A DNA stretch of 60,017 bases. It comes from Alphaproteobacteria bacterium (GTDB taxonomy: Bacteria > Pseudomonadota > Alphaproteobacteria > Micavibrionales > Micavibrionaceae). Under the pieces are notes generated by a model, which was not told the DNA's origin, ran no database searches, and saw only the letters and a program-made list of their open reading frames with translations. The translations under genes and the position numbers were made by a program. Position 1 is the first letter of the stretch; every line of letters starts with the position of its first letter. This document shows positions 1-60,017 of the stretch, in pieces. The stretch lies in contig JANWLB010000001.1 of NCBI GenBank assembly GCA_025451095.1, positions 1-60,017 on the forward strand, read 5' to 3'.

Positions 1-2
1 AA

Positions 3-854
3 TGCGAAATGGATGACAACGGCGAGGTTGTCGCCCTGTTCGGCATCATGCAGGACATTACCGGCAGCACCCTGCACGAACGCGACCTGCGCGAAGCCAA
101 GGAATCCGCCGAGCGCGCCTATGCCGCCAAGTCTCAGTTCCTGGCCAACATGAGTCACGAGCTGCGTACGCCGCTAAATGCCATTATCGGATTTTCTGAA
201 ATGATGCAGCGCCAGCTTCTTGGCCCTATCGGCACCGAAAAATATCTGGATTACATCGCCGGCATCCGCGAAAGCGGTGAACATCTTCTGGACCTGATCA
301 GCGACATACTGGACATGTCAAAAATCGAGGCAGGCAAATATGAGCTCGACCTTGAAGAGCTTCAGCTCACGAAAATCCTCCGCCTCGCTGTCCATATGAT
401 GGAAGGGCGTGCCCAGGATGCCCGGGTTTCCGTGTCGGTCGAGGCGCCCAAGGAAGACATTCAGCTGGTTGCCGACCGGCGCGCGCTGATGCAGATTCTG
501 CTCAATCTCCTGTCGAATGCCGTCAAATTTACGGAGCCCGGGGGCTCGGTGCGCGTCGAATGTGCGGCCAAGGCCGATTATATTGCCATCAAGGTGCGTG
601 ATACCGGCATCGGCATACCGGCCCACAAGATCAAATGCATCACCCGTCCGTTTGAGCAGGCCGCCAGTCATTACACCCGCCGCCACGAGGGCACGGGGCT
701 GGGCCTGGCCATCACCAAAGATCTGACCGAGCTGCATGGCGGCGCCCTGCATATCGAATCCACCGTCGGCGTCGGCACAACCGTGACCATCCGCCTGCCC
801 TATGACGCCTATCCGCACGTCAAGGCGCGCAAAGCTGCCGAGAAAGCGGGCTAG
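3..854 (+). CDS. Sensor histidine kinase, C-terminal part (5' end outside window)
   Basis: The frame is open to the left edge, so this is a 3' fragment; the ATG at 9 is probably internal. It begins with the end of a PAS/PAC fold (FGIMQDIT), then a helical linker. The HisKA dimerisation domain follows, with H-box SHELRTPLNAIIGFS (His about residue 50 from the ATG). A HATPase_c domain has the N-box LLNLLSNAVKFT, G1 box DTGIGIP and G2 box GTGLGLAI. The F-box region reads IKCITRPFEQ, so the usual acidic/hydrophobic residues before PFEQ differ. It probably autophosphorylates and passes phosphate to an unseen response regulator; no receiver domain follows. It converges on the next gene, and I see no clear terminator in the 18-bp gap. 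Confidence 0.93.
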   Translation, partial: CEMDDNGEVVALFGIMQDITGSTLHERDLREAKESAERAYAAKSQFLANMSHELRTPLNAIIGFSEMMQRQLLGPIGTEKYLDYIAGIRESGEHLLDLISDILDMSKIEAGKYELDLEELQLTKILRLAVHMMEGRAQDARVSVSVEAPKEDIQLVADRRALMQILLNLLSNAVKFTEPGGSVRVECAAKADYIAIKVRDTGIGIPAHKIKCITRPFEQAASHYTRRHEGTGLGLAITKDLTELHGGALHIESTVGVGTTVTIRLPYDAYPHVKARKAAEKAG

Positions 855-872
855 GCCTTTTTAAAAAAATCT

Positions 873-1805
873 TTAGCCAAATGAGGACGTTTCGGCGCTG
901 TGGAAGCCGGGCATTTTGTCTCGCTGCTCGGCCTCGAGACAGGCGCGCAGGCCGGAGCGGAAATCGGGGTGCAGCAATCTTATGCCCAGCTCCGTCTTAA
1001 TCAGGTCGTTGCGGACGCGCTTGTTGTCCGAATAGAAACTGCGCGTGATCGGCGCCAGATCGGCCTGATCGTAGGGAATCAACGGCAAAGGCGTCAGGCC
1101 CAGCAGCTCGCAGGCATAGCCGATGACTTCGTGGCTGGGCACGGCATTATCGTCGCACAGATTGTAAATGGCGCCGGGGCGCGGCTTGGCCATGGAGGCA
1201 CGCAGGGTGGCAACAATATCGTCGATGTGGATACGGCTGAAGGCGTGGCCGGGCTTGTCGATGCGGCGTGCCACGCCCGCCCGCACGGAATCCAGCGCGC
1301 TGCGGCCCGGGCCGTAAATGCCGCCGAGACGGAAAATGTGGACTGGCAGCCCCCGATCAATCCACAAAGAGCGCCATTGCTCCTCTGCCCGCGCGCGGCG
1401 ATCGCCTCGCTTGGATGACGGCCTCAGCTCGGTCGTTTCATCGACCCATCCGCCGGCACGATCGCCATAGACATTGGTGGAAGAAAGATACCCTACCCAG
1501 CGAAGAGTCGGCACGCTCAGAACGTCTTCAGCATGCATCGTAAACGAGGGGTCTCCGCTATCGTCCGGCGGCGTGGAAACCAGAAGATGCGTCGTCCCTT
1601 CAAGAAAACGCCGCGGATCAACCAGCGGCGTCTGATAATCAAACAAAAAGGCGCGGATTCCCTGCGCCTGCATCATTGAACGTTTCTCGGCATCGCGGGT
1701 GGTGCCCGCAATCTGCCAGCCGCCGTCCTGCATCAGGGACCGGGCCAGATAATCGCAGCTATAACCATAGCCGAAACAGAAAATCTGCTTATGCTCACCG
1801 TACAT
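873..1805 (-). CDS. NAD(P)-binding SDR-family epimerase-like protein
   Basis: A 310-residue Rossmann-fold protein. The N-terminus has a nucleotide-binding loop FGYGYSCDYLA, close to the GxGxxxxxLA pattern of YeeZ-type extended SDR proteins. Further motifs are LSSTNVYGD (the active-site Ser/Tyr region; the classical YxxxK is not clear) and FRLGGIYGPGRSALD, typical of epimerase/dehydratase relatives. The substrate cannot be told from sequence. It is the last of a run of minus-strand genes and lies 54 bp downstream of the GST-fold gene, so co-transcription is possible. The YeeZ-like assignment rests on motif memory, not a search. Confidence 0.85.
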   Translation of the reverse strand: MYGEHKQIFCFGYGYSCDYLARSLMQDGGWQIAGTTRDAEKRSMMQAQGIRAFLFDYQTPLVDPRRFLEGTTHLLVSTPPDDSGDPSFTMHAEDVLSVPTLRWVGYLSSTNVYGDRAGGWVDETTELRPSSKRGDRRARAEEQWRSLWIDRGLPVHIFRLGGIYGPGRSALDSVRAGVARRIDKPGHAFSRIHIDDIVATLRASMAKPRPGAIYNLCDDNAVPSHEVIGYACELLGLTPLPLIPYDQADLAPITRSFYSDNKRVRNDLIKTELGIRLLHPDFRSGLRACLEAEQRDKMPGFHSAETSSFG

Positions 1806-1859
1806 GGGTTCTCTTACAGCCGCTGTGGTTTTTAGCGTACGCGCACGTCATTTTAAGAA

Positions 1860-2528
1860 TTAAAAATCGATGTTCTCGTAATGACTGACGGGCGTGAAGC
1901 CGGGAATGCGGTCTTCCAGCAGAGGCTGGAAACTGGGACGCGACTTGACACGGCCATACCATTCGCGGGCGGCCTGGTGTTCTTCCCAGGGCACATCGCC
2001 TATGTAATCGATTGCCGAAAGATGCGCGGCGGCAGCGATGTCTGCCAGCGAGAAGTCGTCTCCCGCGAGCCATTTGCGCTTTTCGGTCAGGAAACCGATA
2101 TAGTCGAGGTGGTAGTGGATGTTTGCATGGCCTGCGCGTATGGACGGACCATGCGGTTCACCCAGCTTCAAAAATCGCTTCATCAGCTTCTCACCGACGA
2201 GATTGTCGGTAACCTCGCGGTTGAATTTGACGTCGAACCAGCTGACCAGCCGGCGCGTCTCCGCGCGCTGCACAGGGTCATAGCCGAGAAGATTGATCTC
2301 GGGGTAAACCTCCTCAAGATACTCACAGATCACCTGACTGTTAGCCAGGGTGGTGCCGTCTGCCTCGACAAGAACCGGCACGTCACCGGCCGGGTTCAGG
2401 GCCAGAAACTCCGTGCGGCGCTCCCACACTTTCTCAATCTTAAGGTCGAAATCGAGCTTCTTTTCGGTCAGCGTGATGCGGACCTTACGCGAGAAGGGGT
2501 GAAGCCACAGGTGAAACAATGTCCTCAT
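1860..2528 (-). CDS. Glutathione S-transferase-fold protein, FzlA-like
   Basis: A 222-residue protein with a thioredoxin-like N-terminal domain (LFHLWLHPFSRKVRITL, about residues 4-20; NPAGDVPVL; SQVICEYL) and an all-helical C-terminal GST domain (about 90-215, WLAGDDFSLADIAAAAHL). The N-terminal motif has Ser where catalytic GSTs may use Ser or Cys. The overall pattern, including WFDVKFNREVTDNLVGEKLMKR, resembles the alphaproteobacterial FzlA group, GST-fold proteins that bind FtsZ in Caulobacter rather than acting mainly as transferases. That sub-assignment is inference; the GST fold is secure. The ATG has little Shine-Dalgarno sequence. Confidence 0.85.
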   Translation of the reverse strand: MRTLFHLWLHPFSRKVRITLTEKKLDFDLKIEKVWERRTEFLALNPAGDVPVLVEADGTTLANSQVICEYLEEVYPEINLLGYDPVQRAETRRLVSWFDVKFNREVTDNLVGEKLMKRFLKLGEPHGPSIRAGHANIHYHLDYIGFLTEKRKWLAGDDFSLADIAAAAHLSAIDYIGDVPWEEHQAAREWYGRVKSRPSFQPLLEDRIPGFTPVSHYENIDF

Positions 2529-2618
2529 ATTTCGAGCTTAGCCCAGCCCCCGCAGCAAAGACACTTCTATTTGCAGAATTTCCGCCATTTTCCGGGCTGT
2601 CCTGCTGCTGCCGCACAC

Positions 2619-3821
2619 TCAGCGCGCGGCAGCAGGACGATCGAGCGCCTCTATGGAAACTGTTACGGTGACCCGATTGTCTACGGATTTCGTATCGGCC
2701 CACTGACCAGTGCCGACCTTGAAATCGAGGCGCTGCAGTGTCGCTGTGCCGTCCATCTTTACCGACCGGGAGCCGGTGGCGTCCCCGCCCGAAAAGGAGA
2801 GGCTGAAAGGCAGGTCCACGGGCAGGGCTACCCCTTTAAGGGTCAGGGTGCCGTGCGCGATGTAGCGGCCCGGTTCGGGCTTGCCGGCAGCGTCCCGGGC
2901 CGCTTCGATCTTTACGGTCCTGAATTTAGATTCTGGAAAAGATGCGGTGTCGAACCAATCGGCGGCGGGCAAGTAACTGTCCCGCTCGCTGCTTTTTGTA
3001 TCTGCGCTTTTCATATCGATCGTAACGTCGGCGGAGGAGCCGCACAGATGGTCGGGATCAAAAAAAATCTGTCCGTCGAACCGGGCGAACCGGCCCGTGA
3101 AGGGTGCGCCCATCTGCGTGCCTTCAAAGGTCAGGGTGCTTTTCTCCGGTACGATGAACCATTGCGGCACCACTCCATTGCAGGGGGCCTCTGCCGCCGT
3201 CGGTGCTTGCGCCCGCGTGGGATGCCCCCCCGCCAGCACCAGTGCGCCCGCCGCAAGCGGGATCAGCAAAAGCCCGGCACCGGGCAACATGCGCCGCAGA
3301 GTGTTGTCATGATCCATGAAATGATGTTTAAGCGCTCCCGCCACGTGCAGCACCAGCAGACCCATCAGGATATAGGCTGCTGTCTCGTGAAAATTCGCGG
3401 CCGCACGAAAGATCGCCTGGTTTTCCGGAACGATGTTCGGTAGCGTGAACAGGCCGAAGACACTGACGCCATAGCCCTTGGCCGAAGACATGACCCAGCC
3501 CGACAGCGGCATGCCCAGCATAGCTACATACAAAAAGCCATGCACCAGCCGCGCCAGAATTTTCTCCCAGCTTTTATGTTGCGGCAGCGCCGCCGGGCGC
3601 GCATTCACGAAACGCCAGCCCAGCCGCAGCACGGCCAGCGTCAGAACGACGATGCCAAAGGACTTATGATAAAAATAAAGAGGCAGGCGTACCGGCGGCG
3701 CCAGATCAGCGTTCGCCATATAAAGACCCAGAGCCAGAAGACCCAGAATCAAAAGCCCGATGGTCCAGTGAAACCCCTTGGCAACAGCGCCGTAACGGTC
3801 CTGTGTGTTCCTGAAAATCAT
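2619..3821 (-). CDS. Cytochrome b561 fused to YceI-like domain
   Basis: A 400-residue fusion. Residues about 1-180 form a four-helix cytochrome b561 with candidate heme histidines in KGFHW, YFYHKSFG, NFHETAAY and LLVLHVAG. A further hydrophobic stretch (GLLLIPLAAGALVLA) then leads to a periplasmic YceI lipocalin-like domain, about 215-395 (PEKSTLTFEGTQMGAPFTG, then ADVTIDMKSADT). b561 proteins move electrons across the inner membrane, often with quinol, and YceI folds bind isoprenoid-like lipids. The start overlaps the upstream yceI stop (ATGA), so the two genes are translationally coupled. E. coli yceJ-yceI encode the same parts as separate proteins. Confidence 0.93.
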   Translation of the reverse strand: MIFRNTQDRYGAVAKGFHWTIGLLILGLLALGLYMANADLAPPVRLPLYFYHKSFGIVVLTLAVLRLGWRFVNARPAALPQHKSWEKILARLVHGFLYVAMLGMPLSGWVMSSAKGYGVSVFGLFTLPNIVPENQAIFRAAANFHETAAYILMGLLVLHVAGALKHHFMDHDNTLRRMLPGAGLLLIPLAAGALVLAGGHPTRAQAPTAAEAPCNGVVPQWFIVPEKSTLTFEGTQMGAPFTGRFARFDGQIFFDPDHLCGSSADVTIDMKSADTKSSERDSYLPAADWFDTASFPESKFRTVKIEAARDAAGKPEPGRYIAHGTLTLKGVALPVDLPFSLSFSGGDATGSRSVKMDGTATLQRLDFKVGTGQWADTKSVDNRVTVTVSIEALDRPAAAR

Positions 3822-4426
3822 GGATTGAGCGGACCCCGACTTTCCGAATCGCGGCGGATGGCCTCAACCTCGATGCGGATATCGACATCGTCGGCGACCA
3901 TCGGGATGCCGTAGGACATGCCAAAGTCGGAGCGTTTTATTTTCGCCGTGGCCGAAAATCCAGCGGCATATTTATTGCCCATTGGATACGCGCCGACCTT
4001 GTTGAGTTTCGTATGCAGCACGACGGGTTTCGTCATACCCAGGATCGTAAGATCGCCCGTGATATCGGCCGTGTCTTCAGAGAGGACCCTGACATCCGTG
4101 CTTCTGAAAGTCATTTCGGGAAACTTTTCAACATTAAAAAAATCAGCGCTCTTCATGTGCCGATCCCACTTGGCATCACCCATCTGCAGACTGGCCGTGC
4201 GAATCGTGGCCTCGACCGCTGATTTTTCCGGCTGCGCCTTGTCGAAGGAGAAATGGCCTTCATAATCCGTGAACTCGCCCTGCGAAATGGAAAATCCCAT
4301 GTGGCCGATGAAGAACATGATCTGCGTATGCGGCCTGTCGAGGTCATATTCGTCGGCATAAGCCGGGGCCGAAAAAAGAAAAAGTATGGCGGCAATAAAG
4401 GCAAAAAGAGCGGAACGGGTGCGCAT
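3818..4426 (-). CDS. yceI: YceI-family periplasmic protein
   Basis: A 202-residue protein with a typical Sec signal peptide (basic MRTR, hydrophobic core, cleavage near AYADEYD). The YceI barrel follows: YDLDRPHTQIMFFIGHMGFS, then EATIRTASLQMGDAKWDRHMKSADFF and FPEMTFRSTDVRV. YceI proteins are polyisoprenoid-binding lipocalin-like proteins. The start has GGAG about 8 nt upstream. It is first in a two-gene operon with the b561-YceI fusion, so this operon encodes two different YceI domains, one soluble and one tethered to a cytochrome. Confidence 0.94.
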   Translation of the reverse strand: MRTRSALFAFIAAILFLFSAPAYADEYDLDRPHTQIMFFIGHMGFSISQGEFTDYEGHFSFDKAQPEKSAVEATIRTASLQMGDAKWDRHMKSADFFNVEKFPEMTFRSTDVRVLSEDTADITGDLTILGMTKPVVLHTKLNKVGAYPMGNKYAAGFSATAKIKRSDFGMSYGIPMVADDVDIRIEVEAIRRDSESRGPLNP

Positions 4427-4458
4427 GGAAGTCTCCTGTCTTCGTTTAAACTCCCTTT

Positions 4459-4486
4459 AAACTAGAGAGCCATAGTAGCCGGTCAA
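4459..4486 (-). promoter_or_regulatory. Candidate sigma70-type promoter for yceI operon
   Basis: On the minus strand, TTGACC (-35) is followed by a 16-nt spacer and TAGTTT (-10). It lies 33 bp upstream of the yceI ATG. A short repeat GTTTAAA...GTTTAAA overlaps the expected start site. Assigned by pattern only. Confidence 0.45.
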
Positions 4487-4513
4487 GGATGATAAGAACA
4501 GACGGCAGTGAGT

Positions 4514-4729
4514 TCAGCTGAAATAATGCCTGTAAATAAAAATGGCAACATACATACCCGCTGTGGCAATACCCCAGTTAAGAAGCCCGTATTTGATCCG
4601 CGCCCCCCTGTCCTCCTCCATCATTTTCAGAATTTGTGCCCGGTCGTACTGACGCAGCAGCCGCAAAAGCAGCGCCTGACCCATCAGGAATCCAAACACA
4701 AAACCGATGATGCCGATCAGATAGATCAT
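4514..4729 (-). CDS. Small two-helix membrane protein of unknown function
   Basis: A 71-residue protein with two predicted membrane helices: an N-terminal one about residues 2-23 (YLIGIIGFVFGFLMGQALLL) and a C-terminal one about 49-66 (LNWGIATAGMYVAIFIYR). Between them is a charged loop with DRAQILKMMEEDRGARIKYG. I do not recognise a family. It starts 12 bp after the liuA stop on the same strand and so may be the last gene of the leucine-degradation operon. The compact spacing and membrane pattern favour a real gene. Confidence 0.7.
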   Translation of the reverse strand: MIYLIGIIGFVFGFLMGQALLLRLLRQYDRAQILKMMEEDRGARIKYGLLNWGIATAGMYVAIFIYRHYFS

Positions 4730-4741
4730 GAATACGCCCGG

Positions 4742-5908
4742 TCAAGCCGTCTCCTCAAACAGTTCGCGACCGATGAGCATGCGGCGAATTTCCGACGTGC
4801 CCGCCCCGATCTCGTAGAGCTTGGCGTCGCGGAGCAGACGGCCGGTCGGGTATTCATTGATATAGCCGTTGCCGCCGAGAATCTGGATGGCATCCAGCGC
4901 CATGCGTGTCGCGGCCTCGGCGCTGGTCAGGATGCAGCCCGCGGCATCCTTGCGCGCTGTTTCGCCCCGGTTGCAGGCGGCGGCGACAGCGTAGACATAG
5001 GCGCGCTGGGCTGAAAGCGTCGTATACATGTCGGCGACCTTGCCCTGGATCAGCTGGAACGTGCCGATGGCCTGCCCGAACTGCTTGCGCTCATGCATAT
5101 AGGGTACGACAATGTCCATACAGGCCTGCATGATGCCCAGCGGGCCGCCGGAAAGAACGACGCGCTCATAGTCCAGGCCGCTCATCAGGACTTTCACGCC
5201 CTTGTTCAATTCACCCAGAATATTTTCTTCCGGTACTTCGCAGTTTTCAAAGACGAGCTCGCAGGTGTTAGAGCCGCGCATGCCCAGCTTGTCCAGCTTC
5301 TGCGCAGTGGAAAATCCTTTAAATCCCTTTTCAACGATGAAGGCCGTTATGCCTTTGGATCCGGCGTCGGGCTGCGTCTTGCCGTAAACCACCAGCGTGC
5401 TGGCTTCCGGGCCATTGGTGATCCACATCTTGTTGCCGTTCAGGATATAACGGTCGCCTTTCTTCTCGGCACGCAGCTTCATTCCGACCACATCGCTGCC
5501 AGCACCCGGCTCGCTCATGGCCAGGGCGCCGGCATGCTCGCCGCTCACCAGCTTGGGCAGGTATTTTTTCTTCTGTTTTTCATTGCCGTTGCGGAAGATC
5601 TGGTTCACGCACAAATTGGAATGCGCGCCGTAGGACAGGCCAACAGAGGCCGATATTCGTGAAATCTCCTCCATCGCCACGACATGTGCCAGATAGCCCA
5701 TGGCAGAGCCGCCATACTCCTCGGACACCGTCACACCGAGCAGACCCATATCACCCATCTTCCGCCACATATCCTGCGGAAATTCATTGTTATGGTCTAT
5801 GGCGGCGGCGCGCTGGGCCAGCTCGCGGCTGGCGAATTTGGCGACCTCGTCGCGCAGGGCATCGATCTCCTCGCCGTGATTGAAATTCAGTTTTGGATAA
5901 TGCGTCAT
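4742..5908 (-). CDS. liuA: Isovaleryl-CoA dehydrogenase
   Basis: A 388-residue acyl-CoA dehydrogenase, the usual family length. It oxidises isovaleryl-CoA to 3-methylcrotonyl-CoA with FAD, passing electrons to ETF. Family signatures are [25 protein letters not shown] and [16 protein letters not shown]. Glu248 in SGLDYERVV sits where isovaleryl-CoA dehydrogenases carry the catalytic base, rather than in the C-terminal YEIGAGT motif, where most other acyl-CoA dehydrogenases have it. Context confirms the substrate: it follows HMG-CoA lyase by 10 bp and ends the five liu genes. The ATG has AAGGA upstream. Confidence 0.96.
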
Positions 5909-5918
5909 GGCCTGTCCT

Positions 5919-6803
5919 TCACTTCAGCTTCGCTAGCGGCGCGGCGCCCCGTCCCAGATGATCCGCTATAAACGAAGCCGCCTCAAGAATTTTTTCCCGG
6001 TCCACACCGGTCTGGATTCCCGCCTTGTCCATAAAGGCCAGAACATCCTCTGTCGCCACATTGCCGGTGGCACCTTTGGCATAAGGACAGCCGCCAATCC
6101 CCGCAACAGAAGAATCGATAACCGCCACGCCCCGCTCCAGCGCGGTTTCGATATTGACCAGCGCACGGCCATAAGTATCGTGGCAATGCAGCGCCAGAGC
6201 CGCGACCGGCACGCGCAACATGACGGCATTCAGCATCGCCGTGATTTTTTCCGGTGTGCCGGTCCCGATGGTATCGCCCAACGATATTTCATAGCAGCCC
6301 ATGTCACGCAAACGTGCCGCCACGCCGGCCACCGCTTCCGGCGCGATTGCGCCTTCATAGGGGCAGTCGGCCACGCAGGACACATAGCCGCGCACGCGGA
6401 TATTGTTCTTCTTTGCCGTTTCGATTACGGGCAGGAAACGCGCAAAACTCTCTTCGATCGAGCAATTGATATTCTTCTGGCTGAAAGTTTCTGAGGCTGC
6501 CGCGAAAACGGCAATCTCGACGACTCCGACCGCCAGCGCCGCCGCCATGCCTTTGTCATTGGGAACCAGAACGGAATAGGTGACGCCGGCCTTGCGTTTC
6601 AGCCCCGCCAGGACGGCGGCGGTATCGGCCATCTGCGGCACGCGCTGCGGCGAAACAAACGCTCCGGCCTCGATATACAAAAGGCCCGCATCCGCAAGCC
6701 GTTCGATCAGCCCGATCTTCACAGCAACCGGCAATATCTGTTTTTCGTTTTGCAGACCGTCGCGCGGCCCCACTTCATATATTTTTACCTGCGTTGGCCG
6801 CAT
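5919..6803 (-). CDS. liuE: Hydroxymethylglutaryl-CoA lyase
   Basis: A 294-residue TIM-barrel enzyme of the HMGL family. It cleaves HMG-CoA to acetoacetate and acetyl-CoA, the last step of leucine degradation. Motifs include [10 protein letters not shown] (metal/substrate Arg-Asp), [40 protein letters not shown] (metal-binding HxH) and [22 protein letters not shown], which carries the conserved catalytic Cys loop GGCPYA. The ATG at 6803 overlaps the liuD stop by one base (TGATG), so translation is probably coupled; a GTG three bases earlier is the alternative start. Confidence 0.96.
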
Positions 6804-8815
6804 CACGTTTTCCTGCCTTTCGTGCCCGAACCCACGTCCGCGCGAATTTCCGCCAGCGTAGTGCCTTCAGGAACCTGATCGTTGACGGCCACGGCCAGCG
6901 ACTCAACAATACCGGCGCACCCGGCCTTTATGGTCATTTCCATTTTCATGGCCTCCATAATCATTATAGGCTGATCCTGCGCGACCGCATCCCCCCGCCT
7001 GACCATGACATTTATGATCTTGCCCGGCATGGGCGCCAGAATGCGCCCTTCCCCCACCCCTTCGGCACCAGCACCGCCGCGATTGTATAAACCCAGTCTT
7101 AAAACCCGGCCATTGCGGAAAACCGTCACTTGCGGCCCGGCGGCCACGATCTGCGCGCTTTCCGCCACGCCCCCGACCAGCAGCTTCAGCACGTCGTCTG
7201 CAAAGGATTCCCGGATGACGCTGAATTCTTTTTCTCCGGCGGTGATGACGAACTCGCGGCCGCGGCATTCCGCCGTTACCTCGAAACGTGTGTTGCCCGC
7301 CGCGAAAGTCAGGGTTCGCGTCAGATAACCGTTCAGGCGCCAGCTGTCCGCGCCACCCCAGGGATCGCCACACGGGCTTTCCGGTGATTCTGCGCCCGCA
7401 CCGGACAGACAAAAAACAGCGGCGCAAATCAGGTCAACTTCTTCCGGCTGACCATAATTTTCCGGCAGAAGCTCTTTTTCATGACGGGCGATAAAGCCCG
7501 TATCCAGATGCGCGGCGGCAAAGTCCTTATGCGCGGCGATGTTGGCCAGAAACTCCTGATTCGTGACCGGGCCGCTTAAAATGGTCTGCGACAATGCCTC
7601 GCGCAGGGCGCGCAGCGCCTCATCCCGGTTGCGGCCCGACACGATGATTTTGGCAATCATGGGATCGTAATGAATGGTAATGGCGTCGCCCCCGGCAATG
7701 CCTGTGTCCGTACGGGCCTGCGGTGCGGGGCGGAAGCGGGCCACACGGCCGGCCTGAGGCAGAAAATTGTTCGCCGGGTCTTCGGCATAAAGGCGGGCCT
7801 CGAACGCATGACCGTTCGCTGCGATTTTTTCCTGAGTCAACGGCAACATCTCTCCGGCCGCCACGCGCAGCTGCCATTCAATCAGGTCGACCCCTGTGAT
7901 CATCTCCGTAACCGGATGCTCAACCTGGATGCGCGTGTTCATTTCCATGAAGTAAAAATCATAAGTGCGGGAGTCCATGATGAACTCAATCGTGCCGGCA
8001 TTGGTGTATCTGAGGGCGCGGATCGCCTTGACGGCTGATGCGCCCATTTCCTGGCGTACTTTTTCGGGCAGGCCGGGGGCGGGAGCCTCTTCGACCACCT
8101 TCTGGTGACGGCGCTGCAGGGAACAGTCGCGTTCGAACAAATGAACCGCGTTGCCGTGACTGTCTCCGAACACCTGTATTTCCACATGACGGGGACGGAT
8201 AATGTATTTTTCAATCAGCACATGGTCGTTGGCGAAAGAGGATTTGGCCTCGCGCTTGCAGGATTCCAGTGCGGCTGCAAAATCCTCCCTCCGCTCCACC
8301 AGCCGCATACCCTTGCCGCCACCGCCCGCCACCGCCTTGATCAGAACAGGATATCCTGTCTTGTCCGCCGCCTCCTGCAGCGTTTTGATGTCCTGTTTTT
8401 CGCCTTTGTAGCCAGGCACAACCGGAACGCCGGCCTTTTCCATGATATCCTTGGCCTTATCCTTCAGGCCCATGGCGCGGATCGATTCCGGTGACGGGCC
8501 GATGAACACGATACCGGCCTTGCAGCAGGCGGCGGCGAAATCCTCATTCTCCGACAAAAATCCGTAACCAGGATGAATCGCCTGCGCCCCGGTCTTTTGG
8601 GCTGCCTCTATGATGGCATCGCCTTTCAGATAGCTTTCCCGGCTGGCCGGGGCGCCGATCCGTACCGCCTCGTCCGCCTCCTTGACATGAAGCGCGCACG
8701 CATCGGCATCGGAATAAACCGCCACGGTCGCAATGCCCAAACGGCGGGCCGTGCGGATGATGCGGCAGGCAATCTCCCCGCGATTAGCAATCAGAATTTT
8801 TTCAAATAAAGCCAT
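6803..8815 (-). CDS. liuD: 3-methylcrotonyl-CoA carboxylase, biotin-carboxylase/BCCP subunit (alpha)
   Basis: A 670-residue subunit. The biotin carboxylase part (about 1-450) has ILIANRGEIACRI, the ATP-grasp glycine loop KAVAGGGGKGMRLV, HLFERDCSLQRRHQKVVEEAP and FMEMNTRIQVEHPVTE. A middle BT-like domain follows, then a C-terminal biotinyl domain with EAMKMEM, where Lys624 is the expected biotin site. With the beta subunit (liuB) it carboxylates 3-methylcrotonyl-CoA. Propionyl- or geranyl-CoA carboxylase alpha subunits look alike, but the liu neighbours point to MCC. It lies 34 bp downstream of liuC. Confidence 0.95.
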   Translation of the reverse strand: MALFEKILIANRGEIACRIIRTARRLGIATVAVYSDADACALHVKEADEAVRIGAPASRESYLKGDAIIEAAQKTGAQAIHPGYGFLSENEDFAAACCKAGIVFIGPSPESIRAMGLKDKAKDIMEKAGVPVVPGYKGEKQDIKTLQEAADKTGYPVLIKAVAGGGGKGMRLVERREDFAAALESCKREAKSSFANDHVLIEKYIIRPRHVEIQVFGDSHGNAVHLFERDCSLQRRHQKVVEEAPAPGLPEKVRQEMGASAVKAIRALRYTNAGTIEFIMDSRTYDFYFMEMNTRIQVEHPVTEMITGVDLIEWQLRVAAGEMLPLTQEKIAANGHAFEARLYAEDPANNFLPQAGRVARFRPAPQARTDTGIAGGDAITIHYDPMIAKIIVSGRNRDEALRALREALSQTILSGPVTNQEFLANIAAHKDFAAAHLDTGFIARHEKELLPENYGQPEEVDLICAAVFCLSGAGAESPESPCGDPWGGADSWRLNGYLTRTLTFAAGNTRFEVTAECRGREFVITAGEKEFSVIRESFADDVLKLLVGGVAESAQIVAAGPQVTVFRNGRVLRLGLYNRGGAGAEGVGEGRILAPMPGKIINVMVRRGDAVAQDQPIMIMEAMKMEMTIKAGCAGIVESLAVAVNDQVPEGTTLAEIRADVGSGTKGRKT

Positions 8816-8849
8816 AGCGACATCGTTCCGGGCGCGCGCATGCGGGCCC

Positions 8850-9638
8850 TTATTTCATCCATGCTGCACGGCGCTTTTCCAAAAAGGCGGCAATGCCTTC
8901 GCGCGCCTCGGATCCGGCGCGCGTGGCCGCAATCAGCCGGGCGGTTTTTTCCATGATCTGCGCCGTGATCGGCTGTTCGGCGAGATCGAGACAGAGCGCC
9001 TTGGCCGCACGCATGGCCCGGGGCCCGTTCGCCGCCACCGCATCAAGAATCCCTTTCAATGTCGTTTCCATCGCTGCTTCGCCGGAAACGATCTCGTGAG
9101 CAAGGCCTATCTCATAGGCCTTTTCGGCGGAGACGCGTTCTCCGGTCTGAAAATAGCGGCGCGCCTGGCGCGCGCCGAGGGCGGCCAGAACGTAAGGCCC
9201 GATAGTGGCCGGGATCAGGCCGAGCTTCACTTCGGAAAGCGCGAAAATGGCGCTGCGGTCGGCGATAACGACATCACAGCAGCAGGCCAGCCCCATACCG
9301 CCGCCCATCGCCGCGCCACGCACGCAGGCGATCGTGACCTGCGGCAGCGTATAGAGCCGGTTGAGCATTTGCGCCAATTTGAAAGCGTCCTGCTCGTTTT
9401 CTTTTTCCGAGAAAGAGGCGGCGCGTTTCATCCAGCGCAGATCGCCGCCTGCGGAAAAGTTTTTGCCACGTCCGCGCAGCACGACCGCGACGATGTCATC
9501 GTCTTCGGCCAGCTGCCCGAAAATTTCATTCAGGCGCGCAAAAACCATCTCGTCGAAGGCGTTCTGCGCGTCGGGACGATTCAGCGTCACTTCTGCAACG
9601 CGGCCCGATATTTGAAGTAATACGATATCTTCGGCCAT
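8850..9638 (-). CDS. liuC: Enoyl-CoA hydratase/isomerase, probable methylglutaconyl-CoA hydratase
   Basis: A 262-residue crotonase-fold protein starting MAEDIVLLQ. Oxyanion-hole segments are GRGKNFSAGGDLRWMKRAA and VRGAAMGGGMGLACCCDVVIA; FALSEVKLGLIPATIGPYV carries the conserved Glu, and the length is normal. Crotonases are hard to separate by sequence, but the position between the two MCC subunits and HMG-CoA lyase indicates methylglutaconyl-CoA hydratase. I chose the ATG at 9638 because it follows the liuB stop by 10 bp with AAGG upstream. Longer frames reaching 9719 would overlap liuB and have no family similarity. Confidence 0.93.
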   Translation of the reverse strand: MAEDIVLLQISGRVAEVTLNRPDAQNAFDEMVFARLNEIFGQLAEDDDIVAVVLRGRGKNFSAGGDLRWMKRAASFSEKENEQDAFKLAQMLNRLYTLPQVTIACVRGAAMGGGMGLACCCDVVIADRSAIFALSEVKLGLIPATIGPYVLAALGARQARRYFQTGERVSAEKAYEIGLAHEIVSGEAAMETTLKGILDAVAANGPRAMRAAKALCLDLAEQPITAQIMEKTARLIAATRAGSEAREGIAAFLEKRRAAWMK

Positions 9639-9648
9639 CTGTTTCGCC

Positions 9649-11256
9649 TTACATTCTGAATACGCCGTATTTTGTTTCTTCGGCCGGGGCATTTTGCGAT
9701 GCCGCCAGGGCCAGACCAAGAACCCGCCGCGTGTCGGCCGGATCGATCACGCCGTCGTCCCACAAGCGGGCCGAAGCATAATAGGGATGGCCTTCGCGCT
9801 CATATTGCTCGCGCACAGGGGCCTTGAACGCGTCCTCTTCTTTTGCTGTCCATTTCTTGCCGTCCCGTTCCAGCGCGCCGCGCTTCACCTGCGCCAGAAC
9901 GCCGGCCGCCTGCTCGCCGCCCATAACGGAAATGCGCGCATTGGGCCACATCCACAGGAAACGCGGGCCGAAGGCGCGGCCGCACATGCCGTAATTTCCA
10001 GCGCCAAAAGAGCCGCCAATGATGACGGTGAATTTGGGGACGCGCGAACAGGAAACGGCCGTGACCATTTTTGCGCCATCCTTGGCAATGCCGCCGGATT
10101 CGTATTTACGGCCAACCATGAAGCCGGTGATATTTTGCAGGAATATGAGCGGTATATTGCGCTGGCTGCACAGCTCAACGAAATGCGCCCCTTTGAGCGC
10201 GCTTTCGGAGAACAGCACGCCGTTATTGGCGACAATGCCGACCGGCATGCCGTAAATATGGGCGAAACCGGTTACCAGGGTCGTGCCGTAACGCTTTTTA
10301 AATTCATCGAATTCACTGCCATCGACAATGCGCGCGATCACCTCGCGTACGTCGTACTGGGTCTTCGGGTCCTGCGGAATGATCCCGTAAATATCCTGCG
10401 GATTGAAGGCCGGTTCCTGCGGCTGACGAAGCAGAAGCGGGCTTTCCTTGCGGCGATTAAGATTCGCCACGGCGCGGCGCGCCAGGTCCAGCGCATGATC
10501 GTCGTTATCGGCGAGATGGTCGGACACGCCGGAAATGCGGGTATGGACGTCGCCGCCGCCCAGATCCTCGGCGCTCACCTCTTCGCCCGTCGCCGCCTTG
10601 ACCAGCGGCGGCCCGGCCAGAAAGATCGTACCCTGTTCCTTGACGATGATGCTCTCATCGCTCATGGCGGGAATATAGGCACCGCCGGCCGTGCAGGAGC
10701 CCATCACCACGGCAATCTGCGCGATGCCGCGCGCCGACATGGTCGCCTGATTGTAGAAAATGCGGCCGAAATGGTCGCGGTCAGGGAATACCTGATCCTG
10801 GCTGGGCAGATAGGCGCCCCCGGAATCAACAAGATAGACGCAAGGCAGGTTGTTTTCGGCGGCGATTTCCTGCGCGCGCAGATGTTTTTTGACCGTCAGC
10901 GGATAATAGGTGCCGCCCTTGACGGTGGCATCGTTGCAGATCACCACGCATTCCTGCCCGCTTATGCGGCCAAGGCCGGTGATAATCCCGGCGGCCGGCA
11001 CATCGTCTTCATACACGCCGTTCGCCGCCAGCTGGGAGAACTCAAGGAAGGGTGAGCCGGAATCGAGCAGGCGGCTGATCCGGTCGCGTGGCAGCAATTT
11101 GCCGCGGCTGGTGTGACGTTCGCGCGCCTTGTCGCCGCCGCCCTTTTCGATGGCAGCTACGGCTTTGCGCAGGTCAGCAACCAGCCCTTCCATATGGGCA
11201 CGGTTGCGCTGAAATTCGGGGCTGCCGGGGTCTACGGTGCTGGTAAGAACGGTCAT
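9649..11256 (-). CDS. liuB: 3-methylcrotonyl-CoA carboxylase, carboxyltransferase subunit (beta)
   Basis: A 535-residue carboxyltransferase, normal for MCC beta. It transfers CO2 from carboxybiotin to 3-methylcrotonyl-CoA. Seen motifs are [84 protein letters not shown] and [20 protein letters not shown]. The start [10 protein letters not shown] at 11256 is preferred because a strong promoter sits at 11298-11325, inside any longer frame. It is first of the liuBCDEA operon. No liuR (MerR-type) regulator is visible nearby. Confidence 0.96.
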
Positions 11257-11297
11257 GGGCGCGTCTTTTCCTGCGTTGAAAGCTGCAACAGGCCTGA

Positions 11298-11325
11298 ATT
11301 GTAGCGGAGTTGCCTGGTTTGACAA
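11298..11325 (-). promoter_or_regulatory. Sigma70-type promoter for the liu operon
   Basis: Read on the minus strand, TTGTCA is followed by a 16-nt spacer and TACAAT, both close to consensus. The expected transcription start lies about 35 bp upstream of the liuB ATG. This placement also argues against upstream in-frame starts for liuB. Confidence 0.6.
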
Positions 11326-11399
11326 AGGGCGCAAAGGGCCTTGCCGCCTGCTTTCCCGGACCGGCTCTTTGTTATGCAAACAAGAAGAGGTTGCAGGGA

Positions 11400-12074
11400 T
11401 TAACCGCCCGCTTTATGGCGCACGAACACGGCGCCGCCCGCGTCCTTGCCCCAGATATCCTTGAGCTTGTAATCGCGGCCGCAACCGGTCCGGTACATCT
11501 TGTAGCGGACCGGATTTTTCCGGGCGTACTCCTGATGATATTCCTCGGCCGGGAAAAAGGGCGCGGCCGGCAAAATTTGCGTGGCCACGTTTTTGCCGAA
11601 CTGCTTTTCAATTTCCTTTTTCGAGTCTTCCGCAGCCTCACGCTCCTTGTCGGAGCCAACAAAGATCGCCGTGTGATACTGGTCGCCATGATCGCAGAGC
11701 TGGCCGTTGGGATCGAAAGGATCGATGTTGCGCCAGAAAAACGCCAGCAGCGATTCAAAGCTGACCTTCGCTGGATCGTAAACCACGCGCACGCTCTCCT
11801 TGTGGCCCGTGCCGCCCGCCAAAACCTTTTCATAGGTGGGGTTCGCCACGGTACCGCCGCTGTAGCCGGCAGCCGCCGAAACAACGCCGTCAATCTCCTC
11901 GAACGCATGGGCTATCGACCAGAAACATCCGCCCGCGAACACGGCGGATTTCGTCTGTGCATCCTCGGGCTTGCTGTCCTGCGCGGATGATGAAGTCGTC
12001 AAAGCCATGATGCTCACCATAAAAACAACAACGAACAGACTTAAAAAGTAATCCGTAATTTTCTGCCTGCGCAT
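11400..12074 (-). CDS. msrA: Peptide-methionine (S)-S-oxide reductase MsrA, exported form
   Basis: A 224-residue MsrA with an N-terminal hydrophobic segment ([21 protein letters not shown]), suggesting export or anchoring on the outer face of the membrane. Catalytic motif [18 protein letters not shown] holds the active-site Cys. Further family motifs are [26 protein letters not shown] and [12 protein letters not shown]. It reduces methionine-S-sulfoxide in proteins. The ATG at 12074 has GGAGG 7 nt upstream; a GTG at 12086 is upstream but unneeded. Most MsrA proteins are cytoplasmic, so the leader is notable. The likely reductant for regeneration is not in the window. Confidence 0.95.
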
Positions 12075-12184
12075 GAGGGCCTCCACAATGAAGGCTCATC
12101 CTACGGCACATCTGGCAGCGGCGCAATTTTGATTACAGGGGCTTCAGGGCCGGGGCATTGGCAGGCAGTGGCATTGCCCTGCTT

Positions 12185-14071
12185 CTACGGGGCTTTGGCG
12201 GCCTTCATCTCCTCAAGCTCAAGCCAGCGTGTTTCAGCAGATTCCAGCTCCTCTCGCACGAGGATCAGGCGCCGGGTCATGTCCTGAAAGGCGCCGGGGT
12301 CGCGGCCATAGAGGTCGGGATCGTTCAGCTGGTCTTCGATCTGTCCCGCCTCGGCTTCAAGATTGGCGATCCGCCCGGGCAGGCGGTCAAGCTCATACTG
12401 ATGCTTGTACGACAGTCGGACAGGCACGGCGGATGCCGATGCGTTTTTATCCTTTGCCGGAGCGCCTTGCTTTTTATGCGTGGCCCCTGCCGGAGGCGGG
12501 GGGGCTAATTCCGCTCTCTTCTGTTTGTTCCGCGCCTCTATATAGTCGCTATAGCCGCCAATATGCCCCTCGATTTTGCCGGCGCCTTCAAACGCCAGGA
12601 TCTTCGTGACTGTGTTGTCCAGAAATTCGCGGTCGTGCGAGACGATAAGCAGCGTGCCTTCGTATTCAGCCAGAACCTGCTCGAGCATTTCGAGTGTGTC
12701 CATGTCGAGATCATTGGTCGGCTCGTCAAGGATCAGGAGATTCTTGGGCTCGGCCAGTGCCCGCGCCAGCATCAGGCGGTTTTTCTGTCCGCCCGAGAGC
12801 ATCGCCACCTTCTGGTGCACGATCGAGGGATCGAACAGAAAATCTTTTAGATAGCCCACGACGTGGCGCTGTTTGCCGCGGACATTCACGTGGTCGCCGC
12901 CGTCGGCGCACAGGGTTTGCCACAATGTTTTTTCAGGATCAAGATCACGGCGATTCTGGTCGAAATAAGAAAACTCGATGTCTTTCTTGAGCTTGATCGT
13001 GCCCGTATCGGGCTTCATCTCGCCAATCAGAAGCCGCAGGAATGTTGTTTTGCCGGAACCGTTCCTGCCCAGAATTCCTATCCGGTCGCCGCGTAGAATA
13101 CGCAGGCTGAATTTGTCGAGCAACAGGATCTCACGCCCGCTGCCGCTGAACGTTTTGCCAACGCTCCTGAATTCCGCCATCACGCGGGACGTCGCTTCGC
13201 TTTGCTCCGCCTCCGGCATGGCAATGCGCGCCATCATGCGGTTATAGGCGCTGCGGTCGCGCTTGAGCCGTTCCCGCTCCTCCTTGACCATTTCAAGGCG
13301 CCGGACGTTGCGTTTGCGCCGCGCCTTGACGCCCCGGCGTGACCATTCCAGCTCCATCTCCAAAGCTTTTTCCCGGTTGCGCAATTCGCGGCCTTCCTGT
13401 TCCAGAAGCTGCGTCGCCCAGTCATCAAACTGGCCAAACCCATAAGGGCAGATGCGCAGCCGCCCGCGATCAAGCCAGAACACCCGGTCTGAGACATGGG
13501 AGAGAAACGCCTTGTCGTGGCTGATGCAGATCAGCGCGCCGCGCCAGGATTTCAGGAATCCTTCCAGCCATTCGATGATATCGAGATCAAGATGGTTGGT
13601 CGGCTCATCCATCAACAGAATATCCGGATCCTCTACAAGCGCGCGGGCCAGCGCCGCGCGGCGCAGCTGCCCGCCGGAAAGCCGGTCCATGCGGTCGTCG
13701 GGATTAAGGTCAAGCGGCCGGATGACCATATCGACCTTGTAGGATTTCAGGGCCTGCACTTCCTCGAAGGTCTGGCCTTCCTCGATACGTACTTCCTCGA
13801 ATACGAAATCGAAGACGTTCTGGCCTTCCTTAGGCACAATATCCTGCTTCAGATAGCCGATGACCGTGCCCTGCAGCGCCCAGCGCAGACCATCATCCAG
13901 CGCCTGCGCGCCGGTAATGATGTTCAGGAGCGTCGTCTTCCCGGCGCCGTTCTTGCCGACCAGGCATATCTTGTCGCCCTGACAGATATTAAACGACAGC
14001 CCGTCAAAGAGCTTACGTCCGCCAAAGCTCAGAACGGCGTCCTGTACGCTGAGAAGAAGTGTTCCGGTCAA
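12185..14071 (-). CDS. uup: ABC-F family ATPase, Uup-like
   Basis: A 628-residue protein with two ABC ATPase domains and no membrane segments. Domain 1: Walker A GKNGAGKTT, signature LSGGQLRRAALARAL, Walker B DILLMDEPTNHLD. Domain 2: GRNGSGKTT, LSGGQKNRLMLARAL, LLILDEPTNDLD. A charged linker lies between them, and a C-terminal coiled coil about residues 560-628 (YKHQYELDRLPGRIANLEAE) is characteristic of Uup, which acts on ribosomes or DNA structures. The frame begins with TTG at 14071, preceded by AGGGA; no better ATG lies before the first ABC motif, so a TTG start is likely. Confidence 0.94.
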   Translation of the reverse strand: MTGTLLLSVQDAVLSFGGRKLFDGLSFNICQGDKICLVGKNGAGKTTLLNIITGAQALDDGLRWALQGTVIGYLKQDIVPKEGQNVFDFVFEEVRIEEGQTFEEVQALKSYKVDMVIRPLDLNPDDRMDRLSGGQLRRAALARALVEDPDILLMDEPTNHLDLDIIEWLEGFLKSWRGALICISHDKAFLSHVSDRVFWLDRGRLRICPYGFGQFDDWATQLLEQEGRELRNREKALEMELEWSRRGVKARRKRNVRRLEMVKEERERLKRDRSAYNRMMARIAMPEAEQSEATSRVMAEFRSVGKTFSGSGREILLLDKFSLRILRGDRIGILGRNGSGKTTFLRLLIGEMKPDTGTIKLKKDIEFSYFDQNRRDLDPEKTLWQTLCADGGDHVNVRGKQRHVVGYLKDFLFDPSIVHQKVAMLSGGQKNRLMLARALAEPKNLLILDEPTNDLDMDTLEMLEQVLAEYEGTLLIVSHDREFLDNTVTKILAFEGAGKIEGHIGGYSDYIEARNKQKRAELAPPPPAGATHKKQGAPAKDKNASASAVPVRLSYKHQYELDRLPGRIANLEAEAGQIEDQLNDPDLYGRDPGAFQDMTRRLILVREELESAETRWLELEEMKAAKAP

Positions 14072-14137
14072 ATCAAGATCCCTATCCGAACTGTTAACGA
14101 AAAGCCTTATAGCGGATTACCGTGCCGGCAACAAACA

Positions 14138-14165
14138 AAACACGGCCCCGAAGGGCCGTGTTTTC
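14138..14165 (-). terminator. Rho-independent terminator with UUCG tetraloop
   Basis: On the minus strand the hairpin is CACGGCCC-TTCG-GGGCCGTG with flanking A/T pairs, followed by TTTTGTTTGTT. It lies between the DUF2892 gene and uup, and so probably ends the DUF2892 transcript. The stem is symmetric enough to work in both directions. Confidence 0.8.
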
Positions 14166-14199
14166 AGTCTTCCGGCGCAAAGTGCGCCGATGATAACGC

Positions 14200-14448
14200 C
14201 TATGAACAGCTTTCGCTTTTGCCGCAGGCCTTCTTAATCGCCATGGTCATCAGGCAGTTGCCGGTCAGGCCTTCATAAACCATCATACCCCCGACTATTA
14301 CCGGCACCCACATGAAGATCGAAGAGACGGTATGTGCCAGAAAAAAGCCCAGCAGGATCAAAGACCCCGCCACCAGCGGCACCTTTCTTTCAAAAGGCAT
14401 CCCGCATGCGCCGCCCTTGTTGCATTCGGTTTTTCCATTGTCTTGCAT
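14200..14448 (-). CDS. DUF2892 (YgaP-like) inner-membrane protein
   Basis: An 82-residue protein with two membrane helices (about 24-42 and 44-60) and the closing pattern YEGLTGNCLMTMAIKKACGK, as in the DUF2892 domain found alone or fused to rhodanese. Cysteines are concentrated in the cytoplasmic tails (TECNKGGACGMP at the start, NC, ACGKSESCS at the end), hinting at metal or sulfur handling; this is inference. The start at 14448 has AAGGAG 9 nt upstream, which is why the longer frame from 14478 is rejected. Confidence 0.85.
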   Translation of the reverse strand: MQDNGKTECNKGGACGMPFERKVPLVAGSLILLGFFLAHTVSSIFMWVPVIVGGMMVYEGLTGNCLMTMAIKKACGKSESCS

Positions 14449-14516
14449 AGTGTTGCTCCTTCCTCTATGTGGCGCCATTCTACACCAGAGGAAGCGAAAA
14501 CAAAATCAGCGGGTTT

Positions 14517-15872
14517 TCAGGACACCAGGAAAGCGGAAGCCGGGGTCGTTCTGGAAAGGTTGCTTTCAATATAAGCGCGGGCATCGGCAATGGAGAGCGG
14601 CTTGCTGAACAGATAGCCCTGTCCCATGTCACAACCCAGCTTGTTGAGGGTTATGACATCCCCCTCCTTCTCGATGCCTTCCGCGACCACCCCCAGATTG
14701 AAGTTGCGCGCCAGCGCGACAATGGCGCGCACGATGTCGATGCTGCGGTTGCCGTCGTTGATCTGCGCCACAAAAGAGCGGTCGATCTTCAGGCAGTCGA
14801 TGGTGAATTTATGCAGGTAGCCCAATGAGGAATAGCCCGTGCCGAAGTCGTCCAGCGCCACCGAAACCCCCAGCGCCTTCAGGCCTTTCAGGACTTCCTG
14901 GGCCAGAACCGGATCGCCGATCAGAGCGCTTTCCGTGATCTCCAGATGGATATTCGCAGGATTGGTCCCGCTCTCTTTCAGCGTATCGCGCACGATGGTC
15001 ACAACATCGCCAGACCCGAAATTGATTCCCGACAGGTTGACGCTTAAGAAAATATTCTTGCCGGCGCTGCCCGCGCATTCCTGAAGCGTGGGCAGAATTT
15101 CGCAGGCCTTCTCCAGCATGAGCCGGTCGAGGTGATGCACAACACCGGTACGCTCGGCCACGGGTATGAAACTGTTAGGCGCCAGCAGCCCCTTGGCCGG
15201 ATGCTGCCAGCGAATCAAGGCCTCAAAGCCTGCGATGCGCCGGGAAGGAAGGCTTAAGATCGGCTGCAGCACCGGAACGAACTGGCGTTGCTCGAGGCCG
15301 GCGCGCAACTCCTGCTCCAGCTTCATTTCCATGAGCGCGGTTTCGCGCTGCTCCTTCAGATCGCGCAGATGGCCAACGGCCGCCGTTGTCAGATCCTGAC
15401 GGCCAAGTTTGCGGGCCAGCTCGCCCTGTTTGTCCTGTTTTACTGATTCGGGGTGACTCAGGCGCGTCAGCCTGTAACGTTCGATCAGCGTGTCCATTAG
15501 CAGGGACATGATCGGGTCGAGCCCTTTCGTGCGATCATGCAGCGCATCGCGCGGGATGACGAAAGCCTCGACCTCGCCGAAAGCAACAGCCGTAGCCGAG
15601 CGCGCGCCGCCCTCGAGCAGCGCCATCTCGCCAAACAGTTCACCTTCACCGAGTGCGCACAGGGGTCTCTCCTCGCCCGCGCCATCTTTGCCAAAAATAT
15701 GAATCTCGCCCTTGCTGATCAGGAAGGCACAATGTCTTTCATCGCCCTTTTGAAACAGGAGCGTGCCGTCGGGGAAAACTCTGTGCCGGATTTTGCCCGC
15801 ACACTGCTGCGCGAGCGCCGAGTCCTGGGGCACCTGCCCCTCATGTTTCCTGCTTGCCGTCTTCGGTGTCAT
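14517..15872 (-). CDS. Cyclic-nucleotide-binding domain + EAL phosphodiesterase
   Basis: A 451-residue protein from the ATG at 15872. Residues about 25-130 form a cNMP-binding barrel with FGEMALLEGGARSATAVA (Glu81, Arg91), which keeps the phosphate-binding pattern. A coiled linker (about 140-195) leads to an EAL domain: EALIRW (217-219), NLSG (Asn279), LEITES (Glu311), DDFGTGYSSLGYL (341-), KIDRSF (Lys362), VAEGIE (Glu398) and GQGYLFSKP. All usual metal and catalytic positions are present, so c-di-GMP hydrolysis is expected, possibly controlled by cAMP or cGMP. There is no GGDEF domain and no membrane segment. A GTG at 15914 is an alternative start but lacks a good ribosome site. Confidence 0.93.
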   Translation of the reverse strand: MTPKTASRKHEGQVPQDSALAQQCAGKIRHRVFPDGTLLFQKGDERHCAFLISKGEIHIFGKDGAGEERPLCALGEGELFGEMALLEGGARSATAVAFGEVEAFVIPRDALHDRTKGLDPIMSLLMDTLIERYRLTRLSHPESVKQDKQGELARKLGRQDLTTAAVGHLRDLKEQRETALMEMKLEQELRAGLEQRQFVPVLQPILSLPSRRIAGFEALIRWQHPAKGLLAPNSFIPVAERTGVVHHLDRLMLEKACEILPTLQECAGSAGKNIFLSVNLSGINFGSGDVVTIVRDTLKESGTNPANIHLEITESALIGDPVLAQEVLKGLKALGVSVALDDFGTGYSSLGYLHKFTIDCLKIDRSFVAQINDGNRSIDIVRAIVALARNFNLGVVAEGIEKEGDVITLNKLGCDMGQGYLFSKPLSIADARAYIESNLSRTTPASAFLVS

Positions 15873-15937
15873 CAGAGCCTTGCATAGGTTTAGCCGGAAA
15901 AACGCCCCCGCCACCCATCAATCATGCCTCGAAAAGG

Positions 15938-17251
15938 TTAAAATGAGATGGATATTTTATCCTCATTTTTTCCATATATTTCAAAGATGTGACCTATGTC
16001 ACCCCGGCAAAAACCGCCCGGCCAGGAAATATGTTCGATCGCCTCATAAGCGGTTTTGCGGGCCTCTTCCGCCGACGTTCCGCGCGCCGTCACGCCCAGG
16101 GTGCGGCCACCGGTGGCCGTCAGCCGGCCCTGTTCGTCCCGCTCTGTCCCTGCATGAAACACCTTCACCCCGGGCAGGCTGTCTGCGGCGGCCAGATCGC
16201 CGATAACCGAGCCCCGGGCGTGAGGGCCGGGATAGCCCCTGGCCGCCATGACCACGCAAAGCGCCGTTTCCTGTTTCCAGTGTATGTCCTCTTTAAGGTC
16301 CCCAAGCCGGCCTTCAGCACAAGCCACCAGCACTTCGAGCAAATCGTTTTCCAGGCGCATCATCAGGGTCTGGCATTCCGGATCGCCGAAACGGACATTG
16401 AATTCGAGCAAAACCGGCCGGCCTTTGACGATCATCAGGCCTGCGAACAAAACGCCGGTGAAAGGGCAACCCTCCTTCGCCATGCCCGCGATGACAGGCT
16501 TAAGAATCTCCTCATCAACCATCCGCGCCAGCTCAGGGCTTAAAGCCGGGGCCGGCGAAATGGCGCCCATGCCGCCGGTGTTGGGGCCGGCATTGCCATC
16601 GCCCGCGCGTTTGTAATCCTGCGCCGAAGCCAGCGGCAACACCGTGCGGCCATCGGCCAGCGCGAAATAGCTGACCTCCGGTCCCTCCAGAAACTCCTCG
16701 ATCACCACGGTCCGGCCGGCGGCGCCGAAAGCGCGTCCCGAAAGCATTTCCGACGCCGCCTCCTCGGCCTCCTGCGTCGTTCCGGCGATCACGACGCCCT
16801 TGCCCGCCGCCAGCCCGTCAGCCTTGACCACCAGCGGCGCGCCGTGCTGCGCGATGAATGTCCGCGCCGCGCCGATATCCGAAAAACAGCCATAGGCCGC
16901 CGTGGGCACCTTGTAGCGGCGGCACAGATCTTTCATGAAGGCTTTCGATCCTTCGAGCCGCGCCGCCGCGGCCGTCGGACCGAACACCTTGATGCCCGCC
17001 TGCTGCAGGCGGTCCGTCAAACCTGCGACCAAAGGTCCCTCCGGGCCGATGACAACCAGATCGATGGCTTTTTCTTTTGTAAAATTCACCAGAGCCGGGA
17101 TGTCTTCGGTCGCGATCGGAACGCGTTCGGCGCATTCCTCCATGCCGGCATTGCCTGGCGCGCAATAAAGCGCCGTGCAGCGTTCCGACTGCGCCAGCCG
17201 CCAGGCCAAAGCATGCTCCCGCGCGCCGCTGCCGATCAGAAGAATTTTCAT
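15938..17251 (-). CDS. purD: Phosphoribosylamine--glycine ligase
   Basis: A 437-residue GARS enzyme of the ATP-grasp superfamily, catalysing step two of purine synthesis. It opens with MKILLIGSGAREHALAWRL and has IGPEGPLVAGLTD, the lysine-containing ATP loop PLVVKADGLAAGKGV, the RNA-free GARS motifs GPNTGGMGAISPAP and LLEFNVRFGDPECQ, and a C-terminal GARS domain ending VTARGTSAEEARKTAYEA. Length is normal. The ATG has AAGGGG upstream. It stands alone on the minus strand, 66 bp upstream of the EAL gene. Confidence 0.97.
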   Translation of the reverse strand: MKILLIGSGAREHALAWRLAQSERCTALYCAPGNAGMEECAERVPIATEDIPALVNFTKEKAIDLVVIGPEGPLVAGLTDRLQQAGIKVFGPTAAAARLEGSKAFMKDLCRRYKVPTAAYGCFSDIGAARTFIAQHGAPLVVKADGLAAGKGVVIAGTTQEAEEAASEMLSGRAFGAAGRTVVIEEFLEGPEVSYFALADGRTVLPLASAQDYKRAGDGNAGPNTGGMGAISPAPALSPELARMVDEEILKPVIAGMAKEGCPFTGVLFAGLMIVKGRPVLLEFNVRFGDPECQTLMMRLENDLLEVLVACAEGRLGDLKEDIHWKQETALCVVMAARGYPGPHARGSVIGDLAAADSLPGVKVFHAGTERDEQGRLTATGGRTLGVTARGTSAEEARKTAYEAIEHISWPGGFCRGDIGHIFEIYGKNEDKISISF

Positions 17252-17320
17252 GAAAGCCCCTTGTTATAGCCAGAAAGATTCTGGCCTTATTTTATTGTCT
17301 GCACAAGAGGTCTGGAAAAC

Positions 17321-17668
17321 TTAAATGGGGGCAGGAGGAGGCGTAAACCCCTGAAGACGTTTTTGAAAGGAAGCCCGCAGGGATTCAAGAGAATCAAAAT
17401 ATTGTTTGGCCGCGCCTTCAGGAAGATTTTCAGTCTTTATGTCGCCGCGATCATGGGCCGCGCTTACAACGGCCACAAGAGTCTCCGTGCCCAGAACCGG
17501 GTATGCATCGATGCTTGTAATGGAAGCCGTTACAGGAGTCATCGTCGGTTTCCGGGAAAAAGCGATGTCGAATATGGCAGCCGCGACCCTGTGGCGCGTA
17601 TCCGGGTCAGCCGTCCTCATGATATTTTCAACGGCAGTGAAGAACTCTCCCTGTATAGCAGTGGTCAT
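17321..17668 (-). CDS. Hypothetical protein, 115 residues
   Basis: I do not recognise this small soluble protein. It begins MTTAIQGEFFTAVENIM, is predicted mixed helix/strand, has no signal peptide, and ends with a proline-rich GFTPPPAPI. The start is well supported: AAAGGAGG lies 5-10 nt before the ATG. It sits alone between putA and purD on the same strand. Codon use looks like that of its neighbours. Confidence 0.7.
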   Translation of the reverse strand: MTTAIQGEFFTAVENIMRTADPDTRHRVAAAIFDIAFSRKPTMTPVTASITSIDAYPVLGTETLVAVVSAAHDRGDIKTENLPEGAAKQYFDSLESLRASFQKRLQGFTPPPAPI

Positions 17669-17735
17669 GACGGCCTCCTTTGTTGGAACAGGGCCACCTT
17701 AGGCAATCGCCCGGTATTCTGTCAAGAAAAGCGCT

Positions 17736-20700
17736 TTATTCCCTCAGGGAAACGAGGCTGGCGTTGCCGCCCTGCCGTGTCGTATCGGTGGAGACGACCT
17801 TTTCGGTCGCGAAACGGTGCAGGTAATGCGGGCCGCCCGCTTTCGGGCCCGTGCCGGACAATCCCTGCCCGCCGAAAGGCTGAACCCCGACCACCGCGCC
17901 GATCATGGTGCGGTTAACATAGGCATTGCCCGCACGCACGCCTTCGGTGATCCGCCGCACCGTCGTGCTGATCCGGCTGTGGACACCCAGCGTCAGGCCA
18001 TAGCCGGTGCTGTTGATGTCGGCGATCACATCATCAAGATTTTCACTTTTGAAACGGATGACGTGCAGGACAGGGCCGAACACTTCGCGGCTCAGTTGCC
18101 GGATGCTGTTAATTTCATATGCCGCAGGCGCGAAGAAGGAACCGCGGGCGGCCAGATTCTCGTCCACATTCATCGCCGCGATAAAACGGCCGTTCTTGTC
18201 GAGCCATTCAATGTGCTTCTCCAGCTCTTCCCGCGCGCTGCCGTCAATCACCGGACCAATATCGCTGGACAGCAGCGCGGGGTCGCCCACCTTCCGCTCC
18301 GCCATCGCGCCGCGCAGCATCAGAACCATTTTATCGGCAATTTCCTCCTGCAGGTAAAGCACTCGCAGGGCGGAGCAACGCTGCCCCGCCGACGTAAAGG
18401 CGCTGACAATCACATCGTCGATCACCTGTTCGGGCAGCGCCGACGAATCGACGATCATTGCAGTCTGGCCTCCGGTCTCGGCGATCAGAGGCGCGATCGG
18501 TCCGTTGCGGGCAGCCAGCGCGCGGTTGATTTGCCAGCCCACGTCCGTCGAGCCTGTGAAGGCCACCCCCGCTGTATCGGGATGCGCGACCATCACGCCG
18601 CCCAGAGCCCCGCCGGCAGGCAAAAGCTGGACCGTCTCGCCTGGAACGCCGGCCTCGTGCATCAGCTCCACCGCGCGCATAGCAATGAGAGGCGTAAGAC
18701 TGGCGGGCTTGGCGATCACGGCATTACCGGCCATCAGCGCAGCCGCCACCTGACCCGTGAAAATCGCCAACGGAAAATTCCAGGGCGAAACACAGACGAA
18801 CACGCCGCGGCCATTCAGGATAAGGGCGTTCTTCTCGCCCGTCGGACCCGGCAGCAGACGGCCTTCGGGCGCGAAGTCGGCGCGGCCTGTCATGGCGTAA
18901 TAGCGGCAGAAATCCACCGCCTCGCGCACCTCGGCCAGCGCATCATCTATTGTTTTTCCGCCCTCGCGCACGCACAGAGCCATCAGTTCGGCGCGGTGCT
19001 CTTCCATCAGATCCGCCGCCCTTTCCAGCGTCGCGGCGCGCTTGTCCGCCGGCGTGGCGCTCCAGACTGCAAAGCCGTCGCGGGCCGCCGTGAAGGCTTT
19101 TTCAACGGTTTCCTTGTCAGCGTTCCAGACCTGTCCGATTTTTTCTTTGTTGTCTGCGGGAGAGGTCATTGTTCTGGGCGTGCCGGTTTTTATTTTCTTC
19201 CCGGCAACCAGCGGCAGGGCGTCATATTGCTTTTCACCCGCCTTCCTGATGGCGGCCAGAAGCGAATTCACGATCGCCGGCTCAGTCAGATCAACGCCTT
19301 CGGAGTTTTTGCGGCCTGGCGCATAGATGTTCTGCGGCAACGCGATTTTCGGGTGGCGGCGGGATTTGAAAGTGCGCGCATCCTCCACCGGATCGGCGAC
19401 GATGTCTTCCACGCGTGCGGCCGGATCAATCATCTTGTTCAGGAAAGAGCTATTTGCGCCGTTTTCCAGCAAGCGGCGCACAAGATAGGGCAGAAGATCC
19501 TCGTGCGAGCCGCAGGGAGCGTAAATGCCGGTCGGCGCCAGATTTTCCTCGAGCACCGTATCGTGAAGCGTCTCCGCCATGGCATGCAGGCACTGGAACT
19601 CGAAGCCATTGCGGTTGTTTCCGGCCAGCTCGATGACGGCAGCGATTGTGTGCGCGTTGTGGGTGGCGAGCATCGGATAAACAATGTCGCGCCGATCCAG
19701 CAGTTTTGCAGCACAGGAAAGATAGGACAGGTCGGTATTCACCTTGCGCGTAAACAGCGGGTATTCAGGCAAACCCAGAATCTGCGCGCGCTTGATTTCC
19801 GCATCCCAGTAAGCACCCTTGACGAGGCGTATCTGCAGGCGCCGTGCGCGGTCTTTTGCCAGATCAGCCAGATGGTCGATCAGCGGTCGCGTCCTTTTCT
19901 GATAGGCCTGCACGGCCAGGCCGAATCCTTCCCAGCCGCCGAGACTTTTGTGACCGAATACGCCTTCAATGATTTTTAAGGAGATATTAAGCCGGTCCAC
20001 CTCTTCGGCGTCGACGGTCAGCGCGATGTTATTGTTAGCGGCTATCTGCGCCAGCTCCAGAAGCTGCGCCGTCAGCGCCGGAATGCACTCCTCCGCGTGA
20101 CGGAACTCGTAACGCGGATAAAGGGCGGAGAGCTTGATCGAAATGCCGGGGCTGGGAACATCCGGCATGTCCTTTGCCGCCGCGCCGATTGCCTGCGCGG
20201 CATCGACATAGGCCTTGAAGTAACGCTGTGCGTCTTGCCTCGTGCGCGCGCCCTCGCCCAGCATGTCATAGGACATGCGGTAGCCTTTTTTCTCGTACGG
20301 GCGGGCATTTTTGATGGCTTCCTCGATGGTGCGGCCGATAACGAAGCGCCGCGCCATCAGGCGCATGGCCTCGACCATCGCCTTGCGGATCACGGGCTCG
20401 CCCAGTTTTGCTATCGCGCTGTCCAGCGTCTTGCGGGTCAGGGAAAGGCCGATCCCCGCTGCCTTGAGAAGAATATCCTGTGATTTATTCTGCTTACCGA
20501 ACCATTCGACAACCGTGATCTTGTCACGGATCAGCGCATCAGCCGTACGCGCATCGGGAATGCGAAGAAGCGCCTCGGCCAGGGTCATGAGAGCCAGCCC
20601 CTCCTCGGTATCGAGGCCATATTGGCTTAAAAAAGATTCAAGCTCGCCCGGCTTTCTTTTGGCGCTGCGAACGCGGTTGACGAGCTCGCGCGCCTGCGTC

Positions 20701-20831
20701 TGCACACGGGCCGCCCGTGTCTTGTCCCAGGGTAACTCCGCCGCCAGCGCATCCACGCAGGCCGCCTCGTCCGCATATAAAAAAGAGGATAAGTTTTGCA
20801 GCATTCGCCCTGTCCTGTTCATTCCCTGCAT
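17736..20831 (-). CDS. putA: Bifunctional proline dehydrogenase / delta-1-pyrroline-5-carboxylate dehydrogenase PutA
   Basis: A 1031-residue PutA that oxidises proline to glutamate in two steps. The alpha-domain and FAD-binding PRODH barrel span about 80-470 (SIKLSALYPRYEF, LTVDAEEVDRL, RLVKGAYWDAEIKRAQ, YAPCGSHEDLLPYLVRRL). The ALDH part spans about 540-1010, with SPWNFPLAIFTGQVAAALMA, AFTGSTDVGWQI and the catalytic Cys in SAGQRCSALRVLYLQ. It lacks the N-terminal ribbon-helix-helix DNA-binding domain of E. coli PutA, so it cannot be its own repressor, and it lacks the long C-terminal extension. Starts at residues 1, 4 and 10 are all possible. It is divergent from xseA with only 37 bp between them. 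Confidence 0.97.
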   Translation of the reverse strand: MQGMNRTGRMLQNLSSFLYADEAACVDALAAELPWDKTRAARVQTQARELVNRVRSAKRKPGELESFLSQYGLDTEEGLALMTLAEALLRIPDARTADALIRDKITVVEWFGKQNKSQDILLKAAGIGLSLTRKTLDSAIAKLGEPVIRKAMVEAMRLMARRFVIGRTIEEAIKNARPYEKKGYRMSYDMLGEGARTRQDAQRYFKAYVDAAQAIGAAAKDMPDVPSPGISIKLSALYPRYEFRHAEECIPALTAQLLELAQIAANNNIALTVDAEEVDRLNISLKIIEGVFGHKSLGGWEGFGLAVQAYQKRTRPLIDHLADLAKDRARRLQIRLVKGAYWDAEIKRAQILGLPEYPLFTRKVNTDLSYLSCAAKLLDRRDIVYPMLATHNAHTIAAVIELAGNNRNGFEFQCLHAMAETLHDTVLEENLAPTGIYAPCGSHEDLLPYLVRRLLENGANSSFLNKMIDPAARVEDIVADPVEDARTFKSRRHPKIALPQNIYAPGRKNSEGVDLTEPAIVNSLLAAIRKAGEKQYDALPLVAGKKIKTGTPRTMTSPADNKEKIGQVWNADKETVEKAFTAARDGFAVWSATPADKRAATLERAADLMEEHRAELMALCVREGGKTIDDALAEVREAVDFCRYYAMTGRADFAPEGRLLPGPTGEKNALILNGRGVFVCVSPWNFPLAIFTGQVAAALMAGNAVIAKPASLTPLIAMRAVELMHEAGVPGETVQLLPAGGALGGVMVAHPDTAGVAFTGSTDVGWQINRALAARNGPIAPLIAETGGQTAMIVDSSALPEQVIDDVIVSAFTSAGQRCSALRVLYLQEEIADKMVLMLRGAMAERKVGDPALLSSDIGPVIDGSAREELEKHIEWLDKNGRFIAAMNVDENLAARGSFFAPAAYEINSIRQLSREVFGPVLHVIRFKSENLDDVIADINSTGYGLTLGVHSRISTTVRRITEGVRAGNAYVNRTMIGAVVGVQPFGGQGLSGTGPKAGGPHYLHRFATEKVVSTDTTRQGGNASLVSLRE

Positions 20832-20858
20832 TGCGTTTTAAAGCCGGGCCTATATTAT
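20831..20858 (+). promoter_or_regulatory. Candidate promoter placing xseA on a leaderless mRNA
   Basis: TTGCGT (20831-20836), a 16-nt spacer and TATTAT (20853-20858) lie directly before the xseA ATG at 20869. The predicted transcription start (about 20864-20868) leaves a leader of 0-5 nt, and no Shine-Dalgarno sequence precedes the ATG. The -35 box overlaps the putA start codon on the other strand. Confidence 0.35.
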
Positions 20859-20868
20859 CCCAATAATC

Positions 20869-22236
20869 ATGGCAGCAGAAACACTTTCAGAGTCCGCCCC
20901 GGCCGGCAATGTACCGGAACTGACCGTTTCCGAACTGGCATTCTCTCTCAAGCGCACGCTGGAGGAAACTTACGGCCGCATACGTGTCCGTGGTGAGCTG
21001 AGCCGTATTAAAATCCACACTTCCGGTCATATGTATTCTGATATCAAGGACGCGGAAGCGGTCCTGAACCTGGTCTGCTGGAAAGGCACCCTGGCCCGAC
21101 TTTCGGTAAAACCGGAAGAAGGGCTGGAAGTCATCTGTACGGGCCGCATTTCCAGCTATCCCGCCCGTTCCAACTATCAACTGATCGTTGATTCGATGGA
21201 GCTGGCCGGTGCAGGCGCTTTGTTGAAAATTCTCGAAGAGCGCCGCAAGAAACTTGCTGCTGAAGGCCTGTTCGCCGCCGAGCGCAAGAAAAAACTGCCT
21301 TTCCTGCCGGAGGTCATCGGTGTCATCACTTCGCCGACCGGCGCCGTCATTCGCGATATCCTGCACCGCCTGAGCGACCGCTTTCCCCGGCGGGTTCTGC
21401 TTTGGCCCGTACTTGTTCAGGGACCGGGCGCCGCCGAGCAGATTGCCGCCGCCATCAGGGGCTTCGACGCTCTTAAATCGAGCGGTACGATACCTCGCCC
21501 TGACCTGCTCATCGTCGCGCGCGGCGGTGGATCGCTGGAAGACCTTATGCCTTTCAACGAGGAGACCGTCGTACGCGCGGCAGCGGATTGCGCCATCCCG
21601 CTGATCTCTGCCATCGGCCATGAAACCGACACGACATTGATCGACCATGCCGCTGACCTGCGCGCGCCCACGCCGACAGCGGCGGCAGAAATGGCCGTGC
21701 CGCGGCGCGCCGATCTCATTACAACGCTGAATGAGAACATACATCGGCTGACGGTCGGGCTGGACGGTCAGCTGTTGCGAAACGGACACCGGCTGGATGC
21801 CCTGGCCGCGCGGCTGGGTGACCCGTTGCGCTTGATGGAAATCAAGACCCAGGCACTCGATCATGCGGCGCACAAGGGCGAGGCCGCTTTCGAGCGGGGG
21901 CTGGCCCGGCGGGAGCGGTCAATCATCGAGGCCGCCGCCCGTCTCCGCCATCCGCAGGCGGTTTTGCAGGACAAGGACAAGGATTTGGGCTTTGTCGTCA
22001 ATAATCTGCAACGCGCCGGCCTAAGGCTCTGGCAGGAAAGACAAAAGGAGCTGGAGGCGCTGGTACGGGTTATGGAGAATTTGTCTTTCAGGCGCATTCT
22101 CGACCGCGGTTTCGCCGTGATCCGCGACGCGCAGGGCAAGGCCCTGACCCGGTTGGAGCAGACGCAGACGGGCCAGGCCGTACAGGTCGAGTTCGGCGAC
22201 GGGATCACGGACGCCACGCTTGGCGGCCGCCGATAA
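20869..22236 (+). CDS. xseA: Exodeoxyribonuclease VII large subunit
   Basis: A 455-residue XseA. The N-terminal OB fold (about 20-115) reads TVSELAFSLKRTLEETYGRIRVRGELS. The catalytic domain has IGVITSPTGAVIRDILHRLSDR, VLVQGPGAAEQIA, IVARGGGSLEDLMPFNEE and SAIGHETDTTLIDHAADLRAPTPTAAAE. A long helical region and a C-terminal domain (ILDRGFAVIRDAQGKALTR) follow. With XseB it degrades single-stranded DNA from both ends; xseB is not adjacent here. Followed by a terminator that overlaps the stop codon. Translation may be leaderless. Confidence 0.97.
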   Translation: MAAETLSESAPAGNVPELTVSELAFSLKRTLEETYGRIRVRGELSRIKIHTSGHMYSDIKDAEAVLNLVCWKGTLARLSVKPEEGLEVICTGRISSYPARSNYQLIVDSMELAGAGALLKILEERRKKLAAEGLFAAERKKKLPFLPEVIGVITSPTGAVIRDILHRLSDRFPRRVLLWPVLVQGPGAAEQIAAAIRGFDALKSSGTIPRPDLLIVARGGGSLEDLMPFNEETVVRAAADCAIPLISAIGHETDTTLIDHAADLRAPTPTAAAEMAVPRRADLITTLNENIHRLTVGLDGQLLRNGHRLDALAARLGDPLRLMEIKTQALDHAAHKGEAAFERGLARRERSIIEAAARLRHPQAVLQDKDKDLGFVVNNLQRAGLRLWQERQKELEALVRVMENLSFRRILDRGFAVIRDAQGKALTRLEQTQTGQAVQVEFGDGITDATLGGRR

Positions 22237-22255
22237 CAGGCCGCGCTTTTTTTTT
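22223..22255 (+). terminator. Rho-independent terminator after xseA
   Basis: The stem GCGGCC (22223-22228) pairs with GGCCGC (22239-22244) and is followed by GC and nine T residues. The 5' arm lies inside the last xseA codons and the loop carries the TAA stop. Confidence 0.75.
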
Positions 22256-22323
22256 AAAATACCGCTATAATCATAGGGGTATGGAGAAGCGGCGCCCGCC
22301 GCTAAGAAAGATCGGATTTTTTC

Positions 22324-22833
22324 ATGGCTATGAGCGTCACCGTCAATGAGCTCTTTGACAAGCTGGGCATCGGACGCGTGCCCGGTCCCTATGAGACCTG
22401 CCCATGGTCCGTCTACAAGCCCGAGACAGGCACGACCTGCAGTGCCGAAGTGCGCATGGGCCCGGACAATGATGAGGTCGAGGGCGAAATCCAGATGGTC
22501 TATGACATGCCGCCCGAAGGCAAGGGACCGATGGATCAGGTCTGCTACCTGCGCGCCAATGCCCGCGCGGGTCAGTGGGCCGTCAACATCCTGCGCATAC
22601 GGGGCGAGCCTTACGGCAAAGACATCCATAACTGGGAAGAAAAATCCTGCGTCTTCTTTGCGCTGGTGGTGCAGGCCCTGCAGCGTGACGAGCTTCCCGA
22701 TATCGACGATCTTCTGGGCGAGGCCTTCCACGGGCGCGAGCGCCTGGCGGACCAGCGCGGTGGCGGTGGCGGAAAATCACCCAAAATCAGGCCGGCACAG
22801 CTTCTGGACATGAAAAAAGGCCGAGGTTTTTAA
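22324..22833 (+). CDS. Conserved-looking hypothetical protein, 169 residues
   Basis: I do not recognise the family. The first 125 residues look like a compact mixed alpha/beta domain with three cysteines (ETCPWSVYKP, TGTTCSAEVRMG, DQVCYLRANA, with a fourth at KSCVFFALV). The tail is glycine-rich (ADQRGGGGGKSPKIRP) and basic. There is no signal peptide or membrane helix. A perfect TATAAT at 22266-22271 lies upstream but lacks a clear -35. The cNMP-binding gene starts 14 bp downstream, so the two are probably one operon and perhaps one function. Confidence 0.75.
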   Translation: MAMSVTVNELFDKLGIGRVPGPYETCPWSVYKPETGTTCSAEVRMGPDNDEVEGEIQMVYDMPPEGKGPMDQVCYLRANARAGQWAVNILRIRGEPYGKDIHNWEEKSCVFFALVVQALQRDELPDIDDLLGEAFHGRERLADQRGGGGGKSPKIRPAQLLDMKKGRGF

Positions 22834-22847
22834 AAGCGGAGAATCGC

Positions 22848-23432
22848 ATGAGTAAAAAAGAAGACGGCAATAAAAACGAAGACGCGAAAAAGACGGAAAA
22901 GCTGGACAAGGACATACCCTATGGCGGGCCGCCCGCGCAGATGATTTGTAACTCGGGGCAGGTGATCGTCCATCAGGGCACGCCGGCGCATCAGGCCTTT
23001 TACATCGAGACCGGACGGGTCGAGGTGTCCCTCAAGGAAGGCGATACCGTCGTCAAAATCGCCGAATTGGGGCCGGGCGAAATTTTCGGGGAGATCGGTG
23101 TGATCGCGGAAGAAGAACGCATGGCCTCCGTCACTGCGATAGAAAAAAGCACGCTGCGGATCATTCCCGGCAAGGAGCTGGCGGAAAAAATAAAGTCGGT
23201 GGACGATAAATTTATAAAATCTCTGATCGATACGCTGGTCCGCCGCCTGCGCCATTCAAACAGCGGGCAGATGCGACATTATAAAAACATGGCGCTCTTC
23301 CAGGATCGCATGGCCGGGCTGGCCCATGCGGCGGCCAACGGTGTCGACCAGTCGCGCCGCGAAGAATTCAGCGCGGAAGTGAGTCCGCTGCTGGAACAGA
23401 TCGAAACCGTCATGAAACGGTACAGAAAATAG
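22848..23432 (+). CDS. Cyclic-nucleotide-binding (Crp-type) domain protein without HTH
   Basis: A 194-residue protein. A very charged N-terminus (KKEDGNKNEDAKKTEKLDKD) precedes a single cNMP-binding barrel, about 35-130: VIVHQGTPAHQAFYIETGRVEVSLKEGD and ELGPGEIFGEIGVI, then EERMASVTAIEKSTLRIIPG. The phosphate-binding Glu and Arg are kept although the usual RSA is RMA. The helical C-terminus (about 130-194) has no winged-helix DNA-binding domain, so it is not a Crp-like transcription factor. It probably senses a cyclic nucleotide and acts through a partner, the adjacent 169-residue protein being the obvious candidate. GGAG precedes the ATG. Confidence 0.88.
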   Translation: MSKKEDGNKNEDAKKTEKLDKDIPYGGPPAQMICNSGQVIVHQGTPAHQAFYIETGRVEVSLKEGDTVVKIAELGPGEIFGEIGVIAEEERMASVTAIEKSTLRIIPGKELAEKIKSVDDKFIKSLIDTLVRRLRHSNSGQMRHYKNMALFQDRMAGLAHAAANGVDQSRREEFSAEVSPLLEQIETVMKRYRK

Positions 23433-23439
23433 TCTTTTT

Positions 23440-24963
23440 TCAGGTTTTTTTCCAGCGCAGGCGCGGCTCTCGCGCGGCGGTAACTTCATCCAGACGCTGG
23501 CGCGGCGTGTCTTTCGGGAAGCTATGAAATTTCTGGACATCGCCGGCGCGAACGTCGGCGGCAATCTGCTTCATGACAGAGATGAAACGATCAATCGAAT
23601 CCTTGCTTTCCGTCTCGGTCGGCTCAATCAGCATCGCGCCAGGAACCACGAGAGGGAAATAAACGGTCATCGGATGGATGCCGTACTCGCATAGCGTCTT
23701 GGCGACATCCAGCGTCGTGACACCGGCCTCTTTCTGGATCTTGTCGGTAAGCAGGCATTCATGCATGCAGGGTCCGGCGAACGGCACGTGATAGTCGTTC
23801 TTAAGCTGCGCGAGGATGTAGTTGGCGGAAAGGACGGCATCCTCTGCCACCTGTTTTAGGCCGTCGGCACCGTGCGAAAGGATATAGGCCAGCGCCCGCA
23901 CGTGCATGCCGAACTGGCCGTGGAAGCCTTTCAGGCGGCCCAGCGTTTCCGGACGGCTGTCTTCGTAGGCCAGACGGTAAGCGTTGCCCTGCTTTTCCAC
24001 CACAGGCACCGGCATGTAGGGCGCCAGCTCCTCGGTCACGCAGATCGGGCCGCTGCCCGGCCCGCCACCGCCGTGGGGGGTCGAGAATGTCTTGTGGAGG
24101 TTGATATGCATGACATCGACACCCAGATCGCCCGGCCGCGCCTTGCCGACCAGAGCATTGAAATTGGCGCCGTCGCCGTAAAAATAGCCGCCGGCCTTGT
24201 GCAGCAGATCGGAAATCTCGAGAATGTCGGTCTCAAACAAGCCGCACGTGTTCGGGTTGGTCACCATCATGCCGGCGATACCGGCGCCATCGCCCAGCGC
24301 CACCTTAAAATCCTTCACGGTCATGCGGCCCGTTTCCTTGGTGGAGATGACACGCAGCGTATAGCCGCACATGGCCGCTGTTGCCGGGTTGGTGCCGTGC
24401 GCAGAATCAGGCACCAGCATGATCTTGCGGTGCCCCTGCCCTTTGGCCTCAAGCGCGCGGCGGATTGTCATGATCCCCGCCAGTTCGCCGTGCGCGCCGG
24501 CGGCGGGCGCCAGACAAACACCGGGCAGGCCCGAGAGCTCGCCCAGGATCGTCTGCAGCTCATGCATGAGGCCCAGCGCGCCCTGCACGGTTGACTCAGG
24601 CTGCAGCGGGTGAATGGCGGCAAAACCGGGCAGCCGCGCCACTTTTTCATTCAGGCGCGGGTTGTGCTTCATGGTACAGCTTCCGAGCGGGAAAAATCCA
24701 TGATCTATGGAGTAATTCCATGTCGAGAGCCGCACAAAATGCCTCACCACCTGCGGCTCGCTTACCTGCGGCAGCCCAATATCGCCGCGCGCGGGCTGGC
24801 CGGTGCGGAATTTCAGGCCGCGCGGCTTTTCAAAATCGATGCCGGGATGGTCGGAGCGTTCTTTCTCCCACAACAGGTTTTCTTCATACATCAGTCCGCC
24901 CGGCACATCGGGCAGCGCCGCTTCGGGAACATTCGTTTCTTTCATCAGCGCCTTTGCGTTCAT
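23440..24963 (-). CDS. gcvPB: Glycine dehydrogenase (decarboxylating) subunit 2 (P-protein beta)
   Basis: A 507-residue PLP subunit of the split glycine cleavage P-protein. The PLP lysine is Lys291 in HINLHKTFSTPHGGGGPG. Other motifs are FFPLGSCTMKHNPRLNE, APAAGAHGELAGIM, SAHGTNPATAAMCGY and MVTNPNTCGLFE. It decarboxylates glycine and transfers aminomethyl to lipoyl-GcvH. The ATG overlaps the gcvPA stop (ATGA). The gcvT and gcvH genes, needed for the full complex, are not in this window. Confidence 0.96.
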   Translation of the reverse strand: MNAKALMKETNVPEAALPDVPGGLMYEENLLWEKERSDHPGIDFEKPRGLKFRTGQPARGDIGLPQVSEPQVVRHFVRLSTWNYSIDHGFFPLGSCTMKHNPRLNEKVARLPGFAAIHPLQPESTVQGALGLMHELQTILGELSGLPGVCLAPAAGAHGELAGIMTIRRALEAKGQGHRKIMLVPDSAHGTNPATAAMCGYTLRVISTKETGRMTVKDFKVALGDGAGIAGMMVTNPNTCGLFETDILEISDLLHKAGGYFYGDGANFNALVGKARPGDLGVDVMHINLHKTFSTPHGGGGPGSGPICVTEELAPYMPVPVVEKQGNAYRLAYEDSRPETLGRLKGFHGQFGMHVRALAYILSHGADGLKQVAEDAVLSANYILAQLKNDYHVPFAGPCMHECLLTDKIQKEAGVTTLDVAKTLCEYGIHPMTVYFPLVVPGAMLIEPTETESKDSIDRFISVMKQIAADVRAGDVQKFHSFPKDTPRQRLDEVTAAREPRLRWKKT

Positions 24964-26240
24964 GACAGAGCCTCCGCCAGCGCGCGACAGAATGCGGTTA
25001 TATCCTCGTCCGTCGTCATCTCCGTGGCAGCGACGAGCAGGCGGTTGCCGTCCAGAGCCAGACCGGCGATGATTCCCCTTTTCGCCAGCGCCTCGACAAT
25101 TTCTGCCGCCGGAGGCGGCAGCTCAACCACGAACTCGTTGAAGAAAGCCTCACTGATCACGCGCACGCCTTTGACTTTCGCCAGAGCGTCGGCAAGGCGG
25201 CAGGCGGCTTCGTGATTCAGGATGGCAAGTTTTTTAAATCCGTCTTCGCCCAGAAGCGCCATGTGCACGGTAAAAGCCAGGGCGCACAGACCCTGGTTGG
25301 TACATATGTTCGATGTCGCCTTTTCGCGGCGGATATGCTGCTCCCGCGTGCTCAGGGTCAGAACGAACCCGCGCCGCCCCGTGGCATCCGCCGTCATGCC
25401 GCACAGGCGGCCCGGCATCTGCCGCACATATTTTTCCCGGGTCGCAAAGAAGCCCAGATGCGGCCCCCCGAAAGACATGGGCAGGCCGACCGAGCGCGCC
25501 TCGCCGCAGACGATATCGGCAGCAGACGGCGCGGGCAGCAGGCCGAGAGAAACGATTTCATTGATCACAACGACCAGCAGCGCACCGGCTTCATCGCACT
25601 TTTTTCGTAAATCGTCATAGGCCTGCGGACGGCCGTGGAAGTCGGGCGACTGCACGATGACGCAGGCCGTTTCATTATCCGGTGCGCCTTCGGACAGCGC
25701 GGCACCCTCAAAATTTCCAATATAACTTTGCAGGACGGCGCGGTAATCAGGATGCAGCGCATTGCCCAGTACGATCTTGCCGCGCTTGGTCAGGCGCATG
25801 GCCATCAGCGCGGCTTCGGCGCAGGCCGTTGCGCCGTCATAGAGCGAGGCGTTGGCGATTTCCTGCCCTGTGAGAAGAGCGATAAAAGTCTGGAATTCAA
25901 AAATGGCGGCCAGCGTTCCCTGCGCGATTTCCGGCTGATACGGCGTATAGGCGGTCAGGAACTCCGACCGCTGGATGATATAGTCGACCGAAGCCGGAAT
26001 GTGGTGATAATAACAGCCAGCGCCCAGAAAAAACGGCCCGGCGGACGCGGCATGATTTTGATTGGCCCGCGTGGCCAGCGCGCGCTCAACCGCCATTTCC
26101 CCCTGATGCAAAGGAATGTCCGCCAGTCCCTTGATGAAGGAGGACGCAGGCACCCCGGCATAAAGATCGTCCACGGTGCGGGCACCTGTTGCCTTCAGCA
26201 TGGCGGCGCGGCTGTCCTTGGTCAGGGGTAGATAGCGCAT
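24960..26240 (-). CDS. gcvPA: Glycine dehydrogenase (decarboxylating) subunit 1 (P-protein alpha)
   Basis: A 426-residue subunit lacking the PLP lysine, as expected for subunit 1 of the split P-protein. Motifs include MRYLPLTKDSRAAML, FLGAGCYYHHIPASVDYI, FLTAYTPYQPEIAQGTLAAIFEFQ, NASLYDGATACAEAALMA and GGPHLGFFATREKYVRQMPGR. AAGGAG lies before the ATG. It forms a heterodimer with gcvPB, with which it overlaps by 4 bp. I looked for a glycine riboswitch in the 130-bp leader and saw none. Confidence 0.96.
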   Translation of the reverse strand: MRYLPLTKDSRAAMLKATGARTVDDLYAGVPASSFIKGLADIPLHQGEMAVERALATRANQNHAASAGPFFLGAGCYYHHIPASVDYIIQRSEFLTAYTPYQPEIAQGTLAAIFEFQTFIALLTGQEIANASLYDGATACAEAALMAMRLTKRGKIVLGNALHPDYRAVLQSYIGNFEGAALSEGAPDNETACVIVQSPDFHGRPQAYDDLRKKCDEAGALLVVVINEIVSLGLLPAPSAADIVCGEARSVGLPMSFGGPHLGFFATREKYVRQMPGRLCGMTADATGRRGFVLTLSTREQHIRREKATSNICTNQGLCALAFTVHMALLGEDGFKKLAILNHEAACRLADALAKVKGVRVISEAFFNEFVVELPPPAAEIVEALAKRGIIAGLALDGNRLLVAATEMTTDEDITAFCRALAEALS

Positions 26241-26269
26241 GATGCTCCTTGGGTGTTTTTATGAACCCG

Positions 26270-26298
26270 ATCCTAGATAACGGGCGCGCGGACTTCAA
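26270..26298 (-). promoter_or_regulatory. Candidate promoter for gcvPA-gcvPB
   Basis: On the minus strand TTGAAG, a 17-nt spacer and TAGGAT, about 30 bp upstream of the gcvPA ATG. The spacer is the 5' arm of a plus-strand terminator-like hairpin. Confidence 0.45.
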
Positions 26299-26315
26299 GG
26301 GCGCCCGGTTTTTTT
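26281..26315 (+). terminator. Plus-strand terminator-like hairpin inside the gcvPA promoter region
   Basis: CGGGCGC (26281-26287) pairs with GCGCCCG (26301-26307) and is followed by GTTTTTTT. In the plus direction this is a good intrinsic terminator, yet both flanking genes run on the minus strand. It may stop antisense transcription, or be chance. Confidence 0.45.
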
Positions 26316-26370
26316 AACGGCTTTTTTAACGCTTTTAAGCAGGGATCCGGCGGCTCCGGCCGTCTTATGT

Positions 26371-27627
26371 TCAGGCGATGCGGCGCCGGCGTATGCGTAC
26401 AGGGATATTTGCCACATCCCGCGCCCGGCTGACCCAGGCCTTGATCGATTCATCAGGCACAAAGATGCGCCCGGCCCGCGCTGCGCCATTGTGGGCGGAG
26501 AACCAGGCGTCGCCATCCAGCCGGTAGGTGCGGATGGTTTCCGCCAGACGTTCGGGGCAGCCCTGCGGTACGACCGCCCCCGCCTTGAAGTCGTCAATAA
26601 TGCGCGCCGTCTCGGTATTTTCCGGCCCGATCAGGATGCAGGGACGACCGACCGCCAGCGCGGCGTACAGTTTACAGGGCACGAACAGACCGGCAGCGCC
26701 TTCGTTCATGGAAATCAGGTGAACGTCGCCGCTTTCCATCAGTTCACGCAGGCGGCTGGGCGGCTGCCATGGCAGAAAGCGAACATTTTCAAGGCAGCGG
26801 CGGGTTCGTTCCTGTGCCAGCCGGTCGAATTGCGGGCCGTCGCCGACGAAGACGAATTCGATCTCCGGGTGCGGGCCGGCCAGCAGCGCGGCCGCATCAA
26901 GGACCGTCTGCACCGGGTGCGCGCGCCCCAGGTTGCCGGAATAAAGAATGCGGAATTTCGGCTCCGTGTCGCGGAACATATCCTCGTAGGAGCGGGCGCC
27001 GTTGGCGCCGGAACCGTTCGCAGCGGCGGCGGCCTGGCTGGCGGCAAACGCTTTTTCAGTCAGCTCAACATCCGGCCAGTTAGGAATGACAGCGACGCGA
27101 CGCGGATCCATGCCGCTATGGGTCAGGTGACGCGCCATGCATCGTCCGACGACCACGACCTTGTCAGCAGCCTTCATCGCCCGGCGCGAAGCGACTTTGA
27201 GAAATTTCATGATGGGCGGCGGCAGACGTATGCCCATGGCGGGCAGAAGATCGGGATAGAGATCCTGGCACCAGTGCATGTGCTTGGTTTTTTTCAGACG
27301 GGCGAGAATACGCCCGGCGACGACCAGCAAGGGCGGATCGGTCATGGTCACAATCAGATCGGTGCGCGGCATTGTGAGACCATAGGTCAGCATTCTGATC
27401 CACAGCCACGTATAGCCTGCGACGCTGCGCGTCCGTGCCGGGCCGCGCAGGCGGACCACCCGTACACTGCCGTCACGTTCCTGCCGCGCCTGCGGGCCCG
27501 TCGTGATGACGGTCACTTCCCAGCCATCGCGCGCAAAAGCCCGCGCCAGATCACGCAGGACCCGCCCGCTCGAGTCGCGCCCCGGCGGATAGGAACGATT
27601 TAAAAAAGCGACAGACGGCCTGCTCAT
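26371..27627 (-). CDS. Glycosyltransferase family 4 protein
   Basis: A 418-residue GT-B glycosyltransferase. The N-terminal acceptor domain begins with SYPPGRDSSGRVLRDLARAF, typical of WcaI/WbuB-like GT4 proteins. The C-terminal donor domain has LYSGNLGRAHPVQTVLDAAAL, EFVFVGDGPQFDRL and GAAGLFVPCKLYAALAVGRP, with the acidic donor-binding position replaced by a serine/asparagine-rich loop (SMNEGAAG). It probably adds a sugar to an envelope polysaccharide or lipid carrier. It stands alone, without a capsule or O-antigen cluster, so the acceptor is unknown. Confidence 0.9.
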   Translation of the reverse strand: MSRPSVAFLNRSYPPGRDSSGRVLRDLARAFARDGWEVTVITTGPQARQERDGSVRVVRLRGPARTRSVAGYTWLWIRMLTYGLTMPRTDLIVTMTDPPLLVVAGRILARLKKTKHMHWCQDLYPDLLPAMGIRLPPPIMKFLKVASRRAMKAADKVVVVGRCMARHLTHSGMDPRRVAVIPNWPDVELTEKAFAASQAAAAANGSGANGARSYEDMFRDTEPKFRILYSGNLGRAHPVQTVLDAAALLAGPHPEIEFVFVGDGPQFDRLAQERTRRCLENVRFLPWQPPSRLRELMESGDVHLISMNEGAAGLFVPCKLYAALAVGRPCILIGPENTETARIIDDFKAGAVVPQGCPERLAETIRTYRLDGDAWFSAHNGAARAGRIFVPDESIKAWVSRARDVANIPVRIRRRRIA

Positions 27628-27830
27628 GCCCTAAACTTGCCTAACCCCGGATGCTGCTCTGGATTTCAGGAAGATATTATCGCCCGGCTTATCATAATGC
27701 AACCGTTAAGCCCGGACCGGGGCCGGGAGCGGCGCGTCTCTCTGGGCCCGGAAAACCCCTTAAAAGCGGGTTTCCGAAGGAAACCGGCCCCCCCCCGGGG
27801 CCTATCGGCGAATGACGGGGCAGAACAGGC
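27628..27830. other. GC-rich spacer with a C9 tract
   Basis: About 200 bp between two minus-strand genes. No coding potential is convincing. It holds a GGCCCCGGGG-type inverted segment with nine consecutive C residues (27788-27796) and no T-run suitable for a terminator. Confidence 0.5.
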
Positions 27831-28382
27831 TCAGGGCGTATTGAACAGGGAGTGCTTACGCTTCTGCTGTTTTTGCTTGTCGTAGACATAGACCTTGTTG
27901 TCCCCCGCCGCCTGGACGGCGGTGCGGTTCGCGACGGGAACAGGCATCCCGGCCGCGCCCTGCTGCATCTGTTGCTGCTGCTTGGCGGCCTTTGCAGCGT
28001 CTCTCTCCGCGTAACGGGCCATCACGGCAGCGCGTTTTTGCTCCTCGACACCCAGGGCATGAGCCCGGTTCTTAAGCTTGACGAGTTTCATGCGCTCACT
28101 CATGGGCACGAAGCTGGACTTGCCCTTTTTATCCTTCGCACTGAAATTATAGGGCGTGGCTTTCGGGTGGTTGGTGTTTATCGATCCGGCTGAACCCGGG
28201 TTGCGGTTGACGAACAGCGGCGCCGCGCCGGATTTTTTCGTGGTCTGCGTCGTGTTGTAAAGGGGCGTGCCGGTATTATCCGCTGCCTGAGCGGCCGGGG
28301 CACAAAAAAGGAGCGTCCCCAGCAGTGGCAGAATGGCCAGAAAAAAGGTTCTTTGCTTTTGATGTTTTCCCGCGTGCTTCAT
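27831..28382 (-). CDS. Secreted basic hypothetical protein
   Basis: A 183-residue protein starting MKHAGKHQKQ. A clear Sec signal peptide is present (basic n-region, core FFLAILPLLGTLLFCA, cleavage near AQAADNTG). The mature part is low-complexity and basic: LFVNRNPGSAGSINTN, ERMKLVKLKNRAHALG, AAKAAKQQQQMQQGAAG and KQKQQKRKHSLFNTP. It lacks cysteines after cleavage. I know no family. The composition suggests an unstructured periplasmic protein binding something acidic, which is inference. The ATG at 28382 has GGAG and GGGGG upstream, better than the ATG ten codons earlier. Confidence 0.75.
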   Translation of the reverse strand: MKHAGKHQKQRTFFLAILPLLGTLLFCAPAAQAADNTGTPLYNTTQTTKKSGAAPLFVNRNPGSAGSINTNHPKATPYNFSAKDKKGKSSFVPMSERMKLVKLKNRAHALGVEEQKRAAVMARYAERDAAKAAKQQQQMQQGAAGMPVPVANRTAVQAAGDNKVYVYDKQKQQKRKHSLFNTP

Positions 28383-28627
28383 AGCCCCCGTCTCCTTAAT
28401 TTTCATAACCATCAGAAACCCTGCCGCTCCCTGCGGCCTGCTTTTCCATTATAACAACCATTACCCCGGACTGACAATTTACGCTTTCTTTCCTCGTTCC
28501 GCAGCCACAGAACGGCAAAAAAAGCAGATCTCCGTATGATTTTAAGATTTTATTAAGCATTTGGGAACATAGTGAAGGCACTTTCGTAAAATATGCGGCT
28601 TTGGGTAATTTAAAGGGAGTATCGCCA

Positions 28628-28891
28628 ATGAAGCTGGACATTAAGGAATTTCTGCAGAAATGCGGACTGGATGAGCCCCTGTATCCCGGCAAAAGGGTTG
28701 TGAAAAAGCTGCCCCAGCCAGGCGAGTACAAAAGCCACTGCATCGTTTATGACTGGCGCAAGCCCGACATGATCCGGATTGAGGTCAAGGCCGGCCTGAG
28801 CGGCAAGACCCTGCCGCCCAAAGAGTTGAAAAAATACCCCATCGCTTTCCAGGCGCCGACCTTCATCGAGATCGATGTTCTGAACGGCTAG
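28628..28891 (+). CDS. Small hypothetical protein, 87 residues
   Basis: A soluble protein beginning MKLDIKEFLQKCGLDEPLYP, with a probable beta-rich core (YKSHCIVYDWRKPDMIRIEV) and no signal peptide. I do not recognise it. GGGAG lies 10 nt before this ATG, better than an upstream in-frame start at 28601. It is followed after 25 bp by another small gene on the same strand, so the pair is probably co-transcribed. The divergent 245-bp gap upstream (28383-28627) is AT-richer than its surroundings and must hold promoters in both directions, but I could not pick convincing boxes. Confidence 0.72.
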   Translation: MKLDIKEFLQKCGLDEPLYPGKRVVKKLPQPGEYKSHCIVYDWRKPDMIRIEVKAGLSGKTLPPKELKKYPIAFQAPTFIEIDVLNG

Positions 28892-28916
28892 GAAGAAGAG
28901 AAGAGGAGACAGCAAG

Positions 28917-29222
28917 ATGACAAGATTACAGTTCGGCACAGCCGCCAGCGGCGACAATATCCCGAATGATGGCGAGCCCAGGGCCCTGTCCGTTGCCGGC
29001 AAGAAAATGGATCCTGAACAGGCCACTGTTTTGGCCCAATATCTGGGCGCAGCTGTTGAGAACGGTGTTCTCAATCCGGGCGAGTTTCTGGCGGGTTTCG
29101 TTAACTCGGTCAAGGTTGTTCCCGGCGGTCGTGCCCTTGATGAGCTGGCCCGCTCCCAGGTCGAGGGTCATAGGCCCTACAGGCCAGCTGACATGTTCGG
29201 CGCAAACGGCCCGACGGTATAA
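28917..29222 (+). CDS. Small hypothetical protein, 101 residues
   Basis: I do not recognise this protein. It begins MTRLQFGTAASGDNIPNDGE, has a predicted helical middle (DPEQATVLAQYLGAAVENGV, then LNPGEFLAGFVNSVK) and a polar tail. No membrane or signal segment. GAGGAGA precedes the ATG by about 8 nt. It is the second of a two-gene unit and converges on the aminotransferase gene with 16 bp between the stops. Confidence 0.72.
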   Translation: MTRLQFGTAASGDNIPNDGEPRALSVAGKKMDPEQATVLAQYLGAAVENGVLNPGEFLAGFVNSVKVVPGGRALDELARSQVEGHRPYRPADMFGANGPTV

Positions 29223-29238
29223 ATCAGAAACCGGAAAT

Positions 29239-30600
29239 TTATCCTGTTTTCCGGGGCGCACCAGCGCCCCGGTCCATTTCGACCAGAATTTCCCCGATGC
29301 TGGTAACGATGCGGTCAATATGGTTTTCGTTCAGGATCAGCGGCGGACAGATATAAAGCTGCGGCCCCGAATAGCGGACAACGAGCCCGCGGCGAAACAG
29401 CTCCCACGACGCCTCACGCGCCATGCGGGCAGGATCTTCTTTTGAATCCGGCTCGAACTGTACGCAGGCAAGAATGCCGATATTGCGGATATCGATCACG
29501 CGCGGCTTGCCTTTTAGCGAATGCACCGCGTCTTCCAGCGGCTTGGCCATTTTTTTCGCATTTTCCCAGATCTTGCCCTTGTGCACGGCATCGAGCGTGC
29601 CGATCACGGCGGCCGCAGAAACCGGGTGACCGGAATAGGTATAGCCATGCATCAGTTCGATCACATGTTCCGGCCCCTTCATAAAGGCGTCGTAGATGCC
29701 CTGTTTGACGAAGACCGCGCCCATCGGCACCACAGCGTTGGTCAAGCCCTTGGCCATGGCAATGATATCGGGCGTGACATCGAAATAATTTACCGCTGAA
29801 ATATGGCCGAGACGACCAAAACCGGTGATGACCTCGTCGAAAATCAGAAGTACGCCATACTTGTCGCATATCTCGCGCAACCGTTTCAGATATCCCTTGG
29901 GCGGCGGCAAAACCCCGATGGCGCCGCCGACCGGCTCGACGATGACGGCGGCCACATTCTGCGGGTCGTGAAACTGGATCAGCCGCTCCAGATCATCAGC
30001 CAGATGCGCGCCCCATGTCGGTTCGCCGCGCGAAAATGCGTTGTGCTCCAGGTCATGGGTATGACGCAGATGCGCGACAGAAGGCAGCGTCTGGCCGAAA
30101 TGCGTGTGATAGGGAGGAATGCCGCCCACCGATATGCCGCCGAAATTCATGCCGTGATAGGCTTTTTCGCGGCCGATCAGAATGCGGCGCGACCCTTCGC
30201 CCCGCAGCCGGTGATAATTCATCGCAATTTTAAGCGCCGTGTCGATAGCCTCAGAGCCTGAATTGGTGAAGAAGACCTTCGTAAAAGGTTTGGGCATTTC
30301 TTTAATCAGGCGGGACGCGGCGGTGAATGCCGTCGGGTTGCCGTACTGGAAGAAGGAGACGAAATCCAGCGTGTCGAGCTGGGCTTTGACCGCTTCCTTT
30401 ATGACCGGATTGTTATGTCCGGCATTGACACACCACAGGCCGGCGAGGCCGTCGAGTATTTCCTTTCCGTCCTTGTCATAGTAAAACATCCCGTCCGCGC
30501 GCGAGACAAGGCGGGGATTTTTTTTGAAATAACGCTGCGGCGTAAAAGGCATCCAGAACTCATCCATTGAGTCGGGAAGACTGGTAAAATCATAGCTCAT
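29239..30600 (-). CDS. Class III aminotransferase, omega-amino acid--pyruvate (beta-alanine) type
   Basis: A 453-residue PLP enzyme of fold type I. The N-terminus (DEFWMPFTPQRYFKKNPRLV, then ILDGLAGLWCVNAGHNNP) matches beta-alanine/omega-amino acid:pyruvate transaminases. NSGSEAIDTALKIAMNYH binds the cofactor phosphate; LLIFDEVITGFGRLG carries the Asp, and the PLP Lys is in IIAMAKGLTNAVVPMGAV. It moves an amino group from beta-alanine or a similar omega-amine to pyruvate; the exact donor is open. I chose MSYDFTSL at 30600 for its upstream AGAGAGG. The last codons contain a 9-bp perfect inverted repeat (29251-29272) without a T-run. Confidence 0.92.
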   Translation of the reverse strand: MSYDFTSLPDSMDEFWMPFTPQRYFKKNPRLVSRADGMFYYDKDGKEILDGLAGLWCVNAGHNNPVIKEAVKAQLDTLDFVSFFQYGNPTAFTAASRLIKEMPKPFTKVFFTNSGSEAIDTALKIAMNYHRLRGEGSRRILIGREKAYHGMNFGGISVGGIPPYHTHFGQTLPSVAHLRHTHDLEHNAFSRGEPTWGAHLADDLERLIQFHDPQNVAAVIVEPVGGAIGVLPPPKGYLKRLREICDKYGVLLIFDEVITGFGRLGHISAVNYFDVTPDIIAMAKGLTNAVVPMGAVFVKQGIYDAFMKGPEHVIELMHGYTYSGHPVSAAAVIGTLDAVHKGKIWENAKKMAKPLEDAVHSLKGKPRVIDIRNIGILACVQFEPDSKEDPARMAREASWELFRRGLVVRYSGPQLYICPPLILNENHIDRIVTSIGEILVEMDRGAGAPRKTG

Positions 30601-30728
30601 GACAAAAACCTCTCTGTCCGCCAATCTAGCAGAAGGGCAGATCAGCGGCAAATCCGCCGGCACGGTCTTATGCCCATGGACAGGATGGACAATTGATATA
30701 ATTATGGAGATAGGGGAGCGCGGTTTTT

Positions 30729-31472
30729 ATGATGGGCAGGAACGGTCACAGCGACGAAAGGCCGGACGACGGGGACGAAGAGGAAAGCGATAAAATTATC
30801 CGCTTCCCGACCTTCGCCGAACGTATGAAACGCCGGCTTACAGCCAGCGCCAGCGCATCAAAAAAGAACGAGCGCCTGATCAACCTGCCACCCGTGACGG
30901 CGGTGCTGGCCGGCACACTGATCGCCGTACATCTTGCGGCTACGCTTTTTCTGGGGCCGGTCGAGCAATACTGGCTCTTTTCTCATTTTGGATTTATTCC
31001 GGCGCAATATACCAGCGGTGACCCGTTGTCCTGGAGCGCCTTTGCCAGCCCGCTCACCTATGCACTCCTGCATGGCGGCTGGATGCATCTGTTCGTGAAT
31101 GTCATTTTGCTGGCTGCCTTCGGCACCGGCACGGAACGCTGGATCGGCGGGCGCAAATTCATCTTTTTTTTCGTATCGTGCAGCCTGGCCTCGGCCCTGA
31201 TACATTTTGCTCTCAATCCTTTTTCAGCGGCGCCGGTTATCGGCGCGTCGGGGGGCTTAAGCGGCCTTTTCGCCGCCATCCTCGTTTTGATGCAGCGTGC
31301 CGGAAGAACGCCGGCCGGCCGGTACGGCTTGTGGCCCGTGATCCTTCTTTGGGTCGTCGTTTCAGCGGTATTCGGCCTGATCGGCGGGCCGGGCGGGGAA
31401 AACATCGCCTGGGCCGCCCATATAGGCGGCTTTCTCGCCGGGTTCGGCATACTGCGCCTCATGAAAGTCTGA
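30729..31472 (+). CDS. Rhomboid-family intramembrane serine protease
   Basis: A 247-residue protein. A charged cytoplasmic N-terminus of about 50 residues is followed by six predicted membrane helices. Rhomboid motifs are HGGWMHLFVNVILL (oxyanion Asn about 124), GASGGLSGLF (catalytic Ser174 in the GxSG motif) and AWAAHIGGFLAGFG (catalytic His231). It cleaves transmembrane segments of unknown substrates. ATGs at 30729 and 30732 are equivalent. The next gene, coding for a putative HExxH protein, lies 80 bp downstream on the same strand. Confidence 0.92.
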   Translation: MMGRNGHSDERPDDGDEEESDKIIRFPTFAERMKRRLTASASASKKNERLINLPPVTAVLAGTLIAVHLAATLFLGPVEQYWLFSHFGFIPAQYTSGDPLSWSAFASPLTYALLHGGWMHLFVNVILLAAFGTGTERWIGGRKFIFFFVSCSLASALIHFALNPFSAAPVIGASGGLSGLFAAILVLMQRAGRTPAGRYGLWPVILLWVVVSAVFGLIGGPGGENIAWAAHIGGFLAGFGILRLMKV

Positions 31473-31552
31473 TTCTTCCGGCCTCAAAACCCAAAATCTT
31501 GCGGCCCAGACCAAGGATCGGCTAAGCTTCCCTTCTGAACAGGGAAAAATGA

Positions 31553-32593
31553 ATGACTTCGGATATCGTCCTCAGCGGTGACGCTGACGCAGATCTGCAA
31601 GAACATTTGGATGTTGTCGGCCGTCGCCTGAACGGGGTTTGCGACTCCGATGGAACCGAGATCGGAAAAAGACTCAGAGAAAAATTTGAAGCGACCGGGT
31701 GTAAAAAAAGCACGGCAAGCGGGCTGTCCTGCATCGCCGTCTATGAACCTTTTTCTTTTCCGCCGCTTGAAGGTGAGCCCAGTTTTACAAACACCATGCG
31801 TTGCGGCACGCCCCTGCGAAGTCTGGAGAAGCTCTTTTCCTCCGTCTGCCATGAGGGCCTTCATGCCCTGCAATGGGACGGTGCGGCAATTCTTCACGCC
31901 AGCTTTTTTAATGATGTCTCACCCTTTGTAATTTGCCCGCGCGATTGGGCTATGCTGGTTGAGCGGACCGAACAGGATGCCTGCGTCAAGGAGGCCTGGC
32001 TGTGCTGGCTGGGCCGGACACAGATGCCGGAACTGGAACAGGCGACAACCACACATCCGGTATCCGTTTCGGATTTCGAGGCGTTGCAGGCTTTGGGGCT
32101 GAACATCGAAGAAACGTTGAGAACCGCTGCCGTTTTCGCGATGGAAAAAATATACGGCATCGACGATTTTGGAAATCAGATGAGTTTCGCTGATTACTAT
32201 CACAGGCAGGCGCTGGAAAGCTATAACCGCATGATGTTGTGGCGCGCCGGAAACTGTAGCGCCCGTCAGATCGTCGTGCGCATGGAAGAGCAAGATATCA
32301 GGGGCCTGGGCAACACCATAGGTCCCAATATATTTGAAGATTTACGCTTCAGTAAACCGCCCCTCCTCTCCGCTGCCAATGAGGCGCTGGTGCAAAAACT
32401 GAACAAGGCTCTGGGCATCATTGATGAAGGCTCCCTGCCCACCTATTCCGAGGCACTGGCGCAATGGAACATGAGCAGCGAGGAATTTCTATCACTTTCA
32501 AAAACGATGAGGCAAGGCGGCGCGCACGAAAGCGGATCATCAGCGCAGACGCCGTCCCGGGTCGCTGCTGTTACGCCGCCGCCGGCGCCGTGA
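31553..32593 (+). CDS. Putative metallopeptidase-like protein with HExxH motif
   Basis: A 346-residue soluble protein. Residues 98-104 read VCHEGLH, giving HExxH (His100, Glu101, His104), followed about 35 residues later by an acidic helix MLVERTEQDACVKEAW that could supply a third zinc ligand. The layout recalls putative metallopeptidase domains such as DUF6782, but I could not check this. The C-terminal third is helical with a proline-rich end (VTPPPAP). No signal peptide. It converges on hemY and the two reading frames overlap by 23 bp at their 3' ends. Confidence 0.72.
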   Translation: MTSDIVLSGDADADLQEHLDVVGRRLNGVCDSDGTEIGKRLREKFEATGCKKSTASGLSCIAVYEPFSFPPLEGEPSFTNTMRCGTPLRSLEKLFSSVCHEGLHALQWDGAAILHASFFNDVSPFVICPRDWAMLVERTEQDACVKEAWLCWLGRTQMPELEQATTTHPVSVSDFEALQALGLNIEETLRTAAVFAMEKIYGIDDFGNQMSFADYYHRQALESYNRMMLWRAGNCSARQIVVRMEEQDIRGLGNTIGPNIFEDLRFSKPPLLSAANEALVQKLNKALGIIDEGSLPTYSEALAQWNMSSEEFLSLSKTMRQGGAHESGSSAQTPSRVAAVTPPPAP

Positions 32594-33935
32594 TCAGGAG
32601 CTCTGTCCGGTCAGCGGCCAGGGCGCCGTCACTGGCGGGCAGACGCGGATAATCCCAGACGATCGTATTGAAACTGCCGTGCGGCATGGCCACCGGCGCC
32701 CAGTGGTCATAGATACGTCCCGTCTGTGTGCAGATCCAGAGTTTGTCGGGCGGCGCGTCGGCGCCCTTGCGCAGCATCAGGCCGGTCTCCTCGAGACGGT
32801 TCTGCGCCTGCGCCAGACGCGCGCGCAGGCGGTAGAGGCGCGTACTCTGCCTTATGCTTTCACCCTGATCGAGGTACTGACGGGCCGGACCCCACAGTTT
32901 TTGATCCAGCGCCTCGCCCGCCGCGGCAATTTGGCTTTCAACGCTGTCCGGCCGCAGCGCCACGAGACGCTCGAACCAGCGCATCCGCTCCGAACCATCA
33001 TTGGCTGCCTTGCGCGGCATCGCTTCGCGCCAGAGCGCAACCATCTCGGGATGGGGGTTTTCCTTCCATGTCCTCTCCAGCACCGGAACCGCCTGCCGCG
33101 GGTGGCTCTGTTCGATGTGAAGTTGCGCCAGCCGCAGGGCGGCGGGCACGAAGGACGGATTAAGGCTGTGCGCTTTTTTGAGTTTGGCCAGTGCCGCGCC
33201 CGTATGCCCTGCCTGATAATCATCTTCCGCCTGCTGCAGCAAAAGCGCCGTGCGGTCGCTTAAGGCACGGACGGGCTCAACGGCGCCGCTGCGCTCCGCA
33301 CGGGCAAGGATCTTCTGCGCCTCGTCCCAGTGCCGCTGGCGCAGCGCGATATCATAAGACATGTGCAGCACCCAGGGTTGCCGCGGATGAAGCGCCAGCG
33401 CGCGCTGCGCCAGATTTCCGGCCAGCTGCGTATCGCCGGAATCAAGTGCTGTGAGCAGAAGGCCGCGCAGACCAAGAAATGCCGTGTCCTTGTTTTCAAG
33501 CAGCCGTCCAAAAGCCTCATGCGCGGTGGCATCATCGCCCTTAAGACGGGCGGCCTGCGCCTCAAGCAACATGGGCAGGCCCATATCCTGCGGCAGAAGG
33601 CGGCGGGCGCGAAAGGCCTGGTATCCGGCCAGCTTTACATCACCCGCGGCGACGGCGGTCAGGCCAAGCGTGAGAGCGCGGTAGCCCTTGTCGCGCTTTC
33701 TCTGCGCGCGGTAACGCCGCCAGTATTTGGGCATCGCCAGAACTTCCCAGAGAACACGGTACATAAGGACGATCGCGGCGATGGCGAAAAAGAGGGCCAG
33801 CAGCACCAGGCCGATCTGCGCCCTGATGTCATAGCCCAGCCAATGAATCTCGACCGCGCCCGGCCGGTTAGCGACCCAGACGGCGGCGGCGACCAGCAAC
33901 GCTACTTTGGCGACAAAGAAAAGCGCGCGGATCAT
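32571..33935 (-). CDS. hemY: HemY-like membrane TPR protein
   Basis: A 454-residue protein of the HemY family found beside hemC/hemD in proteobacteria. Two N-terminal membrane helices (FFVAKVALLVAAAVWVANR and LVLLALFFAIAAIVLMYRVL) precede a cytoplasmic or periplasmic series of TPR-like helices (YRALTLGLTAVAAGDVKLAG, LALHPRQPWVLHMSYDIALR, DDYQAGHTGAALAKLKKAHS). Its biochemical role is not settled; despite the name it is not the protoporphyrinogen oxidase of Bacillus. It lies 45 bp downstream of the Mic60-like gene on the same strand. Confidence 0.92.
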   Translation of the reverse strand: MIRALFFVAKVALLVAAAVWVANRPGAVEIHWLGYDIRAQIGLVLLALFFAIAAIVLMYRVLWEVLAMPKYWRRYRAQRKRDKGYRALTLGLTAVAAGDVKLAGYQAFRARRLLPQDMGLPMLLEAQAARLKGDDATAHEAFGRLLENKDTAFLGLRGLLLTALDSGDTQLAGNLAQRALALHPRQPWVLHMSYDIALRQRHWDEAQKILARAERSGAVEPVRALSDRTALLLQQAEDDYQAGHTGAALAKLKKAHSLNPSFVPAALRLAQLHIEQSHPRQAVPVLERTWKENPHPEMVALWREAMPRKAANDGSERMRWFERLVALRPDSVESQIAAAGEALDQKLWGPARQYLDQGESIRQSTRLYRLRARLAQAQNRLEETGLMLRKGADAPPDKLWICTQTGRIYDHWAPVAMPHGSFNTIVWDYPRLPASDGALAADRTELLITAPAAA

Positions 33936-33980
33936 TGGTCTTTATATCCTTCGGGTTTCATGTATGCACCGGCCCGGTCT

Positions 33981-35615
33981 TCATGGCGACGAAGAAGGTA
34001 TTGACGGCGCATGGAATTTCGCGGGCGGCGTATAGATTGAAACGCCCGAAGCGCTATCCTGTGAGAGATTTCCCTGCGGCAACAGGCGCGCGGCTTCATT
34101 CGCCAGATCGCCCAAAGTGCCCCCCTGTGTCGTATAGGAAGCGCCGCCCAGGCCGCGCATGCGCTCCGTCAGCATCTCCTGCAGTTTTTGTACCCCCACC
34201 GTCATGTCCGCCTGCTCCATCCAGGGCGCGGCGGTCTTCGCTGCTGGGCCCTGCAGTGCGGAGAGTTCAGTCATTGCCCCTTCGACATCGCCCTTGTCCA
34301 GGAACGCCTGCGCGCGCTCGACGGCGGCCTGTGTGTCCGTGGAAATCAGAGACTTGCCATCTTTCTCAACTTCCAGAACCTCGCTTAGGCGCGCCATTGC
34401 CTTTTCCTTGATCGAGACATCCTCGCCCTGCAGGGAGGACGCAACGATTTCGCCCGCCAGGCCGCGGAATTCACCGGAAAGACCCTCCGGTGTCAGAACG
34501 CCTTTCTCCGAGAGCGGCGCAAGACGGTCGAGCGCGGCAATCAGCTCGGGATCATTGTTGCCGGAAACTTTTTTAAGCAGCGCCAGATCATCGCTGAACG
34601 GCGCATTGCGGTTAAGCGATGATCTGAATTGCGCCAGCCCCAGAAGCAGGGCGGCCGCCTTCAGATCTGTTTCGGGCAGGCCCTGCAAGGCCTGTCCAAG
34701 CGTCGTTTTATCGTCCTGCTGCGCGGTTTTCAGCGCGTCCTCAACCTGGGTTTCGTCCTGCGCGGCGCCGGTGAGAGACTTAAGCTGCGCGACGATGCCG
34801 GAGAATTCCTGTTGTCCGCTTTCGCTCTGCTGCATCGCTGTTATTTTCTCAAACAAAGCGCGCAGACCCGTGGAACCGGCCAGCGCCCCGACTTGACTTT
34901 CGAGCTTCGCGATACGCTCGGTCAGCGGACCCGCCTGTGGACCGACAAGCGTTCCCGCCATATTTTCCGCCTGCTGCGCCACTTCGCCGACCTTGGTCTG
35001 CAGCGTTTCGATCGTTTCCTGAATATGGGCGGGGAGCGTCGCCGAAACCGCCCGTCCTTCCTGCTGCTGCTCACGCTCAACCGCCGTGAGAGAGGTTTCG
35101 AGCTCCGCCAGGCGGCGCCCGTTTTCGGCGACCTGCCGCTGGTGCGGCCAGAGCAATAGAACAGCCAGGCCAATAGTCGTCATGGTCAAGGCGGTGGAAA
35201 TCCATGTGCTCTTCTGCACGGCGTTTCTTTCGGCTTCTTTGATTTTTTTCATCAGCGCCTGATGATCCGCGCTTTGCCCCGCAATTGTGGAAGCCGGCGG
35301 CGGAACAGCCGTGGCGGGCCATTGCTCACGCTGCGCAGCCTGGGCGATCTCCGCCTGAAAGCTGGCCGGCGCGCTGCCGGCGTTTTCATTGGCGGGCTTT
35401 TCACCCAGAATATCCGTCAGGTCTATGTTGTTGGTTTGCGCCACCCGCAGGACATCCGCCCGCCGGTTTTCAGGAATGATGTCGCGTTTTTTCCAGCCTT
35501 GCACGGTCGTGACCGGCACATCCATCTTGCTGGCCATCGGGCGTATGCCCCCGAACTTTTCGATGATTCGTCCGGCGTCCTTGAGAGCTCCGGGCTGTTC
35601 TTTCAAATCTGTCAT
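33981..35615 (-). CDS. HTH-containing, single-TM, coiled-coil protein; Mic60 (mitofilin)-like
   Basis: A 544-residue protein. Residues about 10-60 form a small HTH (EKFGGIRPMASKMDVPVTTV, WKKRDIIPENRRADVL). A proline-rich linker leads to one membrane helix, about 137-157 (WISTALTMTTIGLAVLLLWP). A coiled coil (about 160-260) follows, then helical segments like a mitofilin C-terminus (ERAQAFLDKGDVEGAMTELS, about residues 430-450). Alphaproteobacterial Mic60 homologues occupy exactly this place between hemD and hemY. The topology and synteny support the call; sequence similarity to Mic60 could not be tested. The fused N-terminal HTH is unusual for a membrane-shaping protein. Confidence 0.75.
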   Translation of the reverse strand: MTDLKEQPGALKDAGRIIEKFGGIRPMASKMDVPVTTVQGWKKRDIIPENRRADVLRVAQTNNIDLTDILGEKPANENAGSAPASFQAEIAQAAQREQWPATAVPPPASTIAGQSADHQALMKKIKEAERNAVQKSTWISTALTMTTIGLAVLLLWPHQRQVAENGRRLAELETSLTAVEREQQQEGRAVSATLPAHIQETIETLQTKVGEVAQQAENMAGTLVGPQAGPLTERIAKLESQVGALAGSTGLRALFEKITAMQQSESGQQEFSGIVAQLKSLTGAAQDETQVEDALKTAQQDDKTTLGQALQGLPETDLKAAALLLGLAQFRSSLNRNAPFSDDLALLKKVSGNNDPELIAALDRLAPLSEKGVLTPEGLSGEFRGLAGEIVASSLQGEDVSIKEKAMARLSEVLEVEKDGKSLISTDTQAAVERAQAFLDKGDVEGAMTELSALQGPAAKTAAPWMEQADMTVGVQKLQEMLTERMRGLGGASYTTQGGTLGDLANEAARLLPQGNLSQDSASGVSIYTPPAKFHAPSIPSSSP

Positions 35616-35682
35616 AATCGCGCTCGTGCTGCCGCTGCATGGATGGTGATTAATAACTTTAACAGGCGTGCTCGTTAAAGCT

Positions 35683-36369
35683 CTAAAGCCGCGCCAGCAT
35701 TCCAGCCATATCGGGCGTACCTGCGGTTTGTACGTCTTTCCAGGACAGATGCCGCAGTGACTCTACCACCGGCGCGCTCAGACACAAGGCTTTTATTGAA
35801 GAAAGGGCGGGCGTACGCGCGTACTGTTCAACCAGCCCGCAAAAAATTTCTGCCGTACGGGCGGAGAAGAACGTTGCGGTTTGCAGGCCCCCGCGCTCCA
35901 GCACATCCAGAAAATCCGGGCTTAGGATTTGGACCGGGCGCGCCTCATACAGGACCACGCGGTCGGCCACCCCGCCGCCAGCCTGTTCGACAGCGCCTGT
36001 GACATGCGCCCCTGATATATGCAAAACACTGCCGGGTCTGTTGGCAGCCTCCTTGCGCAAAAGCCGGTTCAGATTATCGAGTGTGCCGCCCCCTTCGCGG
36101 ACATCCTGAAACCCGAAAGACCGTGCCGCATCAGCCGTCGCCCCGCCCACAGCATAGACCGGCAAGTGGCGGGTGGATTCTCTTGTAGCAAAAGCACTTA
36201 CGGCATGGCGACTGGTGAAGGCCAGCGCGTCATAGGACGTCAGAACCGGCAGGCTGTTCGGGATCGAAACAATCTCAAACATGGGTTCGCAGAAGGCCTC
36301 CCGGCCTTTTTTTTCCAGAGCTTTGGCAAAGCTTTCCGCATCGGCGCGAGGGCGGGTCACAAGAATCAT
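35683..36369 (-). CDS. hemD: Uroporphyrinogen-III synthase
   Basis: A 228-residue HemD; the family is poorly conserved. It starts ILVTRPRADAESFAKALEKKGREAF, then has YDALAFTSRHAVSAFA, PVYAVGGATADAARSFGF and the second-domain motif TATFFSARTAEIFCGLVEQY, typical of the two-domain fold. It closes hydroxymethylbilane into uroporphyrinogen III. It starts 17 bp after the hemC stop, so hemC-hemD form an operon feeding siroheme, heme or cobalamin synthesis. Confidence 0.93.
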   Translation of the reverse strand: MILVTRPRADAESFAKALEKKGREAFCEPMFEIVSIPNSLPVLTSYDALAFTSRHAVSAFATRESTRHLPVYAVGGATADAARSFGFQDVREGGGTLDNLNRLLRKEAANRPGSVLHISGAHVTGAVEQAGGGVADRVVLYEARPVQILSPDFLDVLERGGLQTATFFSARTAEIFCGLVEQYARTPALSSIKALCLSAPVVESLRHLSWKDVQTAGTPDMAGMLARL

Positions 36370-36385
36370 GAAACGCTCCCTTCCC

Positions 36386-37318
36386 TTATTTCAGAAAATC
36401 CGGCGGCAGGCGGGCTTTAAGTTTAGACCCGCACGCCACGCCCAGCGCATCTGCGTCCTTGTCGCTGTCAACCGGACCTTCGATGCGTTCCTCGAATATC
36501 CGGCTGCCGTCCAATGCTGCAACCGCGACCCGCAGCATAAGTCCACCCCCGCTCCTTATGGCATAGGCGCCGATCGGCGTATGACAGGAGCCGTCCAGAG
36601 TGGCCAGAGCCGCCCGCTCCGCCACCGCGCAAAGGCCGGTTTCGCGGCAATGAACGAGATCAAACAGCGCCCGGCGTTCCTTATCACCAGCCCGGATTTC
36701 AATCCCGACAACCCCTTGTCCGCCTGAAGGCAGCATCTCCTCCGGTTCCAGAACGGCAGCAATTTCATGGGTGAGGCCCAGCCGGATCAGGCCGGCCATG
36801 GCAAGAAAAATCGCATCCGCCTGGCCGCGGCGCAGTTTTTCGATGCGCGTAGGCACGTTACCTCGCAAAGGTACGATCTGTACGTCCGGGCGGCGTGCCA
36901 GCAAAAACGCCTGCCGCCGCGTGCTGGACGTACCGACCCGGGCGCCGGGCGGAAGATCGTCCAGCCTTTTGAATCCATTTGATAAGAACGCCTCGCGGGC
37001 ATCAGCGCGGGGAAGAACATGTTCAATCACCAGCCCGTCCGGTAGACGTGCCGGCATATCTTTGAGGGAATGCACCCCGCAATCGATCCGGCCCTCCAGC
37101 AGCGCCTGCTCGATCTCGCGCGCGAAGAGGCCCTTGCCGCCTTCGGATTCCGCCAGCCGTGTTTCGCCCTGCGACGGATGCCAGTCGCCCGAGGTTTTGA
37201 TCTCCACCACCTCGATATCGAGCGCGGGCACCTTCTGCCGCAGCGCCCGGGCGACCATGTCAGTCTGGACCAGTGCAAGCCGGGAGCCGCGTGTGCCTAT
37301 CCGTAGACGGGAAGCCAT
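36386..37318 (-). CDS. hemC: Porphobilinogen deaminase (hydroxymethylbilane synthase)
   Basis: A 310-residue HemC of normal length. Motifs are LRIGTRGSRLALVQTDMVA, GRIDCGVHSLKDMPARLPDG, RVGTSSTRRQAFLLARRPD, LRGNVPTRIEKLRRGQADAI and ATLDGSCHTPIGAYA, whose Cys carries the dipyrromethane cofactor. It joins four porphobilinogen molecules. It is first of hemC-hemD-mic60-like-hemY. In many alphaproteobacteria hemC is divergent from tsaD; here a further minus-strand gene lies between them. Confidence 0.96.
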   Translation of the reverse strand: MASRLRIGTRGSRLALVQTDMVARALRQKVPALDIEVVEIKTSGDWHPSQGETRLAESEGGKGLFAREIEQALLEGRIDCGVHSLKDMPARLPDGLVIEHVLPRADAREAFLSNGFKRLDDLPPGARVGTSSTRRQAFLLARRPDVQIVPLRGNVPTRIEKLRRGQADAIFLAMAGLIRLGLTHEIAAVLEPEEMLPSGGQGVVGIEIRAGDKERRALFDLVHCRETGLCAVAERAALATLDGSCHTPIGAYAIRSGGGLMLRVAVAALDGSRIFEERIEGPVDSDKDADALGVACGSKLKARLPPDFLK

Positions 37319-37388
37319 CCGTTCATATCCTTTCGACGGACTATATAATCAGACCGCGAAAGCTCTGTGAACTAAAAGCCGGCGGAAA

Positions 37389-38927
37389 TCAGGGCGCGGC
37401 AACCGGGACTTTCCAGCGGCTGCCCAGAAAGCCCCGGATATCGGCCTCATCCGGCGGAGGAAAAAGGACGGGGAATGGCCGGGCGACGTTCGCAATACGG
37501 GTGGCCAGGGGGCCGGTGATCGTCTGAAGCGCATACAAGGGCTCAGCGGGCGGCACATAGTTTTTATTCGTCTGCGCCTCCTGCAGAGCCGCTTCATAGC
37601 GCGCGCGCAACTGGAAGGCCGTGCGCAGCGTCCCCGGCGTATTGATCGCCGACAGCCCGGCGATTTGCGCAAAATCGGCATCTCTGCCGCCGCCGCATAT
37701 CTCGCTGGCCAGCTGCCTTATTTCATCCAGCCGGCGCAGGCTGCCCGCGTCCGATTCAGGCCGGCGCGTTTTCGAGACATCGATAACCGCCGGCATCGCC
37801 TTTGTCATGGCCAGGTTGGTCTCATAAACGCGGATAGCGGCGCGGCGCGCCAGACGCGACTGGATAGGATCATTGCCCTCCACCTCGCTGAACAGGCGGG
37901 GCAGCATGGCTTCGGCATAGCCGAGACTGGCTACCGTCAGAAGACTGGTGGTGTATTCATGCGGGGGAGAGCCATCGCGGCCCTGATGTTCAACCAGATG
38001 CATGACGGACTGATTCTTCTGGCCCACTTTCGTATAAATCCCCGTAAAGCCGCCGGCCCGGCCGAACCCCTCGGGATCGTCATAGCGCGACATATAGCGA
38101 TCGATGAACGACTGATGCCGGGCCGCGACAATGCTTAAGTGATAGCGGGCCTCCTGCGGGCGGATATAATTATCGATGATGTGTTTCGTGATCGTATCGG
38201 CAGCGGACGCAACGTCAATCCGGCCTGCTGATATCTCCCCCGTCATGCGGTCGAAATAGTCTTTGGCCGGAACGCGGATTTCATTGAATACGCGGCCATA
38301 GAATTCCTTCCGGTTGGCGCGGTCCTTAAAGCGTTCCTGAGCGTATAGCGCAAGGGCTACACCAAAGTGCGCAATCCGGCGCTCAAGGACCGGCCAGCTT
38401 TTGCGCATATCCTGCATGACAGCCTGGCTCAACGAGGCAGGCTCAAAAAGTTTTTCACCGTCATCGTGGGAAAGATATTCAAGAAAAACAGAATCCAGAA
38501 TGGATGGAACATTCTCGACAATGTAATCGATTTCCTCATCCGTATATTCGGCCCAGATGCGGCGCCCGCTTAAATGAGGCGAAAATAGAAACTCACGAAA
38601 TTCATCAACAATGTCATAGCAGGCAACGAGCGTGCCCTGCAGAACATGTTGTGCCGTGTTGCCTTTGCGGTTTTCCGACGTATTGGGATTGCCGCCAAAG
38701 CGGCTGATCTGCTGCAACTCTCCCAGGCTGAGATCGAGCACATTTTCCAGCACGGGATCGAACTCATAGCCGAAGGCTTCGGCCACCGGGCGCAGCGACT
38801 CGCGGACATCGCCGCCCTTGGTGACGTTTTCCCAGATTTCCTGATAAAGCGCCGCCGCGTCTTCCCGTGTCAGAAGACGGATAGGTTTTCTTTTCGTGCC
38901 CTCTCCGGGCAGGCAAAGGTGCGCCAT
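37389..38927 (-). CDS. Unrecognised 512-residue protein between hemC and tsaD
   Basis: I do not recognise this protein. It is largely helical and soluble, with no signal peptide, membrane helix or nucleotide-binding loop. Segments that may help identification are RLLTREDAAALYQEIWENV, DEEIDYIVENVPSILDSVF, KNQSVMHLVEHQGRDGSPPH and SLLTVASLGYAEAMLPRLFS. The start at 38927 has AAGGG 7 nt upstream; an extension to 39155 would run over tsaD. It lies 70 bp upstream of hemC on the same strand and might be co-transcribed with it. Codon use resembles its neighbours, so recent foreign origin is not indicated. Confidence 0.78.
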   Translation of the reverse strand: MAHLCLPGEGTKRKPIRLLTREDAAALYQEIWENVTKGGDVRESLRPVAEAFGYEFDPVLENVLDLSLGELQQISRFGGNPNTSENRKGNTAQHVLQGTLVACYDIVDEFREFLFSPHLSGRRIWAEYTDEEIDYIVENVPSILDSVFLEYLSHDDGEKLFEPASLSQAVMQDMRKSWPVLERRIAHFGVALALYAQERFKDRANRKEFYGRVFNEIRVPAKDYFDRMTGEISAGRIDVASAADTITKHIIDNYIRPQEARYHLSIVAARHQSFIDRYMSRYDDPEGFGRAGGFTGIYTKVGQKNQSVMHLVEHQGRDGSPPHEYTTSLLTVASLGYAEAMLPRLFSEVEGNDPIQSRLARRAAIRVYETNLAMTKAMPAVIDVSKTRRPESDAGSLRRLDEIRQLASEICGGGRDADFAQIAGLSAINTPGTLRTAFQLRARYEAALQEAQTNKNYVPPAEPLYALQTITGPLATRIANVARPFPVLFPPPDEADIRGFLGSRWKVPVAAP

Positions 38928-39045
38928 GGGTACCCTTTTTAAATTAATATGAAAACATAAAGGTTTTATTTTTCGTAAGCAAGAAAATAGTGGCCGGGGG
39001 CCGCTAACCGGTTGCTGCGGCGGCAGAAAATCCTTAATAAGGGGC

Positions 39046-40119
39046 ATGATCGTTTTGGGGATAGAAACCAGCTGCGATGAAACCGGCGTTGCCCTGGTCG
39101 ATGACGGAGGCCGCATATTGTCCAATATGGTCCTGAGCCAGACCGACCGCCACAAGATATTCGGGGGCGTGGTGCCGGAAATCGCCGCCCGCGCGCATCT
39201 GGATCATCTGGACACGATGATCCGGGCCGCCCTAAAAGAAGCCGGGATTGCCATGGAAAGTCTCACCGCCGTCGCCGCCACCTGCGGCCCCGGCCTGATC
39301 GGCGGGGTCATGGTCGGGATGATGGCGGGCAAGGCCATTGCCGCCGCCCGCGGCCTTCCGTTTATCGCCGTCAATCATCTGGAGGCGCATGCCCTTACCC
39401 CCCGCCTGGTCAACCCTGATCTGGACTTCCCCTACCTTGTTCTCCTGGTGTCCGGCGGACACACGCAGATTTTGGTGGCCGAAAATGTCGGCAGTTATCG
39501 TCTGTGGGGCACGACGATGGATGATGCCCTGGGTGAATGTTTCGACAAGGCGGCAAAGCTGATGGGCCTGCCTTTTCCGGGTGGGCCGCATCTTGAGCGC
39601 GCAGCCGCGCAATGCCGCGATAAAGAGGGCGCTCTGGCACGCTTTCCCCTGCCGCGACCGCTCAAAGGTCAACCCGGCTGCGATTTTTCCTTTTCAGGCA
39701 TGAAAACCGCCGTGCGCACTTTCATCGACCGCCTGCCGCCGGGTGGACTGGCGCCTGACGATCTGGCCGCTCTGGCTTTTTCTTTCCAGACAGCGATCAC
39801 GGAAACCGTGGCCGACCGCTGCGGCCGCGCCCTGACCCTTTTCCGCGCGAAATATGATGTGCCGAAACCCGCGCTGATCGCCTGCGGCGGCGTCGCCGCC
39901 AACGCAATGTTGCGCGCGGGCCTTGAGACTCTGGCAGACCGCCACGGCATGAGATTTATTGCGCCGCCCGTGTCTTTGTGCTCCGATAACGGCGCGATGA
40001 TCGCCTGGACCGGTGTTGAAAGAATGAAAAAAGGCATGACCGATTCCTTAAGCGTTGCCGCGCGGCCGCGCTGGCCGCTCGATCCGCAGGCCCCGGACAG
40101 AAAGGCGGCGGGGACATGA
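39046..40119 (+). CDS. tsaD: tRNA N6-threonylcarbamoyladenosine transferase TsaD
   Basis: A 357-residue TsaD (Kae1/YgjD family), part of the complex making t6A37 in ANN-decoding tRNAs. Motifs: VLGIETSCDETGVALVDD, VVPEIAARAHLDHLD, CGPGLIGGVMVGMMAGKAIA, NHLEAHALTPRL (metal-binding HxxxH), LLVSGGHTQIL and LIACGGVAANAMLRAGLE. TAAGGGGC lies before the ATG. Its end overlaps the gpsA start by 4 bp. It is a conserved single-copy gene usable for phylogenetic placement. Confidence 0.97.
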   Translation: MIVLGIETSCDETGVALVDDGGRILSNMVLSQTDRHKIFGGVVPEIAARAHLDHLDTMIRAALKEAGIAMESLTAVAATCGPGLIGGVMVGMMAGKAIAAARGLPFIAVNHLEAHALTPRLVNPDLDFPYLVLLVSGGHTQILVAENVGSYRLWGTTMDDALGECFDKAAKLMGLPFPGGPHLERAAAQCRDKEGALARFPLPRPLKGQPGCDFSFSGMKTAVRTFIDRLPPGGLAPDDLAALAFSFQTAITETVADRCGRALTLFRAKYDVPKPALIACGGVAANAMLRAGLETLADRHGMRFIAPPVSLCSDNGAMIAWTGVERMKKGMTDSLSVAARPRWPLDPQAPDRKAAGT

Positions 40120-41120
40120 GCGCCTTCAGCAGCACTATCGGCATTATAGGCGCGGGCGCCTGGGGAACGGCACTGGCGCAAACCCAGGCAGCGGCGGGCC
40201 GCGATGTCCTTTTGTGGGCGCGTGAGCCGGAGGTGGTTACCGCCATCAATCAGAAGCACGAAAACACCGTCTTTTTGCCCGGCGTCCCCCTGCATGCCGC
40301 GATCCGCGCCACCGGCGATCTGAATGAGGCGGCAGAGCACGACGTCATCCTTCTGGTCACGCCCGCACAGCATATCCGCAGCACGCTGGAAAGGATAAGA
40401 GACGTCCTGAAACAAGGCGCTTCCATTGTGATCTGCGCAAAAGGCATCGAGCTGGGCAGCGGCAAGATACTCTCCGCCATCGCTGAAGAAGCGGCGCCCG
40501 GCGTTCCCGTCGCCGTCCTGACCGGCCCCACTTTCGCGTCAGAGATCGCGCGCGGACTGCCTTGCGCTGTCACAATCGCCGCCCGCACAGTCGATCAGGC
40601 GCGCGGCCTGTGCAGCAAACTCGCGAGCCGTACCATGCGCCCCTATGCGTCGGATGACCTGATCGGCGTCCAGATCGGCAGCGCCGTCAAAAACGTAATC
40701 GCCATCGCCAGCGGCATGGTCGCGGGCAAAGGCCTGGGCGAAAGCGCGCGCGCCGCTCTTATGACGCGTGGACTGACGGAAATGGCCCGTTTGTCCGAAG
40801 CGATGGGCGGTCACCGCGAAACACTGATGGGTATGTGCGGCGTCGGCGACCTGATGCTGACCGCTTCGTCGCAACAATCACGCAACTTCTCACTTGGCTT
40901 TCAGCTGGGGCAGGGGCGCACGCTCGAGGAAATTCTGGCGGAACGCCGCGCCGTGACGGAGGGCGTTCATACGGCCAAGGCCGTGATGGTCATGGCAAAA
41001 AGCAAGGGCGTGGACATGCCGGTCTCTGCCGCCACTAATGACTGCCTGGAGGGACGGAGCAGCATTGAGGCGGCCATGGCCAGCATGATGGACCGCCCGC
41101 TGAAGACGGAAAATTTATGA
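40116..41120 (+). CDS. gpsA: Glycerol-3-phosphate dehydrogenase [NAD(P)+]
   Basis: A 334-residue GpsA of normal length making sn-glycerol-3-phosphate for phospholipids. The nucleotide-binding loop is IGIIGAGAWGTALAQTQA; further motifs are ICAKGIELGSGKILS, VLTGPTFASEIARGLPCAVT, GSAVKNVIAIASGMVAGKGLG (catalytic Lys) and GMCGVGDLMLTASSQQSRNFSLG. It starts with ATGA overlap from tsaD and is followed one base later by the EVE gene, so these three genes form one tight operon. Confidence 0.97.
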   Translation: MSAFSSTIGIIGAGAWGTALAQTQAAAGRDVLLWAREPEVVTAINQKHENTVFLPGVPLHAAIRATGDLNEAAEHDVILLVTPAQHIRSTLERIRDVLKQGASIVICAKGIELGSGKILSAIAEEAAPGVPVAVLTGPTFASEIARGLPCAVTIAARTVDQARGLCSKLASRTMRPYASDDLIGVQIGSAVKNVIAIASGMVAGKGLGESARAALMTRGLTEMARLSEAMGGHRETLMGMCGVGDLMLTASSQQSRNFSLGFQLGQGRTLEEILAERRAVTEGVHTAKAVMVMAKSKGVDMPVSAATNDCLEGRSSIEAAMASMMDRPLKTENL

Positions 41121-41121
41121 A

Positions 41122-41529
41122 ATGGCGTACTGGCTGATCAAGAGCGAGCCCTCGACCTGGTCATGGGCGCAGCAGGAGAAAAAAGGCGTCACACACTGGG
41201 ACGGCGTGCGCAATCATCAGGCCGCCAAAAATCTGAAAACCATGAAAAAGGGCGACCGCGCCTTTTTCTATCATTCAGGCGAAGGCAAGGAGATCGTCGG
41301 CATCGTCGAGATCGTGAAGGAGCATTATCCTGATCCTTCGGACGAAAAGACCGTCTTTGTCATGGTCGATGTGAACGCGCTCAAATCCCTGCCCCGGCCG
41401 GTCACGCTGAAAGAAATCAAGAGCACACCGGCCCTTAAGGATATGGCTCTGATCCGGCAATCGCGCCTGTCCGTCATGCCCGTATCCGCTGCGGAATGGG
41501 GCATAATCTCCCGGCTGGCAGGCCTTTAG
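41122..41529 (+). CDS. EVE domain protein (YTH/PUA-like)
   Basis: A 135-residue EVE-domain protein: MAYWLIKSEPSTWSW, WDGVRNHQAAKNLKTMKKGD, RAFFYHSGEGKEIVGIVEIV, DPSDEKTVFVMVDVNA, LIRQSRLSVMPVSAAEWG. The fold has an aromatic cage and is thought to read modified bases in DNA or RNA. The position after tsaD-gpsA is common in alphaproteobacteria. It ends the operon, and the ATG lies one base after the gpsA stop. Confidence 0.95.
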   Translation: MAYWLIKSEPSTWSWAQQEKKGVTHWDGVRNHQAAKNLKTMKKGDRAFFYHSGEGKEIVGIVEIVKEHYPDPSDEKTVFVMVDVNALKSLPRPVTLKEIKSTPALKDMALIRQSRLSVMPVSAAEWGIISRLAGL

Positions 41530-41579
41530 CCATACCCCCCTCTCTCTCTATCCACCCCCCTGAGCCCTAGTGGAAATGC

Positions 41580-41608
41580 TTGCTTTTTTAGTCGGCTTTC
41601 ATTATGTA
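41580..41608 (+). promoter_or_regulatory. Candidate promoter for the glycine-zipper protein
   Basis: TTGCTT (41580-41585), a 17-nt spacer and TATGTA (41603-41608), about 75 bp upstream of the ATG at 41684. The 50 bp before it is CT-rich (runs of C and CT repeats). Weak match at the -10. Confidence 0.3.
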
Positions 41609-41683
41609 ATAGGCCGGCGTCTAAACAAAAGTGCCATTTATTAATCAATTCCCGGCGAACCCGATTAAGGAGATATACCAGCC

Positions 41684-42199
41684 ATGTCGACCAGAATTCA
41701 AAGACTGACCGCCTCTTTCGCCGCTGTGGCCACACTGGTTACAGCCTCGGCCTGCGGCATCAACCCGCGCACGGGCAACCTGAATATCGGGGGCCTTGAT
41801 ATCAATAAGCAGATGCAGGGCGTGGCCGTCGGCGGCGCCCTGGGCGGATTGCTGGGCAGCCAGATTGGTGGTGGCCGCGGCAAGCTGGCGGCAACAGCCG
41901 GCGGTGCCGTGCTCGGAGCTTTGGTCGGCGGCGCGATCGGCGGCGCTCTGGATCAACGCGATCATGAACTGGCGGGCGGTGCTTTCCGCACCTCCATGAC
42001 CCAGCCTCTGGGCCGTTCGTATAACTGGAGAAACCCTCACACCGGTCACTACGGTGTTGTGCGCCCTCTGCGTCAGTTTCAGCAACGAGGCACGGACTGC
42101 CGTGAATACGAAACGACGGTTTACGTCGACGGTCAACCGGAAACCGGCCGCGGCACTGCCTGCCGCCTGCCGGACGGTACCTGGGCTCTGCAGCCCTGA
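41684..42199 (+). CDS. 17-kDa surface-antigen-like protein with glycine zipper
   Basis: A 171-residue envelope protein. An N-terminal export signal (LTASFAAVATLVTASACG) ends at a cysteine; the lipobox is imperfect (ASAC, no Leu at -3), so lipoprotein status is uncertain. A double glycine zipper (VAVGGALGGLLGSQIGGG, then GGAVLGALVGGAIGGALD) may insert in a membrane. The C-terminal domain TDCREYETTVYVDGQPETG, then TACRLPDGTWAL, is the typical surface-antigen ending with two Cys that could form a disulfide. AAGGAG lies about 11 nt upstream. Confidence 0.9.
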   Translation: MSTRIQRLTASFAAVATLVTASACGINPRTGNLNIGGLDINKQMQGVAVGGALGGLLGSQIGGGRGKLAATAGGAVLGALVGGAIGGALDQRDHELAGGAFRTSMTQPLGRSYNWRNPHTGHYGVVRPLRQFQQRGTDCREYETTVYVDGQPETGRGTACRLPDGTWALQP

Positions 42200-42230
42200 G
42201 ACACGCCGCGTAAGTAAGCCGGACAAACAA

Positions 42231-42258
42231 AAAGCGGCCCTGCAGGGCCGCTTTTTTA
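42231..42258. terminator. Bidirectional Rho-independent terminator
   Basis: AAAGCGGCCC-TGCA-GGGCCGCTTT (42231-42254) with flanking A and T runs on both sides. It lies between the convergent glycine-zipper gene and rplI and should serve both. Confidence 0.88.
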
Positions 42259-42281
42259 TGCTTTGGTGACAGGCGTTAAAA

Positions 42282-43031
42282 TTATTCGCCCGCCTCTTCG
42301 CTTTCCTCCGCACCGGCACCTTCTTCGGGCTTGGCGGTTTTCTTGGTTTTCTTGCGGGCTGATTTTTGCGCTTTTTCGGCAGCCTTTTGGGCAGCTTCCT
42401 CGCTCTCCTGCTTTTCAGCAGCAAGCGCGCTGTCCTCCAGAAGAGCGGCCTTGGCGGCTTCAGCGCCATCATCGGCGCCCGTCTTGGAAGGCTTCTTGCG
42501 GCCTTCGCCTGCGCCTTCATCCCCGGTCGCGATCACGGCCCGGCCTGTCTTGGCCTGTACCTTCGCCTCTTCTTCCGAGCGGGCGATGTTGACCGTCACC
42601 TGGATTTTTACTTCCGGATGCAGGGCTACGGTAACCGGGAACAGGCCAATGCTCTTGAGAGCGTGGTTCAACTGAACCTGGCCGCGGCCGATATCCTTGC
42701 CGCCCTGCTCAACGATCGCCTGCGCAATATCGCGTGTGGTGACCGAACCATAAAGCTGGCCGTCTTCCGCGGCGTGGCGGATAACGGAAACTTTCAAGCC
42801 TTCGATTGCCGAAGCCTGTTTCGAGGCTTCTTTCTTTTTCTCGGCATTGACCTTTTCCAGAGCGGCGCGCTGAGTTTCAAAGTAGGCAATATTGTCCTTG
42901 GTTGCGCGCAGAGCGATTTTTTGCGGCAACAGATAATTGCGCGCATAGCCCGTGCGAACCTTCACGACATCACCCATATTGCCCAGCGTCTCAATGCGCT
43001 CCAGCAGAATGACTTTCATTGCGGTCGGCAT
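42282..43031 (-). CDS. rplI: Ribosomal protein bL9 with long C-terminal extension
   Basis: A 249-residue bL9; about 150 residues is usual. The N-domain KVILLERIETLGNMGDVVKV, then GYARNYLLPQKIALR and the C-domain (about 70-150, ending TVNIARSEEEAKVQ) are normal. About 90 further residues are rich in Lys, Ala and Glu (EESEEAAQKAAEKAQKSARK, then KKTKKTAKPEEGAGAEESEE). I keep the first ATG (MPTAMKV) since AAGGGG lies 6-11 nt before it and nothing suitable precedes the second. Starts two bases after the rpsR stop. Confidence 0.95.
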   Translation of the reverse strand: MPTAMKVILLERIETLGNMGDVVKVRTGYARNYLLPQKIALRATKDNIAYFETQRAALEKVNAEKKKEASKQASAIEGLKVSVIRHAAEDGQLYGSVTTRDIAQAIVEQGGKDIGRGQVQLNHALKSIGLFPVTVALHPEVKIQVTVNIARSEEEAKVQAKTGRAVIATGDEGAGEGRKKPSKTGADDGAEAAKAALLEDSALAAEKQESEEAAQKAAEKAQKSARKKTKKTAKPEEGAGAEESEEAGE

Positions 43032-43033
43032 GA

Positions 43034-43411
43034 TTAACCCCTTCCCGTGTCTTTATGGTCTCTGTCGCCGCCGCGATCACCGCCCCGGTCCCGGTCACCG
43101 CCGCGAAACTCGCGCGGACCATCGCCCCGGTCACGGGGACCACGGCTGCCGCCGCGGTCTTCCTGCTTGATCGGGGAGAGCAGAGCCATGTAACGGGCGC
43201 GCTTGATCGCCTGTGCCAGCTCACGCTGCTTGCCGGTTGATACGGCTGTGATACGGCTCGGCATGATCTTGCCGCGCTCGGATATATAACGGCCCAGCGT
43301 ACGGATATCTTTCCAGTCGATCGCGGGCGCCTTGGGTCCGCTGAAAGGGCATGTCTTGCGTCTTTTGAAGAACGTTTTTTTGCCCGGGGCTGCTGTATCA
43401 AAATCGCTCAT
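43034..43411 (-). CDS. rpsR: Ribosomal protein bS18 with Arg/Gly/Asp-rich tail
   Basis: A 125-residue bS18 (usually about 75-90). The core has [15 protein letters not shown], then [40 protein letters not shown] and RYMALLSP. About 40 extra C-terminal residues form an RGG/RD-rich stretch ([18 protein letters not shown]) likely to be disordered and to contact RNA. The start codon overlaps the rpsF stop by one base (TAATG). bS18 and bS6 bind together in the 30S platform. Confidence 0.95.
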
Positions 43412-43776
43412 TATGCGGCCTCCTGCTCAGTGCGGTTTTCAAATCCTTCGCGGTCGCTGCGGGCGATGAGGGCGGAAGGACCTTTCGAGGGGGCTTCCAG
43501 ACGCACCGTCAGATAACGCAGAACGTCTTCGTTCAGGCGCATGTTGCGCTCCATCTCCAGCAAAGCCTCAGGCAGCGTGTCGCTTTCGATCAGGACGTAG
43601 TGACCTTTGCGGTTCTTGTTGATCCGGTAGGTCATGTTGCGCAGGCCCCAGCTCTCTGTCTTGAGAACCTTGCCGCCGCCGTCCTTCATGATTTTGCTGA
43701 AACTTTCGGTCAGGGCTTCAACCTGAGCCGGGCTTAAGTCCTGCCGTGCAATATACACGGTTTCGTAGAAAGGCAT
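43411..43776 (-). CDS. rpsF: Ribosomal protein bS6
   Basis: A 121-residue bS6: [60 protein letters not shown]. Normal core with a short acidic/basic tail ([12 protein letters not shown]). AAGGGG lies upstream of the ATG. First of rpsF-rpsR-rplI, the standard operon. The leader contains a 7-bp GC hairpin (43846-43864) that may be an upstream terminator or a regulatory element. Confidence 0.96.
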
Positions 43777-43845
43777 CGTTTTTCTCCCCTTGGTTTTGTT
43801 TTCCTCAAAGCGGCACGAACCCTATGTTCGCGCGCCGGAAACAAA

Positions 43846-43864
43846 GCCGGTCACAAGGACCGGC
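43846..43864 (-). terminator. Hairpin in the rpsF leader
   Basis: GCCGGTC and GACCGGC form a perfect 7-bp stem with a 5-nt loop; on the minus strand it is followed by TTTGTTT. It lies just after the predicted rpsF promoter start site. It could be a weak terminator/attenuator or part of an S6:S18 autoregulatory leader; sequence alone does not decide. Confidence 0.4.
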
Positions 43865-43884
43865 GAGGTTTACGGAATGGCGGC

Positions 43885-43912
43885 ACTATACGGATTTTAA
43901 ATCCCGAGGCAA
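43885..43912 (-). promoter_or_regulatory. Sigma70-type promoter for rpsF-rpsR-rplI
   Basis: On the minus strand TTGCCT, a 16-nt spacer and TATAGT, close to consensus and suited to a highly expressed ribosomal operon. The spacer holds an inverted repeat GGATTTAAAATCC. Confidence 0.6.
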
Positions 43913-43931
43913 GAAAATTCTGGCTGCCGGA

Positions 43932-44198
43932 TTAGTCGTTAGAATTGGCGCTGCGGCTGGCGCAGTTTTCGATCAGTGCGTTCCAGCAGGTCTTGTTTGC
44001 CTTCTGGGCTTCCTTGCGGGCGCCGCCGCGCAGGAGCGCGGCCAGCTGTGCACGGCTTAAATCGGGGTTCTGCAGGGCGCTGCCGGAACCGGCGGTCCAG
44101 ATCTCGGTGCTTTCATCGTCGGCCAGCATCATGTGCAGACGTGTGTCGGTATGCTCCATGAGGACGCGGATCCGGTCGCTGACGATTGAAAGGCTCAT
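43932..44198 (-). CDS. Hypothetical protein, 88 residues
   Basis: I do not recognise it. A small soluble protein, SLSIVSDRIRVLMEHTDTRL at the start, a polar middle and a helical, basic part (LAALLRGGARKEAQKANKTC). Two Cys near the end. GGAG lies 10 nt before the ATG. It is upstream of the rpsF promoter on the same strand; no known partner. Confidence 0.6.
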   Translation of the reverse strand: MSLSIVSDRIRVLMEHTDTRLHMMLADDESTEIWTAGSGSALQNPDLSRAQLAALLRGGARKEAQKANKTCWNALIENCASRSANSND

Positions 44199-44660
44199 TT
44201 TTTATATCTCCATAACAAAATCAATGCGTTAAGGCCCGTATTCGGGGCCATCGCCTAACTCCGGCTGCGCCTCTGATGCGGGCTGCTGGCCGAAGGGTTC
44301 GTTACGAGGGGCTGCCTTTTAAAAAGGCGTCCGCCCGACACACCGTCTTTCCGTCTAAGAAGAAGGTGACTATATCATGATTTTTATGGAATCACAAAGT
44401 CTTTGTGCGCTGCCCGCTCCCCTTCTCACCCTCTCTTTGGCCTGAATTAGGCACTTTTCTTCTCTTGTATGTTATGTAAAATAAAAAAATGGAAGGAATC
44501 TGGCCGTTGCCCCTCTCCATCCTGGCAAAACGCCGGCCCGGGAGAGGGGGGGGCCACGGGCGGCCCCCTTGATCGCCCTCCGGCGACAGGCTATCAAGCA
44601 GACTTCGCCGTTTTTGATGGCGGCTGGGTTATTCAGGGTTATTGTTCGAGAGGTCCCATA
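44199..44660. other. 462-bp non-coding region with several palindromes
   Basis: No convincing gene. It contains GGCCC-GTATTC-GGGCC-type and GCCTTTT-AAAAAGGC inverted repeats near 44235-44340. Just upstream of fabD there is a hairpin with a 9-bp stem CCCCTCTCC (44510-44518)/GGAGAGGGG (44541-44549), and at once a second one, GGGGCC (44550-44555)/GGCCCC (44562-44567). The CCCTCTCC...GGAGAGGG type resembles dispersed intergenic palindromic repeats of alphaproteobacteria. It could be a structured fabD leader, a repeat, or hold a small RNA. Confidence 0.6.
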
Positions 44661-45659
44661 ATGAAACGCGCTTTCGTTTTTCCCGGCCAGGGGTCGCAGT
44701 CAGTCGGCATGGGCAAGGAACTGGCTGACGCCTTTCCCGAGGCGCGCCGGGTTTTTGATGAGGTCGATGATGCCCTGTCCGAAAAACTCAGCACCCTGAT
44801 CTTCGAAGGGCCGGAAGAAAAACTCAACCTGACCGAAAACACGCAGCCGGCCCTGATGGCCGTCTCGATGGCCGTCACGGCAGCCCTCGCGGAAAACGGG
44901 GTGAATCTCAAAGATCACTGCGCTTTCGTTGCCGGCCATTCGCTGGGCGAATATTCCGCGCTCACCGCTGCCGGTGCCCTGACCCTGACAGATGCCGCCC
45001 GGCTTTTGAGGCTGCGCGGGCGCGCCATGCAGGACGCCGTGCCCGTCGGGAAAGGCGCCATGGCTGCCATTCTGGGTCTTGAATTCGAAGCCGTGAAAGA
45101 AATTGCCGCTCTCGTCTCCGACAAAGGCGTATGCACGGCAGCAAATGACAACTCCACGGGACAGGTCGTTATTTCCGGCGAACGCGCGGCTGTTGAGGCC
45201 GCCCTCGCCCTGGCCGCCGAAAGAGGCGGCAGACGTTCCTTGCTGCTTCCTGTCAGCATTCCTGCGCATTCTCCCCTGATGAAACCCGCTGCCGAGAAAA
45301 TGGCGGTGGCTCTTGCTGATGCAAAAATTTCACCCCCCGCCGTTCCTGTCGTCGCGAATGTAACGGCACGAGCCGTAACCTCTCCCGATGACATCCGCCG
45401 CCTCCTGGTCGAACAGGTCACCGGCGTGGTGCGGTGGCGCGAATCCGTGCTGTGGCTGAAAGAACAAGGGATCACCGAGATGGCCGAGCTGGGCGCGGGC
45501 AAGGTGCTCACCGGGCTGGTCAAGCGCATCGACAAAGACATTGCCGGTCTTTCCCTGAACACACCGGATGATATAAGGGCTTTTGTTGCCCGTCTGCACA
45601 AAGCACCGGAGGAGCCAGCGCCTGCCAGAAACAATACCCGCCTGGGCAACGGAATGTAA
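44661..45659 (+). CDS. fabD: Malonyl-CoA:ACP transacylase
   Basis: A 332-residue FabD: RAFVFPGQGSQSVGMGKELA, TQPALMAVSMAVTAAL, the catalytic Ser in VAGHSLGEYSALTAAGAL, RGRAMQDAVPVGKGAMAAIL and the catalytic His in SIPAHSPLMKPAAEKM. It loads malonate onto ACP. I start at 44661, where GAGAGG lies about 8 nt upstream; the longer frame from 44469 would translate the palindromic leader and is not homologous to anything expected. About 20 extra residues (EEPAPARNNTRLGNGM) end the protein. Confidence 0.96.
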   Translation: MKRAFVFPGQGSQSVGMGKELADAFPEARRVFDEVDDALSEKLSTLIFEGPEEKLNLTENTQPALMAVSMAVTAALAENGVNLKDHCAFVAGHSLGEYSALTAAGALTLTDAARLLRLRGRAMQDAVPVGKGAMAAILGLEFEAVKEIAALVSDKGVCTAANDNSTGQVVISGERAAVEAALALAAERGGRRSLLLPVSIPAHSPLMKPAAEKMAVALADAKISPPAVPVVANVTARAVTSPDDIRRLLVEQVTGVVRWRESVLWLKEQGITEMAELGAGKVLTGLVKRIDKDIAGLSLNTPDDIRAFVARLHKAPEEPAPARNNTRLGNGM

Positions 45660-45689
45660 ATTTCAATTCAGACAACAACCGGAGACAAC

Positions 45690-46427
45690 ATGTTCAACCT
45701 TGACGGAAAAACCGCCCTTGTGACCGGCGCCACCGGCGGCATCGGTGAATCCATCGCGCGGGCGCTGCACGGGGCAGGCGCCACCGTCGGCCTTTCCGGC
45801 CGCAACGACGAAAAACTCAAGGCTCTCGCCGCTGCACTGGGGAGCCGGACGCATATTTTTCCCGCCGACCTGTCCTCAGCCGAGGCGGTAACGGCGCTTG
45901 TGGATGCCGCCGTGGGCGTCATGGAGCGTATCGATATCCTGGTCAACAATGCCGGCCTGACCCGCGACAACCTGTCCATGCGCATGAAAGACGAAGAGTG
46001 GCAGCAGGTCATCGACGTCAACCTGACCGCGCCTTTCCGCCTGGCGCGCGCCGTCCAGCGCGGAATGATGAAGAACCGCTGGGGCCGCATTATTAATATT
46101 GCCTCCATCGTCGGCGTTACCGGCAATCCCGGCCAGACGAATTACTGCGCCTCCAAGGCCGGCATGATCGGCTGGTCAAAATCCATGGCGCAGGAAATTG
46201 CCTCGCGCAATATCACCGTCAACTGTATCGCCCCCGGCTTTATCGCCACGGCGATGACGGACGCCCTGACCGACGATCAGAAAACGCGAATTAACGAAAA
46301 AATCCCGGCAGGGCGCATGGGCACAGGCGCGGAGATCGCCGCCGCCGCCCTTTACCTGGCGAGCACCGAAGCCGCCTACGTCACGGGCCAGACGCTGCAT
46401 GTCAACGGCGGCATGGCGATGATCTGA
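45690..46427 (+). CDS. fabG: 3-oxoacyl-[ACP] reductase
   Basis: A 245-residue classical SDR: NADPH loop VTGATGGIGESIARAL, NNAGLTRDN, active-site Ser in INIASIVGVTGNPGQ, and YCASKAGMIGWSKSM with the Tyr-x-x-x-Lys pair. It reduces beta-ketoacyl-ACP in fatty acid elongation. GGAG lies before the ATG, 30 bp downstream of fabD, with which it forms an operon. Confidence 0.97.
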   Translation: MFNLDGKTALVTGATGGIGESIARALHGAGATVGLSGRNDEKLKALAAALGSRTHIFPADLSSAEAVTALVDAAVGVMERIDILVNNAGLTRDNLSMRMKDEEWQQVIDVNLTAPFRLARAVQRGMMKNRWGRIINIASIVGVTGNPGQTNYCASKAGMIGWSKSMAQEIASRNITVNCIAPGFIATAMTDALTDDQKTRINEKIPAGRMGTGAEIAAAALYLASTEAAYVTGQTLHVNGGMAMI

Positions 46428-46603
46428 GATTAAAGGACCTTTATTGAGGGTCCGCACAGCCAGACTGTACTTTTGGTCAGGAAAACCATACGCAATAAAG
46501 GCTTATGGAAGATCGGGCTGAATCCTCTTGATTTGAATAGCGGTGATGGTAAAGTCCTGCCTTCTGGTTTTCAGATAATCTAACAAAAGGGTAAGGAAGA
46601 GCG

Positions 46604-46843
46604 ATGAGTGACATTGCCGAGCGCGTAAAGAAAATCGTTGTCGAGCATCTGGGTGTGGACGAAGGAAAAGTCAAGGAAAGCGCGAGCTTCATTGACGACC
46701 TGGGTGCTGACTCCCTTGACACTGTTGAACTGGTCATGGCGTTCGAAGAAGAATTCAGCGTTGAAATACCCGATGACGCCGCCGAAAAAATCCAGACGGT
46801 GGGTGATGCTATCAACTTCATCAAAGAAAGCGCGGTTGGGTAA
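46604..46843 (+). CDS. acpP: Acyl carrier protein
   Basis: A 79-residue acidic helical protein with the phosphopantetheine Ser in [20 protein letters not shown]. Standard length. AAGGAAGAG precedes the ATG. The 176-bp gap before it probably holds its own promoter (TTGATT, 16 nt, TAAAGT is a weak candidate near 46527-46554) and a GGACC/GGTCC hairpin without T-run, allowing the high expression usual for acpP. AcpS, which modifies it, is encoded at 53294. Confidence 0.97.
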
Positions 46844-46906
46844 CGTATTGCCCGCAAGGGGCCAGGGCCCCGCGGGCAGTCGGCCTGCCTTTCAGGACTT
46901 CATTTC

Positions 46907-48178
46907 ATGAGACGTGTCGTCGTCACAGGCATGGGCGTTGTTTCCCCCCTGGGACTTGGGGTCGACTACAACTGGTCGAAGCTCATCGCCGGCCAGAGCG
47001 GCATTCGCAGAATCGATGAATTCGACGTCTCCGACATCTCCTCGCAGGTGGCCGGACTGGTTCCCAAAACGACTGAAGACACACCCGCCGACGGTGTCCT
47101 GAATTTCAACCTGTTCGTTCCGCCCAAGGAGCAGCGGCGGATGGATCGCTTTATCTGCTTCGCGCTGGTCGCGGCGAGTGAGGCGGTGGAGGATTCAGGC
47201 TGGAAACCACAGGATGAAGAAGGGTTGTGCCGCACCGGCGTCATGATCGGCTCCGGCATCGGCGGCCTGCAGACACTATATGAAACAGCCATGACGCTGC
47301 ATGACAGCGGGCCGCGGCGCATATCTCCCTTCTCTCTGCCGGGCATGCTGATCAACCTGGCCTCCGGGCATGTGTCCATCAAATACGGTTTTAAAGGGCC
47401 CAACCATTCGGTTGTTACGGCCTGCGCCACGGGCACGCATGCCATTGGTGATTCCGCCCGGCTGATCGCCCTGGGCGATGCCGATGTCATGGTCTGCGGG
47501 GGTGCGGAAGCCGCCGCCAATCGCCTGGGCGTTGCCAGCTTTGCCGCCATGCGTGCTTTGTCCACCGGCTACAACGACCGGCCAGCCGAGGCCTCCCGCC
47601 CGTTCGACGAAGGGCGCGACGGCTTCGTCATCGCCGAAGGTGCGGGCGTCCTGGTTCTCGAGGAGTATGAACACGCGAAAAAGCGCGGCGCGAAAATCAT
47701 GGCCGAAATCATCGGCTATGGCCTGTCGGGCGATGCCTACCATATGACGGCCCCGTCCGAGGACGGTGACGGCGGTTACCGCGCCATGAAAGAATCCCTG
47801 CGCCACGCAAAAATTAACCCGGAAGACATCGATTATATCAACGCGCACGGCACCTCGACCCCCGTCGGCGATGGAATTGAATGCACGGCGGTCAAGCGCC
47901 TGTTCGGGGGCGCGCTGGATAAACTCTCCATGTCGTCGACGAAATCGGCGATTGGCCATCTTCTGGGCGCGGCGGGCGCGGTTGAGGCCATTTATACCAT
48001 CAAAGCGCTGCAGGACGGTATACTGCCACCAACACTGAACCTTGAAAATATTTCCGAACCCTGTCGGGGCATCGACCTGGTGCCGAAAGTGGCGAAAGAA
48101 AAGAAGCTCCTTACAGCACTTTCAAATTCTTTTGGCTTTGGCGGCACGAATGCCAGCGTTGTTCTGCGCCGCGTGTGA
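46907..48178 (+). CDS. fabF: 3-oxoacyl-[ACP] synthase II
   Basis: A 423-residue KAS II. Catalytic triad positions: Cys in VVTACATGTHAIGDSARLI, His in YINAHGTSTPVGDGIE, His in KSAIGHLLGAAGAVEAIYT. It begins MRRVVVTGMGVVSPLGLGVD, and ends in the C-terminal NSFGFGGTNASVVLRR. It elongates acyl-ACP. 63 bp after acpP; overlaps the alternative GTG start of mltG at its stop. Confidence 0.97.
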   Translation: MRRVVVTGMGVVSPLGLGVDYNWSKLIAGQSGIRRIDEFDVSDISSQVAGLVPKTTEDTPADGVLNFNLFVPPKEQRRMDRFICFALVAASEAVEDSGWKPQDEEGLCRTGVMIGSGIGGLQTLYETAMTLHDSGPRRISPFSLPGMLINLASGHVSIKYGFKGPNHSVVTACATGTHAIGDSARLIALGDADVMVCGGAEAAANRLGVASFAAMRALSTGYNDRPAEASRPFDEGRDGFVIAEGAGVLVLEEYEHAKKRGAKIMAEIIGYGLSGDAYHMTAPSEDGDGGYRAMKESLRHAKINPEDIDYINAHGTSTPVGDGIECTAVKRLFGGALDKLSMSSTKSAIGHLLGAAGAVEAIYTIKALQDGILPPTLNLENISEPCRGIDLVPKVAKEKKLLTALSNSFGFGGTNASVVLRRV

Positions 48179-48180
48179 AG

Positions 48181-49194
48181 ATGCGAAACCTTTTGCTTTC
48201 GATACCGGTTTTTCTCGTTACCGCCGCCCTTGTGGGCGGCGTTGCCGCTTTTATGTGGGGCTGGGTCCGGTTTCATCAGCCCGGCCCGCTTAAAGAAGTC
48301 GTCACATTCGATGTGGGCACGGGTCAGGGCGTAAACATCATCGCTGAACACCTTCTGTATCAGGGCGCCATCGCAAACACGGAAGACACGCTGATCTTCC
48401 GTGCAGCGGCCCGCTTGTCCGGCAGGCAGGGCGAACTGAAAGCGGGTGAATACGAGCTGACGCCCGCCATAACCATGGCCGCCATCATGGACAAGATGTC
48501 GCGGGGCGACGTAATCGAGCGGCGTTTCGTCGTGCCTGAAGGCCTGACCAGTTGGCAAATCGTCGGCCTTTTGAGCAAGGTTGAAGGCCTGAGCGGCGAC
48601 ATCAAGGTCGTCCCGGCCGAGGGCGTCCTGTTGCCCGAAACTTATCAATATGAGCGCACAGACACGCGTCAGGATCAGATCGATCACATGAAGGACGCCA
48701 TGAAAAAAGTGATGGACGAGCTCTGGCCGCAGCGCGCAGGCGGCCTGCCGTTCGATACGCCGGAACAGGCCTTAACCCTGGCATCTATCGTCGAGAAGGA
48801 AACAGGCGTGGCGGCTGAGCGTACGCGCATCGCTGGGGTTTTCATCAACCGCCTGCGCCAGGGCATACCTTTGCAGTCCGACCCGACGGTCATTTACGCT
48901 CTGACCAAAGGACATATACAAAACGCGGGCATGGGCCCGCTGGGACGGCGTCTCCTGAAAGACGATCTCGAAATCGACTCGCCCTACAACACCTATAAAA
49001 ATGCCGGCCTGCCGCCAGGGCCCATAGCCAATCCCGGCCGCGATTCAATCGCCGCCGTTTTGAACCCCGAGGCAAACGATTACCTGTACTTCGTGGCCGA
49101 CGGCACAGGCGGGCACGTCTTCGCCAGAACGCTGGAAGAGCATAATGATAACGTCGCCAGCTGGAAGAAAATCAGAAAAGAATCGGGGCGCTGA
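48181..49194 (+). CDS. mltG: Endolytic murein transglycosylase MltG
   Basis: A 337-residue protein of the YceG/MltG family. One N-terminal membrane helix (LLLSIPVFLVTAALVGGVAA) is followed by a LysM-like subdomain and the catalytic domain with LTLASIVEKETGVAAERTRI (catalytic Glu), GVFINRLRQGIPLQSDPTVI, SPYNTYKNAGLPPGPIANPG and DYLYFVADGTGGHVF. It cuts nascent glycan strands in the periplasm. The ATG at 48181 is 2 bp after the fabF stop; a GTG at 48175 overlapping fabF is possible. Confidence 0.95.
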   Translation: MRNLLLSIPVFLVTAALVGGVAAFMWGWVRFHQPGPLKEVVTFDVGTGQGVNIIAEHLLYQGAIANTEDTLIFRAAARLSGRQGELKAGEYELTPAITMAAIMDKMSRGDVIERRFVVPEGLTSWQIVGLLSKVEGLSGDIKVVPAEGVLLPETYQYERTDTRQDQIDHMKDAMKKVMDELWPQRAGGLPFDTPEQALTLASIVEKETGVAAERTRIAGVFINRLRQGIPLQSDPTVIYALTKGHIQNAGMGPLGRRLLKDDLEIDSPYNTYKNAGLPPGPIANPGRDSIAAVLNPEANDYLYFVADGTGGHVFARTLEEHNDNVASWKKIRKESGR

Positions 49195-49209
49195 GCTGAA
49201 AAAGCCCGT

Positions 49210-49818
49210 CTATTCCTCGCCCTCGGCTTCGTCCGCCGGGCGGGTGTTCTGAATGCGGCGCACGCTCGGGGTGCCGGCACCGCGCGGCCCGAAACCCGGG
49301 GTCGGCGGCGCTATTTCATGGCGCAGCTGGGGCGAGGCCTCCATCGTTCTTTGCCGGGCCAGATGAGGAGCAAACTGCAGCACCGCCGCGCTCATGCCGC
49401 CCAGGACGCTGCCTGCCTGCGCCTCGTCGCCCAAATCATCGCGATGGACTGGCTGGCCAAAAACGGTGTTCTTCATGAAATTCTCGAAAGCCAGTGTTGA
49501 GCTGCGCGGCCGGACCGGGAAACGGCCCCGGTTGCCGCCGCCGAACGGATCGTTCAAAAGCACCAGCGGCACCTGGCGATTTTCAGCAATCATGCCTTTT
49601 TCGATCGCGCCAACATGGATTGACAGGGCCCGGATCAGATGCTGGCCGGATTCCTGCTCCACAGCGATGTTCAGTTCCATCGGTTCGGCATCGCCGAATT
49701 CCAGCGTGACCAGTCCGGTCTGCGCATCAAACATGACGCCGGCCACGGCGTGTTGGAACTCCTTGTCGCTGACCAGCCCGGCTTCACCCTGTCCTGTCAA
49801 AAGAAGATCTATATTCAC
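49210..49818 (-). CDS. Hypothetical protein, 202 residues, with disordered C-terminus
   Basis: I do not recognise the family. The first 100 residues appear to form a mixed domain (AVAGVMFDAQTGLVTLEFGD, then PMELNIAVEQESGQHLIRAL). The remainder is rich in Pro, Arg and Gly (EIAPPTPGFGPRGAGTPSVR) and probably unstructured. I prefer the GTG at 49818, which has AGGGG 6 nt upstream, over a TTG at 49845. It converges on mltG and is divergent from the asparagine synthase gene with 75 bp between them. Confidence 0.65.
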   Translation of the reverse strand: MNIDLLLTGQGEAGLVSDKEFQHAVAGVMFDAQTGLVTLEFGDAEPMELNIAVEQESGQHLIRALSIHVGAIEKGMIAENRQVPLVLLNDPFGGGNRGRFPVRPRSSTLAFENFMKNTVFGQPVHRDDLGDEAQAGSVLGGMSAAVLQFAPHLARQRTMEASPQLRHEIAPPTPGFGPRGAGTPSVRRIQNTRPADEAEGEE

Positions 49819-49893
49819 GTCGCCCCTTCGGCTTATCAAAAACAAACAACTATTCTAGCCGAGAACGGTCAAAGAGTGTTAATTTATCCGTCC

Positions 49894-51837
49894 ATGTGCG
49901 GAATTCTAGGCTTTTTTGAAACCACGGGGCGGGCAGTTGACCGCTCAGAGCTGCAGGCCGCCGGCCGACGGATGGCGGCGACGCTGGCCCATCGCGGCCC
50001 GGATGATGAAGGGCTGTGGCAGGATCCTGATACGCCCCTGCTGCTGGGCCACCGGCGGCTCTCGATTATCGATCTTACGCCCGAGGGGCACCAGCCAATG
50101 GAATCGGTTTCCGGCCGCTATGTCATCAGCTTCAATGGCGAGATCTACAATTTCCCCGAGCTTCAGAAAGAACTGCTGGCGCTGGGCGCCTCGTTCCGCG
50201 GCCGTTCCGACACCGAAGTGATGCTGGCTGCTTTCGACATGTGGGGCCTGAACCGCGCGCTGCCCAAACTTGAGGGCATGTTTGCCTTTGCCCTGTGGGA
50301 CCGCAAAGAGCGCACGATTCACCTCGTGCGTGACCGGCTGGGCAAGAAGCCCTTATATGTCGGCTGGATCGGCAATTCTCTGGTGTTCGCCTCCGAACTT
50401 AAGGCGCTGCGCGCTTATTCGGATTTTACCCCGGAAGTCAGCCGTGATGCTCTGGCTCTTTACATGCGCTATGCCTGCCTGCCCGCGCCGCATTCAATTT
50501 ACAAGGGCGTATGGCAGCTTCTGCCCGGTTGCCGTCTGGCGCTGGGCACGGACACGGCTCATGCCGGTTCGGATCTTTCGCAAAAAATGGAGCCGTACTG
50601 GCAATTGCCGCGCGTGGTCGACGAGGCGCGCCGGCGCGCCTCGCCGTTGAGCGAAGCCGCCGCGCTGGAAAAATTTGAGAGTCTTCTCGGCAACTGTGTG
50701 CGTGAACGGATGCTGTCCGATGTGCCGCTGGGCGCATTTTTATCGGGCGGCATAGATTCGAGCCTTGTGGTGGCGCTTATGCAGCGCGAATCGCAGCGGC
50801 CGGTCAAAACCTTTACTGTCGGCTTCAAAGAAAGCGCTTTCGATGAGGCCGGGCACGCGCGCAAGGTCGCCGCGCATCTAGGCACTGATCATCAGGAAAT
50901 ACTTCTGGGCGAGAAAGAGGCGCTGGCGATCGTGCCGGAACTCTCCGCCTTGTATGATGAGCCGTTCGCCGACGCTTCGCAAATTCCAACCCTGCTTGTG
51001 TCCCGTTTCGCGCGGCAATCCGTTACTGTGGCCCTGAGCGGCGATGGCGGCGACGAGCTTATGGGTGGGTATATACGGCATCTATCCGTGCCCGCCCTCG
51101 CCCGCAAAATCCGCTTTATGCCCGCCGCCCTGCGCCGGACGGCGGGAAAAGCCGTGGCGGCGGCGGGGCCGGGTTTCTGGAGCAAGGCTGCGCCGCACCA
51201 TCCGCAGTTCGGCGAGCGCGTCCATAAAATGGCGGAGTTTTTTATTCGCTATGGTGCGGAAGACGCCTATGACAGCGTGACCTGTCCGTGGTCCGCTCGG
51301 CAGAACATTGTTCGCGGCGCACGTGATTTGACTTTTCCCCTGCATGACCCGTCCTGGCAGCCCGGCAACAATCTCTCGCCAGCTGAGCGGCTTATATACA
51401 AAGACACGCTTTCCTATCTGCCTAACGATATTCTGGTGAAAGTTGACCGGGCCTCAATGGCCGCGTCGCTTGAAGTACGCGCACCGCTTCTGGACCGGCG
51501 GCTGTTTGAATATGCGTGGTCGCTGCCTTTGAATATGAAGATCAGGCAAGGTCGCGGCAAATGGCTTTTGCGCCGGACGCTGTCGCAGCATGTGCCGCCG
51601 GATCTGTTCGAGCGCACCAAGCAGGGATTCAGCGTGCCAATAGCCGCGTGGCTGCGCGGCCCGCTCAAAGACTGGGCAGCAGCCCTTCTGGATCAAAGCC
51701 GGATCAGGAACGAAGATTTTCTGGATGAAGGTATCGTTTCCACCACCTGGCAGGATCATCTGCGCGGGCACGGCAATCATGCGGCGCGCCTGTGGACGAT
51801 CCTGATGTTTCAGAGCTGGGCTGAACGCTGGAATTAA
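49894..51837 (+). CDS. asnB: Asparagine synthase (glutamine-hydrolysing)
   Basis: A 647-residue AsnB. After Met removal Cys2 is the glutaminase nucleophile (MCGILGFFETTG); LAHRGPDDEGLW, SFNGEIYNF and FAFALWDRKE complete the N-terminal Ntn domain. The synthase domain has the PP-loop FLSGGIDSSLVVALM, TVGFKESAFDEAGHARKVAA, ALSGDGGDELMGGYIRH and KVDRASMAASLEVRAPLLD. It makes asparagine from aspartate and glutamine; some paralogues amidate envelope sugars, which cannot be excluded. No other polysaccharide genes are adjacent. The start at 49894 is fixed by Cys2. Confidence 0.95.
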   Translation: MCGILGFFETTGRAVDRSELQAAGRRMAATLAHRGPDDEGLWQDPDTPLLLGHRRLSIIDLTPEGHQPMESVSGRYVISFNGEIYNFPELQKELLALGASFRGRSDTEVMLAAFDMWGLNRALPKLEGMFAFALWDRKERTIHLVRDRLGKKPLYVGWIGNSLVFASELKALRAYSDFTPEVSRDALALYMRYACLPAPHSIYKGVWQLLPGCRLALGTDTAHAGSDLSQKMEPYWQLPRVVDEARRRASPLSEAAALEKFESLLGNCVRERMLSDVPLGAFLSGGIDSSLVVALMQRESQRPVKTFTVGFKESAFDEAGHARKVAAHLGTDHQEILLGEKEALAIVPELSALYDEPFADASQIPTLLVSRFARQSVTVALSGDGGDELMGGYIRHLSVPALARKIRFMPAALRRTAGKAVAAAGPGFWSKAAPHHPQFGERVHKMAEFFIRYGAEDAYDSVTCPWSARQNIVRGARDLTFPLHDPSWQPGNNLSPAERLIYKDTLSYLPNDILVKVDRASMAASLEVRAPLLDRRLFEYAWSLPLNMKIRQGRGKWLLRRTLSQHVPPDLFERTKQGFSVPIAAWLRGPLKDWAAALLDQSRIRNEDFLDEGIVSTTWQDHLRGHGNHAARLWTILMFQSWAERWN

Positions 51838-51847
51838 AGAGAAAAGC

Positions 51848-52531
51848 CTAAATAACCGGTTTTGGTTCAGACGCCTTGTGGCCGGATAAAGCCTGGGCCA
51901 TCTTCCTGTCAGCTTCGGCCAGCACATGGCCGATCCGCTGGCTGATCCGGGGCGCGGCTTCACCGCAGGATTCAAGAATTTTTTCACCAAGACGAATTCT
52001 CTTGTACGAGTCGGCCGTCGTCAGCGGGCTTTTGACGTCAGTCAGTTGGCCCAACGCCGCGCGCGCATCGATCAGGGTAGCCGTCAGCACGATATATTTC
52101 AGGGCCGGGACGGCGTTACGCAGGGCATAGACTTCTTCTTCATCCTTGACGAGATCGGAGAGAGGCGGAATGCCAAAGCGGGATTGTTCTTCCGCCGCGG
52201 CACCCGGCGCGGCGGCTTCCCAGCGCAGGTGTCTATATTCATCCACGAGAATGCCTTCTTCTTCAACCTGCCGCAGGAAGGCGGCTTCATCTTCCTGCGC
52301 CCCGGCGGCAAGCCGCACGAGAGCGCTGCAGACCATATCCGGCGGCGAATCCCTGTAGGGAGCAAAAGCATCGACCAGCGTGCCCAGCAGGGTTTCCCCA
52401 AGCCGCTGTTCTTCGGCGCTTGCGGAAAAGCTGCTCGCGAAATGGGCGAAAGCCTTGCGCACCCGGCTTTCAGCACGGGCGCGGTCCTGCTTGTTTTCCG
52501 GCAGGAGGCTTTCGTCAAATTCCAAACTCAT
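51848..52531 (-). CDS. Hypothetical protein, 227 residues
   Basis: I do not recognise it. A soluble acidic helical protein, starting MSLEFDESLLPENKQDRARA, with SALVRLAAGAQEDEAAFLRQ and VPALKYIVLTATLIDARAAL as its most hydrophobic parts. No signal peptide, no known motif. It converges on asnB with a 10-bp gap. The 178-bp gap upstream is AT-rich and is shared with the divergent DUF2062 gene. Confidence 0.7.
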   Translation of the reverse strand: MSLEFDESLLPENKQDRARAESRVRKAFAHFASSFSASAEEQRLGETLLGTLVDAFAPYRDSPPDMVCSALVRLAAGAQEDEAAFLRQVEEEGILVDEYRHLRWEAAAPGAAAEEQSRFGIPPLSDLVKDEEEVYALRNAVPALKYIVLTATLIDARAALGQLTDVKSPLTTADSYKRIRLGEKILESCGEAAPRISQRIGHVLAEADRKMAQALSGHKASEPKPVI

Positions 52532-52709
52532 AAGTCCTAACCCTTTAAAACAAAACGGTTTATTCTGGTTTAGTTCTGAAATTACCCTAAATTTAACATA
52601 ATATTACAGGCCTGTCAAGGATTTTTTGGCCTTTTCCCTGCCGGAGCAAGCTCTTAAATAGGGCTGCGGGTTTGAATCTCAAGCCTATGCAGTCTATGTT
52701 GAAGAGCAA

Positions 52710-53297
52710 ATGGCGATTTTAAAACGACGGACCCGAAGAACTTTGGCAAGCCGCCTGAAAGAAGCGGTGTGGCCGTCCATGGGATGGCGGCGGATCGGAC
52801 GCTATTACCGGCACCGGCTGTTCCGCACGGGAGATTCCAACTACAAGATCGCGGCCGGGTTCGCCAACGGCGTCGCCGTGTCCTTTTCCCCCTTCGTCGG
52901 GACCCATGTGCTCCAGACCCTGTTCCTGTCCTGGCTGCTGCGGGCCAGTTTCATCGCCGGGTTTATCGGTACGGCGATAGGCAACCCCTGGACCCTGCCC
53001 TTCATTTTTATGCTGATCTATAAGGCGGGGGTGGTCATTTGCGGCCTGTTTGGCCTGACTGACTTTATCGCTCTGCCCGGCAACCTGGCCCTGCATAGCT
53101 TTTTTGAAAAACCCCTTGAATTTATGGCATTTTTATTTACACATCCCTTCACGCTTCTTCTGCCGCTGACTGTAGGTGGCTTTGTGTACGGTATCGTCCT
53201 GTGGCCCTTGATCTTCGTCGTGCTGTATTATCCTGTGCGGCGGGCGAGGCAGCTTTATGACAGGCAACGTGAAAAAATGAGAAAAGGACCCCTATGA
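52710..53297 (+). CDS. DUF2062 membrane protein
   Basis: A 195-residue protein matching the DUF2062 pattern: GDSNYKIAAGFANGVAVSFS, PFVGTHVLQTLFLSWLLRA and IGTAIGNPWTLPFIF, with about four membrane helices and basic ends. Its function is not established. It overlaps acpS by 4 bp, so DUF2062-acpS-lepB-rnc-era behaves as one operon. Confidence 0.92.
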   Translation: MAILKRRTRRTLASRLKEAVWPSMGWRRIGRYYRHRLFRTGDSNYKIAAGFANGVAVSFSPFVGTHVLQTLFLSWLLRASFIAGFIGTAIGNPWTLPFIFMLIYKAGVVICGLFGLTDFIALPGNLALHSFFEKPLEFMAFLFTHPFTLLLPLTVGGFVYGIVLWPLIFVVLYYPVRRARQLYDRQREKMRKGPL

Positions 53298-53698
53298 TTC
53301 TGGGAATCGGAAACGATGTAATTGATATTGGCCGGATCGAAGAGATTCTGGAGCATCATGGCGACCGGTTCACCCGGCGCTGCTTCACGGAGGCGGAAAT
53401 CCGCCTGGCGGAAGAACGTGGCCGCGCCGGCACAAGAGCCAGCACCTACGCCAAGCGTTTTGCCGCCAAGGAGGCCTGCGCCAAGGCCTTGGGCACCGGC
53501 TTTCGCGATGGCATATATCTGAAGGATATTGGCGTGGTTCAGGCCGCCGATGGGCGGCCCCGGCTGGAGCTTGAAGGCGGGGCACGCCGCCAGCTCGAGA
53601 CCCTTGTGCCCGCCGGCATGACGCCGCGCCTGCATGTATCGCTGAGCGACGAGGCGCCCATAGCTTCCGCGCTGGTGATCATTGAAGCCGTAAACTGA
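53294..53698 (+). CDS. acpS: Holo-[acyl-carrier-protein] synthase
   Basis: A 134-residue AcpS: ILGIGNDVIDIGRIEEIL with the Mg-binding Asp, RCFTEAEI, and YAKRFAAKEACAKALGTGF with the catalytic Glu. It transfers phosphopantetheine from CoA to the Ser of AcpP. ATGA overlap with the DUF2062 gene. The replacement of pdxJ, often present beside acpS, by DUF2062 is a detail of local order. Confidence 0.96.
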   Translation: MILGIGNDVIDIGRIEEILEHHGDRFTRRCFTEAEIRLAEERGRAGTRASTYAKRFAAKEACAKALGTGFRDGIYLKDIGVVQAADGRPRLELEGGARRQLETLVPAGMTPRLHVSLSDEAPIASALVIIEAVN

Positions 53699-53743
53699 AA
53701 ACGGCACTGGCCAACAGAACGCGGATTGGATAGAAAAGGCTCT

Positions 53744-54586
53744 ATGATGGAGAAGACCGAAGCGGAAAAATCACCCGAGGACGCCAGCACTGGCACGCCG
53801 CCGCTCAATGCGCGGGAGGAATGGGCGGAGTTTTTCAAGACAGCGGCCATAGCCCTGGTTCTGGCGCTGCTTATCCGCACTTTCCTGCTTGAGCCCTTCA
53901 ACATTCCTTCCGGTTCCATGAAGCCGACGCTGGAGGTTGGCGACTATCTTTTCGTCTCGAAGCCCGCCTATGGTTATTCGCGTTATTCATTTCCCTTCGG
54001 CCTGGCCCCGTTCGAGGGCCGGATCTGGACCAAAGGCAAGACGCCGCAACGCGGCGACATCATCGTTTTCAAACTGCCGACCAATCCTTCCGTCGATTAC
54101 ATCAAGCGCGTGATCGGCCTGCCGGGAGACGTGATTCAGGTTGTTGGCGGACGCCTTTATATAAACCGCAGGGTCATCCCGCGCGAAGCCATCGGCCTGA
54201 AAGAGGTTTCAGAGAACGGCATCACCGAGCCGATGATGGAATATGTCGAGACCCTGCCGGAAGGTGTTGCGCACAAGATATATGAGGAAACCGATGACCG
54301 CCCGCTGGACAACACCGATGAGTTCGTGGTGCCGCCCGACCATTATTTCATGATGGGCGATAACCGCGACAATTCGCAGGACAGCCGTGTCCAGAGCGTT
54401 GTCGGCTTTGTGCCCGCTGTGAATGTTGTCGGTCGCGCCTCATTCATCTTTTTCTCAACCAACGGCACCGCCAATCTGGCCGAGATATGGAAGTGGCCCT
54501 GGACCATTCGTTACGACCGGCTGATGCGCGGCGTTGAGCCGCCCGTCGATGCGGCAAAAGCCCGGGCGGAAATGGGCGTTTTGTGA
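53744..54586 (+). CDS. lepB: Signal peptidase I
   Basis: A 280-residue type I signal peptidase. A charged N-terminus and one membrane helix (FFKTAAIALVLALLIRTFLL) are followed by the catalytic Ser58 in NIPSGSMKPTL and Lys121 in DYIKRVIGLPGD; GDNRDNSQDSR is box E. It removes Sec and Tat signal peptides in the periplasm. AAGG lies 5 nt before the first ATG (a second ATG follows at once). The stop overlaps the rnc start. Confidence 0.96.
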   Translation: MMEKTEAEKSPEDASTGTPPLNAREEWAEFFKTAAIALVLALLIRTFLLEPFNIPSGSMKPTLEVGDYLFVSKPAYGYSRYSFPFGLAPFEGRIWTKGKTPQRGDIIVFKLPTNPSVDYIKRVIGLPGDVIQVVGGRLYINRRVIPREAIGLKEVSENGITEPMMEYVETLPEGVAHKIYEETDDRPLDNTDEFVVPPDHYFMMGDNRDNSQDSRVQSVVGFVPAVNVVGRASFIFFSTNGTANLAEIWKWPWTIRYDRLMRGVEPPVDAAKARAEMGVL

Positions 54587-55278
54587 CGGGACGCCCGCTC
54601 AAAGAGCTTGAACGCCTGACAGGGCAAACATTCAGGGATCCCGGGCTGCTGCAAACCGCCCTCACTCATTCCAGCGCCGGCCTCCCCTATGACAACGAGC
54701 GGCTTGAATTCCTGGGTGACCGCGTCATCGGTCTTGTGATCGCACATCTTCTTTATGATGCCTTCCCGCAGGAAGAGGAGGGCGATCTGGCCAAGCGTCA
54801 CGCCGCGCTGGTTCAGGGCGAGACCCTGGCACAGATTGCGCGGGAGATTAACCTGGGCGATATCCTGGCTCTCTCGGACGCCGAGCGCACAGCCGGCGGC
54901 GCCGACAACGACAACATCCTTGCCGATGCGCTCGAGGCCACGATCGGTGCCCTGTATCTGGATTCAGGCATGGATCCCTGCAGGGGTGCGATTGAAAAAT
55001 TGTGGAAAGACAGGATATATCTTGTAAAAGCGCCGCCGCAGGATGCAAAGACGACGCTGCAGGAATGGGCGCAGGGACAAGGCCTGCCTCTGCCGGCCTA
55101 TGAGCTGACCGGGCGCGAGGGGCCGGACCATGCGCCTGTCTTCAGAATTCAGGTCACGGTCGAGGGATTATCCCCCGCGAGCGCGGAGGGCTCTTCCAGA
55201 CGGGCGGCGGAAAAAGAGGCGGCGCGGCTTCTGCTGGAACAGCTGAAAGAAAAGAGCGATCGTGGACGCCGCCGCTGA
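54583..55278 (+). CDS. rnc: Ribonuclease III
   Basis: A 231-residue RNase III. The catalytic domain has THSSAGLPYDNERLEFLGDR (signature, here followed by VIGL rather than AVL), GDLAKRHAALVQ and ILADALEATIGALYLDSG. The C-terminal dsRNA-binding domain starts near DAKTTLQEWAQGQGLPLPAY and ends RRAAEKEAARLLLEQLKE. It cuts double-stranded RNA, including rRNA precursors. GTG start overlapping the lepB stop (GTGA); overlaps era by 17 bp. Confidence 0.96.
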   Translation: MTGRPLKELERLTGQTFRDPGLLQTALTHSSAGLPYDNERLEFLGDRVIGLVIAHLLYDAFPQEEEGDLAKRHAALVQGETLAQIAREINLGDILALSDAERTAGGADNDNILADALEATIGALYLDSGMDPCRGAIEKLWKDRIYLVKAPPQDAKTTLQEWAQGQGLPLPAYELTGREGPDHAPVFRIQVTVEGLSPASAEGSSRRAAEKEAARLLLEQLKEKSDRGRRR

Positions 55279-56182
55279 TCACGAAAAAAAGTTTGGCTTT
55301 GCCGCCGTCATCGGCGCGCCCAACGCGGGCAAATCAACGCTGATCAACAGCATGGTCGGCGCCAAGGTTTCCATCGTTTCCCCCAAGGTGCAGACCACGC
55401 GGACGCTGGTGCGCGGAATTGCGCTGCACGAAAACACCCAGATTGTTTTTGTCGATACACCGGGTCTTTTTACGCCGCAAACCCGGCTGGAAAAAGCCAT
55501 GGTGTCCGCCGCCTGGACAGGACGGGAGGCGGCGGATCTGACTGTTCTGGTCCATGACGCGTCGCGTAAATCCCTGGGCAGGGAAACACAAAACATTATC
55601 GACCGGTTAAAACGGGAAGGAGACGGCATCCCCTGCATTCTGGCACTTAACAAGATAGACAGGGTCAAAAGGCACGATCTACTGGTGCTGGCGCAGAAAA
55701 TGAACGCGCTTTATCCGTTTGCAGCCACCTTTATGATTTCGGCTGAAAAGGCCGACGGCACCGATGATCTGCTTGCCTATATTGCCGGCCGCATGCAGCC
55801 CGGCCCCTGGCATTATCCCGAAGACCAGATCATCGACATGCCGGCGCGCCTGATCGCCGCCGAGATCACGCGCGAAAAACTTTTTAACAGGCTTCATGCT
55901 GAGCTGCCGCACGCCCTGACGGTCGAGACAGAAATCTGGGAGCTGATGGAAAACGGTGATTTGCGCATCGGCCAGTGCATCATCATCGGCCGCGAAAGCC
56001 ACAAGCCTATCGTTTTGGGCAGCGGCGGCCAGATGATAAAATCCGTCGGCGAAGAGGCGCGCAAGGACATCGAAGCTCTTTTTGAAAAACGCGCGCACCT
56101 GAATCTTTTTGTCAAGGTCGAGGAAAACTGGACCGAAGATCCCGATCATTACCGGATGTGGGATCTGGATCACAAAGCTTGA
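55262..56182 (+). CDS. era: GTPase Era
   Basis: A 306-residue Era. G1 GAPNAGKSTL, G2 region KVQTTRTLVRGI, G3 DTPGLF, G4 NKID, then a C-terminal KH domain (LMENGDLRIGQCIIIGRESH, KPIVLGSGGQMIKSVGE) that binds the 3' end of 16S rRNA. It helps 30S assembly. GTG start inside the 3' end of rnc, as commonly seen for rnc-era. Confidence 0.97.
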   Translation: MDAAADHEKKFGFAAVIGAPNAGKSTLINSMVGAKVSIVSPKVQTTRTLVRGIALHENTQIVFVDTPGLFTPQTRLEKAMVSAAWTGREAADLTVLVHDASRKSLGRETQNIIDRLKREGDGIPCILALNKIDRVKRHDLLVLAQKMNALYPFAATFMISAEKADGTDDLLAYIAGRMQPGPWHYPEDQIIDMPARLIAAEITREKLFNRLHAELPHALTVETEIWELMENGDLRIGQCIIIGRESHKPIVLGSGGQMIKSVGEEARKDIEALFEKRAHLNLFVKVEENWTEDPDHYRMWDLDHKA

Positions 56183-56206
56183 ATACGGTTTCAGCCTCGC
56201 GGCTTT

Positions 56207-56291
56207 GAATCGCACGAGCAACTTCGAAAAGCCGAATTTTGTGGATAAGGCCCCAACGGGGCGAATCGGGCTATGGGCATGCGAATCGGGC
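56207..56291. promoter_or_regulatory. Three GANTC sites and a tandem GCGAATCGGGC element before gcrA
   Basis: GAATC occurs at 56207-56211, 56263-56267 and 56283-56287. The last two lie inside identical 11-bp copies GCGAATCGGGC starting at 56261 and 56281, spaced exactly 20 bp. GANTC is the CcrM methylation site used with GcrA in alphaproteobacteria. A GCCCC-AAC-GGGGC hairpin (56250-56262) adjoins. The regulatory role is inference. Confidence 0.45.
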
Positions 56292-56370
56292 ACTGATACA
56301 GTCCGGTCCATAGCATAATATTTTTTGATTTTGCCTTTATCCTGTTTCGTAAGCGGGGAGATGGAAGTTA

Positions 56371-56868
56371 ATGAGCTGGACAGACGAGCGCGTAACGCTT
56401 CTTAAAAGACTCTGGTGCGAGGGAAGAACGGCGGCAGAGATTGCCAAGGAGCTGGGCGGCGTCACCCGCAATGCTGTTATCGGCAAGGCACACCGCCTTA
56501 AACTTTCAAACCGCGTTTCTCCGATTCAGCAGAATACCAAGAAGCCTGCCGCCAAGGCCGCGCCCGAAGAAAAGCCTGCGCCGCGCGCCAAAAGCCCCGC
56601 CATTGCCGAGAAATTCATCAAGGTCAAAGGCGTGAAGCTCGCCGAGCTTAAGGAAAAGATGTGCCGCTGGCCGATTGGCGACCCACGGGATACGAATTTT
56701 ATGTTCTGTGGCTGCAACTCCGTAGCCGGGCTCGTTTACTGCGCCGATCATGCACGTATCGCCTATCAGGTTGCCAAAAGCAATCGCCTCATGCGGCCGG
56801 ACGACGTCGACAATGGCGCCGGCGGATTTGATGAAGCCGAAGAGTCGAAAGAAGCCGTGCGGGCCTGA
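56371..56868 (+). CDS. gcrA: GcrA cell cycle regulator
   Basis: A 165-residue GcrA. The N-terminal HTH is MSWTDERVTLLKRLWCEGRT, AAEIAKELGGVTRNAVIGKA, HRLKLSNR. A disordered basic linker with Ala/Pro/Lys follows, then the conserved C-terminal sigma70-interacting domain, with MCRWPIGDP and FCGCNSVAGLVYCADHARIA. In Caulobacter GcrA binds sigma70 and activates promoters carrying methylated GANTC. GGGGAG precedes the ATG. It supports placement in Alphaproteobacteria. A GCGCGCC/GGCGCGC hairpin (56879-56897) follows the stop. Confidence 0.96.
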   Translation: MSWTDERVTLLKRLWCEGRTAAEIAKELGGVTRNAVIGKAHRLKLSNRVSPIQQNTKKPAAKAAPEEKPAPRAKSPAIAEKFIKVKGVKLAELKEKMCRWPIGDPRDTNFMFCGCNSVAGLVYCADHARIAYQVAKSNRLMRPDDVDNGAGGFDEAEESKEAVRA

Positions 56869-56898
56869 TAAGGGGGCCGCGCGCCATAAAGGCGCGCT

Positions 56899-57414
56899 TC
56901 ACGGTTGAATAAAATCAAACTCCAGAACCTCTCTTCCCTTGGGCAGGAGCTTTACCTTCATGCTCAGCCTCGTACCGGGCTCGAGACCGGACAGGCCGTA
57001 CCGCTCCAGACAGCTTTTATGGATAAAAATATCCTTTTCACCATCATCGGCAGCCACGAAACCAAAGCCCTTTTCCGGTCGATACCATTTGACCGTGCCC
57101 TGAAGCTCCCGGGTCGGACAGTCGCGCGAGCCCGAAGCGCCGTCCCCGATTGCCTGCGGCTTTTCGCCCGCCTCGAGAAGGCGGACGACATGGCGCACCT
57201 GCGCACCCTTTGGGCCTCTTTCTATATGGCATAAAAGACGGGCACCCTCACCCAGCGCCGTCACGTTTGCACGCTGCAGGGTCGTCACGTGGATAAAGGC
57301 GTCTATTTCCTCCCCGTCAGGGACAACGAAGCCAAACCCCTTCGGCCCATTGAACCATTTCAGCCGCACTTTAACAGCCCCCTGCTCCGGTGCCGCATCT
57401 TCATCAAGGTTCAC
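56899..57414 (-). CDS. Protein with two cold-shock domains
   Basis: A 171-residue protein with two CSD OB folds. Domain 1 (about 13-75): RLKWFNGPKGFGFVVPDGEE, DAFIHVTTLQRANV. Domain 2 (about 103-168): GTVKWYRPEKGFGFVAADDG, EKDIFIHKSCLERYG. Each keeps RNP-1-like KGFGFV and RNP-2-like F-I-H motifs, so both can bind single-stranded nucleic acid. A linker of about 30 residues separates them. The start is GTG with AAGGA 9 nt upstream. The 253-bp gap upstream, shared with the acyl-CoA ligase, may contain a long leader as often seen for cold-shock genes. Confidence 0.93.
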   Translation of the reverse strand: MNLDEDAAPEQGAVKVRLKWFNGPKGFGFVVPDGEEIDAFIHVTTLQRANVTALGEGARLLCHIERGPKGAQVRHVVRLLEAGEKPQAIGDGASGSRDCPTRELQGTVKWYRPEKGFGFVAADDGEKDIFIHKSCLERYGLSGLEPGTRLSMKVKLLPKGREVLEFDFIQP

Positions 57415-57667
57415 GGCATTTATCCTTTACTGAAATTCCTAACTTCCCGCAAAAGAGCAAACGGCGGAACCGCCCTTCCCAAGCGTCCACCGTCCCTGAT
57501 TTTTACATGGGAATAGAGTGGGAGGCCAGCTATTTTAACAATTTTTTTGTGGCTATATTAGAAAAGCCTGTTGTCTAAAGGGCTCAATACCTTGTTTTTC
57601 AAAGCAGGGGGGCGCACAATTGCCGGAAGGTATTGTGATCTCATCGGGGAAAGTTTCCAGATTATAC

Positions 57668-59371
57668 ATGACCGCAAGTGAAGATGAAAAGCAGCCGGCC
57701 TCCTGGCCCTGGCTGAAAAAATACCCGCCCGGCGTGGCATGGGATGCGCCCCTGGTGCCGCGTTCCGTCCATGAGATCCTGTTTGAAACCGCTCTTAAAT
57801 TCCCGGACCGGCCGGCTTTTGACTTCCTTGGCAAAAAATTCAGCTGGACCGAGATCGCCGGACTGGTCAACCAGACCGCCCGCGGCCTGCAGCAAATGGG
57901 GGTCCAGAAAGATACCCGGGTCGGGCTTTTTCTGCCGAATTCCCCCGCCTACCTGATTTTCTATTACGCGGTGCTGAGGGCCGGCGGCATTGTCGTCAAC
58001 TTCAACCCGCTCTACCCGCCGCGCGAGCTGGAGCATCAGATCAAAGACAGCGGCACGGATATTCTGGTCACTTTCGATCTGAAGATGCTCTGCGACAAAG
58101 TGCAGCCCATACTAAAAAATACCGCTTTGAAAACCGTCGTCGTTTGCCGGTTCACGGACATGCTGCCTTTTCCGAAGAATGTTCTGTTCAAGCTTTTTAA
58201 GGGGCGTGAACTCGCCCGGCCCGACTATCCCGGGCAGCTGGTCTGGTTCCACAATCTGATCGCCAATGATGGCAATCCCGCCACTATCGCCATCGATCCG
58301 CTGAAAGACATCGCCGTACTGCAATATACAGGCGGCACGACAGGCGTGCCCAAGGGCGCCATGCTGACCCACGCCAAGATAACCGCCAATGTTGAGCAGG
58401 CGACGCTGTGGTTCAGCGGAGCGCGCCACGGCGAGGAAAAAATGCTGGGCGTCCTGCCGTTCTTTCACGTTTTCGCGATGACGGCCGTCCTGGGAATGGC
58501 CGTACGCTGCGGATTTGAGATCATCGCCCTGCCCAGATTCGATCTTGAAGATACGCTTAAAATCATACAGAAGAAAAAGCCGGAATATTTTCCAGCGGTA
58601 CCCGCCATCTACAATGCCATCAACCATCATCCGAAGCTGGACAAATATGATCTGACGTCGCTTAGGTACTGCATTTCCGGCGGCGCGGCGCTGCCTGTCG
58701 AGGTCAAGAAAAGTTTTGAAAAAAGCACTGGCTGCGTCGTCGTCGAAGGATATGGCCTGACCGAATCCTCACCAGTGGTTTGCATCAACCCGCCGGAAGG
58801 CGACAACAAGGCGGGGTCAATCGGCCTGCCTGTGCCGGGCACGATCGTTGAAATCATAAGCACCGAGGACAGAAAAACACCGGTGCCGTTTGGCGAACGC
58901 GGCGAGCTGTGCGTGCGCGGACCGCAGGTCATGGCTGGCTACTGGAACAAGCCGGGGGAAACTGCCGATACGATGATGCATGGGCGGCTTCACACCGGTG
59001 ACATCGCGATCATGGACGCGGAAGGCTATATCTATATCGTCGACCGTATCAAGGACATGGTTATCACCAACGGCTACAATGTCTATCCCCGCAATGTCGA
59101 GGAGGCGATTTACCTGCACCCGGGCGTTGAGGAATGTATTGTCGCCGGCGTTCCCGACCCCGCGCGGGGCGAAATGGTCAAAGCGTGGATTAAGATAAAA
59201 CGCGGACAGGACGTTAACGTCGACGATCTGAAAGCCTTTCTGAAAGACAAGCTCTCGCCGATGGAGATTCCGCGGGAGATTGAATTTCGCAGCACACCGC
59301 TGCCCAAGACGATGATTGGCAAGCTGTCGCGCAAAGATCTGCTGGAGCAGGAAGGCATCCGGCGCAAATAG
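57668..59371 (+). CDS. fadD: Long-chain fatty acyl-CoA ligase (AMP-forming)
   Basis: A 567-residue adenylate-forming enzyme. Motifs: ATP loop LQYTGGTTGVPKGAMLTH, FHVFAMTAVLGMA, VVEGYGLTESSPVVCINPPE, LHTGDIAIMDAEGYIYIVDR, then IKDMVITNGYNVYPRNVEE, and PLPKTMIGKLSRKDL with the C-terminal catalytic Lys. It resembles FadD and activates medium/long fatty acids. I start at the ATG at 57668; a TTG at 57620 is in frame but less usual. The ribosome site is weak in both cases. Confidence 0.93.
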   Translation: MTASEDEKQPASWPWLKKYPPGVAWDAPLVPRSVHEILFETALKFPDRPAFDFLGKKFSWTEIAGLVNQTARGLQQMGVQKDTRVGLFLPNSPAYLIFYYAVLRAGGIVVNFNPLYPPRELEHQIKDSGTDILVTFDLKMLCDKVQPILKNTALKTVVVCRFTDMLPFPKNVLFKLFKGRELARPDYPGQLVWFHNLIANDGNPATIAIDPLKDIAVLQYTGGTTGVPKGAMLTHAKITANVEQATLWFSGARHGEEKMLGVLPFFHVFAMTAVLGMAVRCGFEIIALPRFDLEDTLKIIQKKKPEYFPAVPAIYNAINHHPKLDKYDLTSLRYCISGGAALPVEVKKSFEKSTGCVVVEGYGLTESSPVVCINPPEGDNKAGSIGLPVPGTIVEIISTEDRKTPVPFGERGELCVRGPQVMAGYWNKPGETADTMMHGRLHTGDIAIMDAEGYIYIVDRIKDMVITNGYNVYPRNVEEAIYLHPGVEECIVAGVPDPARGEMVKAWIKIKRGQDVNVDDLKAFLKDKLSPMEIPREIEFRSTPLPKTMIGKLSRKDLLEQEGIRRK

Positions 59372-59405
59372 CGCGCGCGGCGGTCGGCTTCGGTTCCGGC
59401 CCGGG

Positions 59406-60017
59406 CTAGATCCGCTTTATCTTGTGAGATTCTTTTTCCCGCGCCTGCGCCGCATCGTAGAATTTTTTGGCCGCGCCGGAATAAGCAACTTCGGTATTGA
59501 GCATCTGCGAAACAAGCTGTTGCAAAAGCTCGTCCACATTGCCCTGGGCGCTTTCCTGTAAGGCCTTTTTCAAAGACGGGGTCGCGGATAAAAGCGCGAA
59601 ACCTTTGCCCGTCTCCATCAGGCCCTCAGCAAAGACCTGCTTCATGGCTTCTTTTTCCAGCATCGCCATGATGTCGGAGCGTACCCAGTTCGGCAGATGC
59701 GGCAGCCCGGGCAGCAACCTGATCCGATGTATGTCTCTGCAACGGCGCATTTGATAGTTATCAGCTTCCAGCCACGCCCAGATGAGCTCCTGCGGATCTT
59801 CGATCTTCATCTGCTGTGCCTTGCGGCGGCCTTCCTCGACGCGATCCTCCATGCTGTGGGAGGAGCTGTAATCCTGCCGGGCGCTGAAGCCCAGAAGAAT
59901 GTCGGCTTTCACGCGCCCGCCATTGCGGTGGATAAAGCCGTCAAAGCTTTCAAGAAAGCGCTTCTCATGCTTGCCGATGATGGTGTGCTCGAAGCTGTAG
60001 GGGCGGCGATCGGGGCC
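59406..60017 (-). CDS. Unrecognised protein, 5' end beyond right edge
   Basis: The frame stays open to the window edge, so the visible 203 residues are a C-terminal part; the GTG at 59912 is probably internal. Visible segments: RPYSFEHTIIGKHEKRFLES, ADILLGFSARQDYSSSHSME, LPGLPHLPNWVRSDIMAMLE and a helical end rich in Lys/Ala. No membrane helices. I know no family. It converges on fadD with 34 bp between stops. Confidence 0.7.
   Translation of the reverse strand, partial: GPDRRPYSFEHTIIGKHEKRFLESFDGFIHRNGGRVKADILLGFSARQDYSSSHSMEDRVEEGRRKAQQMKIEDPQELIWAWLEADNYQMRRCRDIHRIRLLPGLPHLPNWVRSDIMAMLEKEAMKQVFAEGLMETGKGFALLSATPSLKKALQESAQGNVDELLQQLVSQMLNTEVAYSGAAKKFYDAAQAREKESHKIKRI

Follow-up and report, generated by a model that had tools for sequence, protein, structure and literature searches.

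Introduction

Mic60, the core crista-organising protein, came to mitochondria from their bacterial ancestor. In Alphaproteobacteria, Mic60 (mitofilin, PF09731) has a transmembrane (TM) segment and a coiled coil, with the mitofilin domain at the C-terminus, and its gene is located between hemD and hemY. For this class, one report gives an operon of the order HemC-HemD-IMMP-HemY (PMC7641849). The protein described here, HTH-Mic60, shares the domains and the gene position of alphaproteobacterial Mic60 and differs by a Cro-like helix-turn-helix (HTH) domain of ~50 residues ahead of the TM segment. The locus also resembles the gammaproteobacterial HemD-HemX fusion (NCBIfam PRK06975) in having hemD beside or fused to a mitofilin-like membrane protein; unlike HTH-Mic60, no part of that model names an HTH.

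Two groups of membrane proteins offer a comparison for the layout. ToxR and CadC are described as transmembrane transcription regulators with a cytoplasmic DNA-binding domain, one TM segment and a periplasmic domain (PMC10269533). The predicted layout of HTH-Mic60 is similar and is used here as a working analogy, with no claim of a common family: its HTH is Cro-like whereas theirs is a winged helix, and its predicted periplasmic part is a membrane-shaping mitofilin domain in place of their dedicated sensor. RodZ has an XRE-like HTH that is reported to bind MreB rather than DNA (PMC6946637). HTH-Mic60 shares with RodZ, in its predicted layout, a cytoplasmic XRE/Cro-like HTH, one TM segment, a periplasmic part and a link to cell structure, and departs from it in that the covariation of cis-elements with its HTH points to DNA. 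The HTH itself has its best sequence and fold matches, with modest scores, in the phage Cro proteins of Xfaso 1, N15 and P22, from which it differs in being fused to a membrane protein.

Functional proteins that regulate their own genes include trigger enzymes with DNA-binding parts, for example PutA and BirA. The fusions of this same HTH to CarA, Ccr, NnrDE, HisZ, CoaBC and PyrB appear to be of a similar kind, whereas Mic60 is a membrane organiser and not an enzyme. The HTH domain already has an NCBIfam model, and Mic60 is a known protein. Their combination, its spread and the associated cis sites appear to be new: no description of carph-isopro or of an HTH in Mic60 was found in a full-text literature search, most subscription papers lying outside its scope, and the accessible parts of the Mic60 literature mention no HTH on the protein.

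Results

The hth-mic60 gene and its product

The window is the whole stretch of DNA that was analysed (60,017 nucleotides), and in it the heme genes follow the order hemC-hemD-mic60-hemY. The genes and the parts of the protein are as follows.

36386-37318, minus strand: hemC, which opens the heme group (TIGR00212; profile match)
35683-36369, minus strand: hemD (PF02602; profile match), with the candidate promoter and sites in its 3' end
33981-35615, minus strand: hth-mic60, encoding a 544-residue HTH-TM-coiled coil-mitofilin protein (open reading frame, profile matches and AlphaFold)
32571-33935, minus strand: hemY (HemY_N/TPR; profile match), the next gene after mic60
35433-35582, minus strand: Cro-like HTH (carph-isopro, NF046037), residues ~12-61 (profile match and fold)
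35484-35513, minus strand: recognition helix VTTVQGWKKR, residues 35-44 (helix in the model and conservation)
35148-35207, minus strand: TM segment, residues ~137-156 (hydropathy and AlphaFold helix)
34881-35135, minus strand: predicted periplasmic coiled-coil region, residues ~161-245 (long AlphaFold helices and coiled-coil matches)
34143-34871, minus strand: helical C-terminal part including the mitofilin domain, residues ~249-491 (Pfam, profile and AlphaFold)

An open reading frame at 37389-39155 (minus strand), between hemC and tsaD, sets the heme genes apart from the divergent tsaD promoter region.

A first-pass annotation had described a Mic60-like protein encoded between hemD and hemY, in which a single TM helix, a coiled coil and a helical C-terminal region follow an N-terminal HTH of about 50 residues. 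This description is upheld throughout, and neither of the outcomes that it named as refuting was seen: mitofilin similarity is detectable, and the HTH segment is predicted to fold. The neighbours are matched as hemC, hemD and hemY, and the frame begins with an ATG and encodes 544 residues. With hmmscan, the NCBIfam model NF046037 ('carph-isopro') matches residues 16-67 (E 3.5e-16, 59.1 bits), above its curated cut-off of 38 bits, and Pfam mitofilin (PF09731) matches residues 107-482 (E 2.2e-10, 40.6 bits), above its cut-off of 27.4 bits; a genome scan places the latter at 34170-34808. A profile of 28 relatives has as its best PDB match the solved MIC60 mitofilin chain 7pv1 (E 2e-6, positions 422-494). 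Hydropathy reveals a single hydrophobic segment, residues 137-156, which is present in relatives too.

AlphaFold modeling, using an alignment of 65 relatives, places HTH residues 11-66 at a pLDDT of ~97 in the full-length protein; modelled alone, the HTH reaches 84. The domain is followed by a disordered linker (residues 73-114), a long helix (118-186) that runs through the membrane, further long helices and a helical C-terminus with a pLDDT of mostly 80-96. Profile, hydropathy and model together put a DNA-binding-type domain and a TM helix within one chain. The helical fold of the HTH model resembles that of Cro and includes an HTH recognition helix; sequence and fold scores are modest. Here, the top matches of the HTH profile are Xfaso 1 Cro and P22 Cro, below threshold (E 0.03-0.08), and the best structural alignments of the model are to N15, Xfaso 1 and P22 Cro, with Z about 6; N15 Cro on operator DNA (6on0) aligns over 60 residues at 2.8 A with Z 6.3. 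A fold search with the full-length model, in which long helices dominate, gave nothing significant, and mitofilin was absent among the matches listed. A chance HTH match is ruled out by the E value of 3.5e-16 and by conservation across the order.

Spread of the architecture

The genome of the window groups with 'Micavibrio sp.' MAGs. A matching protein was found in 36 of the 38 order relatives searched, and in nearly all order-relative loci that were read the mitofilin frame carries the HTH N-terminally. The recognition helix, residues 35-44, is near-invariant among relatives. In one alignment of order relatives (A1), 13 of the 19 invariant columns fall within the HTH. The conservation of the HTH in a second alignment (A2) is biased because the patterns used to collect it lie inside the HTH, which was not the case for A1.

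HTH-mitofilin is a widespread alphaproteobacterial architecture. Among 289 Alphaproteobacteria, sampled across the class and balanced by family, genome scans detected mitofilin in 145 and carph-isopro in 89. The two domains occur in one open frame in 33 of the 145 mitofilin-bearing genomes, representing 16 GTDB families (our own count from the two scan lists), which rules out an oddity specific to the order. Nor was the HTH overlooked in mitofilin proteins that lack a carph-isopro match, as a more sensitive profile detected it in 0 of the 40 that were fetched. HTH-bearing and HTH-less rows are intermixed in the mitofilin tree; the best tree has 17 changes, of which the starred branches force only one. 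In this genome, HTH-Mic60 is the only carph-isopro protein that a genome search found.

Gene fusion at this position may extend further in some loci. At L177:1652-4153 (plus strand), HemD, the HTH, a TM segment and mitofilin lie in one frame of 834 residues, possibly a single HemD-HTH-Mic60 protein, and HemD, HTH and mitofilin also share one open frame at L005, L009, L017, L019 and L024.

A candidate promoter and GTAC sites inside hemD

When 81 Micavibrio-type loci were lined up, the 3' end of hemD was seen to contain TTGTGT-N16-TAGAGT, some 150-200 bp ahead of the codons for the HTH. At least 10 of the 12 promoter bases are matched in 67 of the 81 loci; among 1620 shuffles, 39 reach this level. 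Beneath the -10 element the codon differs between loci, specifying E, K, N, Q, G or R (VLES, VLKS, VLNC, VVQS, VLGC, VLRS) with TANANT retained, and the constraint is therefore at the level of DNA. Around this candidate promoter there are GTAC palindromes, mostly as CGTACG or ACGTAC, at fixed offsets from the -10 element: -93, -59/-51, -33, +8 and +32/+34. In the window these elements are placed as follows, the sites by motif position and without strand.

35782-35787, minus strand: -35 element TTGTGT of the candidate promoter (conservation)
35760-35765, minus strand: -10 element TAGAGT of the candidate promoter, 145 bp before the mic60 start (conservation)
35855-35858: GTAC in CGTACG, -93 from the -10 element
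35821-35824: GTAC site, -59 from the -10 element
35813-35816: GTAC in CGTACG, -51 from the -10 element
35730-35733: GTAC site (ACGTAC), +32 from the -10 element
35717-35720: GTAC site, +45 from the -10 element

The clustering was assessed by shuffling synonymous codons within each hemD. Between -130 and -20 there are 69 GTAC sites against 32.8 expected (largest of 200 shuffles, 44), and between -19 and 60 there are 65 against 21.7 (largest of 200, 30), whereas the rest of hemD has no excess (85 against 92.3 expected). The -93 site is partly due to the conserved HemD residues R-T (25 against 10.6 expected). In 23 of 74 Micavibrio-type loci there are few sites or none. Within the order the recognition helix is invariant, and when site number was compared with HTH residues only K43Q/D, at the end of this helix, stood out. 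The substitution occurs at L083, L101, L103, L112, L117 and L130, and all six of these Micavibrio-type loci lack GTAC near the hemD promoter, an observation made post hoc and partly from one clade.

A pattern search of the 1.97 Mb genome found seven GTAC triples, one of which is the stretch 35813-35858. Another, at L234:1501-1520, lies near the start of a monothiol glutaredoxin-like gene (iron metabolism) and is possibly a second target or chance. Between hemD and mic60, at 35657-35680, there is a perfect inverted repeat, CTTTAAC-N10-GTTAAAG; as an operator it was rejected, being absent at that place among the relatives listed.

Covariation of the sites with the HTH

The motif was defined in Micavibrio-type genomes and afterwards counted in other families, in the 420 bp preceding the HTH at 25 HTH-bearing loci and at 58 HTH-less loci. 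Upstream of HTH-bearing mic60 there are 77 GTAC sites against 19.8 expected, which ranks GTAC first among the 256 tetramers, whereas no excess is seen upstream of HTH-less mic60 (24 against 22.7) and the mitofilin coding sequence, used as a control, has 7 against 5.1. For CGTACG the count is 34 against 3.5 expected at HTH-bearing loci, compared with 2 across all HTH-less loci. Both types have hemD upstream; with the comparison restricted to loci with hemD coding upstream, at least two GTAC sites are present at 18 of 24 HTH-bearing and 4 of 51 HTH-less loci (p 7e-9). Base composition, codon use and the upstream hemD are ruled out as sources of the excess by the shuffles, the HTH-less loci and this restricted comparison.

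Nine further HTH-bearing loci have 26 sites against 7.5 expected, a count that leaves out a tenth, L236, whose HTH the regular expression did not pick up. Counted by family, sites accompany the HTH in 13 of 17 HTH-bearing families, one being that of L236 with its sites counted by eye, compared with 4 of 58 HTH-less loci. The HTH-bearing families with few or no sites are f60, f71, f104, f45 and most of f96. The significance of these comparisons may be inflated by shared ancestry, as the resolution of the mitofilin tree is too low to allow independent contrasts, which gave one supported pair only and no conclusion.

The same HTH on other proteins

The carph-isopro HTH is also found at the N-terminus of crotonyl-CoA carboxylase/reductase (Ccr), phosphoglycerate dehydrogenase (SerA), NAD(P)H-hydrate epimerase/dehydratase (NnrDE), carbamoyl-phosphate synthase small subunit (CarA) and aspartate carbamoyltransferase (PyrB), all above the cut-off, and on CoaBC and HisZ below it. 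The NCBI name may derive, at a guess, from carbamoyl-phosphate and isopropylmalate enzymes. The loci are:

HTH-CarA: L179, L183, L187, L255
HTH-Ccr: L184, L185, L188
HTH-NnrDE: L186, L189
HTH-PyrB: L191
HTH-SerA: L180
HTH-HisZ: L172, L173, L261-L263
HTH-CoaBC: L174, L190

Most of these fusion types have a palindrome of their own upstream. HTH-CarA is preceded by GGGAW-N5-WTCCC in 4 of 4 loci (-77 to -84), HTH-Ccr by CGTCAA-N13-TTGACG in 3 of 3 (-87/-88) and HTH-HisZ by a TTCATATWATATGAA-like palindrome in 5 of 8, for all of which the shuffled expectation is 0.02 or less. The one HTH-PyrB locus has AAATTGCG-N5-CGCAATTT, and upstream of the one SerA locus (L180) no clear palindrome was seen. These palindromes are taken as supporting evidence because their patterns were written after inspection of the sequences. 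HTH-NnrDE, whose helix is TT[VI]QGW as in Mic60, has ACGTAC upstream at 2 of 2 loci (0.19 expected), and at L181, whose product is a short HTH-TM protein containing VSTVQGW, there are 8 GTAC sites against 1.7 expected. A match of helix type to site type is what a DNA-binding autoregulator would predict, and it lends the proposal below supporting evidence. One Cro-like HTH placed before many unrelated biosynthetic enzymes of Alphaproteobacteria is possibly a general device for autoregulation.

Discussion

GTAC sites are enriched upstream of mic60 only where the HTH is present and, therefore, HTH-Mic60 probably acts from the membrane to control its own gene as well. Judged from sequence, it is likely that HTH-Mic60 is a membrane-anchored, DNA-binding autoregulator of mic60-hemY that acts via clustered CGTACG/GTAC sites. 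Here, the cytoplasmic Cro-like HTH would bind directly to the clustered sites around the promoter in the hemD 3' end and, from the membrane, tune mic60-hemY transcription. In the topology that we infer for the cell, the coiled coil and the mitofilin domain lie in the periplasm, where they would determine the oligomeric state or location of the protein and, with it, the avidity of the HTHs for the sites, whose clustering would suit avidity binding by an oligomeric protein. Gene output would then follow the amount or assembly state of Mic60, the presumed signal. As to whether the gene is activated or repressed, repression would be the simpler assumption.

The first-pass annotation had offered two readings of the HTH, a coupling to DNA or gene control and a protein-binding module. 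The cis-element evidence appears to favour the former and to disfavour the latter, according to which the HTH would link Mic60 to a cytoplasmic partner in the manner of RodZ. RodZ is indeed the main counter-example, with the same layout and an HTH that reportedly does not bind DNA (PMC6946637), and strong conservation of the HTH, taken alone, would fit a protein interface as well; a protein-binding role, however, predicts neither GTAC sites that track the HTH across families nor palindromes upstream of other fusions of this HTH, and we consider it unlikely. It is likewise unlikely that the HTH instead serves as a tether between chromosome and envelope wherever Mic60 is located, with no role in transcription, the sites upstream of mic60 being one anchoring cluster. 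Multivalent anchoring would suit short sites that occur in clusters and a membrane protein that is oligomeric, and the genome has a few other GTAC clusters, but the sites keep constant distances from a promoter that immediately precedes the gene of HTH-Mic60 itself, as autoregulation predicts, and soluble enzymes with the carph-isopro HTH also have upstream palindromes.

The promoter and sites in hemD could also belong to an unrelated regulator, with the HTH a conserved relic or binding elsewhere. The several HTH-bearing families without GTAC sites would agree with this, yet it leaves unexplained why sites track the HTH and why ACGTAC is found at NnrDE, whose HTH shares the recognition helix; in addition, the search of this genome found no second carph-isopro protein. 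Such a regulator is likewise unlikely, and autoregulation by HTH-Mic60 is the reading retained.

A bolder form of the proposal, to which we give an even chance, is that bacterial Mic60 is a membrane-bound transcription factor across much of Alphaproteobacteria, one that would read its own assembly at membrane junctions, set mic60-hemY expression via clustered CGTACG sites and belong to an undescribed set of autoregulators that arise when one Cro-like HTH is put ahead of unrelated metabolic and structural proteins. The CGTACG sites around the promoter inside hemD make for a concrete, testable promoter and site, and the fusions of one HTH to CarA, Ccr, NnrDE, HisZ, CoaBC, PyrB and others point to a more general autoregulation device. 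If many bacterial Mic60s also act as gene regulators anchored in the membrane, a single protein would combine membrane shaping with heme supply and gene control in this class, and mitochondrial Mic60 may have lost a regulatory head.
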